NCBI RefSeq assembly: GCF_002234675.1 | Contig: NC_019862.2 | Span: 27,510,707-27,574,706 of the forward strand | DNA from: Oryzias latipes | Lineage: Eukaryota; Chordata; Actinopteri; Beloniformes; Adrianichthyidae | Direction of reading: 5' to 3' | Length of the DNA: 64,000 nucleotides | In this document: piece after piece, positions 1-64,000 of the stretch | Position numbering within the stretch: the stretch's first letter is position 1 | Layout of the letters: every line of letters starts with the position of its first letter | Translations under genes and position numbers: made by a program | The notes under the pieces: generated by a model | What the model saw: only the letters and a program-made list of their open reading frames with translations | Database searches by the model: none | Told to the model about the DNA's origin: nothing

Positions 1-414
1 CTCCAAAATTGGGGGACAAAGCTTTTTGATGGGGGGGCAGCAGCTGCCTCCTCTCTCCTCCCGGTGTATCCGCCCCTGCCTGTGGTAAAAAACAATTCAG
101 ATCTCTACATTTTTTCTTCATGACAGGCATTAAGGACTGGTTATTTTAAATTAAATTAAAGTTTATGGAAAAACCCGTTAGCAAAGCAACATTTTTACTT
201 TTCAGTGGACTAACCAGTAAAAGGTTTTGCAAAACTTATTTTTTTCATTGACGAAATAAGTACCAACATACTGCATTCATAACAAGTCTATTATTATTAT
301 TAATATATAGTCTATTAATATATATTAAACCTATTAGCCTGCAATAAAGATGAAACACCTAAAAACGCTTGTGAGCCTTTTTAAAAATGTGAAATGTTAG
401 AAATATAATATGAT
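1..414. other. AT-rich intergenic sequence, no gene seen
   Basis: No convincing coding exon on either strand. The sequence is AT-rich with short T and A runs. The first 90 bases are GC-richer and could be the end of a repeat that starts outside the window. The last eight bases (407-414, AATATGAT) are the left target-site duplication of the next element. Confidence 0.5.
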
Positions 415-500
415 ACGGAGCCCCTAAAGGGCCATTGATAGGAAAAAAAATGGAGGAAAAAAAATTTTTTTTTGAAGTAAAAAAAAAAAAAAAAAACTAA

Positions 501-671
501 CTGGTGCGCACCAGTTAGTTTCAGGTGCGCACCAGTTAGTTTCAGGTGTGCACCAGTTAGTTTCAGGTGCGCACCAGTTAGTTTCAGGTGCGCACCAGTT
601 AGTTTCAGGTGCGCACCAGTTAGTTTCAGGTGCGCACCAGTTAGTATCTGGTGCGCACCAGTTAGTATCAG
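501..671. repeat. 21-bp tandem array, eight units, each with a palindrome
   Basis: Eight head-to-tail copies of GTGCGCACCAGTTAGTTTCAG. Each unit contains the self-complementary core GGTGCGCACC (one copy has GTGTGCACC). The last two units carry TATC in place of TTTC. The array lies inside the left half of the fold-back element. Confidence 0.9.
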
Positions 672-808
672 AAGATATCAGATAGTTGACCTACTTGCTC
701 ATTTTGCACCAAGTAGCTACAGTTGTCTTGAGAATGGCTAAAGTTGAGGATATGGACCTTGTAAACTTTCTGAAAACAAGAAATATTACTGACAATGTCA
801 TAATGTCA

Positions 809-874
809 CCTGAAACTAATTGGTGCGCACCTGAAACTAACTGGTGCGCACCTGATTCTAACTGGTGCGCACCA
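809..874. repeat. Inverted partner array of the 21-bp unit, three units
   Basis: Three copies of the same unit in the opposite orientation (CTGAAACTAACTGGTGCGCAC and variants). They pair with the array at 501-671, so a single strand of the element can fold into a long stem. Confidence 0.88.
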
Positions 875-1012
875 ATAATTTTTTTTTTTTCCTTTTTACT
901 TCAAAAAAAATATTTTACTCCCAAAAAATTTTTTTTTACTTGAAAAAAAAAATTTTTTCCTCCAGTTTTTTTTTTTTTCATCAATGGCCCTTTAGGGGCT
1001 CCGTAATATGAT

Positions 1013-2009
1013 TATATAAAGCCCAGAAGGAACAAATCAATGCCAAGTTGAAGGCAAAGTAATCTTTAAAATGATTCTAACAATGGTCAAAATGACATAA
1101 ATAATCAATGGTTTACACGTTTTCAGCATTGACTGAATGGCTTCAAGCTAAGATGTGAGCTAACCAAGCTTTCATAGAACAGGAAGTTTCGCGAGGATTA
1201 GAATTTATGTGTGTATTTGAAACAGTCATCCAGATTTGTGATTTCATTCATGACAAAATTGATTCTTGTTTTGTTTTATTCTGGAAAGATTTCAAAGAAT
1301 ATACAAAAGGACTCTGGTCTCACATTTCCTATGCACAAATGTAAATTCTCTGGTATTCTTTTCTGAACTCAATCTGTATATTAATAGTATTTGTAATTAT
1401 GCGAAGCAAAAAGCAATCAAAACCTTGTCTGTATGAGAATAATTCTTGTAAAGTTTAACCCTTTGGCTTATTTCTATTTCTATTCTTGTTTTTTTTATAA
1501 ATATGTGTATCTGATATTTGCAATTGTGTTCTTATTGCACACCTAAATGTGATTTTTTATAAAACGGCATAATGTGCAATAAAGGTTATTAAAAATATGT
1601 ATCATTTATGTGTAATAGTGAAAGAAAAAAGTTATTTAAAGTTTTTTCTTTACAGAAGAAGCTTTTGAAGTTATTAAAACTAATAAAGTTATAAAGTTCA
1701 AAATCAAACAGGTATGTCCTTAAAGAGCAGAGTTTTGACGCCCCCCCCCCCCATACCCATCGACCCCCCGTTTTTGTCTTACGCAACAGCAGCGGAAGAT
1801 TGTGATTTGCTGGGCTCAGCCCTCCCTCATCGGGGTTAACTTATTAGCGGAGTTTTTCTGGCGGAGCCGCTCTGCTCTGACATACATGTGAGCGCCACTC
1901 GCCGCAGAGCCGAGTACGAAACTGTCTTTTCGTACTTCCTTCCTGTCGGCGAACCGTTGACACGAACGCACGCGCTCCTCAAACTGTGGAGTTTTAAACA
2001 GAAGCAAAA
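1013..2009. other. AT-rich gap, then atp1b1 upstream and 5' UTR
   Basis: From 1013 to about 1740 there is only AT-rich sequence with no supportable exon. A 12-C run sits at 1741-1752. From about 1800 base composition shifts to GC-rich with several CpGs, as expected for a housekeeping-type promoter and 5' UTR of atp1b1, whose ATG is at 2010. I see no clear TATA box. The open frames here on both strands overlap each other and are GC-rich shadows. Confidence 0.5.
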
Positions 2010-5000
2010 ATGTCGGGAAACAAGGAGAGCAGCGACGGCGGGTGGAGGAAATTTATGTGGAATTCGGAAAAGGGAGAGTTTCTGGGAAGGACGGGATGCA
2101 GTTGGTGTAAGTACCCCGGCTCTAATTTCACTTTTACCCGGGTTTGGGCGGTAAAACGTCTCGCGGATGGTGAGCGAACACCGTGTTTCCTGTACAGACA
2201 CACACAGTACAGCACCTGTTAGAGCCCGCTGTGTCAGGCTGAGTCGTGACTCTAGATGTGGCTGTTTGGACGGGGGTGAAGTCAACGAAAAAATAAAAAC
2301 GTTAAATGGTCTCCTTTCACAAAGTTAGCTTTGTAGCAACGCCCCATGTCAAATGTTGGGGGAAAATAGTAATTAATGAAGTAGCAAAACACGTCGAGTA
2401 ACCTTTAAATGAATGGAACGTCCCCTTAAAATGGCCTAAATGAGGGGAAAAAAACTAAAGGTGTCATAAATCAGGGATTACGAAGGCGTAGCCCTAATGG
2501 TGCCCCTCATTAAAATTGGGCTTTCTGAAAAGGTCATTTTGAAGGACGGTGAGTGAGTGAGTGGGGGGCCAGGGTTTGACAAATCGCACGATGAAAGTTG
2601 GTCGTTTGTTCTCTTCCCGCTTCACTTTAGCTTAGGAGAAAAAAGAAGGGGGACATGTTCCTCCTCCTCCGTTAATGAGCTGGGAGACAATTATAATCAG
2701 GTACCGGTTCATTGAGCTTTCCTTTTCTTCACAGTCCAACTGAAAACGAACCGATCCAGCTCCATTATTTCGTTTTTTGTTTTAGTATTAAAGTCTCCAA
2801 CAGTGCGACTTACTATAAACTAGCTATCAGGGTTTTTTTTCTTCAGGAATAAAGGTGCGTTTGTTTTCTCGTGTCGCCTCTGCTCTGGACTGGCCAGGTT
2901 CGGCTCGGAACGCGGTGCGTGACGGAGCAGATCACGACTCACATGTCTGGAGGGTGGGCCGCCCCTCTCCGCCTCCCACTAATAAGGCATTGGCCGCCGT
3001 GTCTCTGCCACTTTAATTTTCCCACTCCTGACGGAGTTGGGGAAAAAAATGCGTCAATCGAGCTGTAGTTCTTCTGGGGGGCGAAAAAGCGGATTTTGTG
3101 GCGGGGGAAATAACGGCAGGTGGGGTGTTTGATGGCGAACTTTTCTTGGTTGCCGTGTCGTTATGGCTTCAAATGTCACCCAGCTTGAAGTCACACACGG
3201 GGGTGTATTACCCTGTTGAGCGAGAGAATGGGGGGTTTGTTGAACAAAAATAATAAGCAACAGGTTTGTACTTGACTGTCCGTGAATGCAACACAGAACC
3301 ACGTGTTTGTAGAGAAGGATCTGCTAAAGCAACAACCATGGTGACGTTTTTTCTATTTACTCATTTCCAGACTTTTACACAGACTTGTGAAAGTGGAAGA
3401 CATGGGGGGGGGGGGCAGTCCCTTCACAGCATGCGTGGTTGGGGGGAGGTGCTGCCCATCCAAGCTCCTCCCATCAAATCCACCCGGCCACTTTGCTGTT
3501 TGCACTAAAGGCCTCTCAGCCTCCGCCTGCTGAGTGTTGTTGCTTCATGTCACTGAGTGGCTGGACCTCAAACCAATTTCACGTCCAGCCATTTGTGCTC
3601 CAGTTTCCATGACATCAGTGGCAGTTCCCACAGAAATGTGCTCGTATGCGAAGCTTCTTGACGTCTCCTTATCTCTTTCTCTGCCCAAGCGCCATGTGCA
3701 GACGGGAACAATGTCACTATTTGTCTTGCAAATTGAGCCGGCCTGCACAACAGGTACTTGTGACTTCTGGGTCTCCATCACACAGCGAGTTATAAACAAA
3801 AGTACCGAGCATAGTTGCAGTCCTCTGGCACGGGAAGCTGTATACAGTTTCACGCTGACAGCTGCATCACAGAGAAATCCTGGTGTGGCTCCTGACTGAC
3901 ACAATCTTGGAAAATAGCTCACCCCGCGTTTGCTTTAGCAGCAGGTGTTGGAGCAGCTTGTGAGAACATAAGTCTGCCTTCCAGGCTGTCTGCCCGTCCT
4001 CTTTTTCGTCCTCTTTTTTAAAATGGTATTAAAACGAAACGTACAATTTTCATCCACTAAAGCTTGACGTAATGAGTATGGCATTTCAGCCAAAGTTTAA
4101 AAACCTGTGTTGTTTTCTAGGACATAGTTTCTGCTGAGCGGCAGACTGTTGGCGCAGACTACACACGTCTTCTTCCCATCATCTATGCATTTACATGCTC
4201 TCCTGCTAGCTTACAGCCCCTCACAACCCTAACTTAACATCGCCAAAAATGGCGAGCAATATTGGAGCTATCCAGCCGTACAGTTTTGATCCAGATTCCA
4301 GTTCAGACGAGGAAAACAAAGACACACAAGGATCTTTTTGTCTGCAAGTGGATGCATCAGAATGGAGTGGAGCAGGGAGCTTGTGGCACAGCTTGGTAGC
4401 TTCTATGTCATACCTACAAACCTTTTACAATGGCATATATCCATCTGCTCATAATTTACAACGATATGAATAAATAAGTACTCAGAAATGCACTTTTAAG
4501 CTTAATTTTCTTCATATAAAAATACCACGGGAGCACCATTTTTATCAAAGTGTGTCTTTCACGACTCTGGAAAAGATTTTGTACTTGATAACATCATGTT
4601 TGAATTCATTTCATGTGTTTTCCTGCTCAGAGAGTGAGGGTTGGGGTGGGAACTGCAAATGACTTAAGATAACAGTTTGTTACAAAGAGATAAGGTTGTG
4701 GGACTCAACATGCCACAAGCAGGGGAGTTTACAGAAATGTGCTATTTTTCTGTCTTTTCCTCAGTACAAGGAATGAAAATAAAATTGCTTTTTAGTGTTA
4801 GATTTTTAATTCTTAAAGATATTTTGAAACCTGTGCTGTAACTTAAAACATTTGAGGTTAAATAGGACCCATGTGCTGTAGGGATTATAGTAAACTTTAT
4901 GCAGTGATGTTTGTGAAATAAAAAGAAACTGGTTTGAACAGGAATGCTAATAAAAGTCTGTCTTCCACTAAACACATGAATAGGGAGCTCTTTGTTAATT

Positions 5001-8000
5001 AAGTAAGGACAGAGTTTACATGCAGAACTTGGTGGAAGTGATATGCAGGCACGGATGGGGGGTCGCAGTGATTAAGGCCTGAAAAGAATAACTTGTGACG
5101 CATCCGGTAACACTGGATGTGCGGACCTCTGGGTGTTTCATTATGGAGGAAAATTTGGGGAGAAAAGAAGAAAAGCCTGCATTGTTCCATTGTAAGAATT
5201 CTTAGAAAAGAAGCACAATTTTTAAAGTTTTTTCAGCACAATGTGGATTAAATTGAATTTCTCTACATCAAGCTCTTTCTTACTCATCACATCATTAAAA
5301 TGTGTGCGAATGACCTGTAGCTTTTTGATCTGTACAATGAAAACTGCTGTGTTCTCATGCTGATGACACGTTTGACAGGAACTTTCCCTTTTGCTTTCTC
5401 CCAGTTAAAATCTTCATGTTCTACCTGATATTTTACGGATGCTTGGCTGGAATTTTCATTGGGACCATTCAGGCTCTGCTGCTAACCCTGAGCAACTACA
5501 AGCCCACCTATCAGGACAGAGTCGCCCCCCCAGGTAAATGCCCTCCTGCTCCTCTCTGTTGCATGCAGTGGGTGTGTGACCAGCGATCGCGGATGTCTGT
5601 GCTCGTCTCTGTGCGGATGTGGTTAAAAATGATTGTTGGGGCGTGTCTGTTAGCAGCGACTCAATCTTTCTGACCTCAAATATGTCCGTCCATTTTGTCC
5701 TTCAGTTCTAATAGCAAGTCGATGGTTCCCCCCTCAGGCAGCAGGGGAACTAGAACTGTTCATGTGTGAGTCACAGTCATGCCTGTGTACATGTGATTTC
5801 TGCTTTATTTGAGTAATAATCCTGAGAGGTATTTATTTGAAGTTAGTTGTTTCCTTTGTGGAGAGCGATTGCTGACGTCATGGAAACCAGTTCATTATGA
5901 GCATTTTTATGTCTTCTGCAAGCTGGAGGCAGTTTTTTAGGTGGCAGTCCTCATCAGGTTGTGTCAGCTTTGCAAAGGACACTTGAGTCTTGGTGGTATT
6001 TTTAGCAGCTGTTGTTGACGGTTGGTTTCATGCTCCTGCTGCTGTGTTGAAAGCTGAAAATGAAGGAAACCACGAGGAAAGCGCGGAGAGCTTCAAGTTA
6101 GAGCAGCTTTCCAGCAGAGGCGCGATCATCAAGGAAGCAGAGGGCGCTTTTCTGTTTTTTATGTCATAGCAGATGCCACCTCCCACTCTGAAGCTAAAAG
6201 TTTCCATTGTCAGAGACACGCATGTAAGAGTGGATAGGTGGGGGCAGGGGGACTTGTGCAATTTCATAGGTTTGGAACCAAATTTAGTTTTTTTGTTTTT
6301 GTTTTCTGTGCTCCTGTTGCACAAACAGATCAAATCACCTACTGCTAAAAGGCAGCAAAAGACGAATCCAGAAGAGAAATGTGTTCCCTTTCACCGGTCT
6401 GCCATCCCCCCTCTCCCTGGGTCACTCCACGTGCACGAGCTGTGTGGAAAATTTCCACTGTCGAGCTGACAGTGGCCAGCTGAGGAAATCCCCCAAACAC
6501 CACATTGCCCTAAGATAATAGACACAGGATAATAGACTGGAGACTCACAATAGCCCACATGGCATGTGATACTGTTTTCATGGCTTTTTTCCACTGTTCA
6601 GAATACACTTCTTTGATCCGCATGTGTTAAGTTTGTTACTTTTAACTCTTTCCTTTCTTCCTTAAGCCTGTGTTGTTGTCTTTCAGGCCTGTCGCACACC
6701 CCCCGCTCAGACAAATCGGAGATTTCATTCAAAATGTCTGATAACAGTACATTTAAGAAGTACGTGGACAGCATGAACGAACTTCTTCTAAAATATGACG
6801 AGGATCGTCAGACAGCGCAGGGGAAGTATGAAAGCTGTGGAGGCAAGTATAATCACCATGGGTGCATCTATCAGTGGCTGTTTGCATTTGCAAATTAAAC
6901 ACTAAATGCAGAAAGGCTTTGGGAAGCTGTTTATGAATTTACCTGTCAACTTTTCATAGAAAAATGCAGAAGAAGGAGCCTTGTAACAGGAAAAGGGGAA
7001 AAAAGACGTATGGGTGGATGCCCCTGTTATGCTGCATTCACACCAGACGCGATTCGCGCGTCAAATTTCCGTCTGCCTCTTTTGACACGCGTCAAATTTA
7101 CCGCTCGAGCCTTGATGCATCAGCCGCAGAGCAACCACCAACGTCTTTCTGGACTTCATTCGTTGCCACGTCATTGAAAACATGGATGATGTAGAGCGAG
7201 TAGCTTGGGCATATATGTTTTGTAGAGCAGGCGAGCGGTGTCCGGGATTACCAGATCCTCCAGAGTCTCTCCCACTCCTGAAGGGCAGCGGCCCTCGATC
7301 CTCCTCCTCTGCTTGCTTGCTCGCTACGCTGAGTTGGTGGAGACATCCTGGTCAGGTTGCCAGCCTGTCAAAGAGTCCATGGAGCTGGAGCTAGCAAATG
7401 CTGCCGCCCAGGGTCTGGCCGGACCACGGGTGCCGTCGTAGCGGGTTCTGTCGCTGGCAACCTGTCCAGAATGTATCGGCCTTCCCCCAACAGTAACTGG
7501 GACATCCTCCGGTAACCCTGCGGCCCCAGCGTGTTAAGAAAATGGATGGAAGTTCAGGGCGAACATCCTCTCATCGAGCAGCCTGAGTCACTGAAAACAT
7601 CGCATGCCCAAAGCTGAGTCCCTGATTGGTTGACGTGCCTCGTCGTCCACGCCCAAATCACACCACAGGACTTTAGATTGCGTCTGTACATTTACTCAAC
7701 ATTGAAGTCGTATAACATATTAGATATTCTTTCATGCTATAATGCTGCGTTCACTCCAAATGCGATTCACGTGTCAAATTTGCGTTGGCTGCCTTTATTT
7801 GGACGTGCTGTGATTTCCCTGCCCTTGTATAAAAATGTGTTTATAAGCTGGACTTCCCCGTCATGTGTGGGAGAAGCAACCGCCAATTGTCTTTAGCTTG
7901 ATCGCTACATAGAGCCGTTTCTGTGTATCCCATTTACAATACGTGGAAGACACAGAGGATGTCGAGAGATCCGACTTATTTATTTTAGACGGGTCTACAA

Positions 8001-11000
8001 AGCATCAGTAATTATGTCTCCATGAGATTATTCAGAGATTCTCCTAGTACAGTTAGGTTCACGGCTGCTTTCTGTAGTACTGCCGTCTCTCTGTGACCCA
8101 GTGTGACAGCTTTCTGTCCTGCATTATTCAGAAGAGGAAAAAATAAAATTTTTACATAAAAAGACAAAACTCTTCTGCTTCTAAAGTGCTGTTTTGTTTT
8201 ATTGCAGAAAATCCAGACACATACAAGGAGCAAGGCGGGCTGGAAGAGGGCAGCGGACAGAGGACATCTTGCCGCTTTCTTAGAAAATGGCTTGGAGACT
8301 GTTCTGGTCTGACTGACAACACCTACGGCTTCAAAGAGGGCAAACCGTGCCTTATTGTCAAACTCAACAGGATTGTCTTCTTTAGACCCAAGGTAAGTGC
8401 TGTGCCGCATTCAGACCGACTGTTGCTGAAGCCATCTTTGCTCCTGCAGCCTAGTGTCAGAGACCAAAGGTCTCAGACGCTTAACCTATGCTGGATTAGT
8501 CAATATTACTGTTTAATGTCATGATATTAACTGAACTAGAGCCTCAACAGCAAAGTCATTCTAAAGTTTTAATTTTGAGTATTGGATAGGAATCAAAGAA
8601 AACATAAAGCCAAAATGAAACAAAGATGCAGAACCCTTTTTCTGGTCCTAAACATTCATGTGGTTTATTTTAGGACTTTAGCATTTAACGGACATAAAAC
8701 CCTATTTCTGTGGTAGGGTTGTACGATCTCTGCCATTGGTCTGTATGATTATAACAATAATGTAAAAAGTTTGGAGAGCTGACCAATCAGAGCAGACAAG
8801 ACAAATGTTTAAAAAAAAGAAATTCTTAAACTGTACTTCATACATCGACACAGACTAAAACTGCTACGATAAATGTTGCTGTCACTACGCTCACTCACAG
8901 CCGAGTTAGTAACACGTAAAGGCTGGCGATAAAACGCTAAACATATCGCGATTTGACTTTTATTTTGAAGGGTCTGAAATGAACACTCAAAAGTTGTTAG
9001 TATTTTCTCCTCTTTTGTGAGAAAAGGTAAGAGGGTTAGTCACAGGTTTGCATTTGCGTTAACTTAGTCGTGTCATTAGCTCTCCTTTTGTCCTCTCTGC
9101 GTCCATCTGCACACGAGCGAAACACGTGCATGCGACGCAAGTCCCCCCCCGCGGTCACTTCACCTGTTCAGTTTTGAGTGATGAAACAGCAGAACATGCA
9201 GCGATTTTTTTAATTGCATCCAATCAGAACTGGAGGATAAAGCTGCAAACCTCCAGCCGCAACAGACGACGATTTGGAGACAGCGCTGTTGTTAACGCTA
9301 ATGATGCTATGCTAACCAGCGGTTCCGTCTGTCGTCCAAGTGGGAACACGGACTGGTTTAAAATCGGGCAGGATTTTCATGGGCTGGACTAAATAAAACA
9401 AAATGAAAATGTAGCAACACAAAGCCGGTGTTACACCAAAAACTGACGTGTCAGATGTGCTGAATGCCCCCACCTCTTCCCAGCAGCTTTAACTCCAATG
9501 ATATATAATGACAATTATCCAAAATATTCAACTGTTTTCAGCCTGTTTTTTGTTTAATTTGTTATCAAATGTAATCAGCTTCAGGCAGAATTAGGAGATC
9601 TCTAGTCCTTCTTTTATGAGCATGTTATAATTTGAGTGTACAAGTTAGATGACAATAGTGTTCAAACCATTTATAAATTATTTTAATGCAATATCATTTT
9701 CTTGAAATAATCAGAAGCTAGAAGGTATTTCTGTGTAAAATAGTGTTATAATATTTTGGTCGGTAAAAAATATGTTTGGCCGAGGACTCAAAAATTTCAG
9801 CCCCTGTGTGGACGTATATGTAAATTTGAACAACCTGTTCATGATTACACATTACTCTTAGGAGCAACAAAGTGTTCAATTTAACAAATTCAGGTTTATA
9901 TTGCGAGATATATCGTTATCGCATGATTGACATCGTTACACAGCACCGTGTGCCTCTCAAAATCGCTTCGATGTTGGTAAACATAACCAGAATAAATGTA
10001 TATAGGAGGCGCTCCAGATTGTAAGGCACACTGGTCATTAAAAAAAAAAAAAAGGCTTTAAGTTGCCCTTATAGTGTGTTAAATGCAGTAGTTTTCCCCC
10101 CGTATTTGGGAGGGTTAGAGACCAAAAACATCTGCGAATATGGAGAACCACCCCCACCCCGGGGCGGAAGAGTGTCCGTCACCCATTCTTACTCATCAAA
10201 AACCCTTCTGAACATTTCCGATGCTTTGTGAAACATTCATTGAAGAAAATTGCTTAACATAAAGAGTTTTGTTTGTTGTTCAGAGCAACAGACTGAACTG
10301 TAAGGTACTTTATAAGGCACATTGAGTGTCACTCTGTGCCTTAACACCAGGGGTCCATGCTTCATCCTTCATCAGTTTAGTGCGAGCGGTCCTGCAGGGC
10401 GGTTTGAGCCTTGGTTCAGCGCGTCAGTCCAGAGGGGGAACAAATTCTGGCAGGGGAAACATATCTTGTCACAACACGGGTTTCATCCGGCATTCATTCA
10501 TCCAAATCATAATTATTCTCCGCGATTATCTTCAGCGTTTTAGGATTTTTTTTCCGTCCGTCTTCTGAGTCAGCTGATGCCATTTCTCCATGCAGGGGCA
10601 CAAACTTTGGTAATAGTGACTTAGGGAGGCCTATGGGTGGCCGTACTCTTCATCTCAGTGAAGACAGTGGCACAGGTGGTTGAGCGGGTCGTCCAATGAT
10701 CGAAGGGTTGGCGGTTCGATTCCCCGCTCCCACCATCCAAATGTCGTTGTGTCCTTGGGCTCCACTGGTGTGCGAATGTGTATGGATGATCCCGGTGATG
10801 GTCAGAGGGGCCGTAGGCGCGAAATGGCAGCCACGCCTCTGTCAGTCTGCCCCAGGGCAGCTGTGGCTACAACCGTAGCTTACCATCACCAAGTATGAAT
10901 GAGGAGTGAATGAATAATGGACATAATGTAAGCGCTTTGGGTGTCTTGAAAAGCGCAGATAAATCCAATCCATTATTATCTCCACCCCCCCCTTCCTCAG

Positions 11001-11719
11001 AAATACGGGCAGCCCCTCCCTCGGATGCAAAAGTCTCATCCAAACGTCTCGAGTTGTCTAAGCTTTTGTGATGACCCGGAGGAGTCACGGGACTGCGAAT
11101 ACATGAAACCGCGTGTAGTTAAACGCGTATAAGCGGTGGAACGCTGTAGTCATCATTGCAAAAAACAAACAAAGAAGGCAAACTGAGCTCTTAAATGACT
11201 TTTATGTTTTTGATTCATGTCGTTCTTACATCTCGTAACGTACATTCTGTAACATGACCTGTACACTAAACTGCTGTTCATCACTTGGTTCTGCTGCCTT
11301 CAGGGTCCCTCTAACAACTCAACGCTTCCAGAGGCTCTGCAGGGCAAATCATACAACAACCTGATCCCCGTCTACTGCAAAAACAAGGTGGGTTTTCTAT
11401 GATGCCATCAATGTTGCAGTGTGTCTGGTCTTTAAGCTGCATTCCTCTGTTGCGTTTGCAGAGACCTGAGGATGCATCCAAGATTGGAGAAATCAAGTAC
11501 TTTGGCTTCGGCGGAGGCTTTCCTCTGCAGTACTACCCATACTACGGCAAGCAGCTGCATCCCAACTATCTGCAGCCCCTGGTGGCCATCCAGTTCACCA
11601 ACCTCACCATCGGCGAGGACCTGCGCATCGACTGCAGGGTATTCGGAGACAACATCGCGTACAGCGAAAAAGACCGTTATATGGGACGCTTCGACGTTAA
11701 GATCACTGTGAACTCATGA
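2010..11719 (+). CDS. atp1b1: Na+/K+-ATPase subunit beta-1
   Basis: Type II membrane glycoprotein that pairs with the alpha subunit of the sodium pump and is needed for its folding and delivery to the plasma membrane. Six coding exons: 2010-2106, 5405-5533, 6687-6842, 8208-8392, 11304-11387, 11462-11719, giving 302 residues (human beta-1 is 303). Exon 1 carries the cytoplasmic tail with [13 protein letters not shown]; exon 2 carries the single membrane span ([18 protein letters not shown]) and the conserved [11 protein letters not shown]. All six extracellular cysteines that form the three family disulfides are present, with three N-glycosylation sequons (NST in exon 3, NST in exon 5, NLT in exon 6) and the YYPYYGK motif. 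Phases match at every junction. Intron 3 has a GC donor (AG|GCAAGT at 6843); the nearby GT would break the frame. Beta-1 rather than beta-2 or beta-3 from [10 protein letters not shown] and the C-terminus. Teleosts often have a and b copies; I cannot say which this is. Confidence 0.96.
4108..4575 (+). repeat. Dispersed repeat with short ORF remnant, copy A ([11 protein letters not shown] type)
   Basis: Shares its whole length with copies near 21065, 45465 and 52300 (minus). It starts near TTTCTAGGACATAGTTTCTG and ends past ACTCAGAAATGCACTTTTAAG. It contains a 74-codon ORF at 4249-4473 beginning [20 protein letters not shown], then [12 protein letters not shown]. The start resembles fish transposon-linked proteins annotated as P2X7-C-terminal-domain-like (QPYxFEPxSD...DxSEWC), but the cysteine motif after SEW is absent, so I treat it as a remnant. 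It lies in atp1b1 intron 1. Confidence 0.7.
7029..8140 (+). repeat. Two tandem remnants of a TGCGTTCAC-ended repeat
   Basis: Two copies begin with GCTGCATTCACACCAGACGC (7029) and GCTGCGTTCACTCCAAATGC (7742), a head common in fish DNA-transposon remnants. The second copy matches the repeat at 62695-63460: both have a run CAATAC(G/A)TG(G/A)AAGACACAGA and a stretch that translates on the minus strand to LGHRET then LTVLGESLN. The second copy ends only about 65 bases before atp1b1 exon 4. No intact transposase is seen; the superfamily is unassigned. Confidence 0.6.
8713..9950. repeat. Possible decayed relative of the TAGGGCTGCACGAT hAT miniature
   Basis: TAGGGTTGTACGATCTC at 8713 resembles the left end of the elements at 17027 and 44678, and ATATTGCGAGATATATCGTT near 9898 resembles their internal sequence. 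No target duplication or right end could be recognised, so the limits are approximate. It lies in atp1b1 intron 4. Confidence 0.3.
10664..10983 (+). mobile_element. tRNA-derived SINE
   Basis: The head is tRNA-like: an A-box-like TGGTTGAGCGGG at 10677-10688 and a perfect B box GGTTCGATTCC at 10713-10723. The body includes TGTGTCCTTGGGC, and the tail AAGCGCTTTGGG followed by a TAAATCCAATCCATTATTAT end is typical of common fish SINEs. It sits in atp1b1 intron 4 in the sense direction. The head is a retroposed tRNA relic, not a functional tRNA gene, because no closed cloverleaf follows. Confidence 0.82.
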
Positions 11720-12669
11720 CCTCGGCCGCGACGAGCACTTAACACTGAAAGCAACCTAAACCTAGTTAGTAACGAAGAAGTTCTGATAAACACCACTAGT
11801 CTTTGAACATTCATAATATACAGGACCTACACCTAATTCGTGTGCTTTACACCCGCTTATCCGTGTTTTTGTCGCAAGTTAGAGAGTTAATAACAAGAAT
11901 AGCAATAGATGATATTTATTCTACTGTAAAAGAAAATATTCTTTGAGCCATGGGATGTTCGGTTACTGTATAAAACTGCAATTCCACTACTGAGATGTAG
12001 CGAGTTGTGTTTTGTCCCCACCCAAGGTATTGATCCTCACGTCGTTTCCTCAGCCGTAGTCCTGTTGTAATCTGTTTTATGTCAGCTTTAGTGGTCCAAG
12101 GTGTGTGCGCGCTGCTGTCCGTGTGCAGGTGTGTTAAATATGAGTGCATGGGGTTGTTGTCAGTACGTTTTAACTACATGGTACTCTGATTGCGCTCCGT
12201 TAAACCCTTCGGTTTTTTGTTTTGTTGCATGTTCTGCATTTGTACACATGTGTCTCTTTTTATCTGTCAGACATGATTTGACATTTCTGTTTGATTCTTA
12301 ACGTTTGTTCAAGTTTTAATCCGTAGAGTAGAGCATTGCGGCTTCATCCGCAAAGGCTGTCACCTCTATGGAAACCATGGCAACTCAGTGCTTTGAAATC
12401 TGTTTTGCTGGAGACATCACAAGAGTGTGATGCAACTTTCTATTAAATGTTTTAGCCATTTTTCACGATGGAATCATTTTATATTTATGCAGTTGTACAT
12501 TTTTTTTTCCAAAGTGTGATGTTTGAATCCAATACCAAAGTTGCTGGTTTAGAACTTAGAGAATATCAGAGGCATCGCAGTATCCCGTGTAATAACATGC
12601 TTAGTTGGTGTGAAAATACTTAATTCAATGTTTAAGATCACAAAACCTGTCAGGAGTTCATTCTGTCAC

Positions 12670-12675
12670 TTTATT
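12670..12675 (-). terminator. Likely poly(A) signal of nme7
   Basis: TTTATT on the plus strand, that is AATAAA on the minus strand, about 90 bases beyond the nme7 stop at 12762-12764. It lies 22 bases from the plus-strand AATAAA, so the two genes end within each other. Confidence 0.5.
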
Positions 12676-12696
12676 TAATCTGCATAAGGCTGAAAC

Positions 12697-12702
12697 AATA
12701 AA
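12697..12702 (+). terminator. Likely poly(A) signal of atp1b1
   Basis: AATAAA about 980 bases after the atp1b1 stop, giving a long 3' UTR. An ATTAAA near 12442 is an alternative. Use of this signal would make the atp1b1 transcript overlap the nme7 3' UTR. Confidence 0.5.
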
Positions 12703-12761
12703 CAGAAAAATGGAGAGAAAAACTCAATTTTTTTTTTTTGGTATCAAATAAAACAAATATT

Positions 12762-15700
12762 TCATGTGTCCAAGATCTTGAAGAAGTACTGCACCTGAAA
12801 AAGAGAGTGAACACTGTCAGGAGATCTGTGTGACGCCTCATTGTTTGATGTCACTGGAAACTCTGCACCAGCTCTTGCTTGGTCAATATGTCTTGGGAAA
12901 ATGGCAGCTCAGTCAGTCGCCAGCTAATGTTTAACAAGGAGGCATTTGTCCAGGCGACAGATCAGGAGTTTTCCTGAACAATGACGTCGGACGGTTCAGG
13001 CCCACACTCTGCAAAAACAATGCTTTTGTTTGAAATTCCCCGGCCCTTCTTGTTCTCCTCAAAGCCAGCGTGATCTGAGGCTGCCCCAGCCCACGGAGCG
13101 AGGTCACGAGACGTTTGCAAACACAAAGAACGTCGGGGCTCATGGCTGTTCTGTTTTTGCTAAAGGAAAGGTGGTCGCCTATGCATGAACCAAAGGACAA
13201 AGTGCAAGGAACAATGTGGATGGGTGCTACCCACCTCCAAAACCCCGTCTTCAGGGAGGTCTGTGCAGTGGACAGCGTTCCGTACTTTGTCTTTGCCGTA
13301 CAGGGCGCGCAGCGTGTTGGGCCGAAGATGCCGTGCGATTTCCTGTTGAAGGAAAACATCTCCATTGTGGAATTCAACTGAAACTTAAGTTATCAGGAAC
13401 AAAGGGGAACTGGAGCGGCACACATGCGGTCTGAATTCACAGAGATTTTGACACAGCACATCCTGTTCTCAAGGGTGTTACTAAATCACCGATTACTCAG
13501 CAAAGCAACATGTGATCCTTTAGAAGTGTGGAAAAAAGCTCACCTCTCATTCGAAGTGGAAACAATCTGATTACCTAAACTGTTCTCAGTTCTTTTCCTG
13601 TGGTTCCAAACCACCTCAGACATATAAAAGCCCTGAAAATAACAGGTTTTTGCTCAGAAACAGCAGGGACTTCTTTCTGGGAAAAAGTATTTATCTCGAA
13701 AAAAGGGCTTCCTTTCAAGATCAGACACTCCCAAGGTCAAAGCTGGGCTGAGAGTCTCCAGGAAATGTAACCCTCCCACAGGGTTCTTCATCAGCTGGAG
13801 AGAATTCAATTCAGCAAGAAGACCGTTGGTCAAAGAGTGTGGTAACGCACGAGTCGTGCAGATGAAGCTGTCGTAGATGTTCGGTTACTGCAGGCTGAGT
13901 CTGGTGGCAGAGAAACGGTTACTGCGCTGACGTACACCAGAGTGCACAGGATGCAGGAAAAAGATTCAAGGGCAGCCCAGCACCGGCCTTGTCTTTAAAG
14001 GCATCCATTGTCTTCCCAAACAAAAATGCTCCTTCAAAACAAACACGTTCAAAAGATTGTGGAAGTGAAGCTCAAGAGACTCCGTCTGAAAGAACAGGAA
14101 GTGTGGACCAACTGAGCTCTGCTTTGGCTTCAGTTAACCCACCAAGACAATCAATCACTAAGAGCTTAACCTGCAAGTTAACTAAAATTCACTGAATTTA
14201 GAACATCGAAGATATTTTAAACGTTTCAGGGAAGTTCAAAAGGTGGATTTTTAGCTACATTATTTTTGAATGTTACTGAGGAAAGTCTTTTCCATTAGCT
14301 TTCACGCACCTAGGTGTGTGACGTTTGTTCTTCATATTTAAGTCAGTTAAACCCCAGAAACGAACCAATCAGATGCCGCAGTATGTGGTGCCGGATGCCC
14401 CCCACCCTAAACGTTCAAAATGTTTGCCCAACAGACAGCACTGATGGGTCCAACATGGCGACGTCCATTTCGTCATAAAGTGGCGACTGAATTGACCTCA
14501 TTTGGTTGGAGCTGAGAGAACGCCATTTTCTATGGGTGACGTCACACTCGGTCCACTGAGTCACATATCTCTAAACGCCACCGCACGGCGACCCAAATGT
14601 GCGTTTTTTTAGGAAATCGGTCAGGTGGCCGCACGGCGACATTTGTAAGCAGGACCCGGCAGTCGCATTTTTACACGCTGCAGAGGTTTTAAGAAAAGTA
14701 CAAAATTTTTTTGACATCAGTCAGTGGCTGCCCGGGAACATTTGATTAACAGCAGGAAGGCAGCCGTACGATAATTAGATAATTGAAGGGTCTTCAAGAT
14801 GATCAGCCGATTTCAGATCGTCGCCCTCCAGCCACCATCCCATTGTTAGACATTGTGCAGTACCAGCGCGGGCACCTGAAATGGGCTGCTGACCTGGGTC
14901 AGGGGCCCGGCGATGACCAATCTGGCGATTCCCTGTCACCGTGGGCCCTGCATATAAATGGGGAGACGCCATTGAAGCTGCATTGATGCTCTTCATCTGA
15001 TGAAGACTCCTGTTGTCGGACTGCTTGGACCTTTTGTTTGGGTTTCTTGGGAGGCATGTTGTTGTAGATTTATAAATTGACAAGATTACATAATGTGTGC
15101 TCGAAATCCGAGTTGCAAATGACCAGTAGTCCAGAATGGCCTGCCCCCCCCGGTGGCCCTTGATATGGACATCCGCCATCCGGAGACATTTACACATCGT
15201 TTAATCAGAGCTCTGCGATCCGTCTGCCACCGCCCTGTGGTCGCCCAATTTCGTACTAGCATCATCCCCGCCTGATGGCCGCAGTCTACACTTATGACCA
15301 CGCCCAAAAAATCTTGAAGATTCTGCCAATGCATCTTCATCACGCGGTGGCAGTTGTATTTGCAGTACTGTCTGTGGGGGAAGTGTTATGATATGGGACT
15401 TAGTAGGGATGAATAAAGTTAGGTGACCACCTGAGGAAAATAAACATCCATAAATGAGCTTTTTGGATGTGCCCAAGAAGAGTCATCAGCTGAAGATTGT
15501 GATAAAAACTCAAACCAATCTTTCTGATATTTAAAGGGACCTCAACAAGGAGAATCAATGTTAGTCCTCTGTGTGCCGTTTATCCAGAGAAGATATGCTC
15601 CTAGTTGACCTGTCCATGCTGCTGCTGCTTCCTAATGAGTCTCTGAGGAGGAGAAATTAGGCACAAATGTCCTAAGTTAAAACAATATTCCAAGAAAAAG

Positions 15701-18700
15701 CTCTGTTCTCTGTAATCGCATTATCTGCCTATAAGAGGCTTGGCGTTCTGCGTTTTTAATGACTGTAACAGTGTACAGGGCTCCTGCACCGACTGCTGGA
15801 TTGCGTGGATAGGAACGGCCGGAGCACAGCGACCTTGTGGTCACATGATTGTCCAGAAATGTTTGATCCTTAACGCACTGCTGCCTGCCACACCCATCTG
15901 TGGAAAAAGAGCCACGAGACAGTACAGACGTGTACTTTCAGGTAAAAGCAAAGAATGCTGGGTGAAACTTTAACACTGGTCCCAGCAGAATGATGAGGGT
16001 TTCTTCTTTCTGTGTCCACAGGAAGACTGCAGTTTGGAACGAAATGTTGAAATGGAATCTTCTAACATACTAAATGTGATCTGCATTTTTTTTTTAAAAA
16101 GGTGAAAAAGATAGTTTCATTTCATTGAAGGTGTTCCTGAGTGTGTCTCTTGCTCCATCCCCTTCTCAGTTGGAGCCACTTCTCTCATCAAGACGACAGT
16201 ATGAAGCCCAGTTCCTCTGGATAGTTTAGCTCAAAAAGCTCGGTTCGAGTCCGCCTGCCTGCCTCCCAGCCTTTCAGTCCATCTTTCCAAAACCAAAGTG
16301 AAATCTACTCTGCTCTCAATAAACTGTCATCCACCAGCCTGTTGTCTGCTGTTTTGGATCCATCCAGCCTTCTCCTTACAACACTAATCAGGACTTCTTC
16401 TTATGGATCTCTCCAGCTCTTCTTGTTGATGTTCTTGGCTCTGTGAGTATTGGCCCGACAGTTTAGGTAGACGTCTGTGTCTTGGTGGATGTGCCTTTGA
16501 GCCAAACAGTTTTTCCTCAGATGTCTGAGCGGTCCCGCCTCCTGCTGCCCCTAAGTCATCACTGTTCACTGATGAACCTCCGAGGCCTTTGCAGAACACT
16601 GACATTTAAAGTCACATGGGTTTACAGTGGATTTAGTCTTTTAATTTTTACTTTTACATCCTATTTTTACAGTTTATTTTGATCTAAATCCATCTTTATT
16701 AACTAGACATTAATAATAATATCCATGTTTCCTTTTCAAACAAATACTTTTTAAAGCATAAAAACTGCATTTTTACTTTTTCTTTTCTGTACTAAACCAT
16801 GATTTTCTTAATAAAGGTTCTACCTTTGTGCGATTAAAATCCCCGATTATGTAAAAATTCTGTTCCTTAACAAACAAAGAGGGTTTTAGAAAAGGATTTA
16901 GAAAAATCTAAATCTAAGTCTAGCCACTTAAAATTTCCTTCTGGATTATTAAAGTCTATCTATCTATCTATCTATCTATCTTTAAAATGAAATGCTGAAT
17001 CGTGAACTTATAAATCTAAATCACAGTAGGGCTGCACGATATGAGGAAAACTCGCGATATGCGATATTGGTGATTAATATTGCGATAACGATATAATTCG
17101 CGGTGTATAAACAATTAGCAAAACAACCAAAAACATAATTTCCGTGTTCACTGCAACAGTTTAAAAATTAGACTCCAAATGACCCTCGTCGACGTAGGAG
17201 GCAAACATCAAACATAAAAGGGCTCATCTGATTGATCAACAACGTAAACGGGTCCTTCCGATTGGTTAAATGCATAAAGGGATTTATTTCATTTGTTCAA
17301 TATTTCAAGCTGCCATGAGATTGTTTTAGCAAATTTAAGGTAACCATTTATTGCGATTTTCGCCGTCTTTTTCGGTATGCATATTGCACAGCTTAATGTC
17401 GCGATAACGATAAATTTGCGGTATATTGTGCAGGCCTAAATCACAGGGACTCTGTAGTTTGGCAGTGACACCTAACTACTGTATTATGTTTATGGTTGTA
17501 GTGCAACAAAACATGAGAGTAAAAGAGTTCAAATTCGATCACAAACACTAAAGTTAGCAGCTCTTCAGGAAATATTTTCTCTAAAACAGTCTTAACTCCT
17601 TAAATGAAAAACAAAAGAGGAGGATGGATAATGTTTCATGTATTATCTTCACTGCAGAGAACGTTAGAGGTCATCCTGAAAAGCTAGCTGCCAAAAAAAC
17701 CAAACAAGCTAAACTGCTAAATTAGAAGTCTTTCTCCAAGGATTACAGAAGAAAGTCAATAGATGGTGCTGAAGCAGGTGATAGCCTTTCATGTTTACTA
17801 CAGAGCGGTATCTTTGCTCCACAGAGACAGACCATATCCATTTTCACAAACCCATTAAGAGCAGAAAAAAGAAAAATCAATATTTTCATCAATGTATTTC
17901 TCTGCTGTAACAGGAAACTCCACGTTTCAGAGCTATTTTTAGACTCCACATCTGGGATCACTGTGGTGTTGTGTAGACGGGGACAGATGTATTTAAATGT
18001 GGGGGGGCGTTTGGTCTGGCGGGGTCCGGCTCGTCTAACAGAGGAGGGCTGTGTCTGTCCACTCTGTTAGGAGGACATGTCACGAGATGGAGCGCAGCCT
18101 CATGACTGAGGGACTGACTCAGCGGAGGGTGGAGGTGTCCGAGTCCCACCACCCAAAAAGGTGATTCACCTTCACGATGAAATAAGTTTAAGGTCAATGC
18201 CTCCCATTGTTTTTTTTTCCTATTTGACATGAGCTGGTTATGGATTAGTCAGCTGGAATGAATGAATAATCAATTCCTCCCACAAACAGCTGAACCTCAT
18301 AGACATTTTCACACAGTCCAGAGCCGTGCCGTTTGTGCATTTGGCTCTCCAACAATAATCTCAAAAGACGAACGCGGTCTGTGGGAAAGCTCCGCAGACA
18401 TCTGCTGGCTGCCAAGCAGCCGCCTGATGGCCTCTGTGCATCGGCGACTTTCTGCTCGCGCGGCAATTCCAACAACCCAGTTCCACCGTGAGCCGGGAGT
18501 GCTGATGTGTCAGACGGCACCGGGGTGAGCCCGGGGTCACGCGCTGATGAAACCGCAGGGCCCACACATCGGAGGCAATCAGACAAGTTACAGAACTCCG
18601 AGTGGAGTCAACAGATGAAAGACTAGTGTTTACCTGGAAGGATGAAAAACAGAAAGACACAGCAAGAATCTACTTTTACATCTACAGCGGCTTATAAAAG

Positions 18701-21700
18701 GCTGTCTGTGGCAGTTTTCTCTAAAGAACTCAGCTAATGCAGGCATGCAGGGCAGTTTGTGTCTATATTAAATGTTACGTTTGTGCTCCTAAAAGAGGCT
18801 TTTCCTTCTCTGAAAGGGAAATGATGTGTTGCTAAACACAGAACGCAATGGCACAGAAAAGGGAAATTTCAGCACAAAAATCTTTGAGACTCTTGAACAG
18901 CCTTCACAGCTGAGTCATGGGCAGCCACCGCGCGTGGGAAGAAGCGTGCAGGTACGGTGTCATAGCAACCCAGCAGCGTGTCTTATCATTAGATTTCACA
19001 TCATGTTCTAGAACAGCCCTGCAGCTGCAGCAGCACCAAACACACAACGGTTCCTCTCAAGTGTTCGTTTTCTGATATGCTTGTTTGTCCTAAATGTACA
19101 TTGTGCCAACTATACACTCAAGCGTTCACAAACAAAAGATTGTTTTTCTACTGGACTCAAGTTTTTTTCAACACATCAGTCCCGGACTTCATAAAACAAC
19201 TAAAATACTCTGAAAAATCTCTGAGGCAGAAAGGGAAAAGGATTGGCATGAAGTTGGCTTTACTCGGAAAGAGCAAACATAACCGTGTGAGGAGGATCCA
19301 ACTGGGGAAAATACTCACTGGATCAGCCGGGCCGCAGAATTCCCTGAAGGTCTTGGGTGTGTCTGTGCCTCGGATCTCCAGAGCCATGCAGGGTCCAGAG
19401 CACAGCTCCGTCACCATACCCTGACAGCACATGCAAGCAAGCAGGCGGGTGTTTTCTTTTTGTGCAAAAATCAAAGCAAACATCTCTTGTCGTTTGCTTT
19501 TTGCGGGGGAAAAAGCCCACGATGAGATGGTTGGTACTCACAGGATACTCTAAAACAACCCCTTTGTAAACCTCATAGAACTCCTCTGCGTTCACCCGCT
19601 CCATGTTGAACTGTCAAAAACAGAAACACAAACTCAGGAACGTGCGCACGTGAAGCTTTCTTACCCGAACACGTAAATGATTCACATTCAAACCCAGTTT
19701 AGAGCCCAAAAGACAGCAGAAATGTTCAAGTTTTACCATCTGAAGTGCAGAGATTTCAAATCCAGCTGCAGATATGGAGTTGAGGATCTTCCCTGTGAGA
19801 CCTGTGAACACATCAAAGGGCTTCATGTCCTCCAGCTTTTGTGAGTTTTATCCAATAAATCAGACTTTTGGCTTACATTAAATGAAGCAAAACCAACAGT
19901 ATTGTTACTTAAATGCTGTAACTCAGTCTCAGTTTCTGTGGAAACTGAAGGTGATCCTTTTACGTGCATGTCACTGTGTCCATGCGTTTTAGTAGAAATG
20001 ATGGAACAGATCTGCATAAGTTACAGTGAAGGTCAGGCGGCTGCAGCAACACATGTGAAAGAGGGCGCCAGCCTCAGGATCTCCGTCAGCCAATGGCAAA
20101 AGCAGCTTGTGTCCGCCTCACGCAGACATTTTCCATCAATTCCTCCTGCTGCAGTGAACAACCACAGCTTTCACATTGAGAGGCTCGGTCAGCCCTGTCA
20201 GATTTTCTTCTGGTTCTGTCACAGTCTGGCTAAATGCAACAGGTAATAAACCCCCCCCTGAGCCCCCTGTGCACTCCCCAGACAGCGGCAGACAGCAGTC
20301 TGCTTTAGATACGCATAACTCAGCTCCCACAGCAGCTGCTGCTGTTGCTAGGTGATCCTATTCTGGGTGCCTGGCAACAGAAACTTCTCTGTTCCAGTCA
20401 TGTCTGGGTGTAATTTCAGTCACAACTTCCTTTATCATGGCCATGATAGGCTGCGTCTAGTCATAGCTGTCCCGTAAATGAGTTACTTGAGGGATTCTTG
20501 AGGGGAATGGGAGCGAGCGCTTCGGCACACTTTGTCCTCAGCTGGACGACCTGTTCAGGCCGAGTTTCTATTCTCGGCTCAGACCAAATATATTCCCAGG
20601 GGACTGAAGGTAAACACTGCAAGCTGACTTTAAAATAGTCAAACTGTTTCGAACACTGAGGCTACGCTATCTGCAAATGCTCCGCTCCTAAGAATAAATA
20701 TCAGAAAAATGGAACATTTAACACGGAAGACTATGCATACTTCACTTTAATCCCATTCAGAGTTTGGTAAACAAAGATGCCAAAAAAAGATCAGTGGATT
20801 CTTACAGCTCCCCAAATGAAACAAATACACCCATGGATGAAGAATTACTCAAACCACTCTGTCACCATTTATCTGACCAGGAGTAAGGTGAACTGTAGAA
20901 ACAGAGACTGAAAAGTAAGTGTACCTCATGATACAACTTTTAGATAAAACAGTTAGCTTCCTTCACTGGGGTCAGTGGTTACGACTTAACATCCAGTCCT
21001 CCAAAAAGTCATTTTAGTCAGGCTCAGATCTGAGTTTCTGAGTCCCACTTTGATCAGACGTTTTTTTCAGGACATAGTTTCAGCAGAGCAGCAGTAGTTC
21101 ATCCCACGCCCACCTCTGAGTGGTGGGCTGTTGGCATGGAGTAAGCCCTCCCCCCATTTCCCATCATCCATCTCCACGCCCTCCTATCTTACAGCCTCTC
21201 ACAACCCCAACATAACATTAACGGTGCAACAAAATTGGCGAGCGATACTGGAGCTTTCCAGTTTTGAGCCAGATGTCAGATCAGGCGAGGAAAACAAATT
21301 TGAACGTGGATCTATTTGTCCATCAGTGGATCCATCTGAATGGAGCGGAGCAGGGAGCTTGTGGCTCCCATGTCACTACAAGCTGATTCACAACTGTTTG
21401 AATCATTAAATAAATACTCAGAAACGTGTTTTCAATCTGCATGTCCCTAGTATATGTCCTCTACCATGAGAAAAGTGCTATGGGAACACATGAAAATCCC
21501 CAAAGAATTTCATCAAAGTGGATCTTTTGGTGTGTCACTGCAACATGCTGATTCCTTTCCTCACAGCCATTTTTTATTTTATTTTTTTATAACAGTGTGA
21601 GGCATTGGGGAAACCTGGTTACTGTATTCACTGAGAGTACATTTGGACGACAAAGACTGGACATTCTCCACTCCACTCAGAAACAAAAGCTGCATTCCCA

Positions 21701-24700
21701 TGAGGCCTTGTCCGTTCACTCTAAACGGATTAATGGGATTCCCACTTCCTGCCACTTTTATGGAGCTCTGGAGGCCGTGGGCTCAACTGACTGAAGCTGA
21801 GTTACAGAATGTTTGACAGAACACATTGTAATATGGATGGGAACTTGGTGAGAAGCAAGCAGTGCGATGTACTTCAATACGTTTGTGAAACTAGTGTATT
21901 TGCAGACCAGTTCATCTCAAACAATAATCAGTTGGAAATGCTTCCTCCGCTCATGTGACATCCCAGGAGCAAACACAGCCTGGCTCACGTCAAAAGCAGA
22001 ATAATCCCTCCAAACCCAACAAAGGAGAGAGATAAGGACCAACTTCCTGTCCCGAATGGAAACTCCTTTGTGTGGAGGCCGACAGTTAGCTAGGATTTAG
22101 TGGGCTCACAAATGCCGTGAAAAACAAAGCAATTGCCTCCACACTCCACTGTTCTGTGGTTGATCTACAAAAAGCCTTCTCTGACACAAAAGTGTGACCT
22201 TTTACACACAAACACAAAAAATATATATATATATCTGTCCTGTTGATTTGAGGCCACAGCAACCTCTGATCCTCAGGTGAAGTGAATGCTGTCAGAACAA
22301 TGGGTGAGAAAAGCCACAAAGGCCAAGTTGGGCAAAAAAATGTGAGACCTCCAGATGTGAAATGTCTCTGAACTGTACTGAGAGATCATAAATATCATGA
22401 GCAACCTTAGCTGAGGCCAAAGTTTGTAACAAAACAGTCTTTAGGGACCGGTGTTTGGGGTCAGAATCAAGGAAGACTGATGGAAGACTCCCTCTAGCAG
22501 GAAGTGAGGACAGCTGGTAAACAGGTAGAAGTCTGCACAGTCCCTTCACTGGACTAAGAAAAGTATTAATAACTTTAAATACATATTAGGAACCAGATTA
22601 TGGTATATTTTTTAAAAAAAGTTAAGAAAAACACGGTAAGATTAGAAAAAATTCTTTCTCTCACTGCTCTTCAAGCATTTTCACAGATCTGATCTGATGA
22701 TCATTAAATCTAAGTGAAACATTGTTCCATCTGTGTGTGTTGGATGTGTATGTGCAAATACCTCTATTTATGATTAGGAAAAATCATGATGTCAACAGGA
22801 AAGCACCATTTTCTTTATTTTCTAAGCAGTTTATGTATTAACATCTAAAACAGATTTTAATGTATGTATTTTTTATGTCGATTGTCTTTTTCCTTCATTT
22901 TTAATGCTGAAATGTCTTGAAATAAATCAAATCCATCAATTTGAAAAAAGAAAAGATCAACTATAGGATGTTGGCCATTTGTCCTTCAGAGCCAACAGCA
23001 TACATAGGATTGCTGCTGGAGACATTTGAAGAGAATCTTGTTTGTCAAGCATTAATTCCTGCAGCAAAGCTTTCCTTGTGCTGGAACCACCATCCAGCTG
23101 TTGTCACGACAACACCAGATGGAGGATTGCCTGGCGCCCTGATTGGCATTAATTACATGCTAAGGCTGTTATGCTCCAGTTTCAACCCTTCCAGTGCTCT
23201 TTCCAGGGTCCGGATGATAAAACAGACTTCTCTGCTTGTGACGGCATTTCTCTGTCGATCGCTGCACAGTGGGAGCTTCCACAGAACCCTCCAGCAAGAA
23301 AACCTTGGAACTAGACATAGGTGTGTTTATTTTTGATGTAAAACTGGGCTTTTTGGTGGTTCAGACCATCACTACACCACCACCATGCTTTACAGTGGGA
23401 ATGCTGTATTTGGCTACCTCCAAATACAGCATTCGCTACGGCGGGTCCTTTCTGCAGAGACCGTAAAGCTGTCGTCCTCTTTTATTTCAAAAAGAATTGA
23501 ACTAGTACTGCTTTTAACCAGCATGTTTTAATTATGTACCACTATAAAGATAAATGTATAATCATTTAATAGTAAAAAATAAACAACTTTAGCACAAGAT
23601 TTTTCTCTTTGAGAAAAATAGCTGCTTCCTTTAGATCTGGCGGTGCCTGAACGCAACATCAGACCAGAAAATGAGTAAATGACTCAGTAATGAAGAAATA
23701 CTTATTTAGCAGCCATTTAGCCTTTTAACTCTTTATCCAGCTTTAAAATCACATCAACTTTTCCGCTGGAAATTGACTCCAGAAGTGAGATCACCACCAT
23801 CTCCTGAATACAAAATAGGGCTCTTGATTCTATAAAAAGAACAGACATTATTGTATTAGAGCTGCATGTCTGAGTCACACTGCCGTCCTGATGTACAGAG
23901 AGGAAGAAATGACAGCAGCCACCAACAATCACTGCAGATATACACGGGGGGGCCTTTCGATCCAGATAAGGTTTTATAACCGTTACAGCTGCTCCATAGT
24001 GGTTTCCATTCAACAAACCATGGTTGTGCTTATTACACAACAGCAACATGAGGGGGAAAAAAGCCACAAAATGGGCTGTAAATGTTTGAGTGGATCATGG
24101 CGGATGCGTCTGCACGCTGACATGGCATTAATACACACCGGAATGCTCCAAACAATCGGACCACATTTACAAAGGTTGCTGTTCCCCAGAAAAAGGTGCA
24201 TTTCCTGCAAAAAACAACAGGTTTAACTATAAGCAGAAAAAGAAAATTCAAAACAGTAATCAATGATTGAACGTTCAAGCAAGTGCTGGATGAAATTAGA
24301 TAAGGAAGCTAATAAATGCTAATGGCTGATATGAACTCCAAAGGCTGCAGCCATAGCTAATCTGAGAGAGAACATTTTATTATTACGGTACTTCAAAAAT
24401 GTAAATATTGAGGACTAAAAAGGCCAAAGATAGCAACATTTGAAAAACAGTGACAAGAAAAATCATGTCAATGTCCGAAAAAAGGAAGAATACTTGAAAT
24501 GAAAAACTGGATTCTGAACCATTTGACAAATGAAGCAGCGCTACAAGAAGCTCTCAAGACAAAAAACAACTGAATGACGGCAGAAACGTTCAAGTTTAAC
24601 GGAAATTTCTAGCTTAAAGCGATACTTTTTAGAAGAAGTTTAAGCTTTGTCTTTCATACCAGGTATAACAGCACAATATTTTTTTAAAAACTAATAAATA

Positions 24701-27700
24701 AAGATGAGCCAACAAAGAAAAGAACTTTCGGAAGATGCTGATTATGTTGATGCCAGAATTCTGCAAAAATGCATCCTCATTTATATATGAGGAAATCTGC
24801 TGTATTTCTGTCAAAAAAGGCAAAATAATTAAGTCACTTCTTGCAGGTGAATTTTTTTAAATCATAATTTCTCTTTTAACTTCATTTATACTTATAAAAT
24901 AAAATAAAACAGACATGAATGCATGAATTAAAAGGAGCACAAAAAATATTTTTTGCATTTGTTACAGAACAATCACAGTTCTGTAACAAATGAAAAATGT
25001 TTGTACTTTTTCAACAAAACACTAACGTAATATATGTTTATTTTCAGGATGTTTTATTTGAGCTTAAATCTTTGGTGTAATCAGTTTTTTTTTGACTGAT
25101 CTATTATACAGTTTCTGACTGTTTACATTTAAATTTTGTTCTTTAATTCGGTTCCTTTTACTTTTTTCCTCAAACATCTGTTGTAATAAAGTCAGACATG
25201 TCATTTTTAACCTAAAGAAGGATGGGTTAGTGGAATCTCTGCGCTTAGAGATTCTCTTTTCTGCTGAATAAAAGCAGGATGACTCCTACAGACTTCTACA
25301 ATGGCATCTGTTATTATTCATTAAAGAATATCTGACTCCACTTTACTTGATATTTCGTCTTTCATGGTGACTTTTAGTTGAGATTTCATCAATAATAATA
25401 ACTAAATGTTGGGCTCATAGCACCCAGCCCCATGCAGGGGGTTTGAAGCTGTGCAGACTGATGCTCTCAGGCAGCACTGTGCTCAAATGTTTTCACCAAT
25501 AATAATAAAAAAGGTGCATTCATTCACAATATGAAGTTGTGAAACACTTGTGAAAATTTAATCCAGAGAAAGTGAAACTACCGCTGGAAGGCAGGACATG
25601 TTCTTGTAATTGGAAGGAAAGTGGTGATAAGACAACTACAGCAAACACTCAGAAACTCATTTTGCTTAAGGATCCTATCAAGTATATCTATGTGAATGTG
25701 AGCTGCTGTTTGCTCCAAGGTGGATCAATAACCAGGTTTCCCCTCAGACAGGACCTAACTGTGTGCTGACTCCAGCTCTGCCCCGAGGATTTCACATTTC
25801 ACAGGTCACAGCTCTGGCGGCATGCTCCAAGAGCCGGGATCAAGGCAGGGATTTGGAAAAACCCAAGGCCAAATTCCATATGAGTAAGATCCATTGAGCA
25901 GACCGGTCTCGTCTGTCTTGATTATCCGTTTGAGCACAAAGACACACATGCAGAGAAGAATCCTCTGATCCATCCCATACTCTACACTCGAGAATCTGAC
26001 CTGTCCCATCAGAGTTCAGCTGGGTGAACTGGATCGGTTCAGGAATTCCTTTGTGTCTTCACCTGTTGGCCCTTTAGAAATACCAGCCAGAACTATTCAG
26101 AGGGGACTGGTTAAGCCCGGTGTTATGAAAAGTGTTCATTCTTTGATTTATTTTGAGCTATTTTACTTGTTTCTTCATTTGCTTTGCTGTGTTTCTACAC
26201 AGAAGTCAAACGTGTCATTCAGCTGGAAATGTAATATGGAAAGAGAAATTAAGGGGATTCAGGGATCTATGAATCCTCCAGAAAGAATCCAGTCCTCAAA
26301 GCTCTGCTCCTTACCGTCGGACACAGCATGAGGTTTGATTATGCAGCACGTGCAGTCTGTAAAGGTGGCTGTGTTGGAGGGTCCGTGGCCAATTGCAGAA
26401 GGGAAAAAGAATTCTAGCTCCTAAGAAAAACAAAGAAGAAGACTGGAAACGGAGCACATGTGGATACACTGCAAGGTTTTTCACAGAAAGCCCTTACTCT
26501 TGCTGCTGCATCGAGCGACTCGGAGCCGTGCCCGACATTTTGAAGGCCGTCTGTCCCAAAGTGAGCGCGGATGCTCTGTGGGGCCTCCCTCCGTGCTGCT
26601 GCAGAATCCGCGGGTCCCAGGAGCTTCCTCCAGACAGACGTGGCCTCGTCACCCATTATCTCCATAGCAACCACAGGGCCCGAGGACATAAACTGTACCA
26701 GGTTACTGCAAAATGGAGCAATAGGAAGCGAAGTAATGATTTGAATGGAAACACGGTAAAAAAACAGAGAAGTCTAATACGGAGAGAACTCACTTAAAGA
26801 AAGACTTGGACTGATGCTCCATGTAGAAGTCTGCAGCCTGGCTCCTGCAGTCCAGCAAAAGCAGGAAGCAAAGTTAATAGGAGACCAAAAGATTACAAAT
26901 ATCCTATAAAGTTGTTCGTTTTCTATTTAAAATAAAATAATGACACCACTTGAGACTTTAGTCATTTCAAAAACATTCAGCAGTCGCTGTATTTATCTCA
27001 ATAAAGCACATTTTTGTTTATTATTGTTAATAGATCTTAGGGGGGAAACGATTCATTTCTACAACGGATCGATTCATGTCGGAATTTGTGGCTGACGATA
27101 CGGTTCATATTGGATGTTGGTTCTGTCAAGGTGCAGGGGGGCTCGAGAGCCGGTAGGACCCAGAATGCAGAGGCAGGGGCACGTGGTTCAAGGGCAAGGG
27201 GTTTAATAGTAACAAAAAGCGCTGCAGAGCAGGATGACAAAACAAAACTAAAACTTACTGTGGCATGGCGAGGGACAAGGAACAAGGCATGAACACCATA
27301 ACAGGGGTACTGGACCAACACAGGAGGAAGGCAGAGACAAGACTTATATACAGACAGGGCAGACAAGACACAGGTGGACACGATCAGGGCTGAATGGGAA
27401 CCAAAGGAAGTAAAACTCAAGAAACCAGACAAGACAGGAGACTTTCAAAATAAAACAGGAAACAGAAACAAGACAGAACAAGGACCAAAAACAAGACAAC
27501 AAAATCAAATCATGACAGTACCCCCCCCTCAAGGAACCGCTCCGAGGTTCCAAAAGTCACATGAGGGGGGGGCCCCGGAGGATAAACCTCGACGGGCACA
27601 AGAGTCCGGAGAACGGCCGGGGGTCCGCGCCGTCCGGCGAGGCAGGTCCGGAGGACGGCCGGGGGCCGAGCGGTCCGGCGAGGCAGGTCCGGAGGACGGC

Positions 27701-30700
27701 CGGGGGGCCGTGCGGTCCGGCGAGGCAGGTCAGGCGTGGTGGAGTCGTCAGGCGTGGTGGAGTCGTCAGACGTGGTGGAGTCGTCAGGCGTGGTGGAGTC
27801 GTCAGGCGTGGGGGAGTCGTCAGGCGTGGTGGAGTCGTCAGGCGTGGTGGAGTCAGGCGTGGAGTCAGGCGTGGAGTCAGGCGTGGAGTCAGGCGTGGAG
27901 TCAGGCGTGGAGTCAGGCGTGGAGTCAGGCGTGGAGTCAGGCGTGGAGTCAGGCGTGGAGTCAGGCGTGGAGTCAGGCGTGGAGTCAGGCGTGGAGTCAG
28001 GCATGGAGTCAGGCATGGAGTCAGGCATGGAGTCAGGCTCCGGCGGGTCGGGCCAGCAGTCAGGCTCCGGCGGGTCGGGCCAGCAGTCAGGCTCCGGCGG
28101 GTCGGGCCAGCAGTCAGGCTCCGGCGGGTCGGGCCAGCAGTCAGGCTCCGGCGGGTCGGGCCAGCAGTCAGGCTCCGGCGGGTCGGGCCAGCAGTCAGGC
28201 TCCGGCGGGTCGGGCCAGCAGTCAGGCTCCGGCGGGTCGGGCCAGCAGTCAGGCTCCGGCGGGTCGGGCCAGCAGTCAGGCTCCGGTGGGTCGGGCCAGC
28301 AGTCAAGCTCTGGCGGGTCAGGCGTGGAGCCGAGCTCAGGCGGGTCAGGCGTGGAGCCGAGCTCAGGCGGGTCAGGCGTGGAGCCGAGCTCAGGCGGGTC
28401 AGGCGTGGCAGTGGAACCGGGGACCCATCGGGGCGCAGGCGGCACCCCCCTGGGAGCCGGGACGGGTCGGGGCGCAGGCGGCACCCCCCTGGGAGCTGGG
28501 ATGGGTCGGGGTGCAGGCGGCACCCCCCTGGGAGCCGGGACGGGTTGGGGTGCGTCCGGGACCACCACTGGACATGGCTGTGGTGCGTCCGGGACCACCA
28601 CTGGGGGAGGTTGTGGTGCATCCGGGACCACCACTGAACGTGGCTGTGGTGCATCCCGGACCACCACTGAACGTGACTGTGGGGGACGGCGGGGACGACG
28701 GCGACGTCGACCCCCCCTCATGGCGAGACGGCTCCCAGTTTAGTCCTGCTCTGCTGGGTCCAGAAAATTTGGTTGGTCCATTCTGTCAAGGTGCAGGGGG
28801 GCTCGAGAGCCGGTAGGACCCAGAATGCAGAGGCAGGGGCACGTGGTTCAAGGGCAAGGGGTTTAATAGTAACAAAAAGCGCTGCAGAGCAGGATGACAA
28901 AACAAAACTAAAACTTACTGTGGCATGGCGAGGGACAAGGAACAAGGCATGAACACCATAACAGGGGTACTGGACCAACACAGGAGGAAGGCAGGGACAA
29001 GACTTATATACAGACAGGGCAGACAAGACACAGGTGGACACGATCAGGGCTGAATGGGAACCAAAGGAAGTAAAACTCAAGAAACCAGACAAGACAGGAG
29101 ACTTTCAAAATAAAACAGGAAACAGAAACAAGACAGAACAAGGACCAAAAACAAGACAACAAAATCAAATCATGACAGGTTCATTTTGAAAGAATCCGAT
29201 TGGAACCGATTCACTGACCCAAAACGGATCCAGAACATATTCAACCAGTGTGACTCATAGATAAATACCTGGTACTGAAAAGTTCAGGTGACGTTTTCCA
29301 GATTCCTTGTATTTCTTGCAAGATAATCAAGTGTAAATGAAATATGTGTACAAACAAACAAGTAAACAGAATGAATGTCAAATCCATTCACATTTTAGTT
29401 TCCTAAAGTTCAGTCCACTGTTGTTTTTCTACATCCAAAGAATCATGTCAGTAAATGTCTGACAGGTTGCTCCAGCACATCTGGAGGGTCATCGTGATCT
29501 CACCATGAAAGTCTGGTCATCTTAGCTTTGGTCACGATCAGGTTGGAGGAGTAAACCAATTCCATCACATCCCCGATCTTAGTCACAACATCTGGCTTTA
29601 TCAGAGCGAGAGTTCTGCACAGACGGAGACAGAAAACAGCTTCAGAGAAAACATCACAGCACCGTCACATAGTCTTCTTCAAGAACTCACAAAATGAGGG
29701 GAAAGATGAAAGAAACCTTTGACATAACTTTACTTCAGCGTCCTGTGGAGATGATGTTCACCTTTCTGATTTGCGTGTTTTAATCCTTCCATTAGCTTTG
29801 AACCCTCGCCATAATGCTGCCACCACAACACTGGTATGTGCAGCTTTTAAAGGGCCGACATCTCGCTATGCTTAAGCCTTTTACAGTAAACTATATCCAT
29901 GCGTATGACAATACCTTTGGTCCGCTAAACACATTTTTTGTCCCCCTGTCCCCAAGAACCCCCGCATAACTGGCCTCAATGACTACAGGCCTGTGGCACT
30001 CACGTCTGTAGTCATGAAGTCATTCGAGCGTCTGGTCCTCCCCCACCTCAAATCCTTCACCTCCCCCCTCCTGGACCCTCTGCAGTTCGCCTACAGAGCC
30101 AATAGGTCTGTAGACGATGCCATCAACCAGGCCCTACACTTCATCCTGCAGCACCTGGACTCCCCGGGAACCTATGCTAGGATTCTGTTCGTGGACTTCA
30201 GCTCTGCGTTCAATACCATCCTCCCCTCTCTGCTCCAGGAAAAGCTCCTCCAGCTCAACGTGCCTGACTCCACCTGCAGGTGGATCACTGACTTCCTAAT
30301 GGACCGGAGGCAGTGTGTGCGGCTGGGGAAGAATGTCTCCACCACCCAATGCATCAGCACAGGAACTCCACAGGGCTGTGTACTTTCCCCTCTGCTCTTC
30401 TCCCTGTACACTAACTGCTGCACCTCCAGCCATGACTCTGTCAAACTGATCAAGTTTGCAGATGACACCACCCTCATCGGACTCATCTCTAATGATGATG
30501 AGTCTGCCTATAGGAGGGAGGTGGACTGGCTGGGGTCGTGGTGCAGCATCAACAACCTGGAGCTGAACACCCAGAAGACAGTGGAGATGATCGTGGACTT
30601 CAGGAGAGTCACACCCCCCTCACCCCCTCTCACCCTGTCAGACTCTCCTATCAACCTAGTGGACTCTGTGCGTTTCCTCTGCACCACCATCACGCAGGAC

Positions 30701-33700
30701 CTCAAGTGGGAGCCATCCATCTGCTCTCTCCTCAAAAAGGCCCAGCAGAGGATGTACTTCCTGCGGCAGTTGAAGAAAGCCCGGCTGCCGGCCCAGATGA
30801 TGGTGCAGTTCTACACGGCCATCATTGAGTCCATCCTCACCTCCTCCATCACCGTGTGGTACACTAGTGCCACAACCAGGGACATTAACAGGCTACAGCG
30901 TATTGTGCGCTCAGCAGAGAAGGTGATCGGCTGCAGCCTCCCATCTGTCCAGGAACTATATGTCTCCAGAACCCGGGGACGTGCAGGCCGGATAGCTGCC
31001 GACCCTTCCCACCCTGGACATTCCCTACTGAAACTACTCCCTTCAGGCAGGAGGCTAAGGTCCATCAGGACCAGAACCTCCAGACACAAGAACAGTTTCT
31101 TTCCCTCTGCAGTCAGACTCTTAAACGCCCTGTAACCCCCCCCCCCCCCCCCTAAATTTCACTTCAATGTCCAATCAGTCACCAGCCCACTACCTGCACC
31201 TTGAACATTCTCAGTTTGCACTGTTTTGACACCCCTTGCACTACTGACTCTATTTATATTTTTGTTCTGTCCATTTGTAAAAATGTTGTTGCTTACTGTT
31301 CTTCTGTTTTATGTTGCACATTTGCACCGAAACAAATTCCTACTCTGTGTAGCTACACAGAATATGGCAATAAAAACTTCTTGAATCCTTGAATCCTTTT
31401 TAGGAAATATTTGTTATTATCACAGCAATTTTTTTCTGCCCGGAAGTAAGACGACTTGATCTCTGAGGCTCCGCCTTTCCCTCCTTGAAGGTGCCGTCCA
31501 TTTCATGATGTCATTCTAGAGTCGGCCTCGGCGGCGTGTCTGTGTTTCACGCACACAAAGAAAAAAACGACATCCGAACTTTTGCAAAGATGGATGTGCA
31601 TTTTGGGCAAATTAAAAGGAAAGCGTTAAGCCGATCACCGCTAGCTCCACGGAGAAAGCGAGTGTGTGTTTGCCTGGGGTCAGTGCTGGCAGCGCAGACT
31701 CTTCCTCACTTTGTGACGTCACAAAGTGGATTGGGAGGGGCTGGTGCTCATAGTGCAGGTTTTTAGAGGAATACCCAGAGAACCGTGAATTAATCAGAAT
31801 ACCACTTTGGGTTTGTTTTTGTGAGGAATTCACATTATAATACACGTAAAAGCTCTAAAAAGTTGATTTTGCATGATATAGGCCTTTTAATGAAAATAAT
31901 ATTTTAATAAATTTTCATTCATATTAATATAACTTTTTTCTTAACAATCCTATTCACAAAGGCCGCCCGGAGTATTTTCTACGCCACAAATCTGATCTTT
32001 TTCCAGCCGCATTTTTTCTTCTGTTCCTGATTCACAACGATTTGATTAAAGAAATACTCAGAAGAGCAATTTTCAGCCTAATTTTCTTTCTATATGGACT
32101 CCATGATCAGAAAAATATCAAAAGAAAAAGTTGCAAACACCAAAAACACAATTTTCATTGAACGTGACTCGAACACACCTTCCACATAAAAGAGGGTGAG
32201 CCGCATGAAATCTTAAAAACCTAATGACTTGATATGATGCAGTCAATTTTGGTCACTTTTTCTATTTTTTTTAAAATCTTATGTGAATAATGATTACATC
32301 TTTTATCAGCAAAAATGTCTGCATAAAATAAAGTAAGATTGGGGGTGGGAATTCAAAAGATTTTACTTCTACCAACTCGTTTTTCAAGCACTTTATTACT
32401 TTCTGTTTATCATGTTTATGTCACTATTTTATTTTTTGTTAAAAAAAAAAAAACTCAAAGTACATTAATCAATCTTTATCTTTTTTTTCATTTATGATGC
32501 TTTATGGTGCCTTCAACTTTGATGTGTTTTATTAAAACATGAAGTTTGTAAAACTATTTACGTAAACAGTAATGTTTTCTGATTTCCACTGACCGCTTTA
32601 CATTTTTGAGGCGTCTGGAAAAAAGCTTCTCTTCCAGTCATTCTTTTCAAGAGCTTGCACATAAATCTGAATGGTATGTGCAGTAACTAGAGGGGATAAA
32701 AGAGACTTACGTGCAGCTTAACCAATCGTACCTTTCTTTTTTGCTGCCCAGCTTGTTTCTTGTGTACTGATCTCCATAATCTATCAGATTTAGCTGCCGG
32801 GAGAAAACATTCACTCGGTTCCCAACAAACAAATCCCGTGGATGGATGTCATCATACTTGATCCTTTTTAAAAATACCCGCTGGTTTTTCACATCGAACT
32901 GTAGAGTGATAAAAAAAAACACACACACACACTCAGACTTGTAGATTGTTCAATGATTTATACATTTGAGAAGGAGGCAAAGACTGCAATCACAACCTTT
33001 AAACTATTCAATGTGTTCAAAAGCTACAGAAAAGAAATCAGTAATCAGAAATAAGTGGAATTATAATAATTATTGTTTTTTTTACCATTTCCATGGAGCC
33101 ATCGTTGGGGTAATAGAACAGCTGGAAGCGTCTCATCAGAGCTGCGATGGGGTCAAACCATTCAGCTAGAAAAGCATAGCGATCCTCCTGAAGAGACAAG
33201 AAGTCAGTCAAATTCTAAACAGCAAGAAATAAAATGCAGTGGCGTGAATCCAGTAAAACGTTTGACTAAACTTCTGATGTATGTTCAACCATGTGAGATA
33301 CAATTAAGCCTTTAGCATTGCACAGCAGGGACCCCAGTGCCAGATTTGAATGTTAAACATACCAGTATTGGTGGGATTCTGCATTATTAGCATCACCAAG
33401 ACAGAAAGTGACCATAAAAAGGGGGGGTATTTCTACTATTATTTGTATCAGCCAACATATGTCGATGCAAACTGACCAATCAGAAAACATTTCCATAAAA
33501 ACAGCTTTTTAATTTGAAATCAAAAGCACATACTAGTGTTTATTCGTCGACTGCTAAACCCTGGATTGACCTGACACGCTTTGCTAAAATCTATATTCAA
33601 TTAAAACATGTTCCGTGCTATTAAACTTATTTATATTTCAGGAGAAATAATTACAAGACACACTTAGTTCCACAGAAGAGTTAGCACCTTGCTTTCCTAG

Positions 33701-33834
33701 ATCTGCTAAAAGTTGCTAAGCGGAGTTTAGCAAACAACAACATCTTCAATTTGTTCAAAATTAATTATACGTTTTATATCATTAAAGCGTTTTGGAACGT
33801 TTTTAAATAAAGAGGGGCGATAAACGCTTACCAT
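12762..33834 (-). CDS. nme7: Nucleoside diphosphate kinase family member 7
   Basis: Ciliary and centrosomal protein: an inner microtubule component of axonemes and an activator of the gamma-tubulin ring complex. Twelve coding exons, 5' to 3': 33834-33832, 33187-33086, 32898-32732, 29614-29504, 26844-26794, 26705-26498, 26420-26315, 19801-19737, 19610-19542, 19420-19319, 13342-13235, 12794-12762. They sum to 1,125 bases, 374 residues (human 376), with every phase matching. Exon 1 codes only the start Met. Residues 1-91 form the DM10 domain (VNVFSRQLNLIDYGDQYT). Two NDPK domains follow: TLALIKPD with NVGHGSES (catalytic-type His204), and CCIIKPHAVSDG with NAVHCTDLPEDG (His353). Both histidines align with those of human NME7. 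Introns hold an LTR element in the same orientation and an antisense LINE. Gene and convergent atp1b1 neighbour agree with human order. Confidence 0.96.
13343..14898. other. nme7 intron 11, no gene seen
   Basis: Unique-looking intronic sequence. Near 14360 there is ACCAATCAGATGCC followed by ATGTGGTGCC and a C-rich stretch, which recurs near 41967 inside a TIR element, so a fragment of that repeat is likely here. The sequence GCACGGCGAC occurs twice at 14584-14640. Confidence 0.4.
14899..15057 (-). other. Short ORF starting MPPKKPKQKV, possible repeat-protein start
   Basis: A 52-residue minus-strand ORF (ATG at 15057, TGA at 14899-14901) opens with MPPKKPKQKVQAVRQQ and continues ESSSDEEH. 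A lysine-rich start followed by an acidic serine patch is typical of N-termini of fish transposon or gag-like proteins, but I do not recognise a family. It lies in nme7 intron 11 and could be chance. No downstream continuation was found. Confidence 0.25.
15058..16954. other. nme7 intron 11, no feature supported
   Basis: No exon or intact element recognised. Short open frames occur on both strands with no family resemblance. Confidence 0.4.
16955..16981. repeat. (TCTA)n microsatellite
   Basis: About six and a half perfect copies of TCTA in nme7 intron 11. Confidence 0.9.
17027..17438. mobile_element. hAT-type miniature element, 412 bp, with 8-bp target duplication
   Basis: Left end TAGGGCTGCACGATA, right end TATTGTGCAGGCCTA, which are imperfect inverted repeats. 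It is flanked by identical 8-mers AATCACAG at 17019-17026 and 17439-17446. The inside is AT-rich with repeated GCGATA motifs and no ORF. A shorter relative with its own 8-bp duplication lies at 44678-44969. TAGGG-type ends with 8-bp duplications are characteristic of the hAT superfamily. Confidence 0.9.
17447..19318. other. nme7 intron 10-11 remainder, no feature supported
   Basis: No exon or recognisable element. The GC-richer patch at 18000-18560 has open frames on both strands but no splice-bounded conserved coding. Confidence 0.4.
20300..21064. other. nme7 intron 7, no feature supported
   Basis: No exon or repeat recognised between nme7 exon 8 and repeat copy B. Confidence 0.35.
21065..21545 (+). 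repeat. Dispersed repeat with ORF remnant, copy B
   Basis: Matches copy A from GACATAGTTTC through ATACTCAGAAACG. The start codon has become TTG (AAAATTGGCGAGCGATACTGG), and an ORF fragment reads GEENKFERGS then [12 protein letters not shown], so this copy cannot make the protein from its old start. It lies in nme7 intron 7. Confidence 0.65.
21546..23398. other. nme7 intron 7, no gene seen
   Basis: Intronic. An (AT)n tract sits near 22218. From about 23340 the sequence (CACCACCACCATGCTTTACA) resembles a fragment common in Tc1 transposase genes, but it is too short to call an element. Confidence 0.4.
23399..23434. repeat. Perfect 15-bp inverted repeat with 6-base loop
   Basis: GAATGCTGTATTTGG at 23399-23413 pairs with CCAAATACAGCATTC at 23420-23434 around the loop CTACCT. 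It lies in nme7 intron 7. Confidence 0.9.
23435..24955. other. nme7 intron 7, no feature supported
   Basis: AT-rich intronic sequence with no exon recognised. Open frames at 23717-24278 overlap on both strands and lack conserved features. Confidence 0.4.
24956..24992. repeat. Perfect 15-bp inverted repeat with 7-base loop
   Basis: CATTTGTTACAGAAC (24956-24970) pairs with GTTCTGTAACAAATG (24978-24992) around AATCACA. The arms extend further with mismatches in the flanking A/T runs. It lies in nme7 intron 7. Confidence 0.9.
24993..26314. other. nme7 intron 7, no feature supported
   Basis: AT-rich intronic DNA up to exon 7 (26315-26420). No exon or element recognised. Confidence 0.4.
27124..27517 (-). 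repeat. 3' LTR (minus orientation) of the LTR element
   Basis: Read on the minus strand it begins TGTCATGATTTG and ends GGGGGGCTCGAG reversed to CACCTTGACA. It contains the ORF stop TGA in its first eight bases and a TATATAAG box. It differs from the other LTR by A versus G at about 27332. Confidence 0.9.
27510..28721 (-). CDS. Proline-rich tandem-repeat protein of the LTR element
   Basis: A 403-residue ORF fills the interior of the LTR element in its sense direction. ATG at 28721 is 62 bases after the 5' LTR, and the stop TGA falls in the first bases of the 3' LTR. N-terminus arginine-rich (MRGGRRRRRPRRPP), then tandem blocks: about four of DAPQPRSVVVP-type 11-mers, three VPAPRGVPPAPRP 13-mers, four TPDPPELGS 9-mers, about ten CWPDPPEPD 9-mers, about fifteen DSTP 4-mers, seven DDSTTP 6-mers, and three arginine/proline-rich 14-mer-like blocks. 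It ends HVTFGTSERFLEGG. There is no zinc knuckle, protease or RT motif. It sits where gag would sit, but no gag homology is visible. The length and placement argue for a used reading frame; the plus strand is also open through much of the array, so the case is not proven. Confidence 0.55.
   Translation of the reverse strand: MRGGRRRRRPRRPPQSRSVVVRDAPQPRSVVVPDAPQPPPVVVPDAPQPCPVVVPDAPQPVPAPRGVPPAPRPIPAPRGVPPAPRPVPAPRGVPPAPRWVPGSTATPDPPELGSTPDPPELGSTPDPPELGSTPDPPELDCWPDPPEPDCWPDPPEPDCWPDPPEPDCWPDPPEPDCWPDPPEPDCWPDPPEPDCWPDPPEPDCWPDPPEPDCWPDPPEPDCWPDPPEPDSMPDSMPDSMPDSTPDSTPDSTPDSTPDSTPDSTPDSTPDSTPDSTPDSTPDSTPDSTPDSTTPDDSTTPDDSPTPDDSTTPDDSTTSDDSTTPDDSTTPDLPRRTARPPGRPPDLPRRTARPPAVLRTCLAGRRGPPAVLRTLVPVEVYPPGPPPHVTFGTSERFLEGGVLS
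27600..28690. repeat. Composite minisatellite: blocks with 42/41, 18, 12, 27, 27, 39 and 33-bp periods
   Basis: In plus-strand order: three roughly 42-bp units (42, 41, 42), seven 18-bp units (TCAGGCGTGGTGGAGTCG), about fifteen 12-bp units (TCAGGCGTGGAG), about ten 27-bp units with CTCCGGCGGGTCGGGCCAG, four 27-bp units with GTGGAGCCGAGCTCAGGC, three 39-bp units, and four 33-bp units with CCGGGACCACCACTG. TCAGGC is a shared seed across several blocks, suggesting successive amplification from one ancestor. Confidence 0.9.
28784..29177 (-). repeat. 5' LTR (minus orientation) of the LTR element
   Basis: Direct copy of 27124-27517. In the minus reading it precedes the ORF and carries the TATATAAG box that could start the element's transcript. 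Confidence 0.9.
29943..31397 (+). mobile_element. 5'-truncated LINE with open reverse-transcriptase C-terminal part
   Basis: An uninterrupted frame from the left edge (reading RITGLNDYRPVALTSVVMKS) to the TAA at 31133-31135 encodes about 390 residues of a fish non-LTR reverse transcriptase: YRPVALTS, FVDFSSAFNTI, STGTPQGCVLSPLLFSLYTN and the catalytic FADDTTL box are present in order, then the C-terminal HNSFFPSAVRLLN-like end. The endonuclease and the first RT motifs are missing, as usual for 5'-truncated copies. A C-rich tract (31136-31152) and 3' UTR follow, ending with the short repeat TTGAATCC TTGAATCC near 31381. CR1/L2/Rex1 clade is likely, exact clade not resolved. It lies in nme7 intron 3 in antisense. 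Confidence 0.88.
31398..31984. other. nme7 intron 3, GC-rich patch with a CRE-like palindrome
   Basis: No gene. A moderately GC-rich stretch (31440-31760) contains TTTGTGACGTCACAAA near 31708, a 16-bp palindrome centred on the CREB/ATF site TGACGTCA. It probably belongs to a repeat, as the flanks look transposon-like, but no second copy was found in the window. Confidence 0.4.
31985..32180 (+). repeat. 3' fragment of the [11 protein letters not shown]-type repeat (copy E)
   Basis: GTTCCTGATTCACAACGATTTGATTAAAGAAATACTCAGA and the following CCTAATTTTCTT to TTTTCATTGAACG track the 3' ends of copies A and C. The ORF part is missing. Limits are approximate. Confidence 0.45.
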
Positions 33835-34301
33835 TTTAACAAGTAAACAAAAGCTAAATGTCGTAGCTCTGTTTAATGGACGGCAGTTATCCCGGGCTCC
33901 GATTCGTATCTATAGCAACCAGCCAAGGTGCGTTCATGAAAAACCGTCGTTGAGCACCTCTGACAATTCTGAACAAAAAAACAAAACAAAAAACACTGTT
34001 GCGCGCTCACATCTCAAAAGAAATATTGTTAAGTAGTTTTAATATATTTTTTTGAAGACCTTTTATTGTTCACACATTTTTTATTGAAAAAAGAAGTATC
34101 AGTTTGACAACATTGACTTGTGTTTTGACAACCTTAGAAGGTCAAATGTACGGATGTCTTTAAACGCAACTGTTGACTTTTGCACCCGGAACAACAACAT
34201 TGACGGATGTGGTACATGTTAGCCAAATTAGTCCAACGTCGTTAGATTAGGGTCCCACTTTTGGATTAAGTTGCAATTAATCGCAAATCCAGAGTTGCTC
34301 C
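33835..34301. promoter_or_regulatory. Bidirectional promoter region, nme7 (-) and homocysteine methyltransferase (+)
   Basis: Only 467 bases separate the two start codons, and they point away from each other, so both promoters and 5' UTRs must share this stretch. At 33906-33919, GTATCTATAGCAAC has the layout of an RFX X-box: an exact AGCAAC half-site and a poorer second half. It lies 72-85 bases upstream of the nme7 ATG, a typical distance for ciliary genes. No clear TATA box on either side. Confidence 0.6.
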
Positions 34302-36805
34302 ATGGGTTCATCTGCTCGGTTGAGACTCTTCATTAACCGAAACAGGCCTTTGATCCTGGATGGAGGTTTAGCAACTGAACTGGAAGCACACGGGGCACAA
34401 CTACAGGTAAAGTAAATATGTTATGATATTATCCAATGGTTGCTTTGAACGTTTTTGGGCAATAAATGCATTAAAGCGCACATAAAGACTGTGGTCCGGT
34501 CTCGTGCGCATACAACTTGTAACAAACTCAGTAAACCACTAGATAGAGCCATTGTGTCCTGTGAAGTTGGTTTCTGCTTCACTCAGGAGCATCATTTGTT
34601 ATGCGTTACTACTCAAGTAGTACTTAAGTAACGCCCGGAAAGATGAACTGGAAGATGGTGTGAATGGAGGGGAAAAAAAACGGTTTCACAGTGAAAGGGA
34701 TTTTCTAACCATGACAAATATGGTAGTCAATACCAGTATTTACCTGTTAGTTCCTTACGTGCAGATTTAAAGGTAATTTTATGTTATTTATGTGTGTGTG
34801 TGTACAAAGGGAGATCCTCTGTGGAGTGCCAGACTTTTGCACACGAATCCCAAGGCCATAAAAGATGCTCATCACAGGTCAGTTGATGCGCAGGTTTTCA
34901 ATAGTCACGTCAGTTTAGTCAAATTTTGTGTCATTTTTCTCTATGTACTGGTGCTGATGACTAAAACGAGAGTTTCTCTTTGGCAACAGGTTCCTCCTGA
35001 GTGGGGCTGATGTCATCACCACGGCCACGTACCAGGCGAGCGTCCAGGGTTTTGTAACCCACCTGGGCATGAGCGCTGAACGGGCCAAGGAGCTGCTGAT
35101 GTCTGGAGTCCATCTTGCCAGAGAAGTGGTGAAAAATTTTGGCTCTGGTAAGAAACAAAACACTTTTTGATCGATGTATTCGTCCCTGTGGATTTTGATC
35201 CTCATCTTTGTCTTATTTATTCTTCTTTAAGGGAATACGGGCCCTTTGGTGGCGGGCTCAATTGGATCATATGGAGCCTATTTACATGATACCTCGGAGT
35301 ACACGGGGACTTTTGCAGAGAAGATGACTGTTGATGTGAGGGTTTTACACCTCCTTTGGGCTGCACTGTTGGTGGACAGAGAACTATGTGGTGGGTGACT
35401 GCTGCTGTCCCCTGGTTCATTTTTTTATGGAGTGCAGGAGCTGAAAGACTGGCATCGGCCGCAGGTTGAGGGCTTATTGGCAGCCGGAGCTGACCTCCTC
35501 GCCTTTGAGACAATCCCAAGTATCAAAGAGGCCGACGCTGTGGTGGAGCTGCTCAGAGAGTTCCCCGACTCCAGCGCCTGGCTGTCCTTCTCCGTTAAGG
35601 TAGACCGCCGGAGAGGAAAAGCTTCTGTCTAGTGTAGCACCAGTTTTTAGAGACTCTGGTCACAGCTTGGCTTCTGTTGTGGTCCGAAACCACCTTTAGG
35701 ACGAGACACGAATTTCCGATGGCAGCCCTTTCGCAGAGGCTGTGCGGGTCGCCAGCAGGTCCGCCCAGCTGCTCGCCGTAGGAGTCAACTGCTGCTCCCC
35801 AACGGTGGTGGAGCCCCTCCTGGACTCTGCCAGCTCTCAGCTGAGCCCAGACATGAGCTGGGTGGTGTACCCCAACAGTGGCTGGGAGTACGACTCCCAG
35901 CAGGGGTGAGTCTGTGAGCAGGGTTTCTACCACGCTGGTTCTGTTCTGCGGCGAGGGAGAGCAGACAGGGAGACATTTATCTACTGTGGACTACAAACAA
36001 GGCGTAATGTTGTCTAAACAGATTTTTTTTTTACCATTTCAGATTGTGAATAATTTCTGTAAATTGAGAGTTAATTTACTGGGTTTCATTTTGTTGAGCC
36101 GTTTCAAAGAAACACGTCTGTTTTTACCCGCTGGTCCAGCTGCCCGGTGGGGGTTGTGGTTAGCGAGAAGGCTGTGGGTTAAATCCCAGCTGGGACCTTC
36201 CTGTGTGGAGGCTGCATGTCCCCCTCCAGCATGCGTTTGTTGACGGGCAGCCCGTTACCTCCACAGCCCAAAAACAGGCTGTGAATTGAAGAACTGTACA
36301 GGCTGTAACCCTGCCTTTGCCCAACAGTAGCCGGATAGGCTCCAGCAACCTCTAAGCAGGTTTAACAGATGAATGAATGTTTGCATCCTTCAATTCAAAC
36401 AAAAAATTTGCACTAAACAGGTCTTTAAATCTTTAAAAACTAAAACAGTCGGCTGTATCAGTGACCAAACACCCACATGTAGCATCATTTGCAGGCATCC
36501 TGGCATTATTATTTGCATCTCCGTCAAAGTTTTAATAAATGCTATTTTTTTTGTTTTTGTTTAAAGGTGGCAAGCTCGAGGGGAATCGTCGATATGGATC
36601 CCTGAGTTGAGCCGCAGATGGGTGAAGCAGGGTGCTGCTCTGATAGGTACGATGAGCTGCTCTCCCTTCCCGTCAGCCATCGCCTCTTTTGCTGTGTTTT
36701 CTCTGAGCCGTGTTCTGTCTGCCAGGTGGCTGCTGCTGCATCAGTCCTGCTGAGATCGCAGAGTTGAGAAAAGTCTTAAAAGGAAGTTGCGACGGACAGC
36801 CTTGA
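34302..36805 (+). CDS. Homocysteine S-methyltransferase, MmuM/YbgG type
   Basis: Predicted cytosolic zinc enzyme that moves a methyl group (from S-methylmethionine or S-adenosylmethionine in characterised relatives) to homocysteine, giving methionine. Eight exons: 34302-34406, 34810-34877, 34990-35147, 35232-35335, 35438-35599, 35700-35905, 36567-36646, 36726-36805; 963 bases, 320 residues, all phases consistent. Family marks in order: LILDGGLATELEAHG near residue 18, DPLWSARLL, DVITTATYQAS, GSIGSYGAYL, DLLAFETIPS, and the zinc ligands in GVNCC (Cys230) and GGCC near the end (Cys297-298). The length and these motifs fit the single-domain MmuM group, not BHMT (about 400 residues) or MTR. Mammals use BHMT/BHMT2/MTR instead; similar genes exist in other fish. 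Conserved vertebrate-style introns argue against contamination. Head-to-head with nme7. Confidence 0.93.
36138..36378 (+). mobile_element. Degraded SINE fragment
   Basis: A tRNA-like head (GTTAGCGAGAAGGCTGTGGG then GGTTAAATCCCAG), then GTGGAGGCTGCATG and a 3' part CCGGATAGGCTCCAGCAACC followed by ATGAATGAATG match a widespread fish SINE body. Parts of the usual middle are missing. It lies in intron 6 of the methyltransferase gene. Confidence 0.7.
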
Positions 36806-37033
36806 AAGCAGAACTTTACAGCCCCTCCCTGGGCCTGGGAGCCAGCTGAAGTGACGGCATCAGGATGGATGTAAACATGCAGAAAAGTGAGGAGGAGGAG
36901 GTTTCAGGAAGGACAATGACAACAAATTTATTAACAATAGAGTCCAGTGGGAAAAATAGGAAAAGGTCAAATCACAAAGCCAACTCAGAAATTCTTTTCA
37001 GGGGTTTGTATGCCTGAAGCTAAATTAAATGTA

Positions 37034-37039
37034 AATAAA
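37034..37039 (+). terminator. Likely poly(A) signal of the methyltransferase gene
   Basis: AATAAA 229 bases after the stop codon and just before the Tc1 element that begins about 37052. The insertion therefore lies at or just past the cleavage site. Confidence 0.55.
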
Positions 37040-37051
37040 GCCAAAATTCTT

Positions 37052-38540
37052 TACAATGGGGCAAAAAAGTATTTATTTAGCCACCAATTGTACAACTTCT
37101 CCCACTTAAAAAGATGACAGAGGCCTGTAATTTTTATTATAGGTAAACCTCAACTATGAGAGACAAAATGAGAAAAAAAAATCCAGAAAATCCCATTGTC
37201 TGATTTTTTAAAAAAGAATTTATTTGTAAATTATGGTGGAAAAGAAGTAAAGGTATTTGGTCAATATCAAAAGTTCAACTCAATACTTTGTTAAATACCC
37301 TTTGTTGGCAATCAAAGCAGTCAAATGTTTTCTGTAAGTCTTTACAAGGTTTTCACAAACTGCTGCTGGTATTTTGGCCCATTCCTCCATGCAGATCTCC
37401 TCTAGAGCAGTGATGTTTTGGGGCTGTCGCTGGGCAACACAGACTTTCAACTCCCTCCAAAAATGTTCTATGGGGTTGAGATCTGGAGACTGGCCAGACC
37501 TCTCCAGGACCTTGAAATGCTTCTCAAGAAGACACTCCTTTGTTACCTGGTCAGTGTGTTTGGGATTGCTGTTGTGCTGAAAGACCCAGCCATGTTTCAT
37601 CTTCAATGTCCTTGCTGATGGAAGGAGGTTTTACTCAAAATCTGACGATACATGGCCCCATTCATTCTTTCTTTTATACAGATCAGTTGTTCTGGTCCCT
37701 TTGCTGAAAAACAGCCCCGAAGCATGATGGTTCCACCCCCATGCTTTAAGTATTCTTTCTCCACAAAACCCGACGAGTAGATTTCCTACCAAAAAGTTGA
37801 GTTTTGCTTTCATCTGACCACAGGACATTCTCCCAATCCTCTTCTGAATCATCCAAATGCTCTCCAGCAAACTTTAGACGGGCCTGAACATGTTCTGGCT
37901 GTAGCAGGAAGACACGTCTGGCACTGCAGGGTTTGAGTCCCTGGTGTCTTAGTGTGTTACTGATGGTAGCTTTTGTTTATTTTGGTCCCAGCTCTCTGCA
38001 GATCGTTCTTTAGGTCTTTGCTCACCGTTGTTGTGATCATTTTGACTCCACAGGGTGAGATCTTGCAGGGAGCCCCAAATGGAGGGATATTCTCAGTGGT
38101 CTTCTCTGTCTTCCATTTCCTAATAATTACTCCCACAGTTGATTTCTTCACACAAAGCTGCTTACCTGTTGCAGATCCAGTCTCCCAGTTTGGTGCAAGT
38201 CAACAATTTGGTTTCTGGTGTCTTAAGACAGCTCTTTGGTCTTGGCCATAGTGGAGTTTGGAGTGTGACTGTCTGAAGATGGTGTCTTTTCTATAGATCA
38301 CCACTTCAAACAGGTGCCATTAATACAGGTAACCAGTGGGGGACAGAGGATCTTAATACAGAAGAGGTTACAGGTCTGCGAGAGACTGAAATCCTGTTTG
38401 TTCGTAGGAGGCGAAGTAATTATTTTCCAGCATAATTTTTTAAACTAATTCTTTAAAAATCAGCCATTGTGATTTTCTTTCTCATTTTGTCTTTCATAGT
38501 TGAGGTCTACCTATAATGAAAATCACAGGCCTCTCTCATA
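37052..38540 (-). mobile_element. Decayed Tc1-like transposon with broken transposase
   Basis: Left end TACAATGGGGCAAAAAAGTA (37052) with a long terminal repeat through 37186. The right end has the matching inverted copy (38478-38540) but lacks the outermost 75 or so bases. The minus-strand transposase is split by stops and frame changes: a helix-turn-helix part at 38151-37957 ([13 protein letters not shown]), a central part at 37870-37631 (with MKAKLNF), and a catalytic-end part at 37606-37280 with HNSNPKHT and [11 protein letters not shown], both Tc1 hallmarks. It cannot be active as it stands. Confidence 0.93.
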
Positions 38541-40148
38541 AGTCCCGGGATGACCTGAGGCCTCACAGCACAACAGTTTAGGAGATAAATCTGTGGCGGA
38601 TGCCCAACATGGAGTCACAAAGCTTGTTTTAGAGCAGATAAATCTTTGCTGCACAAAGAAAACAAACAAACAGTTGAAAACGCTGAGATTAGAGCCTCCG
38701 AGATCTATGGAGGAATGACAACAAGCAGACCTGAACCTCACAAGTCATTTAAAAACTCCTGTTTTATTGCAAAATAAACAAATACAACAAACTCTGGAGT
38801 GGACCTGCACCGTCACAGCTGTGTTTGGTCAAAGCCAGAACGAGGTGCGGACCATAGTGAAGTCCAAAAAAGAGGAAATACACTTATCCATTTCTCTGCT
38901 TCACATTTTCTGACACGTCTGCACAGCTGCATCACCAACACAACAGTCACTGAGGGCTTCACAAACTACACTCATCTGCTTTCACAACACTTTGACTGGA
39001 CAGCATTTCCACAGAGCGGCAGCACGAAGCACATGTCCACTTACTGACCTGTACAACCCCCTCCAGCTGAAAGGCACGGAGGAGGCTCTGCGCCTCCCCC
39101 TGCAGGCGAAAGGGCGGAACTGCAGCTCAAAGATTTGTTATCAGTAGACAGACAAAAGGAAACCGCTGAGCGGCCTCGGAGGATGAGCAAAAGAAGACAA
39201 GAAACCTGCATCACACACAACTGTGGGTTGTTTTTTTCAATCCAGCTGATTTTAGGGGGAAAATGGTCAAACTCAGAAGATGCAGATTCTATGAAGAGTT
39301 TTGGATCTTGTGCTTCACACATTTCAACGTTCATTTTGGGTGTGACCACAGAAACTGTCTGTGATAAGCTCCATCCAGTCAACTGAAGGGAGAGTTTCGG
39401 TGCTGATGAGACATCACTGCTGCTGATGATTCACGGAGGAGAAAATGTCACAAAACAAACACAGAGAGAGATTTGAAATATTAAAAGAAATGTACTAAAA
39501 TGGCTTTAAAATGAACCGAATCAGAAGTAGTGTCCTAAAATTCCGTTTACTGTAAGGAATCAGAGGATGTTTTGTCATGAATCCTCTGCTGCATTCTCGG
39601 GTGACGAGTGAAAATGATGATCCGTGTGTGAGTGACAGTAAAGATTTCATCTGATTTCAAACTAAAACCACAGACACAACAACATCAGAACAATAATCCC
39701 TCTATTCTGCTGCTGCCTGTAGAGTTCTGCACAAGCTGAGGTGGGTCGGCCATACAGCTAAATTCAGGCTCTATTTATAGACTTTATAGAAGCTGGCAGG
39801 AAGAGGGTCTTTGTTTTGTCCCGACACCTAAAAAGGAAGAGATTCTAGTTCTATTTGTCACTGATAACCTATGGGGTAAGCAATCTGTCAATAAGAAACG
39901 TATCCATAAAAACAAAGACGTGGACAAATTCATAATTTGTGGACAACTTTGCAAAGTTTTGAATACGACTCCTGCTAATCTTGAATGCTAAATTTTCCGT
40001 TAAACTGTCAGAAACACGTCACGGGGTCACAGGCATATATACATGGTGTCCCGAAGCATCCATTCAACTGAGTGAGCATGCGCTCTCAGCCTCATGTATG
40101 TAACTACCGTAGAATGACACTCTTTAGAATGTTATTGATGCCCTAGCA
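38541..40148. other. Intergenic, no gene supported
   Basis: Unique-looking sequence. AATAAACAAATA near 38770 could be a poly(A) signal but no gene leads into it. Open frames at 38799-39386 are on both strands and unlike any family I know. Confidence 0.4.
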
Positions 40149-40676
40149 CAGGGGGGTCATTTGCCCCAAGGGCCACATCAGCATGGTGGCTGTCCTCAAA
40201 GGGCCAGATATAACTTATACATGTAACTAAATGTAATGAAAAATAAATGTAACTACTCCTTAATGTTAAATAACTTGATGACTTAATTATTATAACTTTT
40301 TAAAGTGACAATTACAGTTACGTAGAAAACATATGTTTGCTTGTTACTCCAGCATAAATCCTTTAAAATGTTGTCCACTTATTAAAACCCATTAATAAAG
40401 GATCAAACTGTCCAAGTGAATAAAGAAAAATAACATAAAACTAAGTTAGAAATAACTTGTATTACACGTGTAACATTTTACTAAAAAATGGCTGCACACA
40501 GTCTGCAAGACCTGCAAACATTGAATAATTAAAACTGCAGCTACACATAAATAATATGTAACCAACTAAAAAAAAATTGTATTTAAAGAAATTAAATACT
40601 TGTATGCTCTCGCGGGCCGCATAAAGTGACATGGCGGACCACATTTGGCCCCCGGGCCTTGAGTTTGACACACGAG
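40149..40676. mobile_element. hAT miniature of the CAGGGGTGTCAAA type, 528 bp
   Basis: Begins CAGGGGGGTCATTTG followed by GGGCCACATCAGC, ends GGGCCTTGAGTTTGACACAC-GAG, the familiar ends of Charlie/hAT-like miniatures. Identical flanking 8-mers CCCTAGCA (40141-40148 and 40677-40684) prove the insertion boundaries. No ORF inside. Confidence 0.9.
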
Positions 40677-40882
40677 CCCTAGCAGCAAAATTATCCTGAC
40701 ATCGTAGCTCTGCTAAATAAAAATAAAAAAAAAGTTATTAACAGCACGTCCTGCCGCATTTTTTCTTGCCACAACAGCTGATCATACAAACAATACACCA
40801 GAAAAATGAAGAGCAGCAGACATCCTTCTTATTAGGTGTAAAAAAAAAAAAAAGTCCACGATCGTCATCAAAAGATATAAGA

Positions 40883-40884
<2 letters not shown>

Positions 40885-40928
<44 letters not shown>
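40885..40928. repeat. (AT)n microsatellite
   Basis: About 22 uninterrupted AT dinucleotides in intergenic DNA. Confidence 0.95.
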
Positions 40929-40930
<2 letters not shown>

Positions 40931-41254
40931 ATAGTAGCTAACTCTGGGCTAAAGTAGGCTCACTGGCAGCTGACCGTAGCGATAGGTAAAAAGGAAGAAA
41001 AAAATCAGAAAAGAAAGAAACTTGGGTATTCTGCAACTACTGACGTTTGTATTTTTATTTTTTAATGCCACAACAGTCGGCTTCCAGTTATCCTACTTTA
41101 GCTCAGAGTTAGCTTAGCTGTTTTTGTTTTGTTATTGAGGTAAAAGGACAAATTTCATATTCAAGACAGGAGTCATGATCAAATCAAACAAAACAATTTG
41201 TCTGCATGAATACGTGTCTTATTGCCGGTTATTGTCCCCCATAATAAACCAGCG

Positions 41255-42185
41255 TTTCAACCATTGACTGTAAATGAGAACTGGGTTGAGTGACTCCTCC
41301 CCCTGCATGTTAGGATCTTACAGGACACATTTATCACCAAACCGTCTCTAAATTTAAGTCCCTGCTACGTCTTTATGCCCCGCCCTGAAATACAAAAGTA
41401 TTGGATTTTGATCAAACTTGAGTCGGTTAAATTCCTCCTTGGTCTCCTAAGACACAAATTAAGTATATAACTTACAGAAAATTATCCAATCTCCTAAACC
41501 TTTGTGCCAGAAAATACTGAATCTCCAAGAATTCTTCTGGATGGCTCATAATAATAATGGACCTTTTCCCCTGAGAGCACCTAACATGTGTGTTACCCTC
41601 CACAACGGATGACTCTTTAAACACATGGATGCCTTTTCCAGACTATGTAAGTGTTGATGTGTCCCCTATTCTTTATTGAAGTTTTTCTATGAGATATCAC
41701 TGTCAGTTTTGATGCCAAAATGACTTAATACATAACCTTAAGTAGTATTTTATTGCTTTTTCTCTTTTTTCTCCTCTCGTTTATCTGTCATTTTAACTTA
41801 TTGTTATTTGTTTTATTACAGTCTTGTCTTTTTTGTGTACTTGTCCTGTTGTGTATAAAAAGAAACACGTATTTTAAAATTAAACAGCTATAACTCAGTC
41901 ATTCTTCTTTTTAAACAAGTTCTTGATAATCCTCTTTTTTTTGTAGTTATTCAAGTTATAAACTGACCAATCAGATGCCTCGATGAAAGCATGTGGTGCC
42001 CGCTGGCCCCCACCTCAATGTTTGATTGGCAGATTCTCCCGAGCCCGCTCTCAGTGGGAAGGGGTGTGGCCTTCCCACAAGCTCACTCCTGATTGGTGCG
42101 AGTGGTCTCCATAGAGATGATAACTGGGATCAATCACTGTGCACTTGCTCAGTCCAGTTCTCACATACAGTCAATGGTTTGAACA
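41255..42185. mobile_element. DNA element with CCATTGACTGTA inverted ends, about 930 bp
   Basis: TTTCAACCATTGACTGTAAA and GAGAACTGGGTTGAGTGACT at the left correspond, inverted, to TCAGTCCAGTTCTCACATAC and CAGTCAATGGTTTGAA at the right. Such ends occur in many fish repeats. The interior has no transposase. It includes ACCAATCAGATGCC, found again near 14360. No target duplication was recognised. Confidence 0.6.
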
Positions 42186-42572
42186 TGCTGTTAGATTTGT
42201 TTCTCTGTATACATTGACAAAGTGATGCTTCAGTCCTATTAACCACAGCAGAACTCCAGTTCTGCAGCAGTTTTTATTTTCTTAAAAAGCCTTGTTTTCT
42301 AATTTAACTTTCTTTTTTTGTTTTACACATTTCCTTTCCAATGTGAAAATCAATAAAGTATTTTTGATTTCAGTTCTGATATCTCTCTTATCATTGAAAC
42401 CCTAGTCATCCGTAGATATCAAAGTAAATCTTGGCAGAGCAGAAGATTCCTCCTCGCACACATGAGGAACACAACCTGGCAACATGTGAGGATGAGGAGG
42501 CTGGAGGATTCTTCTCTGCACGTCTGAACGGGAAGCTCCATCCTGCTCCTGCGGTGTGGTTGCTTCCTCTTT

Positions 42573-46870
<4,298 letters not shown>

Positions 46871-48069
46871 CGGGGAGGGTCTTCGGTGATGGCAAACCGA
46901 GGCTAATAACTCCGGGGATTGACTGAACTGAAGGGCGGATTTCCTCGCTAAGGAGGATGAAGGATCGAGCACCAAGATGGAGGCTAAACCGCTATTTATT
47001 AACTAATTTCATTGTAAAATATTTAACCCGTGAATTATTATTGAAACTTACATTACACTGCACATTTACTCATGATATGAAGTAGATGAAAAGTCTCATA
47101 TTTGGCTAACTGCGTTCTTCTGTGACCGTCCCCTGGACTTGAACCGCCTCACCCGTGAAGCAGATGTTGACGTGAACGCCGCTACATCCGCGCTGCTTTG
47201 GGAATACTAGCAAGTGTCAACACGACCCGCTGCTCCCACTCCCCATAATCCTTCCAGGACTCTTTACGAGGCCGCGCTCTGTTCGGCCGCCAAAAACATC
47301 GAGAGGATTCCGCTAAGAGAAGAAAAAGTCATTCGAGTAATAGAAATAATTAAAAATGTATATATTTATACCGTTACATCGTCCTCTTCTTGTGTGCGCA
47401 CGAGCGTCAGACTGTACCAAATGTTTGTGAACAGGGAGAAGCACAAACGTAGAATGTAAGTAAAGTTAAGAAAATAAACACTCGTGAGAACAAATTGCAT
47501 AAAAAAATAGTATTCCTAAAGATAATGCATTTACTTAATGCAATATCTTAAGTACTTAATGTAATTTTTGGAAAACATTTATCAAAAAGGGTCTGTCAAT
47601 TATTTTTACCCAACCGGGTTTATGCTAAGGCTTTCTAACCAATCACAGAGCAGGGGGCGGGGTCTCCTGAAGATATTTAAAGGGAGCACCCGGGGATTTT
47701 TTTTTATAAACAACTTTATTAATTTCCATAAAATTACAGATAAGAGCAAGTCAAAAGTCCAGACTTAAATATGAAAGAAAAAAAAATCATAAATGGGTTT
47801 ATTTCATTGCAGGTAAAATCTGACCCCTTAACTATTTGTCTTGTTTTAATTCTTTTTTCTGACATTACCATGTGACTGAGGTAAAGTTAAATGTTGAAAA
47901 CGGTAATGCAGGTAAGAAGAATAAGGGAAAACCTATAAGTGGCTGACAGATCTTTTTGTTTTTTATAATCAATATATCTACTTTGAGCAGAGACACTGTT
48001 TGGAGCTCCTACAAACTCAAGTCAAACAAAGATGTCTGTTTTGTATTTTTATTTTAGTTATCAGTCCAG
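46871..48069. other. bivm upstream region and gap
   Basis: The first 100-300 bases upstream of the bivm ATG are moderately CpG-rich and should hold its 5' UTR and promoter. An 81-codon ORF (47214-47459, plus) has no recognised family. At 47639-47662 a CCAAT box is followed by a GC box (GGGGGCGGGG) and an ATATTTAAAGG, a promoter-like cluster with no known gene attached. Confidence 0.4.
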
Positions 48070-48403
48070 GGGCCTGTTTCAGAAAGGAGGTTAAGTGTAA
48101 ACTCTGAGTGCATTAACCCTGAAATCAGGGAAACCCTGGGTTTTCCGTTTCAGAATGGGAGGTTTGTTAAACCAGAGAAAGCAGAGTAAGTCAAACCCAT
48201 TTCTGAAATAGAGGTAACTTCTACTCGGAGTCAGTATCCATGGTTACTTATGCTGTGAACCTAACCTGGTCGGGAGCAGGTTTTATTCTCCAAACTCAAA
48301 GTTTCTGCCGGTCCCCTCCCCTTTTTAAAGACGAAGCGGTATTTTTCGCTTTAACCTTCATTGCCCAAATGTCCGTCACACAGAGACGGTCTAAGTGACA
48401 AGA

Positions 48404-48484
48404 ATGGCTTGTTCTTTTTTGGAGGACCCAATAGACGAGGAGGCTGCATTAATTCGTAGAGAATTACATTTACGAGGATTTTGA
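48404..48484 (+). pseudogene. N-terminal remnant of a HARBI1-like transposase
   Basis: 26 codons from ATG: MACSFLEDPIDEEAALIRRE then LHLRGF and a stop. This is the recognisable start of fish HARBI1-like transposases (family form MACPFLEDPVDEEA...). Everything after the first 25 residues, including the DDE nuclease, is missing. Confidence 0.75.
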
Positions 48485-48504
48485 GAAGACTCGATTTTTT
48501 TTTT

Positions 48505-49504
48505 TTTCACTTTTAGCTGCTGCCATGTTCTTTTAATTCCTGCAGGATTGCATCTACATGAAAATGAAATCAGGGACATTGAATTAGATTAATGTAACAA
48601 TTACTTTTAGGAAACACAATTTTCTAGCACTGCTTACTTTCTTAATCCCACATAAACCTATACCACTTGATCAATACAAGGGTAGTGTTGCAGTGTGTGT
48701 GTGCTGAGCGGGGTGCAATCCACGAGAGACAAGGGGAGGGGCGAGTGCAGGTGCAGATGGGGGGGGGGGGGGGTGAGCACGGAGCAGAGGTGTGTGCGTG
48801 GAATATATTGTGTGTTCGGAGGACGGAGCACTTAGTTAAATAAAGAGAAGGTGTCATTCCCAGAATAACTGTTTTGGAGTCATTCTTAATCCGCTCTGAA
48901 GGTTGAGGGTTTCCAACGGGAAGTGAACCCCGAAGGAGAATTCCCTTCGGCCCTGAAGGAAATCTCCCCTGCGCTTCTGACCACGGTTGGTCGGAAAGAC
49001 GAGAGAAAAGAAAGGAGAAGTCTTCGCGCAGCGAAAGGTTCAACAGTAGACAAAAGTTCACTTTGAAAAACACAATTGCATGTATTAATATTAAAATGAC
49101 CAACGTTTGCAAGAGGGGAAGGTTAACAAAAAAGTCCTCTAAACATTATCAACGTTAAATGCATTTCCCCCCCCCCAGATTGGTTCTGAACACTATGCAG
49201 CATTTCATGCATTTACACTAGGAATAACACTTCAAAAGTACACCTAAATATCGCCATTTTTTATTTCACTCCTTACGCTATTTAAAAAGTTATTACAGTC
49301 AATATTTTATAACAATGATTTAAATGCAAACTTAGGCATTAACTTGAGCAGCTATGTTTTTCCACGCTAAGTGTCTCTGTTTTGCAGATGCAGCGGTGTT
49401 GCTTTTCTTCCGGAATATGTGCTCATATTCACTGTAACTCTGCAGCAGCACGTCAAGTTCAGCTGGTAAAAAATATGAAAATCTTTTTGTTTCACGGTTG
49501 CCAT
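48505..49504 (-). pseudogene. Myb/SANT-like Harbinger partner gene, broken
   Basis: Exon 1 (49504-49335) starts MATVKQK and then needs a one-base frame change to continue RFSYFLPAELDVLLQSY, KSNTAASAKQRHLAWKNIAA, the DNA-binding domain typical of the Harbinger partner protein. At its end the expected donor GTAAGT reads CTAAGT, giving a stop. Exon 2 (about 48556-48505) reads CNPAGIKRTWQQLKVK, matching the continuation of this family, and then runs into an A tract. Frameshift, lost donor and truncation make it dead. Confidence 0.7.
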
Positions 49505-49720
49505 GGTGACTCGTGATATCTGCGCTCCATTGATAATGGCTTCTTATAGTCGCGGTGCTCACGCTTAACTCCGAATAAGTCCACTCAGAGTTGATTGACC
49601 TAACTCTGATCAGCTTCTCTGAAACAGAAAACTCAGAGTTGTTAATCTCCCGATTGACCAACTCGGAGTTCAAGTTCAACCTCAGAGTTGGTTGAACCTC
49701 CTTTCTGAAACAGGCCCCAG

Positions 49721-50816
49721 GTGCGTTCAGTCCATCGGACATGAAAGCACCGGAGTCAGCTAAGCAGCAGTCAAGGAGGAGGGGAGAAACTCAGGCAGGG
49801 TGCCAGACCTCAAACAGGGTTGGTCGGCCCGGCTTTCAAATGAAGCTTTCTTTCAGACGCTAAAAGCACAAGTAACTAGAAGAAGCTGCATTTGCAGAAG
49901 GAAATTCAGGGTTGAATGCTTTTTGGGTGAATTAAAATGAAACTTAAAAGGGTAATGATTGGCAAAAAAATAAATAAACAAAGTTGACCATAAATAAAGG
50001 GATATTTTGGTGAAAAATGTTAGCGCCGGGTCTCGAACCAGCGAGCGTCTGCACCAGGGATTCCCCATGTGTTTCAATGAAGGCAAAAATCCTGGAAATC
50101 CTTGAATATCTTGGAAAGTTTGACTGTGACCAAAAGTCATTGCTGGAAAAAGCTGAACATTTTAATAGTTGAATGGTTAAAATGTCTGAAACATTGTAGG
50201 AGTTAAGCAGCAAAAAATGGCAGAAGATAACGTAATAAAGAGAAACAGAAAAACAATGGGCTAAAGTCAAGCATTCAAATCCTTTTTTCCTGCGTCTCCT
50301 TTATGCTTTACAGCTTTTAACTAATAACCGTAACTGCCAACAAATATCTGATTCTACCATGTTGAACTCATGTCTACAGTCCGACTCCCTCTGCTGAAAT
50401 GCTGCATATGAAGGGAAATGAAAACAGAGGGCCGGATGCTGAAATCATTTATTTAAATTTGATGACAAACAGAGGTGACAGAGGTGTACATTTCAAACCT
50501 CAAACTTAGATCTTGGACCAATTTTTTCCCACAGAAGCCTTTGATATTTGTTTTTTGTTTAAATAAAAAAAAAAAAGAATAAAATGAAATCTGAGTGCGG
50601 CAATCCTAAACCAGCTTTTAGCATGGCCCAAACTGACTCTTGGCTGAACATAACATTAATTTGAAAACATTAAGAGAGGGGCGCCTGTTAAAACCAGTAA
50701 AACTCAACAATTCTGCCTCTGTGAATAAAAAACTGCAGAGAACTGAACACAGGATGGTCCGACCACGTCACCTTAATCTCCGACCAACATAATTTATCCA
50801 GGGCATCATGTCATGT
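49721..50816. other. Gap, tmem131 3' UTR at right
   Basis: No gene seen from 49721 to about 50440. AATAAA on the minus strand at 50448-50453 is a plausible tmem131 poly(A) signal, giving a 3' UTR of about 370 bases up to the stop at 50817-50819. Confidence 0.45.
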
Positions 50817-53800
50817 TTAATTGCCGGCGTCGGAGGAGCTGGGCCAGGGCTCGGAGCTTCGGCGGCTCAGGGTGGGACGCCAAATGTTCCAGGGATTGTA
50901 GGTGCGGCTCATCTCTGTGGAGACGGGCGATGACGGGGCGGGGCTGCTGACCAGATCGGGCAGGACCGCTGAATTGGTTGAAGCCGGGAACGGGTGTAAG
51001 GCTGAATCTGCGGTTGCTGACCAAATGGAGCTGCTGTAGGGCGTGGGTGCAGACCAGGGATTACGGGTGTTTCCCAGGAGTGACTAAACAAAACGTAAAA
51101 AGCACAGGTACTCTGTCATGAGCAGCATCTGAGAGGAGATCTATATGTGGGGGTGGAGCTTACTGTGGTTGTGGCAGTGGGGGAGCTGGAGCTGCTGGGC
51201 CAGGAGTGCAGAGGGTCACTGTTTGGTATGTCCCAGATGGGGGGAGGGACAGGGGAGAACTCGGACCAAGTGGGCTGAGGTTCAGATGACTTCTGGATAT
51301 TCATTCCTCTGAAAACTAAAAACCAACACGTGTGCATACTTCAGCTCATGCAGTCTTTGTTTAACCGGTCGCTCGACATTCTTCCGCCACGTGAAGACGG
51401 CGTTACCTCTGGACAGATTGAAGGGGTTGCTGGGGCCGAAGGCGGAGAAAGAGTTGGTGGTCTGGTAGGTTGGACTGCTGGTTGTGTCGATTGGACTCCA
51501 CAATCCGGAGCTTTGAGAGGAGAAACGGGGAGATGAAGGGAGAACTTCTGTGAGGAGAATCACCTGCTTGCATTTCTCACCTGTCAGAGCTGTCGCTCTC
51601 CACGGAGGTCATGTGAGCCAGAGTCTTCCCAGAGTGGTCCATTTTAGCCGAGCCGGAACCGCCTGGGAACATAATGCAGGACGGTGAACACGGCGCGATG
51701 GGACCCACAGCAGTCACCTGAGCGTTGCACAATCACCTGGGCTTTTGTCATAACCTGCAGCTACAGCAGCAAAGGTCGGGTTCCCATTTTTACCCAGAAG
51801 AGGAGTGACCGCACTCGGTTTATTTCCGGGAGCCTTTTTCTGGTTCATCTCACTGCAACAAAACACAAAATATGAGTAAAACATAAGGAAAACAAACAAA
51901 CCGGATCATAAGAAAATTGATCAAGTGTAACTCTGACGCTACGTTCACAAGCATTGCAGAGGGTGAACGCAGCTCGACACTCTTGTGTGTTGGTAAATGA
52001 CCATGCTACGCTCATCTATGGAGGTGGCTAGATTGGATCCCGGAGGCCGTGGAGGGTTCTGGAGAACCCGGTCAAACCTTTGGGCTGTGGAAAACCAGCA
52101 ACGATGGGAGTTTCAAAGAGACGGAAATTCAATGTTTGTGAGAGAACCGCAGAGGATTTCCAACCGTCTGCAGAACACATTTAATGCTGGATTCTGATGA
52201 GACGGGAGGATTTTTCAGGGAGTCTGTACTGTTGTACATCACTCCTCCGTTCTGTTCGGTAATGCTGAATCACTTTCATGGTCCTAAAAAAAAAATTCCT
52301 ATAATGAAAACATTTTTCAACTCAGAAATCTGTGTTTGATAAAACATGAGGTTTTGAGGCTTTAAAAGACCCACGTCGATGAAAATAACGTTATTGTGTT
52401 CTTGTACCATTTTTCTAATGATAGAGGACATTTATGTAAAGATAATTAAAATTAGTTCTGCATTTGAGTATTTCAGGATCAGAGGTAAAAAAAAAAACAG
52501 CCCACTGGGTGGGCCACAAGCTTCCTGCTCCGCTCCATTCTGATGCATCCACTTGCAGACTAGCAGATCCACCAACGTCTTTGTTTTCCTCATCTGAGCT
52601 GGAATCTGGATCCAATATTGCTCGCCATTTTTGTTGCTCCGCTAATGTTAGGTTGGGGGTTTTAGGGGCTGTAAGCTAGCGGGAGAGAGTGCAGACAAAT
52701 GAGTGACGGGAAAGGGGGCGAGGTAGTCCACCCTGCAACTCAGAGGTGAACTTCTGCTGCTCTGCAGAAACTGTTTTGTTTCGTGATTATGGCTAAAAAC
52801 GAGGGGAATCCTAATTAAAGGATCGCTTTGCAAATAAATCAAAAGATGAGTAGAGTGGGACTTTGAACTGTAGGAGCACGTGGATACCTGCTACTGTTGA
52901 GCACGCTGCTGTAAGTGCACCGGGGCAGCAGACTGGGGGAGGTAGGTGGTGGAGAGCAGGTCCCAGTCGGGGCAGAACTCTTCAGAAAAGGATCTGCATT
53001 TATGGTCTGGAGGGAGATCTGCTGGAGGCTGGCTGCTTCTGCAAGGGAAGCGCAGAAAGTCAGCGCCAGCGGGGCGTGGCTGGAAACTGGAAACGGCTTC
53101 AGGTCTCGACTCACGAATACCGTTAACGGAGACGGGGAAATCCCACTCAGGGGAGGAAAACTCCTTCTCTCCTTCAGAGCTGCTGCTGTGGCCGAGCTCA
53201 GGCACAGAGGAACTGGTGGACAGTTTGGGTGAAAAGGAGGGGCGTCCTTCCTCCTGCTTTCTGTCTACTGAAAAACACACACAAACACACACAGGTGAAG
53301 AGGCAGAGGCGAGCTGCAGCAGGATCAGGGTTCAGGTGAGAGCTTACATCTCTGTTTCTGCACGGGTCTGGTCTTTGGGATGTTTAACTTGCGCAGTTTG
53401 TCCTCCAGTGGAACATACGGCAGCTCCAGGGAGCTGAGTGCAAACAAGATGTTGACAAAATGGAGTCAGAAGCTAATGGAATGGCAAGTATGTGCTTGGT
53501 TTTTTTCTGGAAACATACCTGGATTTTTCTACTGGACTGTCCTTTTCTCTGGCTCCTGGTTTCTTTGTTTTGGGTTTAGAATACTCCTCTTTTACTTTTC
53601 CAGGATTTACTGTCCTGCCCTTCTTCTTTATTGGTTCCTGTAAGAAGGGATGGATGTTAAAGGAGAACCCCAGGAAACCATCTGCAGTTTTGCGGCTCTG
53701 CATTTTTGCTCTGAGCACCTCTTTGACGCTGGTTTCCACGTCTGGGTTGGAGGTTTCTGTGGTGGTGGAGGAGCTGTCGTCATTGTCGGCCAGGTTATCT

Positions 53801-56800
53801 TTGCCCCCGTCTCCCTGAGTCTTTACCGTTAATTTTTTCTCTTTTTGTGGTTTCTTTCTGGGACCTTTTGTTTTCGTTGGATGCTTCCCTTTGGGTTCCA
53901 GTGCTGAGGCAAAGAAAAGAGAAAGAAAACCATGGTTAAGAGGAATGCAAACAGGGCGCCGCGCCGCGCCATCTGATGCGAGCGGACGTACCTTTCTGCT
54001 GAACGGCCTGAGAGCTCTGCTCCTGAACTGCTTCGCCGCTGTGCGACTCTGGGCGCTCCAGGTCGTTGTCCATGGCTCCTATCAGGTTGGCGTAATCTGC
54101 ATCGTCGGGGCAGAATGCTCCTTGAGGCCCCGATGATGCAGCTGAAGTTTCTAAGGGTTTGTGCGTCCGAGTCTTCCGGTTGATAGGCTGGCACACGAGT
54201 GAAGGGCCTTCTGGGCACAAAGAAGTCCCTTTGGACATCTGTGGGGACGTGGCCGTCCCAGATGAGCGGCTAAACGCGGGCTTGGACCTTTTTTCTTGCG
54301 AGTTTGGCTCTGGAACGACGCGATCGTTTGCCAGCCGGCCTGCAGCCCGCACTGTCCCGTTGCTGGCTGGGCATAATCCTCTGTTGTTCTGAGTCGAGTC
54401 GCTGTAGTCGTTCAACCTGAAAGATGACAGGAAAGTCGTCTCTACTCTGAAATGCTTCCTCTGTCCACCTGCTACGCTCCAGGGTTCCTGCACTTGTGTA
54501 TAAAGCAGCGTAGATCCTGCATGAACATTCTCCAAAACTAGAGACCCAATGCACCAAAATAACACCCGGTAACACCACAGATGTCACCGGGGACTGAGAA
54601 ACAACAAACACTGAACTACAGCAACTCTCACCGTTTGTGCAGTAATCACAACAGATTCTCGTGAAGTTATGCATAGCGGCTCAAAGCCGCCATTATTCTC
54701 GACAGAATCGGTGTTTTATGTTGACTCCGTAAACACTTCACTGCCCTAAAGTGTTGCATATCAGTGCTTTTCACCGAATCCACTGGATTTACATGATTGA
54801 GCGAATGGTTGAGGAGTTAGGGCAGTCAAAAGAATGCAAACACTGGAGCTAAAACTAGCAGCTGCAAAGCAAAGCGAAACAAATTCAAAGTGCCCCAATA
54901 AAGATGTAGCTGCTCCCTTCAGGTTAACAAAGCAAACGCAGAGGAAGACGGCTGATAAGGAGCGATTTCACAGCCACATAAGGTAAAAACAGGAAGGCAT
55001 CCATCAGCAGCTGACACTGGACAGGACGGTGCTCTCCCTCTCTCAGGCTGCTTCATATCCACGGTTATTGATTTTTGGAGTAAATCTTTCAGAGTTTTTC
55101 TCAGCACTAAAGCACGGACAGACGGCTGTATGTGCACAGAAGCACACACTTAAGATGTAGACTGCTCCGTCTTATCTGTGTTTAGGTTCTGTATCTATGT
55201 CTGCTCTAATCACGTGGTTTCGCTCAGAGCTAAACGCGCTAAAAGCTTTCACAGTGGAAGTCAAACAAACCCCTTTAAGTCAAATAACTTTGTTTTTTTC
55301 CCCCTTTTTGTCTTTTTCAGGTTCTACAAAAGTATTTTATTGCAATGTTGACCTGTGTGGATTCTGCACGTGACAAATGAGGCTTCATTCATTCATTCAC
55401 ACACTCCTCAAAAACTCCTCCTGGAAGGAGTCTTCTGGAGTACTGATCGTCTATGGAGCCTGTATGCACCCCGTTTTTTTTTTTACAGTGCGACAAACAC
55501 TGGATTATCTTTGAATAACCAAACTGCTCAGGACTTTCTCCATCACCCCCTTCCTATTAGAAAATACTCTGAACCATTATTTTGAAAGGAAAGTCTTCCC
55601 CTCGTCCTCGTCCTGTCATTTTTTGTTTTTCCGTGTTAACAGAGTAAAAAGAGTGATGCTAAAGTGAAGCTTCAAGTCGAAGCATTTTAGCTTTGATCCG
55701 TTAGGAGTCCCGCTCTTCCATCTGATCCCTGCAGAGACACAATCTGCCTTCTCTGTTACTGACCAACTCCATCAGGTGATTCCAGATCCCGATTGACTAA
55801 ACGCACCTGGAAAACAAGCAGGTTGCCAGATCTGGGACCAGCATCAAGCCAATGTTTGAGCAACTTTTGAATTCCTCTAACGGTTTTTGCTTCAAGAATT
55901 ATAAAAAACATAATTCAAACTTTTATTTGTAGACTCCAGTTTGGTGTTTTTCCACAGTGCACTTACTTTGAATCACCGTCGATCTGCACGATCTCCCTGA
56001 GGTTAAAGGGCTTCCCCGTCTCCAAGCAGGTGCTGGGCTCCACAGACACGCGTCTCTTGAAGGGCTCCCAAATGCTCTGAGCTTCCAGGTAGGCCGTGGC
56101 AATCACCAGCAGAAACATGCAGCTGCAGAGACAGAGACGGCCCGTTGGTCAGGCTGACCTTAAGGGTGGCGATGCCGCCGTGGCGCCGCTCTCACCTCAT
56201 GATGACGGACACGATGATGTGCAGCTCCAGCTCCCAGTCTGGCCTGGGAAGAGTCTCGGCGCATGCACCCAGCATGTGGTAGGGCAACGAGGCGTTCAGG
56301 ACAAACACAAACTCTGAGCCCCCATCGGTCACCAGCTTTAGCTCCCTGATCACTCGTGACGAAGTGAAGTCGGGTGTAAACCTGAAAGCACAGGAAGTCT
56401 CTGTGATCCTCATGATGGAGGGAAATGATCAAATGTTTGTGTGGGGGGGTTAATTTAGAACTGTGTGGCCTTTGACAAAGGACTGTTTTAAAATAAATAA
56501 GCAACCATGTTTTCCTGTCTCTCGTGTCATACTAAACTTTACATTTCTATTTGTAAAAAGCCACGCAAGAAAATAAAATGTCAAATCTAACCTAAAGAAA
56601 GGCCTTAGGGAAAGTCAAAACACTTCAATCAACAAAGGAAGTGAAGATTTTTTATTTGGCTGCATTTTCTGTTCTTAACATTTGGGACAAAGCATTTGCA
56701 GACTTCAAAAACAATAAGGAAACTTGTCAAGATCCAACTTCACTTCAGTTTTGTCAGTTGTAAAGCTGCCACTTCTGTCCCACCGTTTACACCTCTTTAT

Positions 56801-59800
56801 ACCACGGTCCGGGTGAATACTCAATTCTGATTGGCTGCTGGGTGTGAATCAAAAAGTGATAATCCACAGTGATATTGCACACCTAAAAAAGAAGTTCCGG
56901 TCACGCAGCTGAAATTTTCTATATCGCTGCGCTGGCTTCTTTAAAACAAACTTTAGCTTCCTCATCTGGACAGAAACAAGCGGCAAGAGGAGAACTTTCT
57001 GTCTGAGCTGATGCTTTATTCAACCCATCGTGACCATCAGCTTAGCTTTTCTTTGCTGCTGCAGTCGAGATCGGTGCCAGCTAAGCGGTGTGTTGTCATG
57101 TTAACGTAAAAAATAATCTGCTTTTGTGGAAAAAATGCGATCTAAACCATACAAATAAGAATATTAAGTACGAAAAACTGATTGAATATTTATTTCTTTT
57201 GTAATTGACCATGGTATGAGCGGGTTAATGGCCTTCAAAGTGTGCATTATCAGAATTGACGCTCATTGTGGATCATTAACCCTTACTTATTTGATCTATT
57301 ATGTGTCATATATTTGACCTTTTCTATTAATACTATATTGCATCTTATTTTTTCTACTGGGGATTTGAATTTATTTTCATATTTTCTTCTTCATCCTTCT
57401 TGCACTCCTGCAAAGTTTACATGTTGAACACTTGAAGAAAGCAGCATTTCCTGCTGCATATATGCATACAAATCACATTTGAATTTGGAGCAAAAAGTCT
57501 GTTTTTAAAAAGTATAAACAGTCTTAAAACCAACTCGTCTAGCTTCTTCTCTCCTCGTGTTGACTCAGCTAGGTGTAATGAAAAGGACGGTCTCGCTCCA
57601 ATTCACGCAGAGATGAATGGACAGTGAAATGAGGTGTGGTCATGTCCTGAACTTTGCAGAAAAATTGCGGCAAAGATTTCCTGGAACTAGACTTATCCCT
57701 CTTTGCAGAAGTTGGGCTGCTCAGGCCCAGACAGAGGAATGAGAATCTTTCAGTCCAATTCTCAGCCAGCTCGTCAAAACTGATTAAGCCATCCCAAGTG
57801 GAATATTACCAGTCACCAGCATGTAAACACCTAATTCACAAAAACATGTAATAAACAGAAGAACGCAGAGTTTCCAGACTGTTTCAATCATCTGATTAGG
57901 TTTTCTGGAAACTTTTTCTCCATTTTTCTTTGTTGGAGTTGTAATCCCAACTTTTCAGGGTTATCTGTAAATGATATATAGAATTAGCCTCATGGCTCCA
58001 CTTTCAGAGAAAACTAAAACACATTTTTGTTTGTTAATCTTGACTACAAATGTCAGGATTCAAAGAAAGAAAAGAAAAATAAAAAGTCATGTTTTTACCA
58101 CTAGTTTCATGATTTGCAACATTCTGGCTACACCAAAGAGGACTGGAACAGGAACGTTCCTGCTCCTGCAGTGGGAGTCAACACAAATGCTTTTAACCTT
58201 TGAAGTAGTGCATGTAAACTGTGCAGAGCCAGTTCGTGTTGACAACAAAAACCTGAGTCATCAGACTGAAATGCTTCTGATTTAAAGGTCTCCGTAGCAG
58301 GACAGCGTTCCTGCAGGTTCACTCGTCCTAAAGCAAATACTAGCCAAAGATTTCAGGTGTGCTGTGTTAGCTGACATGTACCTGTCAGTTTAAGCCAATG
58401 ACCTTCTTTTCAGTCACATTATCGACACGCCGTTGGTTTGTCTAAAGGTTCTGTAGGCGGGAAATTTCTAAAAACAAAACACCGAGTATGGATACACTTC
58501 TGCACAAACTCAGGAGGAAAACTGAGACTTCAGCATCACTGAATATAAAACCTCTATATTGTCTCCAACCATGAAGGATCTGAGGTTTGCCCGTTTCATG
58601 TGGATTTGGTCACTTACAGTATAATAAGGTCTTTAGAGGAGTTTGGTTCCAGTGCAAACTCCTGACAGTTGAGAACTTTGAATCCATATCCCTCACAAGT
58701 CTGCCCGTTGATTTCTGCTGATCTGATGGTGATGGGGAGCAGCCCTGTGTTTTCCACTCTGAAGGTTCTTTTCAGGGTGAAGTTTGGCTCTTTGACTTTT
58801 GACTCTGGACAAGAGAACAGAATAAAAAGATAAGGGTTTAGGAAAGAAAGAACTAAACTTTTACACATTAAAAAACCTGCCATTTTGGGTTCACCACAAG
58901 AACTCTTTTCATTCAGGTTTAACAATTTCACATTTTTTCCCCAAGACTCACGTGATTGTTTCACAGAAAATGTTTTGAAATGCAATAACTTTGCCATTAA
59001 AACAGAGCAAATAAGTAAAAACCTCAGGTCCCTTCAAGTTAACTGCTGCTTTCTACAAACGTGGCTGCAAAGAGCAAATGATTCCCTCAGTTAGCTGCTG
59101 TTTGACAGTCCTACACGTCACAAGTCTGTCCTAAAGACGGCAATGCTGCTCATATGGTGAAAACTGTGACTGATGATGGGCTGTTTGTCGTTACATAAAT
59201 GGAGTAAGAAGCGATGAGCGAACCTCATGGAGATATGACCAATAAGTGAAATAAACCCGCCATTGTTCTAAATGAGGGAGGATGCAAGACAGAATCTGCA
59301 GGAGGGACATGTTTAACATTGTGCCAAACAGTTAATGGATCATTTCGATAAAGAAAAAGTCAATCCACTGTTTCTTTTAGGTAATATTAGTTGCACAGTG
59401 GTCCTTAGCCATTTCACAGTTTCACAATTGTGTTCTGCATCCTGATTGGCCGGATATCACTGTCAATCAATCTCCATGGCGTGTCTCCTATGCAGAATTT
59501 GTTGAGGTTGCGAAATGTATACGAATATTAGACACCAACCAGGTATTTATTTTCTTTTTACAATAATGAACTTCTTTTCTTTATAAAAGATAGAAAGTGG
59601 TGAAAATGCGGATGTCTGTCTGAGAAAAAGAGTTAAAAGTGTATGAAGTGTGTAGTTTTACACAATTAAAACATCTATAATTATTGTAAACCATAAAAAT
59701 GACATTTAGCAGATTATTTTCAGAACTTTACTCCCATGACAAACAAAGGTACACAGTTTGGGATGTGAACGACAGTAACAGGGTGCCACCTGTCGGTGTG

Positions 59801-62800
59801 TAACACATGAGCTTCTAGAGGAAAAACACTCTCAAAGACAATTCTGAACCAATGAAAGCTTCCTATGAAGAGCTGAACCAGTTCTAGCAACAAAGGGTAG
59901 ATAGACACCATATTTACCCTCATGGATCACCAGTTTAATTTCTGTGAGGACAGATCAGACGGCAATCTAGTGTACAACCAAACCAAACCTGAATTTAGTC
60001 AAGTCAGAACGAAGACCCCTGAACCTGAAAGCTGATGATAGAAAGTTTGCTTTGTTATTTTCCTGCCTTTCCTCTGCTCCTCCAAACTCCTGTTGGATGA
60101 AAACTCCTCTGAAGCAGCACTGAACTCTGACATTCTTCACCTTGATGAGCAACACAGCAGCAGAAATGACAGACCATGTGACAGCTGGGCCAGATGAAAC
60201 GCAGATTAAAGGTCTGCATGCAGGCCAGGTAAACAACATGATACCAGTCGATTCGTTTCTAGATTTTATCTGGTCATGAACAGGACACACATCTGAACTT
60301 ATTTGACTGTGCAGCAAAAAAAAAAAAAAAAAGAAAGAGCTCACTGTCTGCACAGTCTTTCAGCAGCGCTTCAGTCATCTTGAACCTCAGCGAGCTGCCG
60401 GGACCTGGGGGCTTCCCCCCAACCTTCAGGCTCTCGGTTGTGCCTCGTCCATGAAGCACTATGGTGTCGATCACAGTCAGGTTGTTCCTAAACAGGAAAC
60501 ACACAGCTTCAGAAGATGTTTTCTAAAAGAGGGGCCTTTGCTTTGGAAGTGAAGCCGTTACCGGACTATGAGGAGCGAGGAGACGCTGTGGTTCCTGACA
60601 GGAGTGAACCTCACACTGAGGGATTTGACTTCTCCGGGCTGCAGGAGGAGGTTGTACACAAACGGTCTGGTGGAACCTTCCACAAACCCCGTGCTGCTCT
60701 TTACCACAGAAGTCTGCAAACAGATCACACAACCACAGGAAAATGATTTCACAAACGCAGATAAAAAGTAGGATTTGAAACAGCAATGAAAAGAGCACTC
60801 ACCTGATTTCTGTGAACCTGGAACTCCAGGGTGTCTACATCAATATTGATGTTGGACAAATTTCCTGAAGGGAACCTGGAGAACAAAGATGAAGGAGGTA
60901 AGTTTGAGCAGCGAAAAAATGGATGAAAGAGCGCCCCTGATTTAGCAGATGTCTGACCTGTCTGCCAGCTTTCCAGAGAACACAGACGGGTTGGGCAGCA
61001 GAGCCAAGGGAAGAACCTGGACGTAGATCGGGACGTCTGCAGGGTTCTGCAGAATCACCTCCTCATCCTGCAGAAACAGAAACGCTTTGAAGTTGCACAT
61101 TTGCATGAATGCGTGCATGCAGGAGGACATCTTGGCGGCCGCACTCACGGAGGAGCTTTTTGTGTTGGTTAGGGGGAAGGTGATTTGCTGTGAGGAGTTG
61201 ACCAGCGAGGGCCAGATCAAATGGGCCGTTACTCTGGCTTGCACATTCTTCTGGAGGTCTGTGTTGACCTCAAACACTGCTTCAATCCTTAGGTGACAAA
61301 CACAAAACGTTAAAACGGCCGAGAGGATCAACCAAAGTCAGCTCGGCGTTACGGAGAGGAATGCGCTCACTTGTGTCCAGAGCGCTCTTTGAGCTCCTTC
61401 CAGCGCTTCAGGAGTTTCTGGTGAAGATCTACATCGGCATCCCAGATATCCTCCTGTAGTGCCAACCCGTGGGGCTTCAAGTCAGCTGTAGAGAACAAAA
61501 AGGGGGTTCATTCTTTAACACGTCACATTTAGCTTCAGCATGTTCTCAATTTAAACCTGGATTTCCACCTGACTCTAGCAAAGAGGCTGTAAAGGCATAG
61601 AAAGGATTCATTTTGCTGCATTTTTGTGGGATCTTTATCACCTGAACAAACACAGAAAAAGAAAACCTGAAGCACTGAGAATGAGACCATGCACAGGTAT
61701 CATCTTATATAACCACACGTTCTTTCACAATCATCTCAACTTTCATCATGGAAACTATTTCTTCCTCATTTTGACTCCCAACTGAAGTAAAGCAGGTAAT
61801 TCCAGCCTCTTTCACAACAGCAGAGCAACATTCAGTTATTTTAACCAAAGCTGCAGCAACGAATCAGGAAGGTAAAATTCAACGAGTTTACTGCGCTTTC
61901 TTCGTTTGTGCACCCACCTCCTCTTTGCTCATAGGAATGAGCAGAGTTAAGGGTCTAATTAATCTGTAGAGACCTGCAGCTGTGTGGCTCGTTTCGCTTC
62001 AGCCCCCTTCCTTTAAACAGGTTTTTCTCGTTTGACTTCGAACGTGCAGCCCTGGTAACTTCCCATCACCTTCCTGAGACATGACAACACTTTCAAACTC
62101 TGCCCTGTTGCTTTGGGAGAAAAGAATAAAAAGGACAGCGCACTAACAAATCCCAGCCCCTCCATATGGTCCGTCTTTGCCAAAATGCACTCCCTCCAGG
62201 TGTCAATACAGTAGTTTTTAACAAAAGTCTGAGGCAGCTGCTGGTGAGGCATGATGGCCAAAATATACGGTTACCAACTGCCAGTTTTGTTTGTGAAGGC
62301 AGATATCTGAGGGGGTGGAGGAAATCAAACAATCAAACTGTGATCTCACCTGGAGATACACCTGAGTCACCTGAGTCACACAACCTTCTTCTAAATAAAT
62401 GCCTCTTTAACCCTTAAATCAAATATTTCTGTTGTATTAAATAAAAGAGAAAATCCAGAAATAAATACAAACACGGCAATGTTTAAAAGTTAGAACTACT
62501 TTTAAAGTATGAAAAAAAATAAAAGCTTTGAAAAAAAACAGTTGTCCTAATCAACAATTTTTTAAAAAGGGTTTAAGATTTTAAAAAAAAGTTTATCTTT
62601 CAGAATTTCTTTCAGAATTTCTGACATTGTCCAGCTTTTTAAGTTGAATAATCCAGATAAATCTCTTTAATATTCACATATATCCTCTCTGCATGTGAGC
62701 TTTATGCTGCACAGACCCCAGATCCGTGCACCAACATCGCATCGGATGCCTCAAATTTGCTGCTTGACACCCAAAAATGTGATCAGACGCGTGTGGGAGG

Positions 62801-64000
62801 AGCTACCGCCTAAAGTTATTAGCCTCTTTGCAACATGGAAGCATTGACTGTATATCTCATCTACAATACATGAAAGACACAGACTACGTTGAGAGATCAA
62901 TTTTGAAGAATTCTACAAAATCATCGGTAAACATGTCTCTATGTCTGGGTTGATGACATCATTCAGAGACTCTCCCAGTACGGTGAGCTTCACCATCTTC
63001 GCTTTTAGCGCTACTTCCGTCTCTCTGTGACCTAGTTTGAGGACTTGCTGCCGTCCGAGGAGGGAAAAATAAAAGGTAAGGGAAAAATTAGATGATCTTT
63101 TTGTTCTGGTCTCGATGGAAAAAGAAATATTACAAAGTTCAGGAGAATGATCAGATTCGCCTCCATGCTGGTTTTGGACTCCACCCGCTGATCGCGTCAT
63201 CAACACATCATAGGCCAAAGCAGAGTCACTAATTGGTAGATGCAAAGCGTCTTCTTTGCCAAAGTTCAGATTTTTGATTACCCAAAGTGCCACGATGACG
63301 AAAACTAGCGCCGCCTAAACCACACCGCTGCCAGACTGACGTTCTGCGTCCGATGCTGAAATCGCAACACAGGACCTCTGATCGCGTCTGTACATTGACT
63401 TGGCATTGAAACTGGTCGCCCCTGACGCACGAGTTACGTTGTGAACGCAGCTTTATGCTCCACTCTAAGAAAAGAGAAATATAATTGATGGGGTTGAAAA
63501 ACGACCCGATCTGGAATCATTCATCAGCGCAGCAAAGCTGCAATGGTGTCGACGCGCAGCAGAGAGAACACACACACACCCACAGAAACATAACCAAAAC
63601 TTACATTTAAGCACAAAAGGCAGGCCCACATAACAGTGATCACCACACTGCAAGCCGGCATCAAAATAAATATTTGCAACCTATGGAAAAAAACAAAAAC
63701 AAAGGAGAAATGAAAATAGGGTTACCTCTACCAAGACAAAAATTGCAGATTTTGTCCAAACCAGGTTTTGTACCTTTGACTTGCGTCTGGGCTCCAGCTC
63801 ATCTTTGTTGCTGCGAAGCCGTTTGTAGTAAAAGCGAAGGTCCTCAGTGAGTGAACGGATCTGCTGCAGCCTCACCTTCTGAGTGAAAGAGTTCTGGATG
63901 CTGAGGCTCTGATGGACGATCTTTCCCTGGAGGAGGAAACAAAAGGGGGACGAGGAATTGCATTCAGATTCCAGGCAGATCAGGCGGTCTGGGTGTAAAA
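50817..64000 (-). CDS. tmem131: Transmembrane protein 131 (collagen ER-export receptor), 5' end outside window
   Basis: Single-span secretory-pathway protein: lumenal PapD-like domains bind collagen, and the cytoplasmic tail binds TRAPPC8 for ER-to-Golgi transport. Twenty-one exons, 5' to 3': 63926-63774, 63680-63605, 61485-61371, 61287-61149, 61067-60958, 60875-60803, 60713-60562, 60487-60345, 58804-58618, 56381-56196, 56122-55967, 54416-53992, 53903-53519, 53433-53348, 53267-53115, 53038-52888, 51852-51737, 51662-51581, 51510-51407, 51306-51164, 51083-50817. They total 3,402 bases (1,133 residues plus stop), phases all consistent. Conserved blocks: [87 protein letters not shown], membrane span near [44 protein letters not shown], and the end YNPWNIWRP. 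The N-terminal third is missing. The paralogue TMEM131L is the main alternative. Confidence 0.9.
52300..52800 (-). repeat. Dispersed repeat with ORF remnant, copy D
   Basis: Minus-strand copy of the repeat at 4108. The ORF start ATGGCGAGCAATATTGGA is kept, but 23 bases that code for AIQPYSF in copy A are deleted, shifting the frame before [16 protein letters not shown] and [13 protein letters not shown]. It lies in a tmem131 intron, sense to that gene. Confidence 0.7.
54800..55960. other. tmem131 intron, no feature supported
   Basis: Intron between exons 55967-56122 and 53992-54416. No exon or element recognised. Confidence 0.45.
56382..58617. other. tmem131 intron, no feature supported
   Basis: A 2.2-kb intron. 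AT-rich, with short open frames only and no recognised repeat. Confidence 0.45.
58805..60344. other. tmem131 intron, no feature supported
   Basis: A 1.5-kb intron. An 18-A run near 60316 precedes the exon at 60345-60487. Nothing else recognised. Confidence 0.45.
62695..63460 (+). repeat. Second locus of the TGCGTTCAC-ended repeat
   Basis: Starts TTTATGCTGCACAGACCCC and ends GTGAACGCAGCTTTATGCTC, so head and tail are inverted. Internal parts match 7742-8140, including ACAATACATGAAAGACACAG and the minus-strand coding-like LGHRETEV and LTVLGESLN. No intact ORF. It lies in the tmem131 intron between exons 63605-63680 and 61371-61485. Confidence 0.6.

What the first reader, a model, noticed from the sequence alone, without database searches (positions are those of the whole stretch)
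27124..29177. Recent LTR retrotransposon whose only gene is a proline-rich repeat ORF
Seen directly: 394-bp direct repeats with TGTCA...TGACA ends and one difference, GGTTC duplications, a polypurine tract and TATA boxes giving minus orientation, and a 403-codon ORF running from 62 bases after the 5' LTR to a stop in the first bases of the 3' LTR. Gag, protease, RT and integrase are absent. Known non-autonomous LTR elements (TRIM, LARD) normally lack a long ORF. An ORF that exactly spans the interior suggests it is translated, perhaps as a structural or packaging protein borrowed by a helper element. That role is inference.
Basis: partly seen in the sequence, partly recalled or inferred. Interest (0 to 1): 0.7.

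Follow-up and report, generated by a model that had tools for sequence, protein, structure and literature searches.

The report
Fish jumping element with own proline-rich protein
This is one damaged copy of a large family of small fish retrotransposons that seem to carry no enzymes of their own, start copying by folding their own RNA, and in many other copies keep one unusual proline-rich protein gene that selection appears to have preserved.

Summary
The element is real: 394-bp LTRs with one difference, GGTTC duplications, minus orientation, no gag or pol recognised, inside an nme7 intron. The 403-codon ORF is there too, but alone it proves little: five of six frames are open for at least 372 codons, and about half of shuffled interiors with the same repeat layout keep a sense frame about that long.

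Other copies change the picture. The family's reading frame starts earlier, at an ATG inside the primer-binding site. In long-form copies it encodes a 60-residue N-terminal domain, then proline-rich repeats. The domain has 150 scored genome matches, 144 without a stop. Its pN/pS is 0.25 in this frame, 1.61 and 0.96 in the other sense frames. The window copy lacks the domain, has a stop at codon 14, and its reported ATG is an internal codon.

The element appears to prime itself as Tf1/sushi elements do: a 9-nt segment at the predicted RNA start pairs with the binding site, and the two covary across subfamilies. No pol-bearing element sharing these LTRs was found; gag-bearing sushi-like relatives abound. 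The protein's role is inference.

The parts
27119..27123 (.). target-site duplication GGTTC (one side)
29178..29182 (.). target-site duplication GGTTC (other side)
28784..29177 (-). 5' LTR (394 bp)
27124..27517 (-). 3' LTR (394 bp), one difference from the 5' LTR
29003..29010 (-). TATATAAG box in U3 of the 5' LTR
   Evidence: sequence
28971..28979 (-). self-primer GTTGGTCCA at the predicted RNA 5' end (LTR 199-207)
   Evidence: complementary to the PBS over 9 of 9 bases; its last 8 bases are kept in 26 of 26 family LTRs aligned, the full 9-mer in 25 of 26; covaries with the PBS in other subfamilies
28772..28780 (-). primer-binding site TGGACCAAC (interior nt 4-12); overlaps the family start codon
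28884..28894 (-). possible pretzel arm in the LTR (LTR 284-294)
   Evidence: complementary over 11 bp to 28744-28754; 8 of 2000 shuffles of the leader give an 11-bp match
28744..28754 (-). possible pretzel arm in the leader (interior 30-40)
28821..28827 (-). second possible pretzel arm in the LTR (LTR 351-357), complementary over 7 bp to LTR end/leader 28779-28785
   Evidence: no control was run for this 7-bp match
28740..28781 (-). start of the family reading frame (ATG in the PBS), ended here by a stop at codon 14
27510..28721 (-).
28549..28682 (-). tandem array, 33-nt unit
28428..28550 (-). tandem array, 39-nt unit
28306..28408 (-). tandem array, 27-nt unit (first)
28031..28323 (-). tandem array, 27-nt unit (second)
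27847..28038 (-). tandem array, 12-nt unit
27729..27854 (-). tandem array, 18-nt unit
27604..27731 (-). tandem array, 42/41-nt unit; the frame changes between units in this copy
27533..27551 (-). short hairpin (GGAACC...GGTTCC) beside the polypurine tract; both arms kept in 8 of 8 copies with a 3' end (L009 differs in the loop)
27521..27530 (-). polypurine tract GAGGGGGGGG

Best explanation
[quoted passage not shown] The family keeps its cis-acting parts: promoter, self-primer, PBS, polypurine tract and LTR ends. No gag, protease, reverse transcriptase or integrase was recognised in it; these are inferred to come in trans from gag-bearing sushi-like elements of the same genome. Instead the interior is one reading frame. 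It starts at an ATG inside the PBS, and in long-form copies it encodes a 60-residue N-terminal domain, then an RGG/arginine-rich stretch, then proline-rich repeats. Selection has kept that frame over the family's history. My preferred role (inferred, about 35% likely) is a protein that binds the element's own RNA as it is translated and helps it into the helper's particles. The window copy belongs to a short-form subfamily without the N-terminal domain and has a further stop at codon 14, so it probably does not make the family protein.
For: Self-priming: a 9-bp self-primer/PBS match at the predicted RNA start (11 of 2000 leader shuffles place a 9-bp match there) and an 11-bp arm (8 of 2000), plus a 7-bp arm without control. 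The primer core TTGGTCCA is kept in 26 of 26 aligned family LTRs. Across subfamilies the primer follows the PBS: TGGACCAGC with GCTGGTCCA in 7 of 7, TGAACCAGC with GCTGGTTCA in 3 of 3; that is 10 of the 12 readable pieces, out of 14 fetched. A gag-bearing element in L019 has an 11-bp self-primer/PBS match of its own. Coding: the 60-residue query finds 150 scored places of 344 candidates, 144 of 150 with no stop inside. On 48 copies (45 distinct) pN/pS is 0.25 in frame, 1.61 and 0.96 in the other sense frames; a 20-copy subset gives 0.23 against a column-shuffled mean of 0.89, 0 of 100 as low. Four copies found by LTR give 0.45 against 1.03 and 0.86. Four of four repeat-unit types have their lowest value among the three sense frames in the same frame. 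The main array periods are multiples of three in the six copies scanned, apart from a few composite or weak rows. Helpers: 75 scored of 3176 candidates carry relatives of the L019 gag, many in single frames of about 1440-1545 codons.
Against: Five of nine copies stop early in the family frame: codons 14 (window), 34 (L020), 54 (L010), 92 (L011) and 155 (L045). In L044 the frame changes after the N-terminal domain, and L009 reads the last array in another frame than L046. The protein search finds copies by protein likeness, so dead copies that drifted are under-counted and pN/pS is biased low. One antisense frame also has a low value, 0.43; antisense frames of the repeat units were not tested. 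Within this one copy the 25 substitutions between array units show no significant synonymous excess (11 of 25 at third positions, P 0.18). Without pseudoknots the minimum-energy fold pairs the RNA 5' end with interior 21-27, not with the PBS (-60.6 against -55.9 kcal/mol with the primer duplex forced). Two of 12 readable copies have one mismatch between primer and PBS. No helper that shares the LTR was found. Profile comparison of the N-terminal domain with the L019 gag start found nothing. There are no expression or peptide data.
Confidence: 0.72

Rival explanations
1. The N-terminal domain and proline-rich region are the front of Gag of an autonomous element not yet found. The selection seen happened in that element, and the short copies are deletion derivatives that merely inherit the frame.
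For: The leader of the window family and the gag start of the L019 element share LTR end TGACA, then GAA, and a GACCCAGC stretch at like positions. Gag-bearing relatives are abundant. Sixteen of 87 sites with this LTR end and PBS were not read.
Against: The nine interiors read are 436-1769 nt of leader, arrays and tail; Pfam was run on the ORFs of two of them, window and L009, without a match. Profile comparison of the domain with that gag start gives probability 0.1%.
Confidence: 0.2
2. The ORF is not used as a protein. A long open frame only protects the RNA from decay or keeps it loaded with ribosomes, or the arrays serve as spacer, and the periods of three are inherited from an old coding source.
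For: Arrays with periods of three keep frames open by themselves. Some copies stay open although their frame has changed (L044, L009).
Against: pN/pS of 0.25 in the non-repetitive N-terminal stretch, and 0.30-0.52 in the same frame for four of four repeat-unit types examined, is not expected of a mere open frame.
Confidence: 0.15
3. A tRNA, not the RNA's own 5' end, primes reverse transcription.
For: The PBS begins with TGG, the complement of a tRNA CCA end (sequence; general knowledge). Vertebrate tRNAs were not compared here.
Against: The R-region segment follows two separate changes of the PBS, in 10 of 12 readable copies. The 11-bp and 7-bp matches fit the pretzel described for Tf1/sushi (PMC10085805 passages).
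Confidence: 0.05
4. Only this copy matters and it is a chance open frame in a minisatellite-filled dead element.
For: stop at codon 14 and loss of the N-terminal domain.
Against: Seven copies seen share the short form (window, L011, L046, L119, L122, L124, L126), and one (L046) is open for 416 codons to 14 nt before the 3' LTR.
Confidence: 0.08

Closest known systems
Tf1/sushi group (sushi-ichi of pufferfish, Tf1 of fission yeast)
   Same: Self-primer at the RNA 5' end, PBS just after the LTR, three-duplex pretzel possible (PMC10085805, PMC6317226: passages seen). LTR ends fit the published Sushi motifs TGTYANR / CNTNACA, and the poly(A) signal lies late in the LTR (PMC3601003: passages and section 12).
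   Different: No gag, protease, RT, integrase or chromodomain recognised; the interior is one proline-rich frame whose start codon lies in the PBS.
BHIKHARI-1/-2 (zebrafish non-autonomous endogenous retroviruses)
   Same: Fish LTR elements with a single long ORF and no pol, thought to be moved by a partner element (PMC10996621, passages seen).
   Different: Their ORF is a Gag of lokiretrovirus kin. Here no Pfam or PDB relative is found for the ORF or the N-terminal domain, and priming is of the Tf1 type.
TR-GAG, TRIM and LARD elements (mostly plants)
   Same: Non-autonomous LTR elements with intact cis parts.
   Different: TR-GAG keeps a gag domain; TRIM and LARD normally lack a conserved ORF (names from the search listing and from recall; papers not read).

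Membership tests
LTR retrotransposon | near-identical direct LTRs with TG..CA ends and target-site duplication | tested here: met
   six of six paired copies checked have 5-bp duplications
LTR retrotransposon | PBS after the 5' LTR and polypurine tract before the 3' LTR | tested here: met
Tf1/sushi group | self-priming: RNA 5' end complementary to the PBS | tested here: met
   9-bp match with covariation; the RNA start is predicted, nothing is shown biochemically
Tf1/sushi group | two further PBS-adjacent duplexes with the LTR (pretzel) | tested here: inconclusive
   11-bp match (8 of 2000 shuffles) and a 7-bp match without control; covariation of the arms was not tested and the pseudoknot was not folded
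Tf1/sushi group | LTR end motifs TGTYANR and CNTNACA | tested here: met
   TGTCATG / CTTGACA; motifs from PMC3601003 passages. Copies ending CGTGACA also fit the rGmr1 motif
Tf1/sushi group | RT/integrase phylogeny and chromodomain | not testable with these tools
   no pol in the element; it works like a sushi element, membership by pol cannot be shown
Non-autonomous LTR element (TRIM/LARD type) | lacks gag and pol | tested here: met
   short interiors of leader, arrays and tail in nine of nine copies; Pfam run on the ORFs of two
Non-autonomous LTR element (TRIM/LARD type) | no conserved coding region | tested here: not met
   pN/pS 0.25 in 48 copies
TR-GAG / BHIKHARI type (Gag-only) | ORF is a recognisable Gag | tested here: not met
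   no Pfam or PDB match (one of 18 members has a chance-level Pfam row, E 0.21); no profile match to the L019 gag start. Fold not tested

The most novel reading that the evidence does not exclude
A non-autonomous retrotransposon lineage has its own long-lived gene that is neither Gag nor Pol: an orphan N-terminal domain plus RGG/arginine-rich and proline-rich repeats, whose start codon is embedded in the primer-binding site. It would act on its own RNA in cis to compete for a helper's particles, a parasite-of-a-parasite protein.
Probability: 0.3. Interest if true: 0.8.

Novelty: new variant of a known kind. Interest (0 to 1): 0.6.

Why it matters
Non-autonomous LTR elements are usually thought of as passive passengers. 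A family with at least 150 matches that keeps a non-Gag, non-Pol protein under selection raises a testable question: what good is a protein to an element that already borrows all its enzymes? The PBS doubles as the first codons of the gene, and the PBS/primer pair changes together between subfamilies. That would give a natural set of self-priming variants in a vertebrate.

Tried and rejected
Chance ORF only: rejected for the family, kept as possible for this copy. tRNA priming: disfavoured by covariation. Relation of the N-terminal domain to gag: profile comparison negative; the short DNA likeness of the leaders is left open. Relatives in viral contigs: four exact patterns, 0 hits. Prokaryote genome contigs: one pattern, 0 hits. 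Phage records, blastn with LTR and leader: none. Rfam: 0 matches in the window at gathering score. tRNA genes in the window: 0. Other copies in the window itself: none beyond a chance-level 35-nt match. The plus-strand ORF had one sub-threshold Pfam row, DUF4816, E 0.031. One search timed out and was replaced. A search with the conserved tail and one with the L019 RNase H stretch did not complete. Papers: 'proline-rich' with LTR retrotransposon, non-autonomous and teleost, 0 papers; in the listings I saw no title or abstract start that describes this family. No claim is made about repeat databases such as Repbase, which were not available. Structure prediction was not run: the N-terminal domain is absent from the window, and whole-genome loci are not among the sources that tool names.
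Full report
What is there. The element lies at 27124-29177 on the minus strand, with 394-bp LTRs that differ once, GGTTC duplications, a TATA box, ATTAAA and a polypurine tract. It sits in sense orientation in an nme7 intron: the frame at 26414-26689 matches NME7 chains at residues 154-220, and an exon-like stretch lies at about 29.5-29.6 kb (read by eye, not searched). The 403-codon ORF exists as described.

The ORF alone proves little. The interior is 72% G+C and is made of tandem arrays of 33, 39, 27, 27, 12, 18 and 42/41 nt. Five of six frames are open for at least 372 codons, and the plus strand has a longer ORF of 480 codons with a GTG start. Shuffled interiors with the same array layout keep a sense frame of at least 386 codons in 2401 of 5000 (columns permuted) and 2931 of 5000 (dinucleotides kept). 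With periods that are not multiples of three the figure is 81 of 5000. So the open frame follows from the periods. What is unusual is the number of open frames: five or more of at least 350 codons occur in 5 of 5000 and 134 of 5000 shuffles. Periods divisible by three in six of seven arrays would have P 0.007 if the arrays were independent, which they are not. Within this copy, 25 substitutions between units give 11 at third codon positions, not significant.

Other copies. The genome (G000, 734 Mb, 25 contigs) gave 40 scored LTR places of 2295 candidates. I looked beside the 40: 13 places belong to nine elements with an interior (window, L009, L010, L011, L015, L020, and L044-L046), and 27 show no family leader or tail next to the LTR by BLAST. 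At least 18 of these 27 have 5-bp duplications directly at both LTR ends, that is, they are solo LTRs (8 of 15, 10 of 12). Eight of the 40 places were viewed with only about 300 nt on each side. The nine interiors (436-1769 nt) are leader, arrays and tail; Pfam was run on the ORFs of two of them, without a match. All nine share the leader start, and eight of nine share the tail with its polypurine tract; L015 has lost its 3' part, and the 5' LTR of L044 is rearranged. LTR-LTR differences are 1 of 394 (window), 2 of 393 (L011), 5 of 392 (L009), 7 of 388 (L020), 27 of 334 (L010), 44 of 400 (L046) and 1 of 214 (L045, whose 5' LTR is partial). So several copies are young, and L010 and L046 are older or recombinant.

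The family frame. In six of the nine copies the leader carries an extra stretch, and in all nine an ATG stands at the third base after the LTR, inside the PBS region. In L045 the frame from it begins MDQPYFLDPAERDMKLLEAYC and goes on through RGG and arginines to the proline-rich repeats. From that ATG, L046 is open for 416 codons to 14 nt before the 3' LTR, L009 for 314 codons to 42 nt before it, and L044 for 394 codons but with a frame change after the domain. L015 is open past the end of its shortened interior. Early stops occur in five of nine: codon 14 (window), 34 (L020), 54 (L010), 92 (L011), 155 (L045). The window copy is a short-form copy without the domain. Six other copies read have the same short form and lack its codon-14 stop (L011, L046, L119, L122, L124, L126; the last four were read for 85-87 nt only).

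Selection. The 60-residue domain gave 150 scored places of 344 candidates at 70-100% identity; 144 of 150 have no stop inside, and open frames run up to 986 codons. I read 46 of these places as new DNA pieces (40 from about the first 92 ranks, six from low ranks) and added L015 and L045, which were already held: 48 copies, 45 distinct. pN/pS is 0.25 in the family frame, 1.61 and 0.96 in the other sense frames, and 1.24, 0.43 and 2.04 on the antisense. A 20-copy subset gives 0.23 against 0.89 (sd 0.21) for shuffled columns, 0 of 100 as low. Four copies taken by LTR, not by protein, gave 0.45 against 1.03 and 0.86. Four of four repeat-unit types, collected from the nine copies, have their lowest value among the sense frames in the same frame: 0.47, 0.30, 0.43, 0.52; one distinct 39-nt unit has a stop in that frame. 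Array copy number varies between copies, but the main periods stay multiples of three; a few composite or weak rows of the repeat finder (73, 80, 14) are not. The protein search favours conserved copies, so 0.25 is probably too low.

Self-priming. At the predicted RNA start (LTR 199-207) stands GTTGGTCCA, complementary to TGGACCAAC at interior 4-12. Two further matches, LTR 284-294 with interior 30-40 (11 bp) and LTR 351-357 with the LTR end (7 bp), would make the three duplexes described for Tf1/sushi RNAs (PMC10085805 passages). Shuffled leaders gave a 9-bp match at the start site in 11 of 2000 and an 11-bp match in 8 of 2000; the 7-bp match has no control. A fold without pseudoknots pairs the RNA 5' end with interior 21-27 rather than with the PBS (-60.6 against -55.9 kcal/mol with the primer duplex forced). 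In 26 aligned LTRs the core TTGGTCCA is kept in 26 and the full 9-mer in 25. Among 48 leaders, 21 have another PBS. I fetched the primer region for 14 of these 21, and two pieces missed the site (L093, L096). Of the 12 readable, seven with PBS TGGACCAGC have GCTGGTCCA and three with TGAACCAGC have GCTGGTTCA, all perfectly complementary. Two PBSs with single private changes keep the parental primer, one mismatch each. The pattern LTR end plus PBS occurs 87 times in the genome, 0 times in the reversed control; 58 of 87 have a scored N-domain place beside them. Of the other 29, five were already seen and eight more were read for 85-87 nt: four short form, three long form, one rearranged; each begins as this family does, what follows was not read. 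Sixteen were not read.

Helpers. L019 holds, beside a solo LTR of this family, a gag-bearing element: its stretches match Retrotrans_gag, Ty3_capsid and RNase H families, with weaker aspartyl protease rows. It has an 11-bp self-primer/PBS match of its own, and its primer is followed by TACCCC..TTATGG as here. That it is sushi-like is my reading of its gag and its self-primer; no tree was made. Relatives of its gag were scored for 75 of 3176 candidates, many with frames of about 1440-1545 codons, long enough for gag-pol, whose pol part I did not test. In 12 of 12 pieces read upstream of such gag frames the start reads ATGACAGAACG; in L019 that TGACA is the LTR end. Only one of 150 N-domain places lies within 12 kb of one of those 75. 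That such elements act as helpers is inference.

What kind of protein. The domain has no PDB match as a profile and no Pfam match beyond one chance-level row in 18 members, and no profile match to the L019 gag start. The RGG and arginine run after it suggests RNA binding (inference from composition). Hence the preferred but unproved role: a cis-acting RNA-binding or packaging protein.

Known relatives. Passages of PMC10996621 describe zebrafish BHIKHARI elements with a single Gag ORF and no pol. Passages of PMC6317226 and PMC10085805 state that self-priming is a common feature of the Tf1/sushi group. PMC3601003 (passages and section 12) gives the sushi LTR end motifs. The passages seen do not describe this family; one search found no paper with the four terms used. 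The host looks like medaka from 25 contigs and 734 Mb, which is my inference.

Noticed in passing
window 26414-26689 and about 29500-29620, minus strand: Exons of an nme7 (nucleoside diphosphate kinase 7) gene; the element lies in the intron between them, in sense orientation (first exon, second by eye).
   Followed up: partly
window 29993-31135, plus strand: 380-aa frame with reverse-transcriptase (RVT_1) and ALKBH8_N Pfam matches: probably a non-LTR retrotransposon piece beside the element, not part of it.
   Followed up: partly
window 503-671: Tandem array of eight 21-nt units.
   Followed up: no
G000 C1:33308617-33313809, C17:6806739-6813917, C1:27933522-27936944: Three to five N-domain places in a row at 1.5-2.5 kb spacing: tandem element arrays, perhaps made by recombination between LTRs.
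   Followed up: no
window 27533-27551 and tails of eight of nine copies: A 6-bp hairpin next to the polypurine tract; the tail is 95-100% identical to the window's although the LTRs of these copies differ by 3-13% from the window's. Cause unexplained.
   Followed up: partly
L010 (C16), L046 (C9): The two LTRs of one element differ much more than in other copies (27 of 334 plus gaps; 44 of 400), as if recombined.
   Followed up: no
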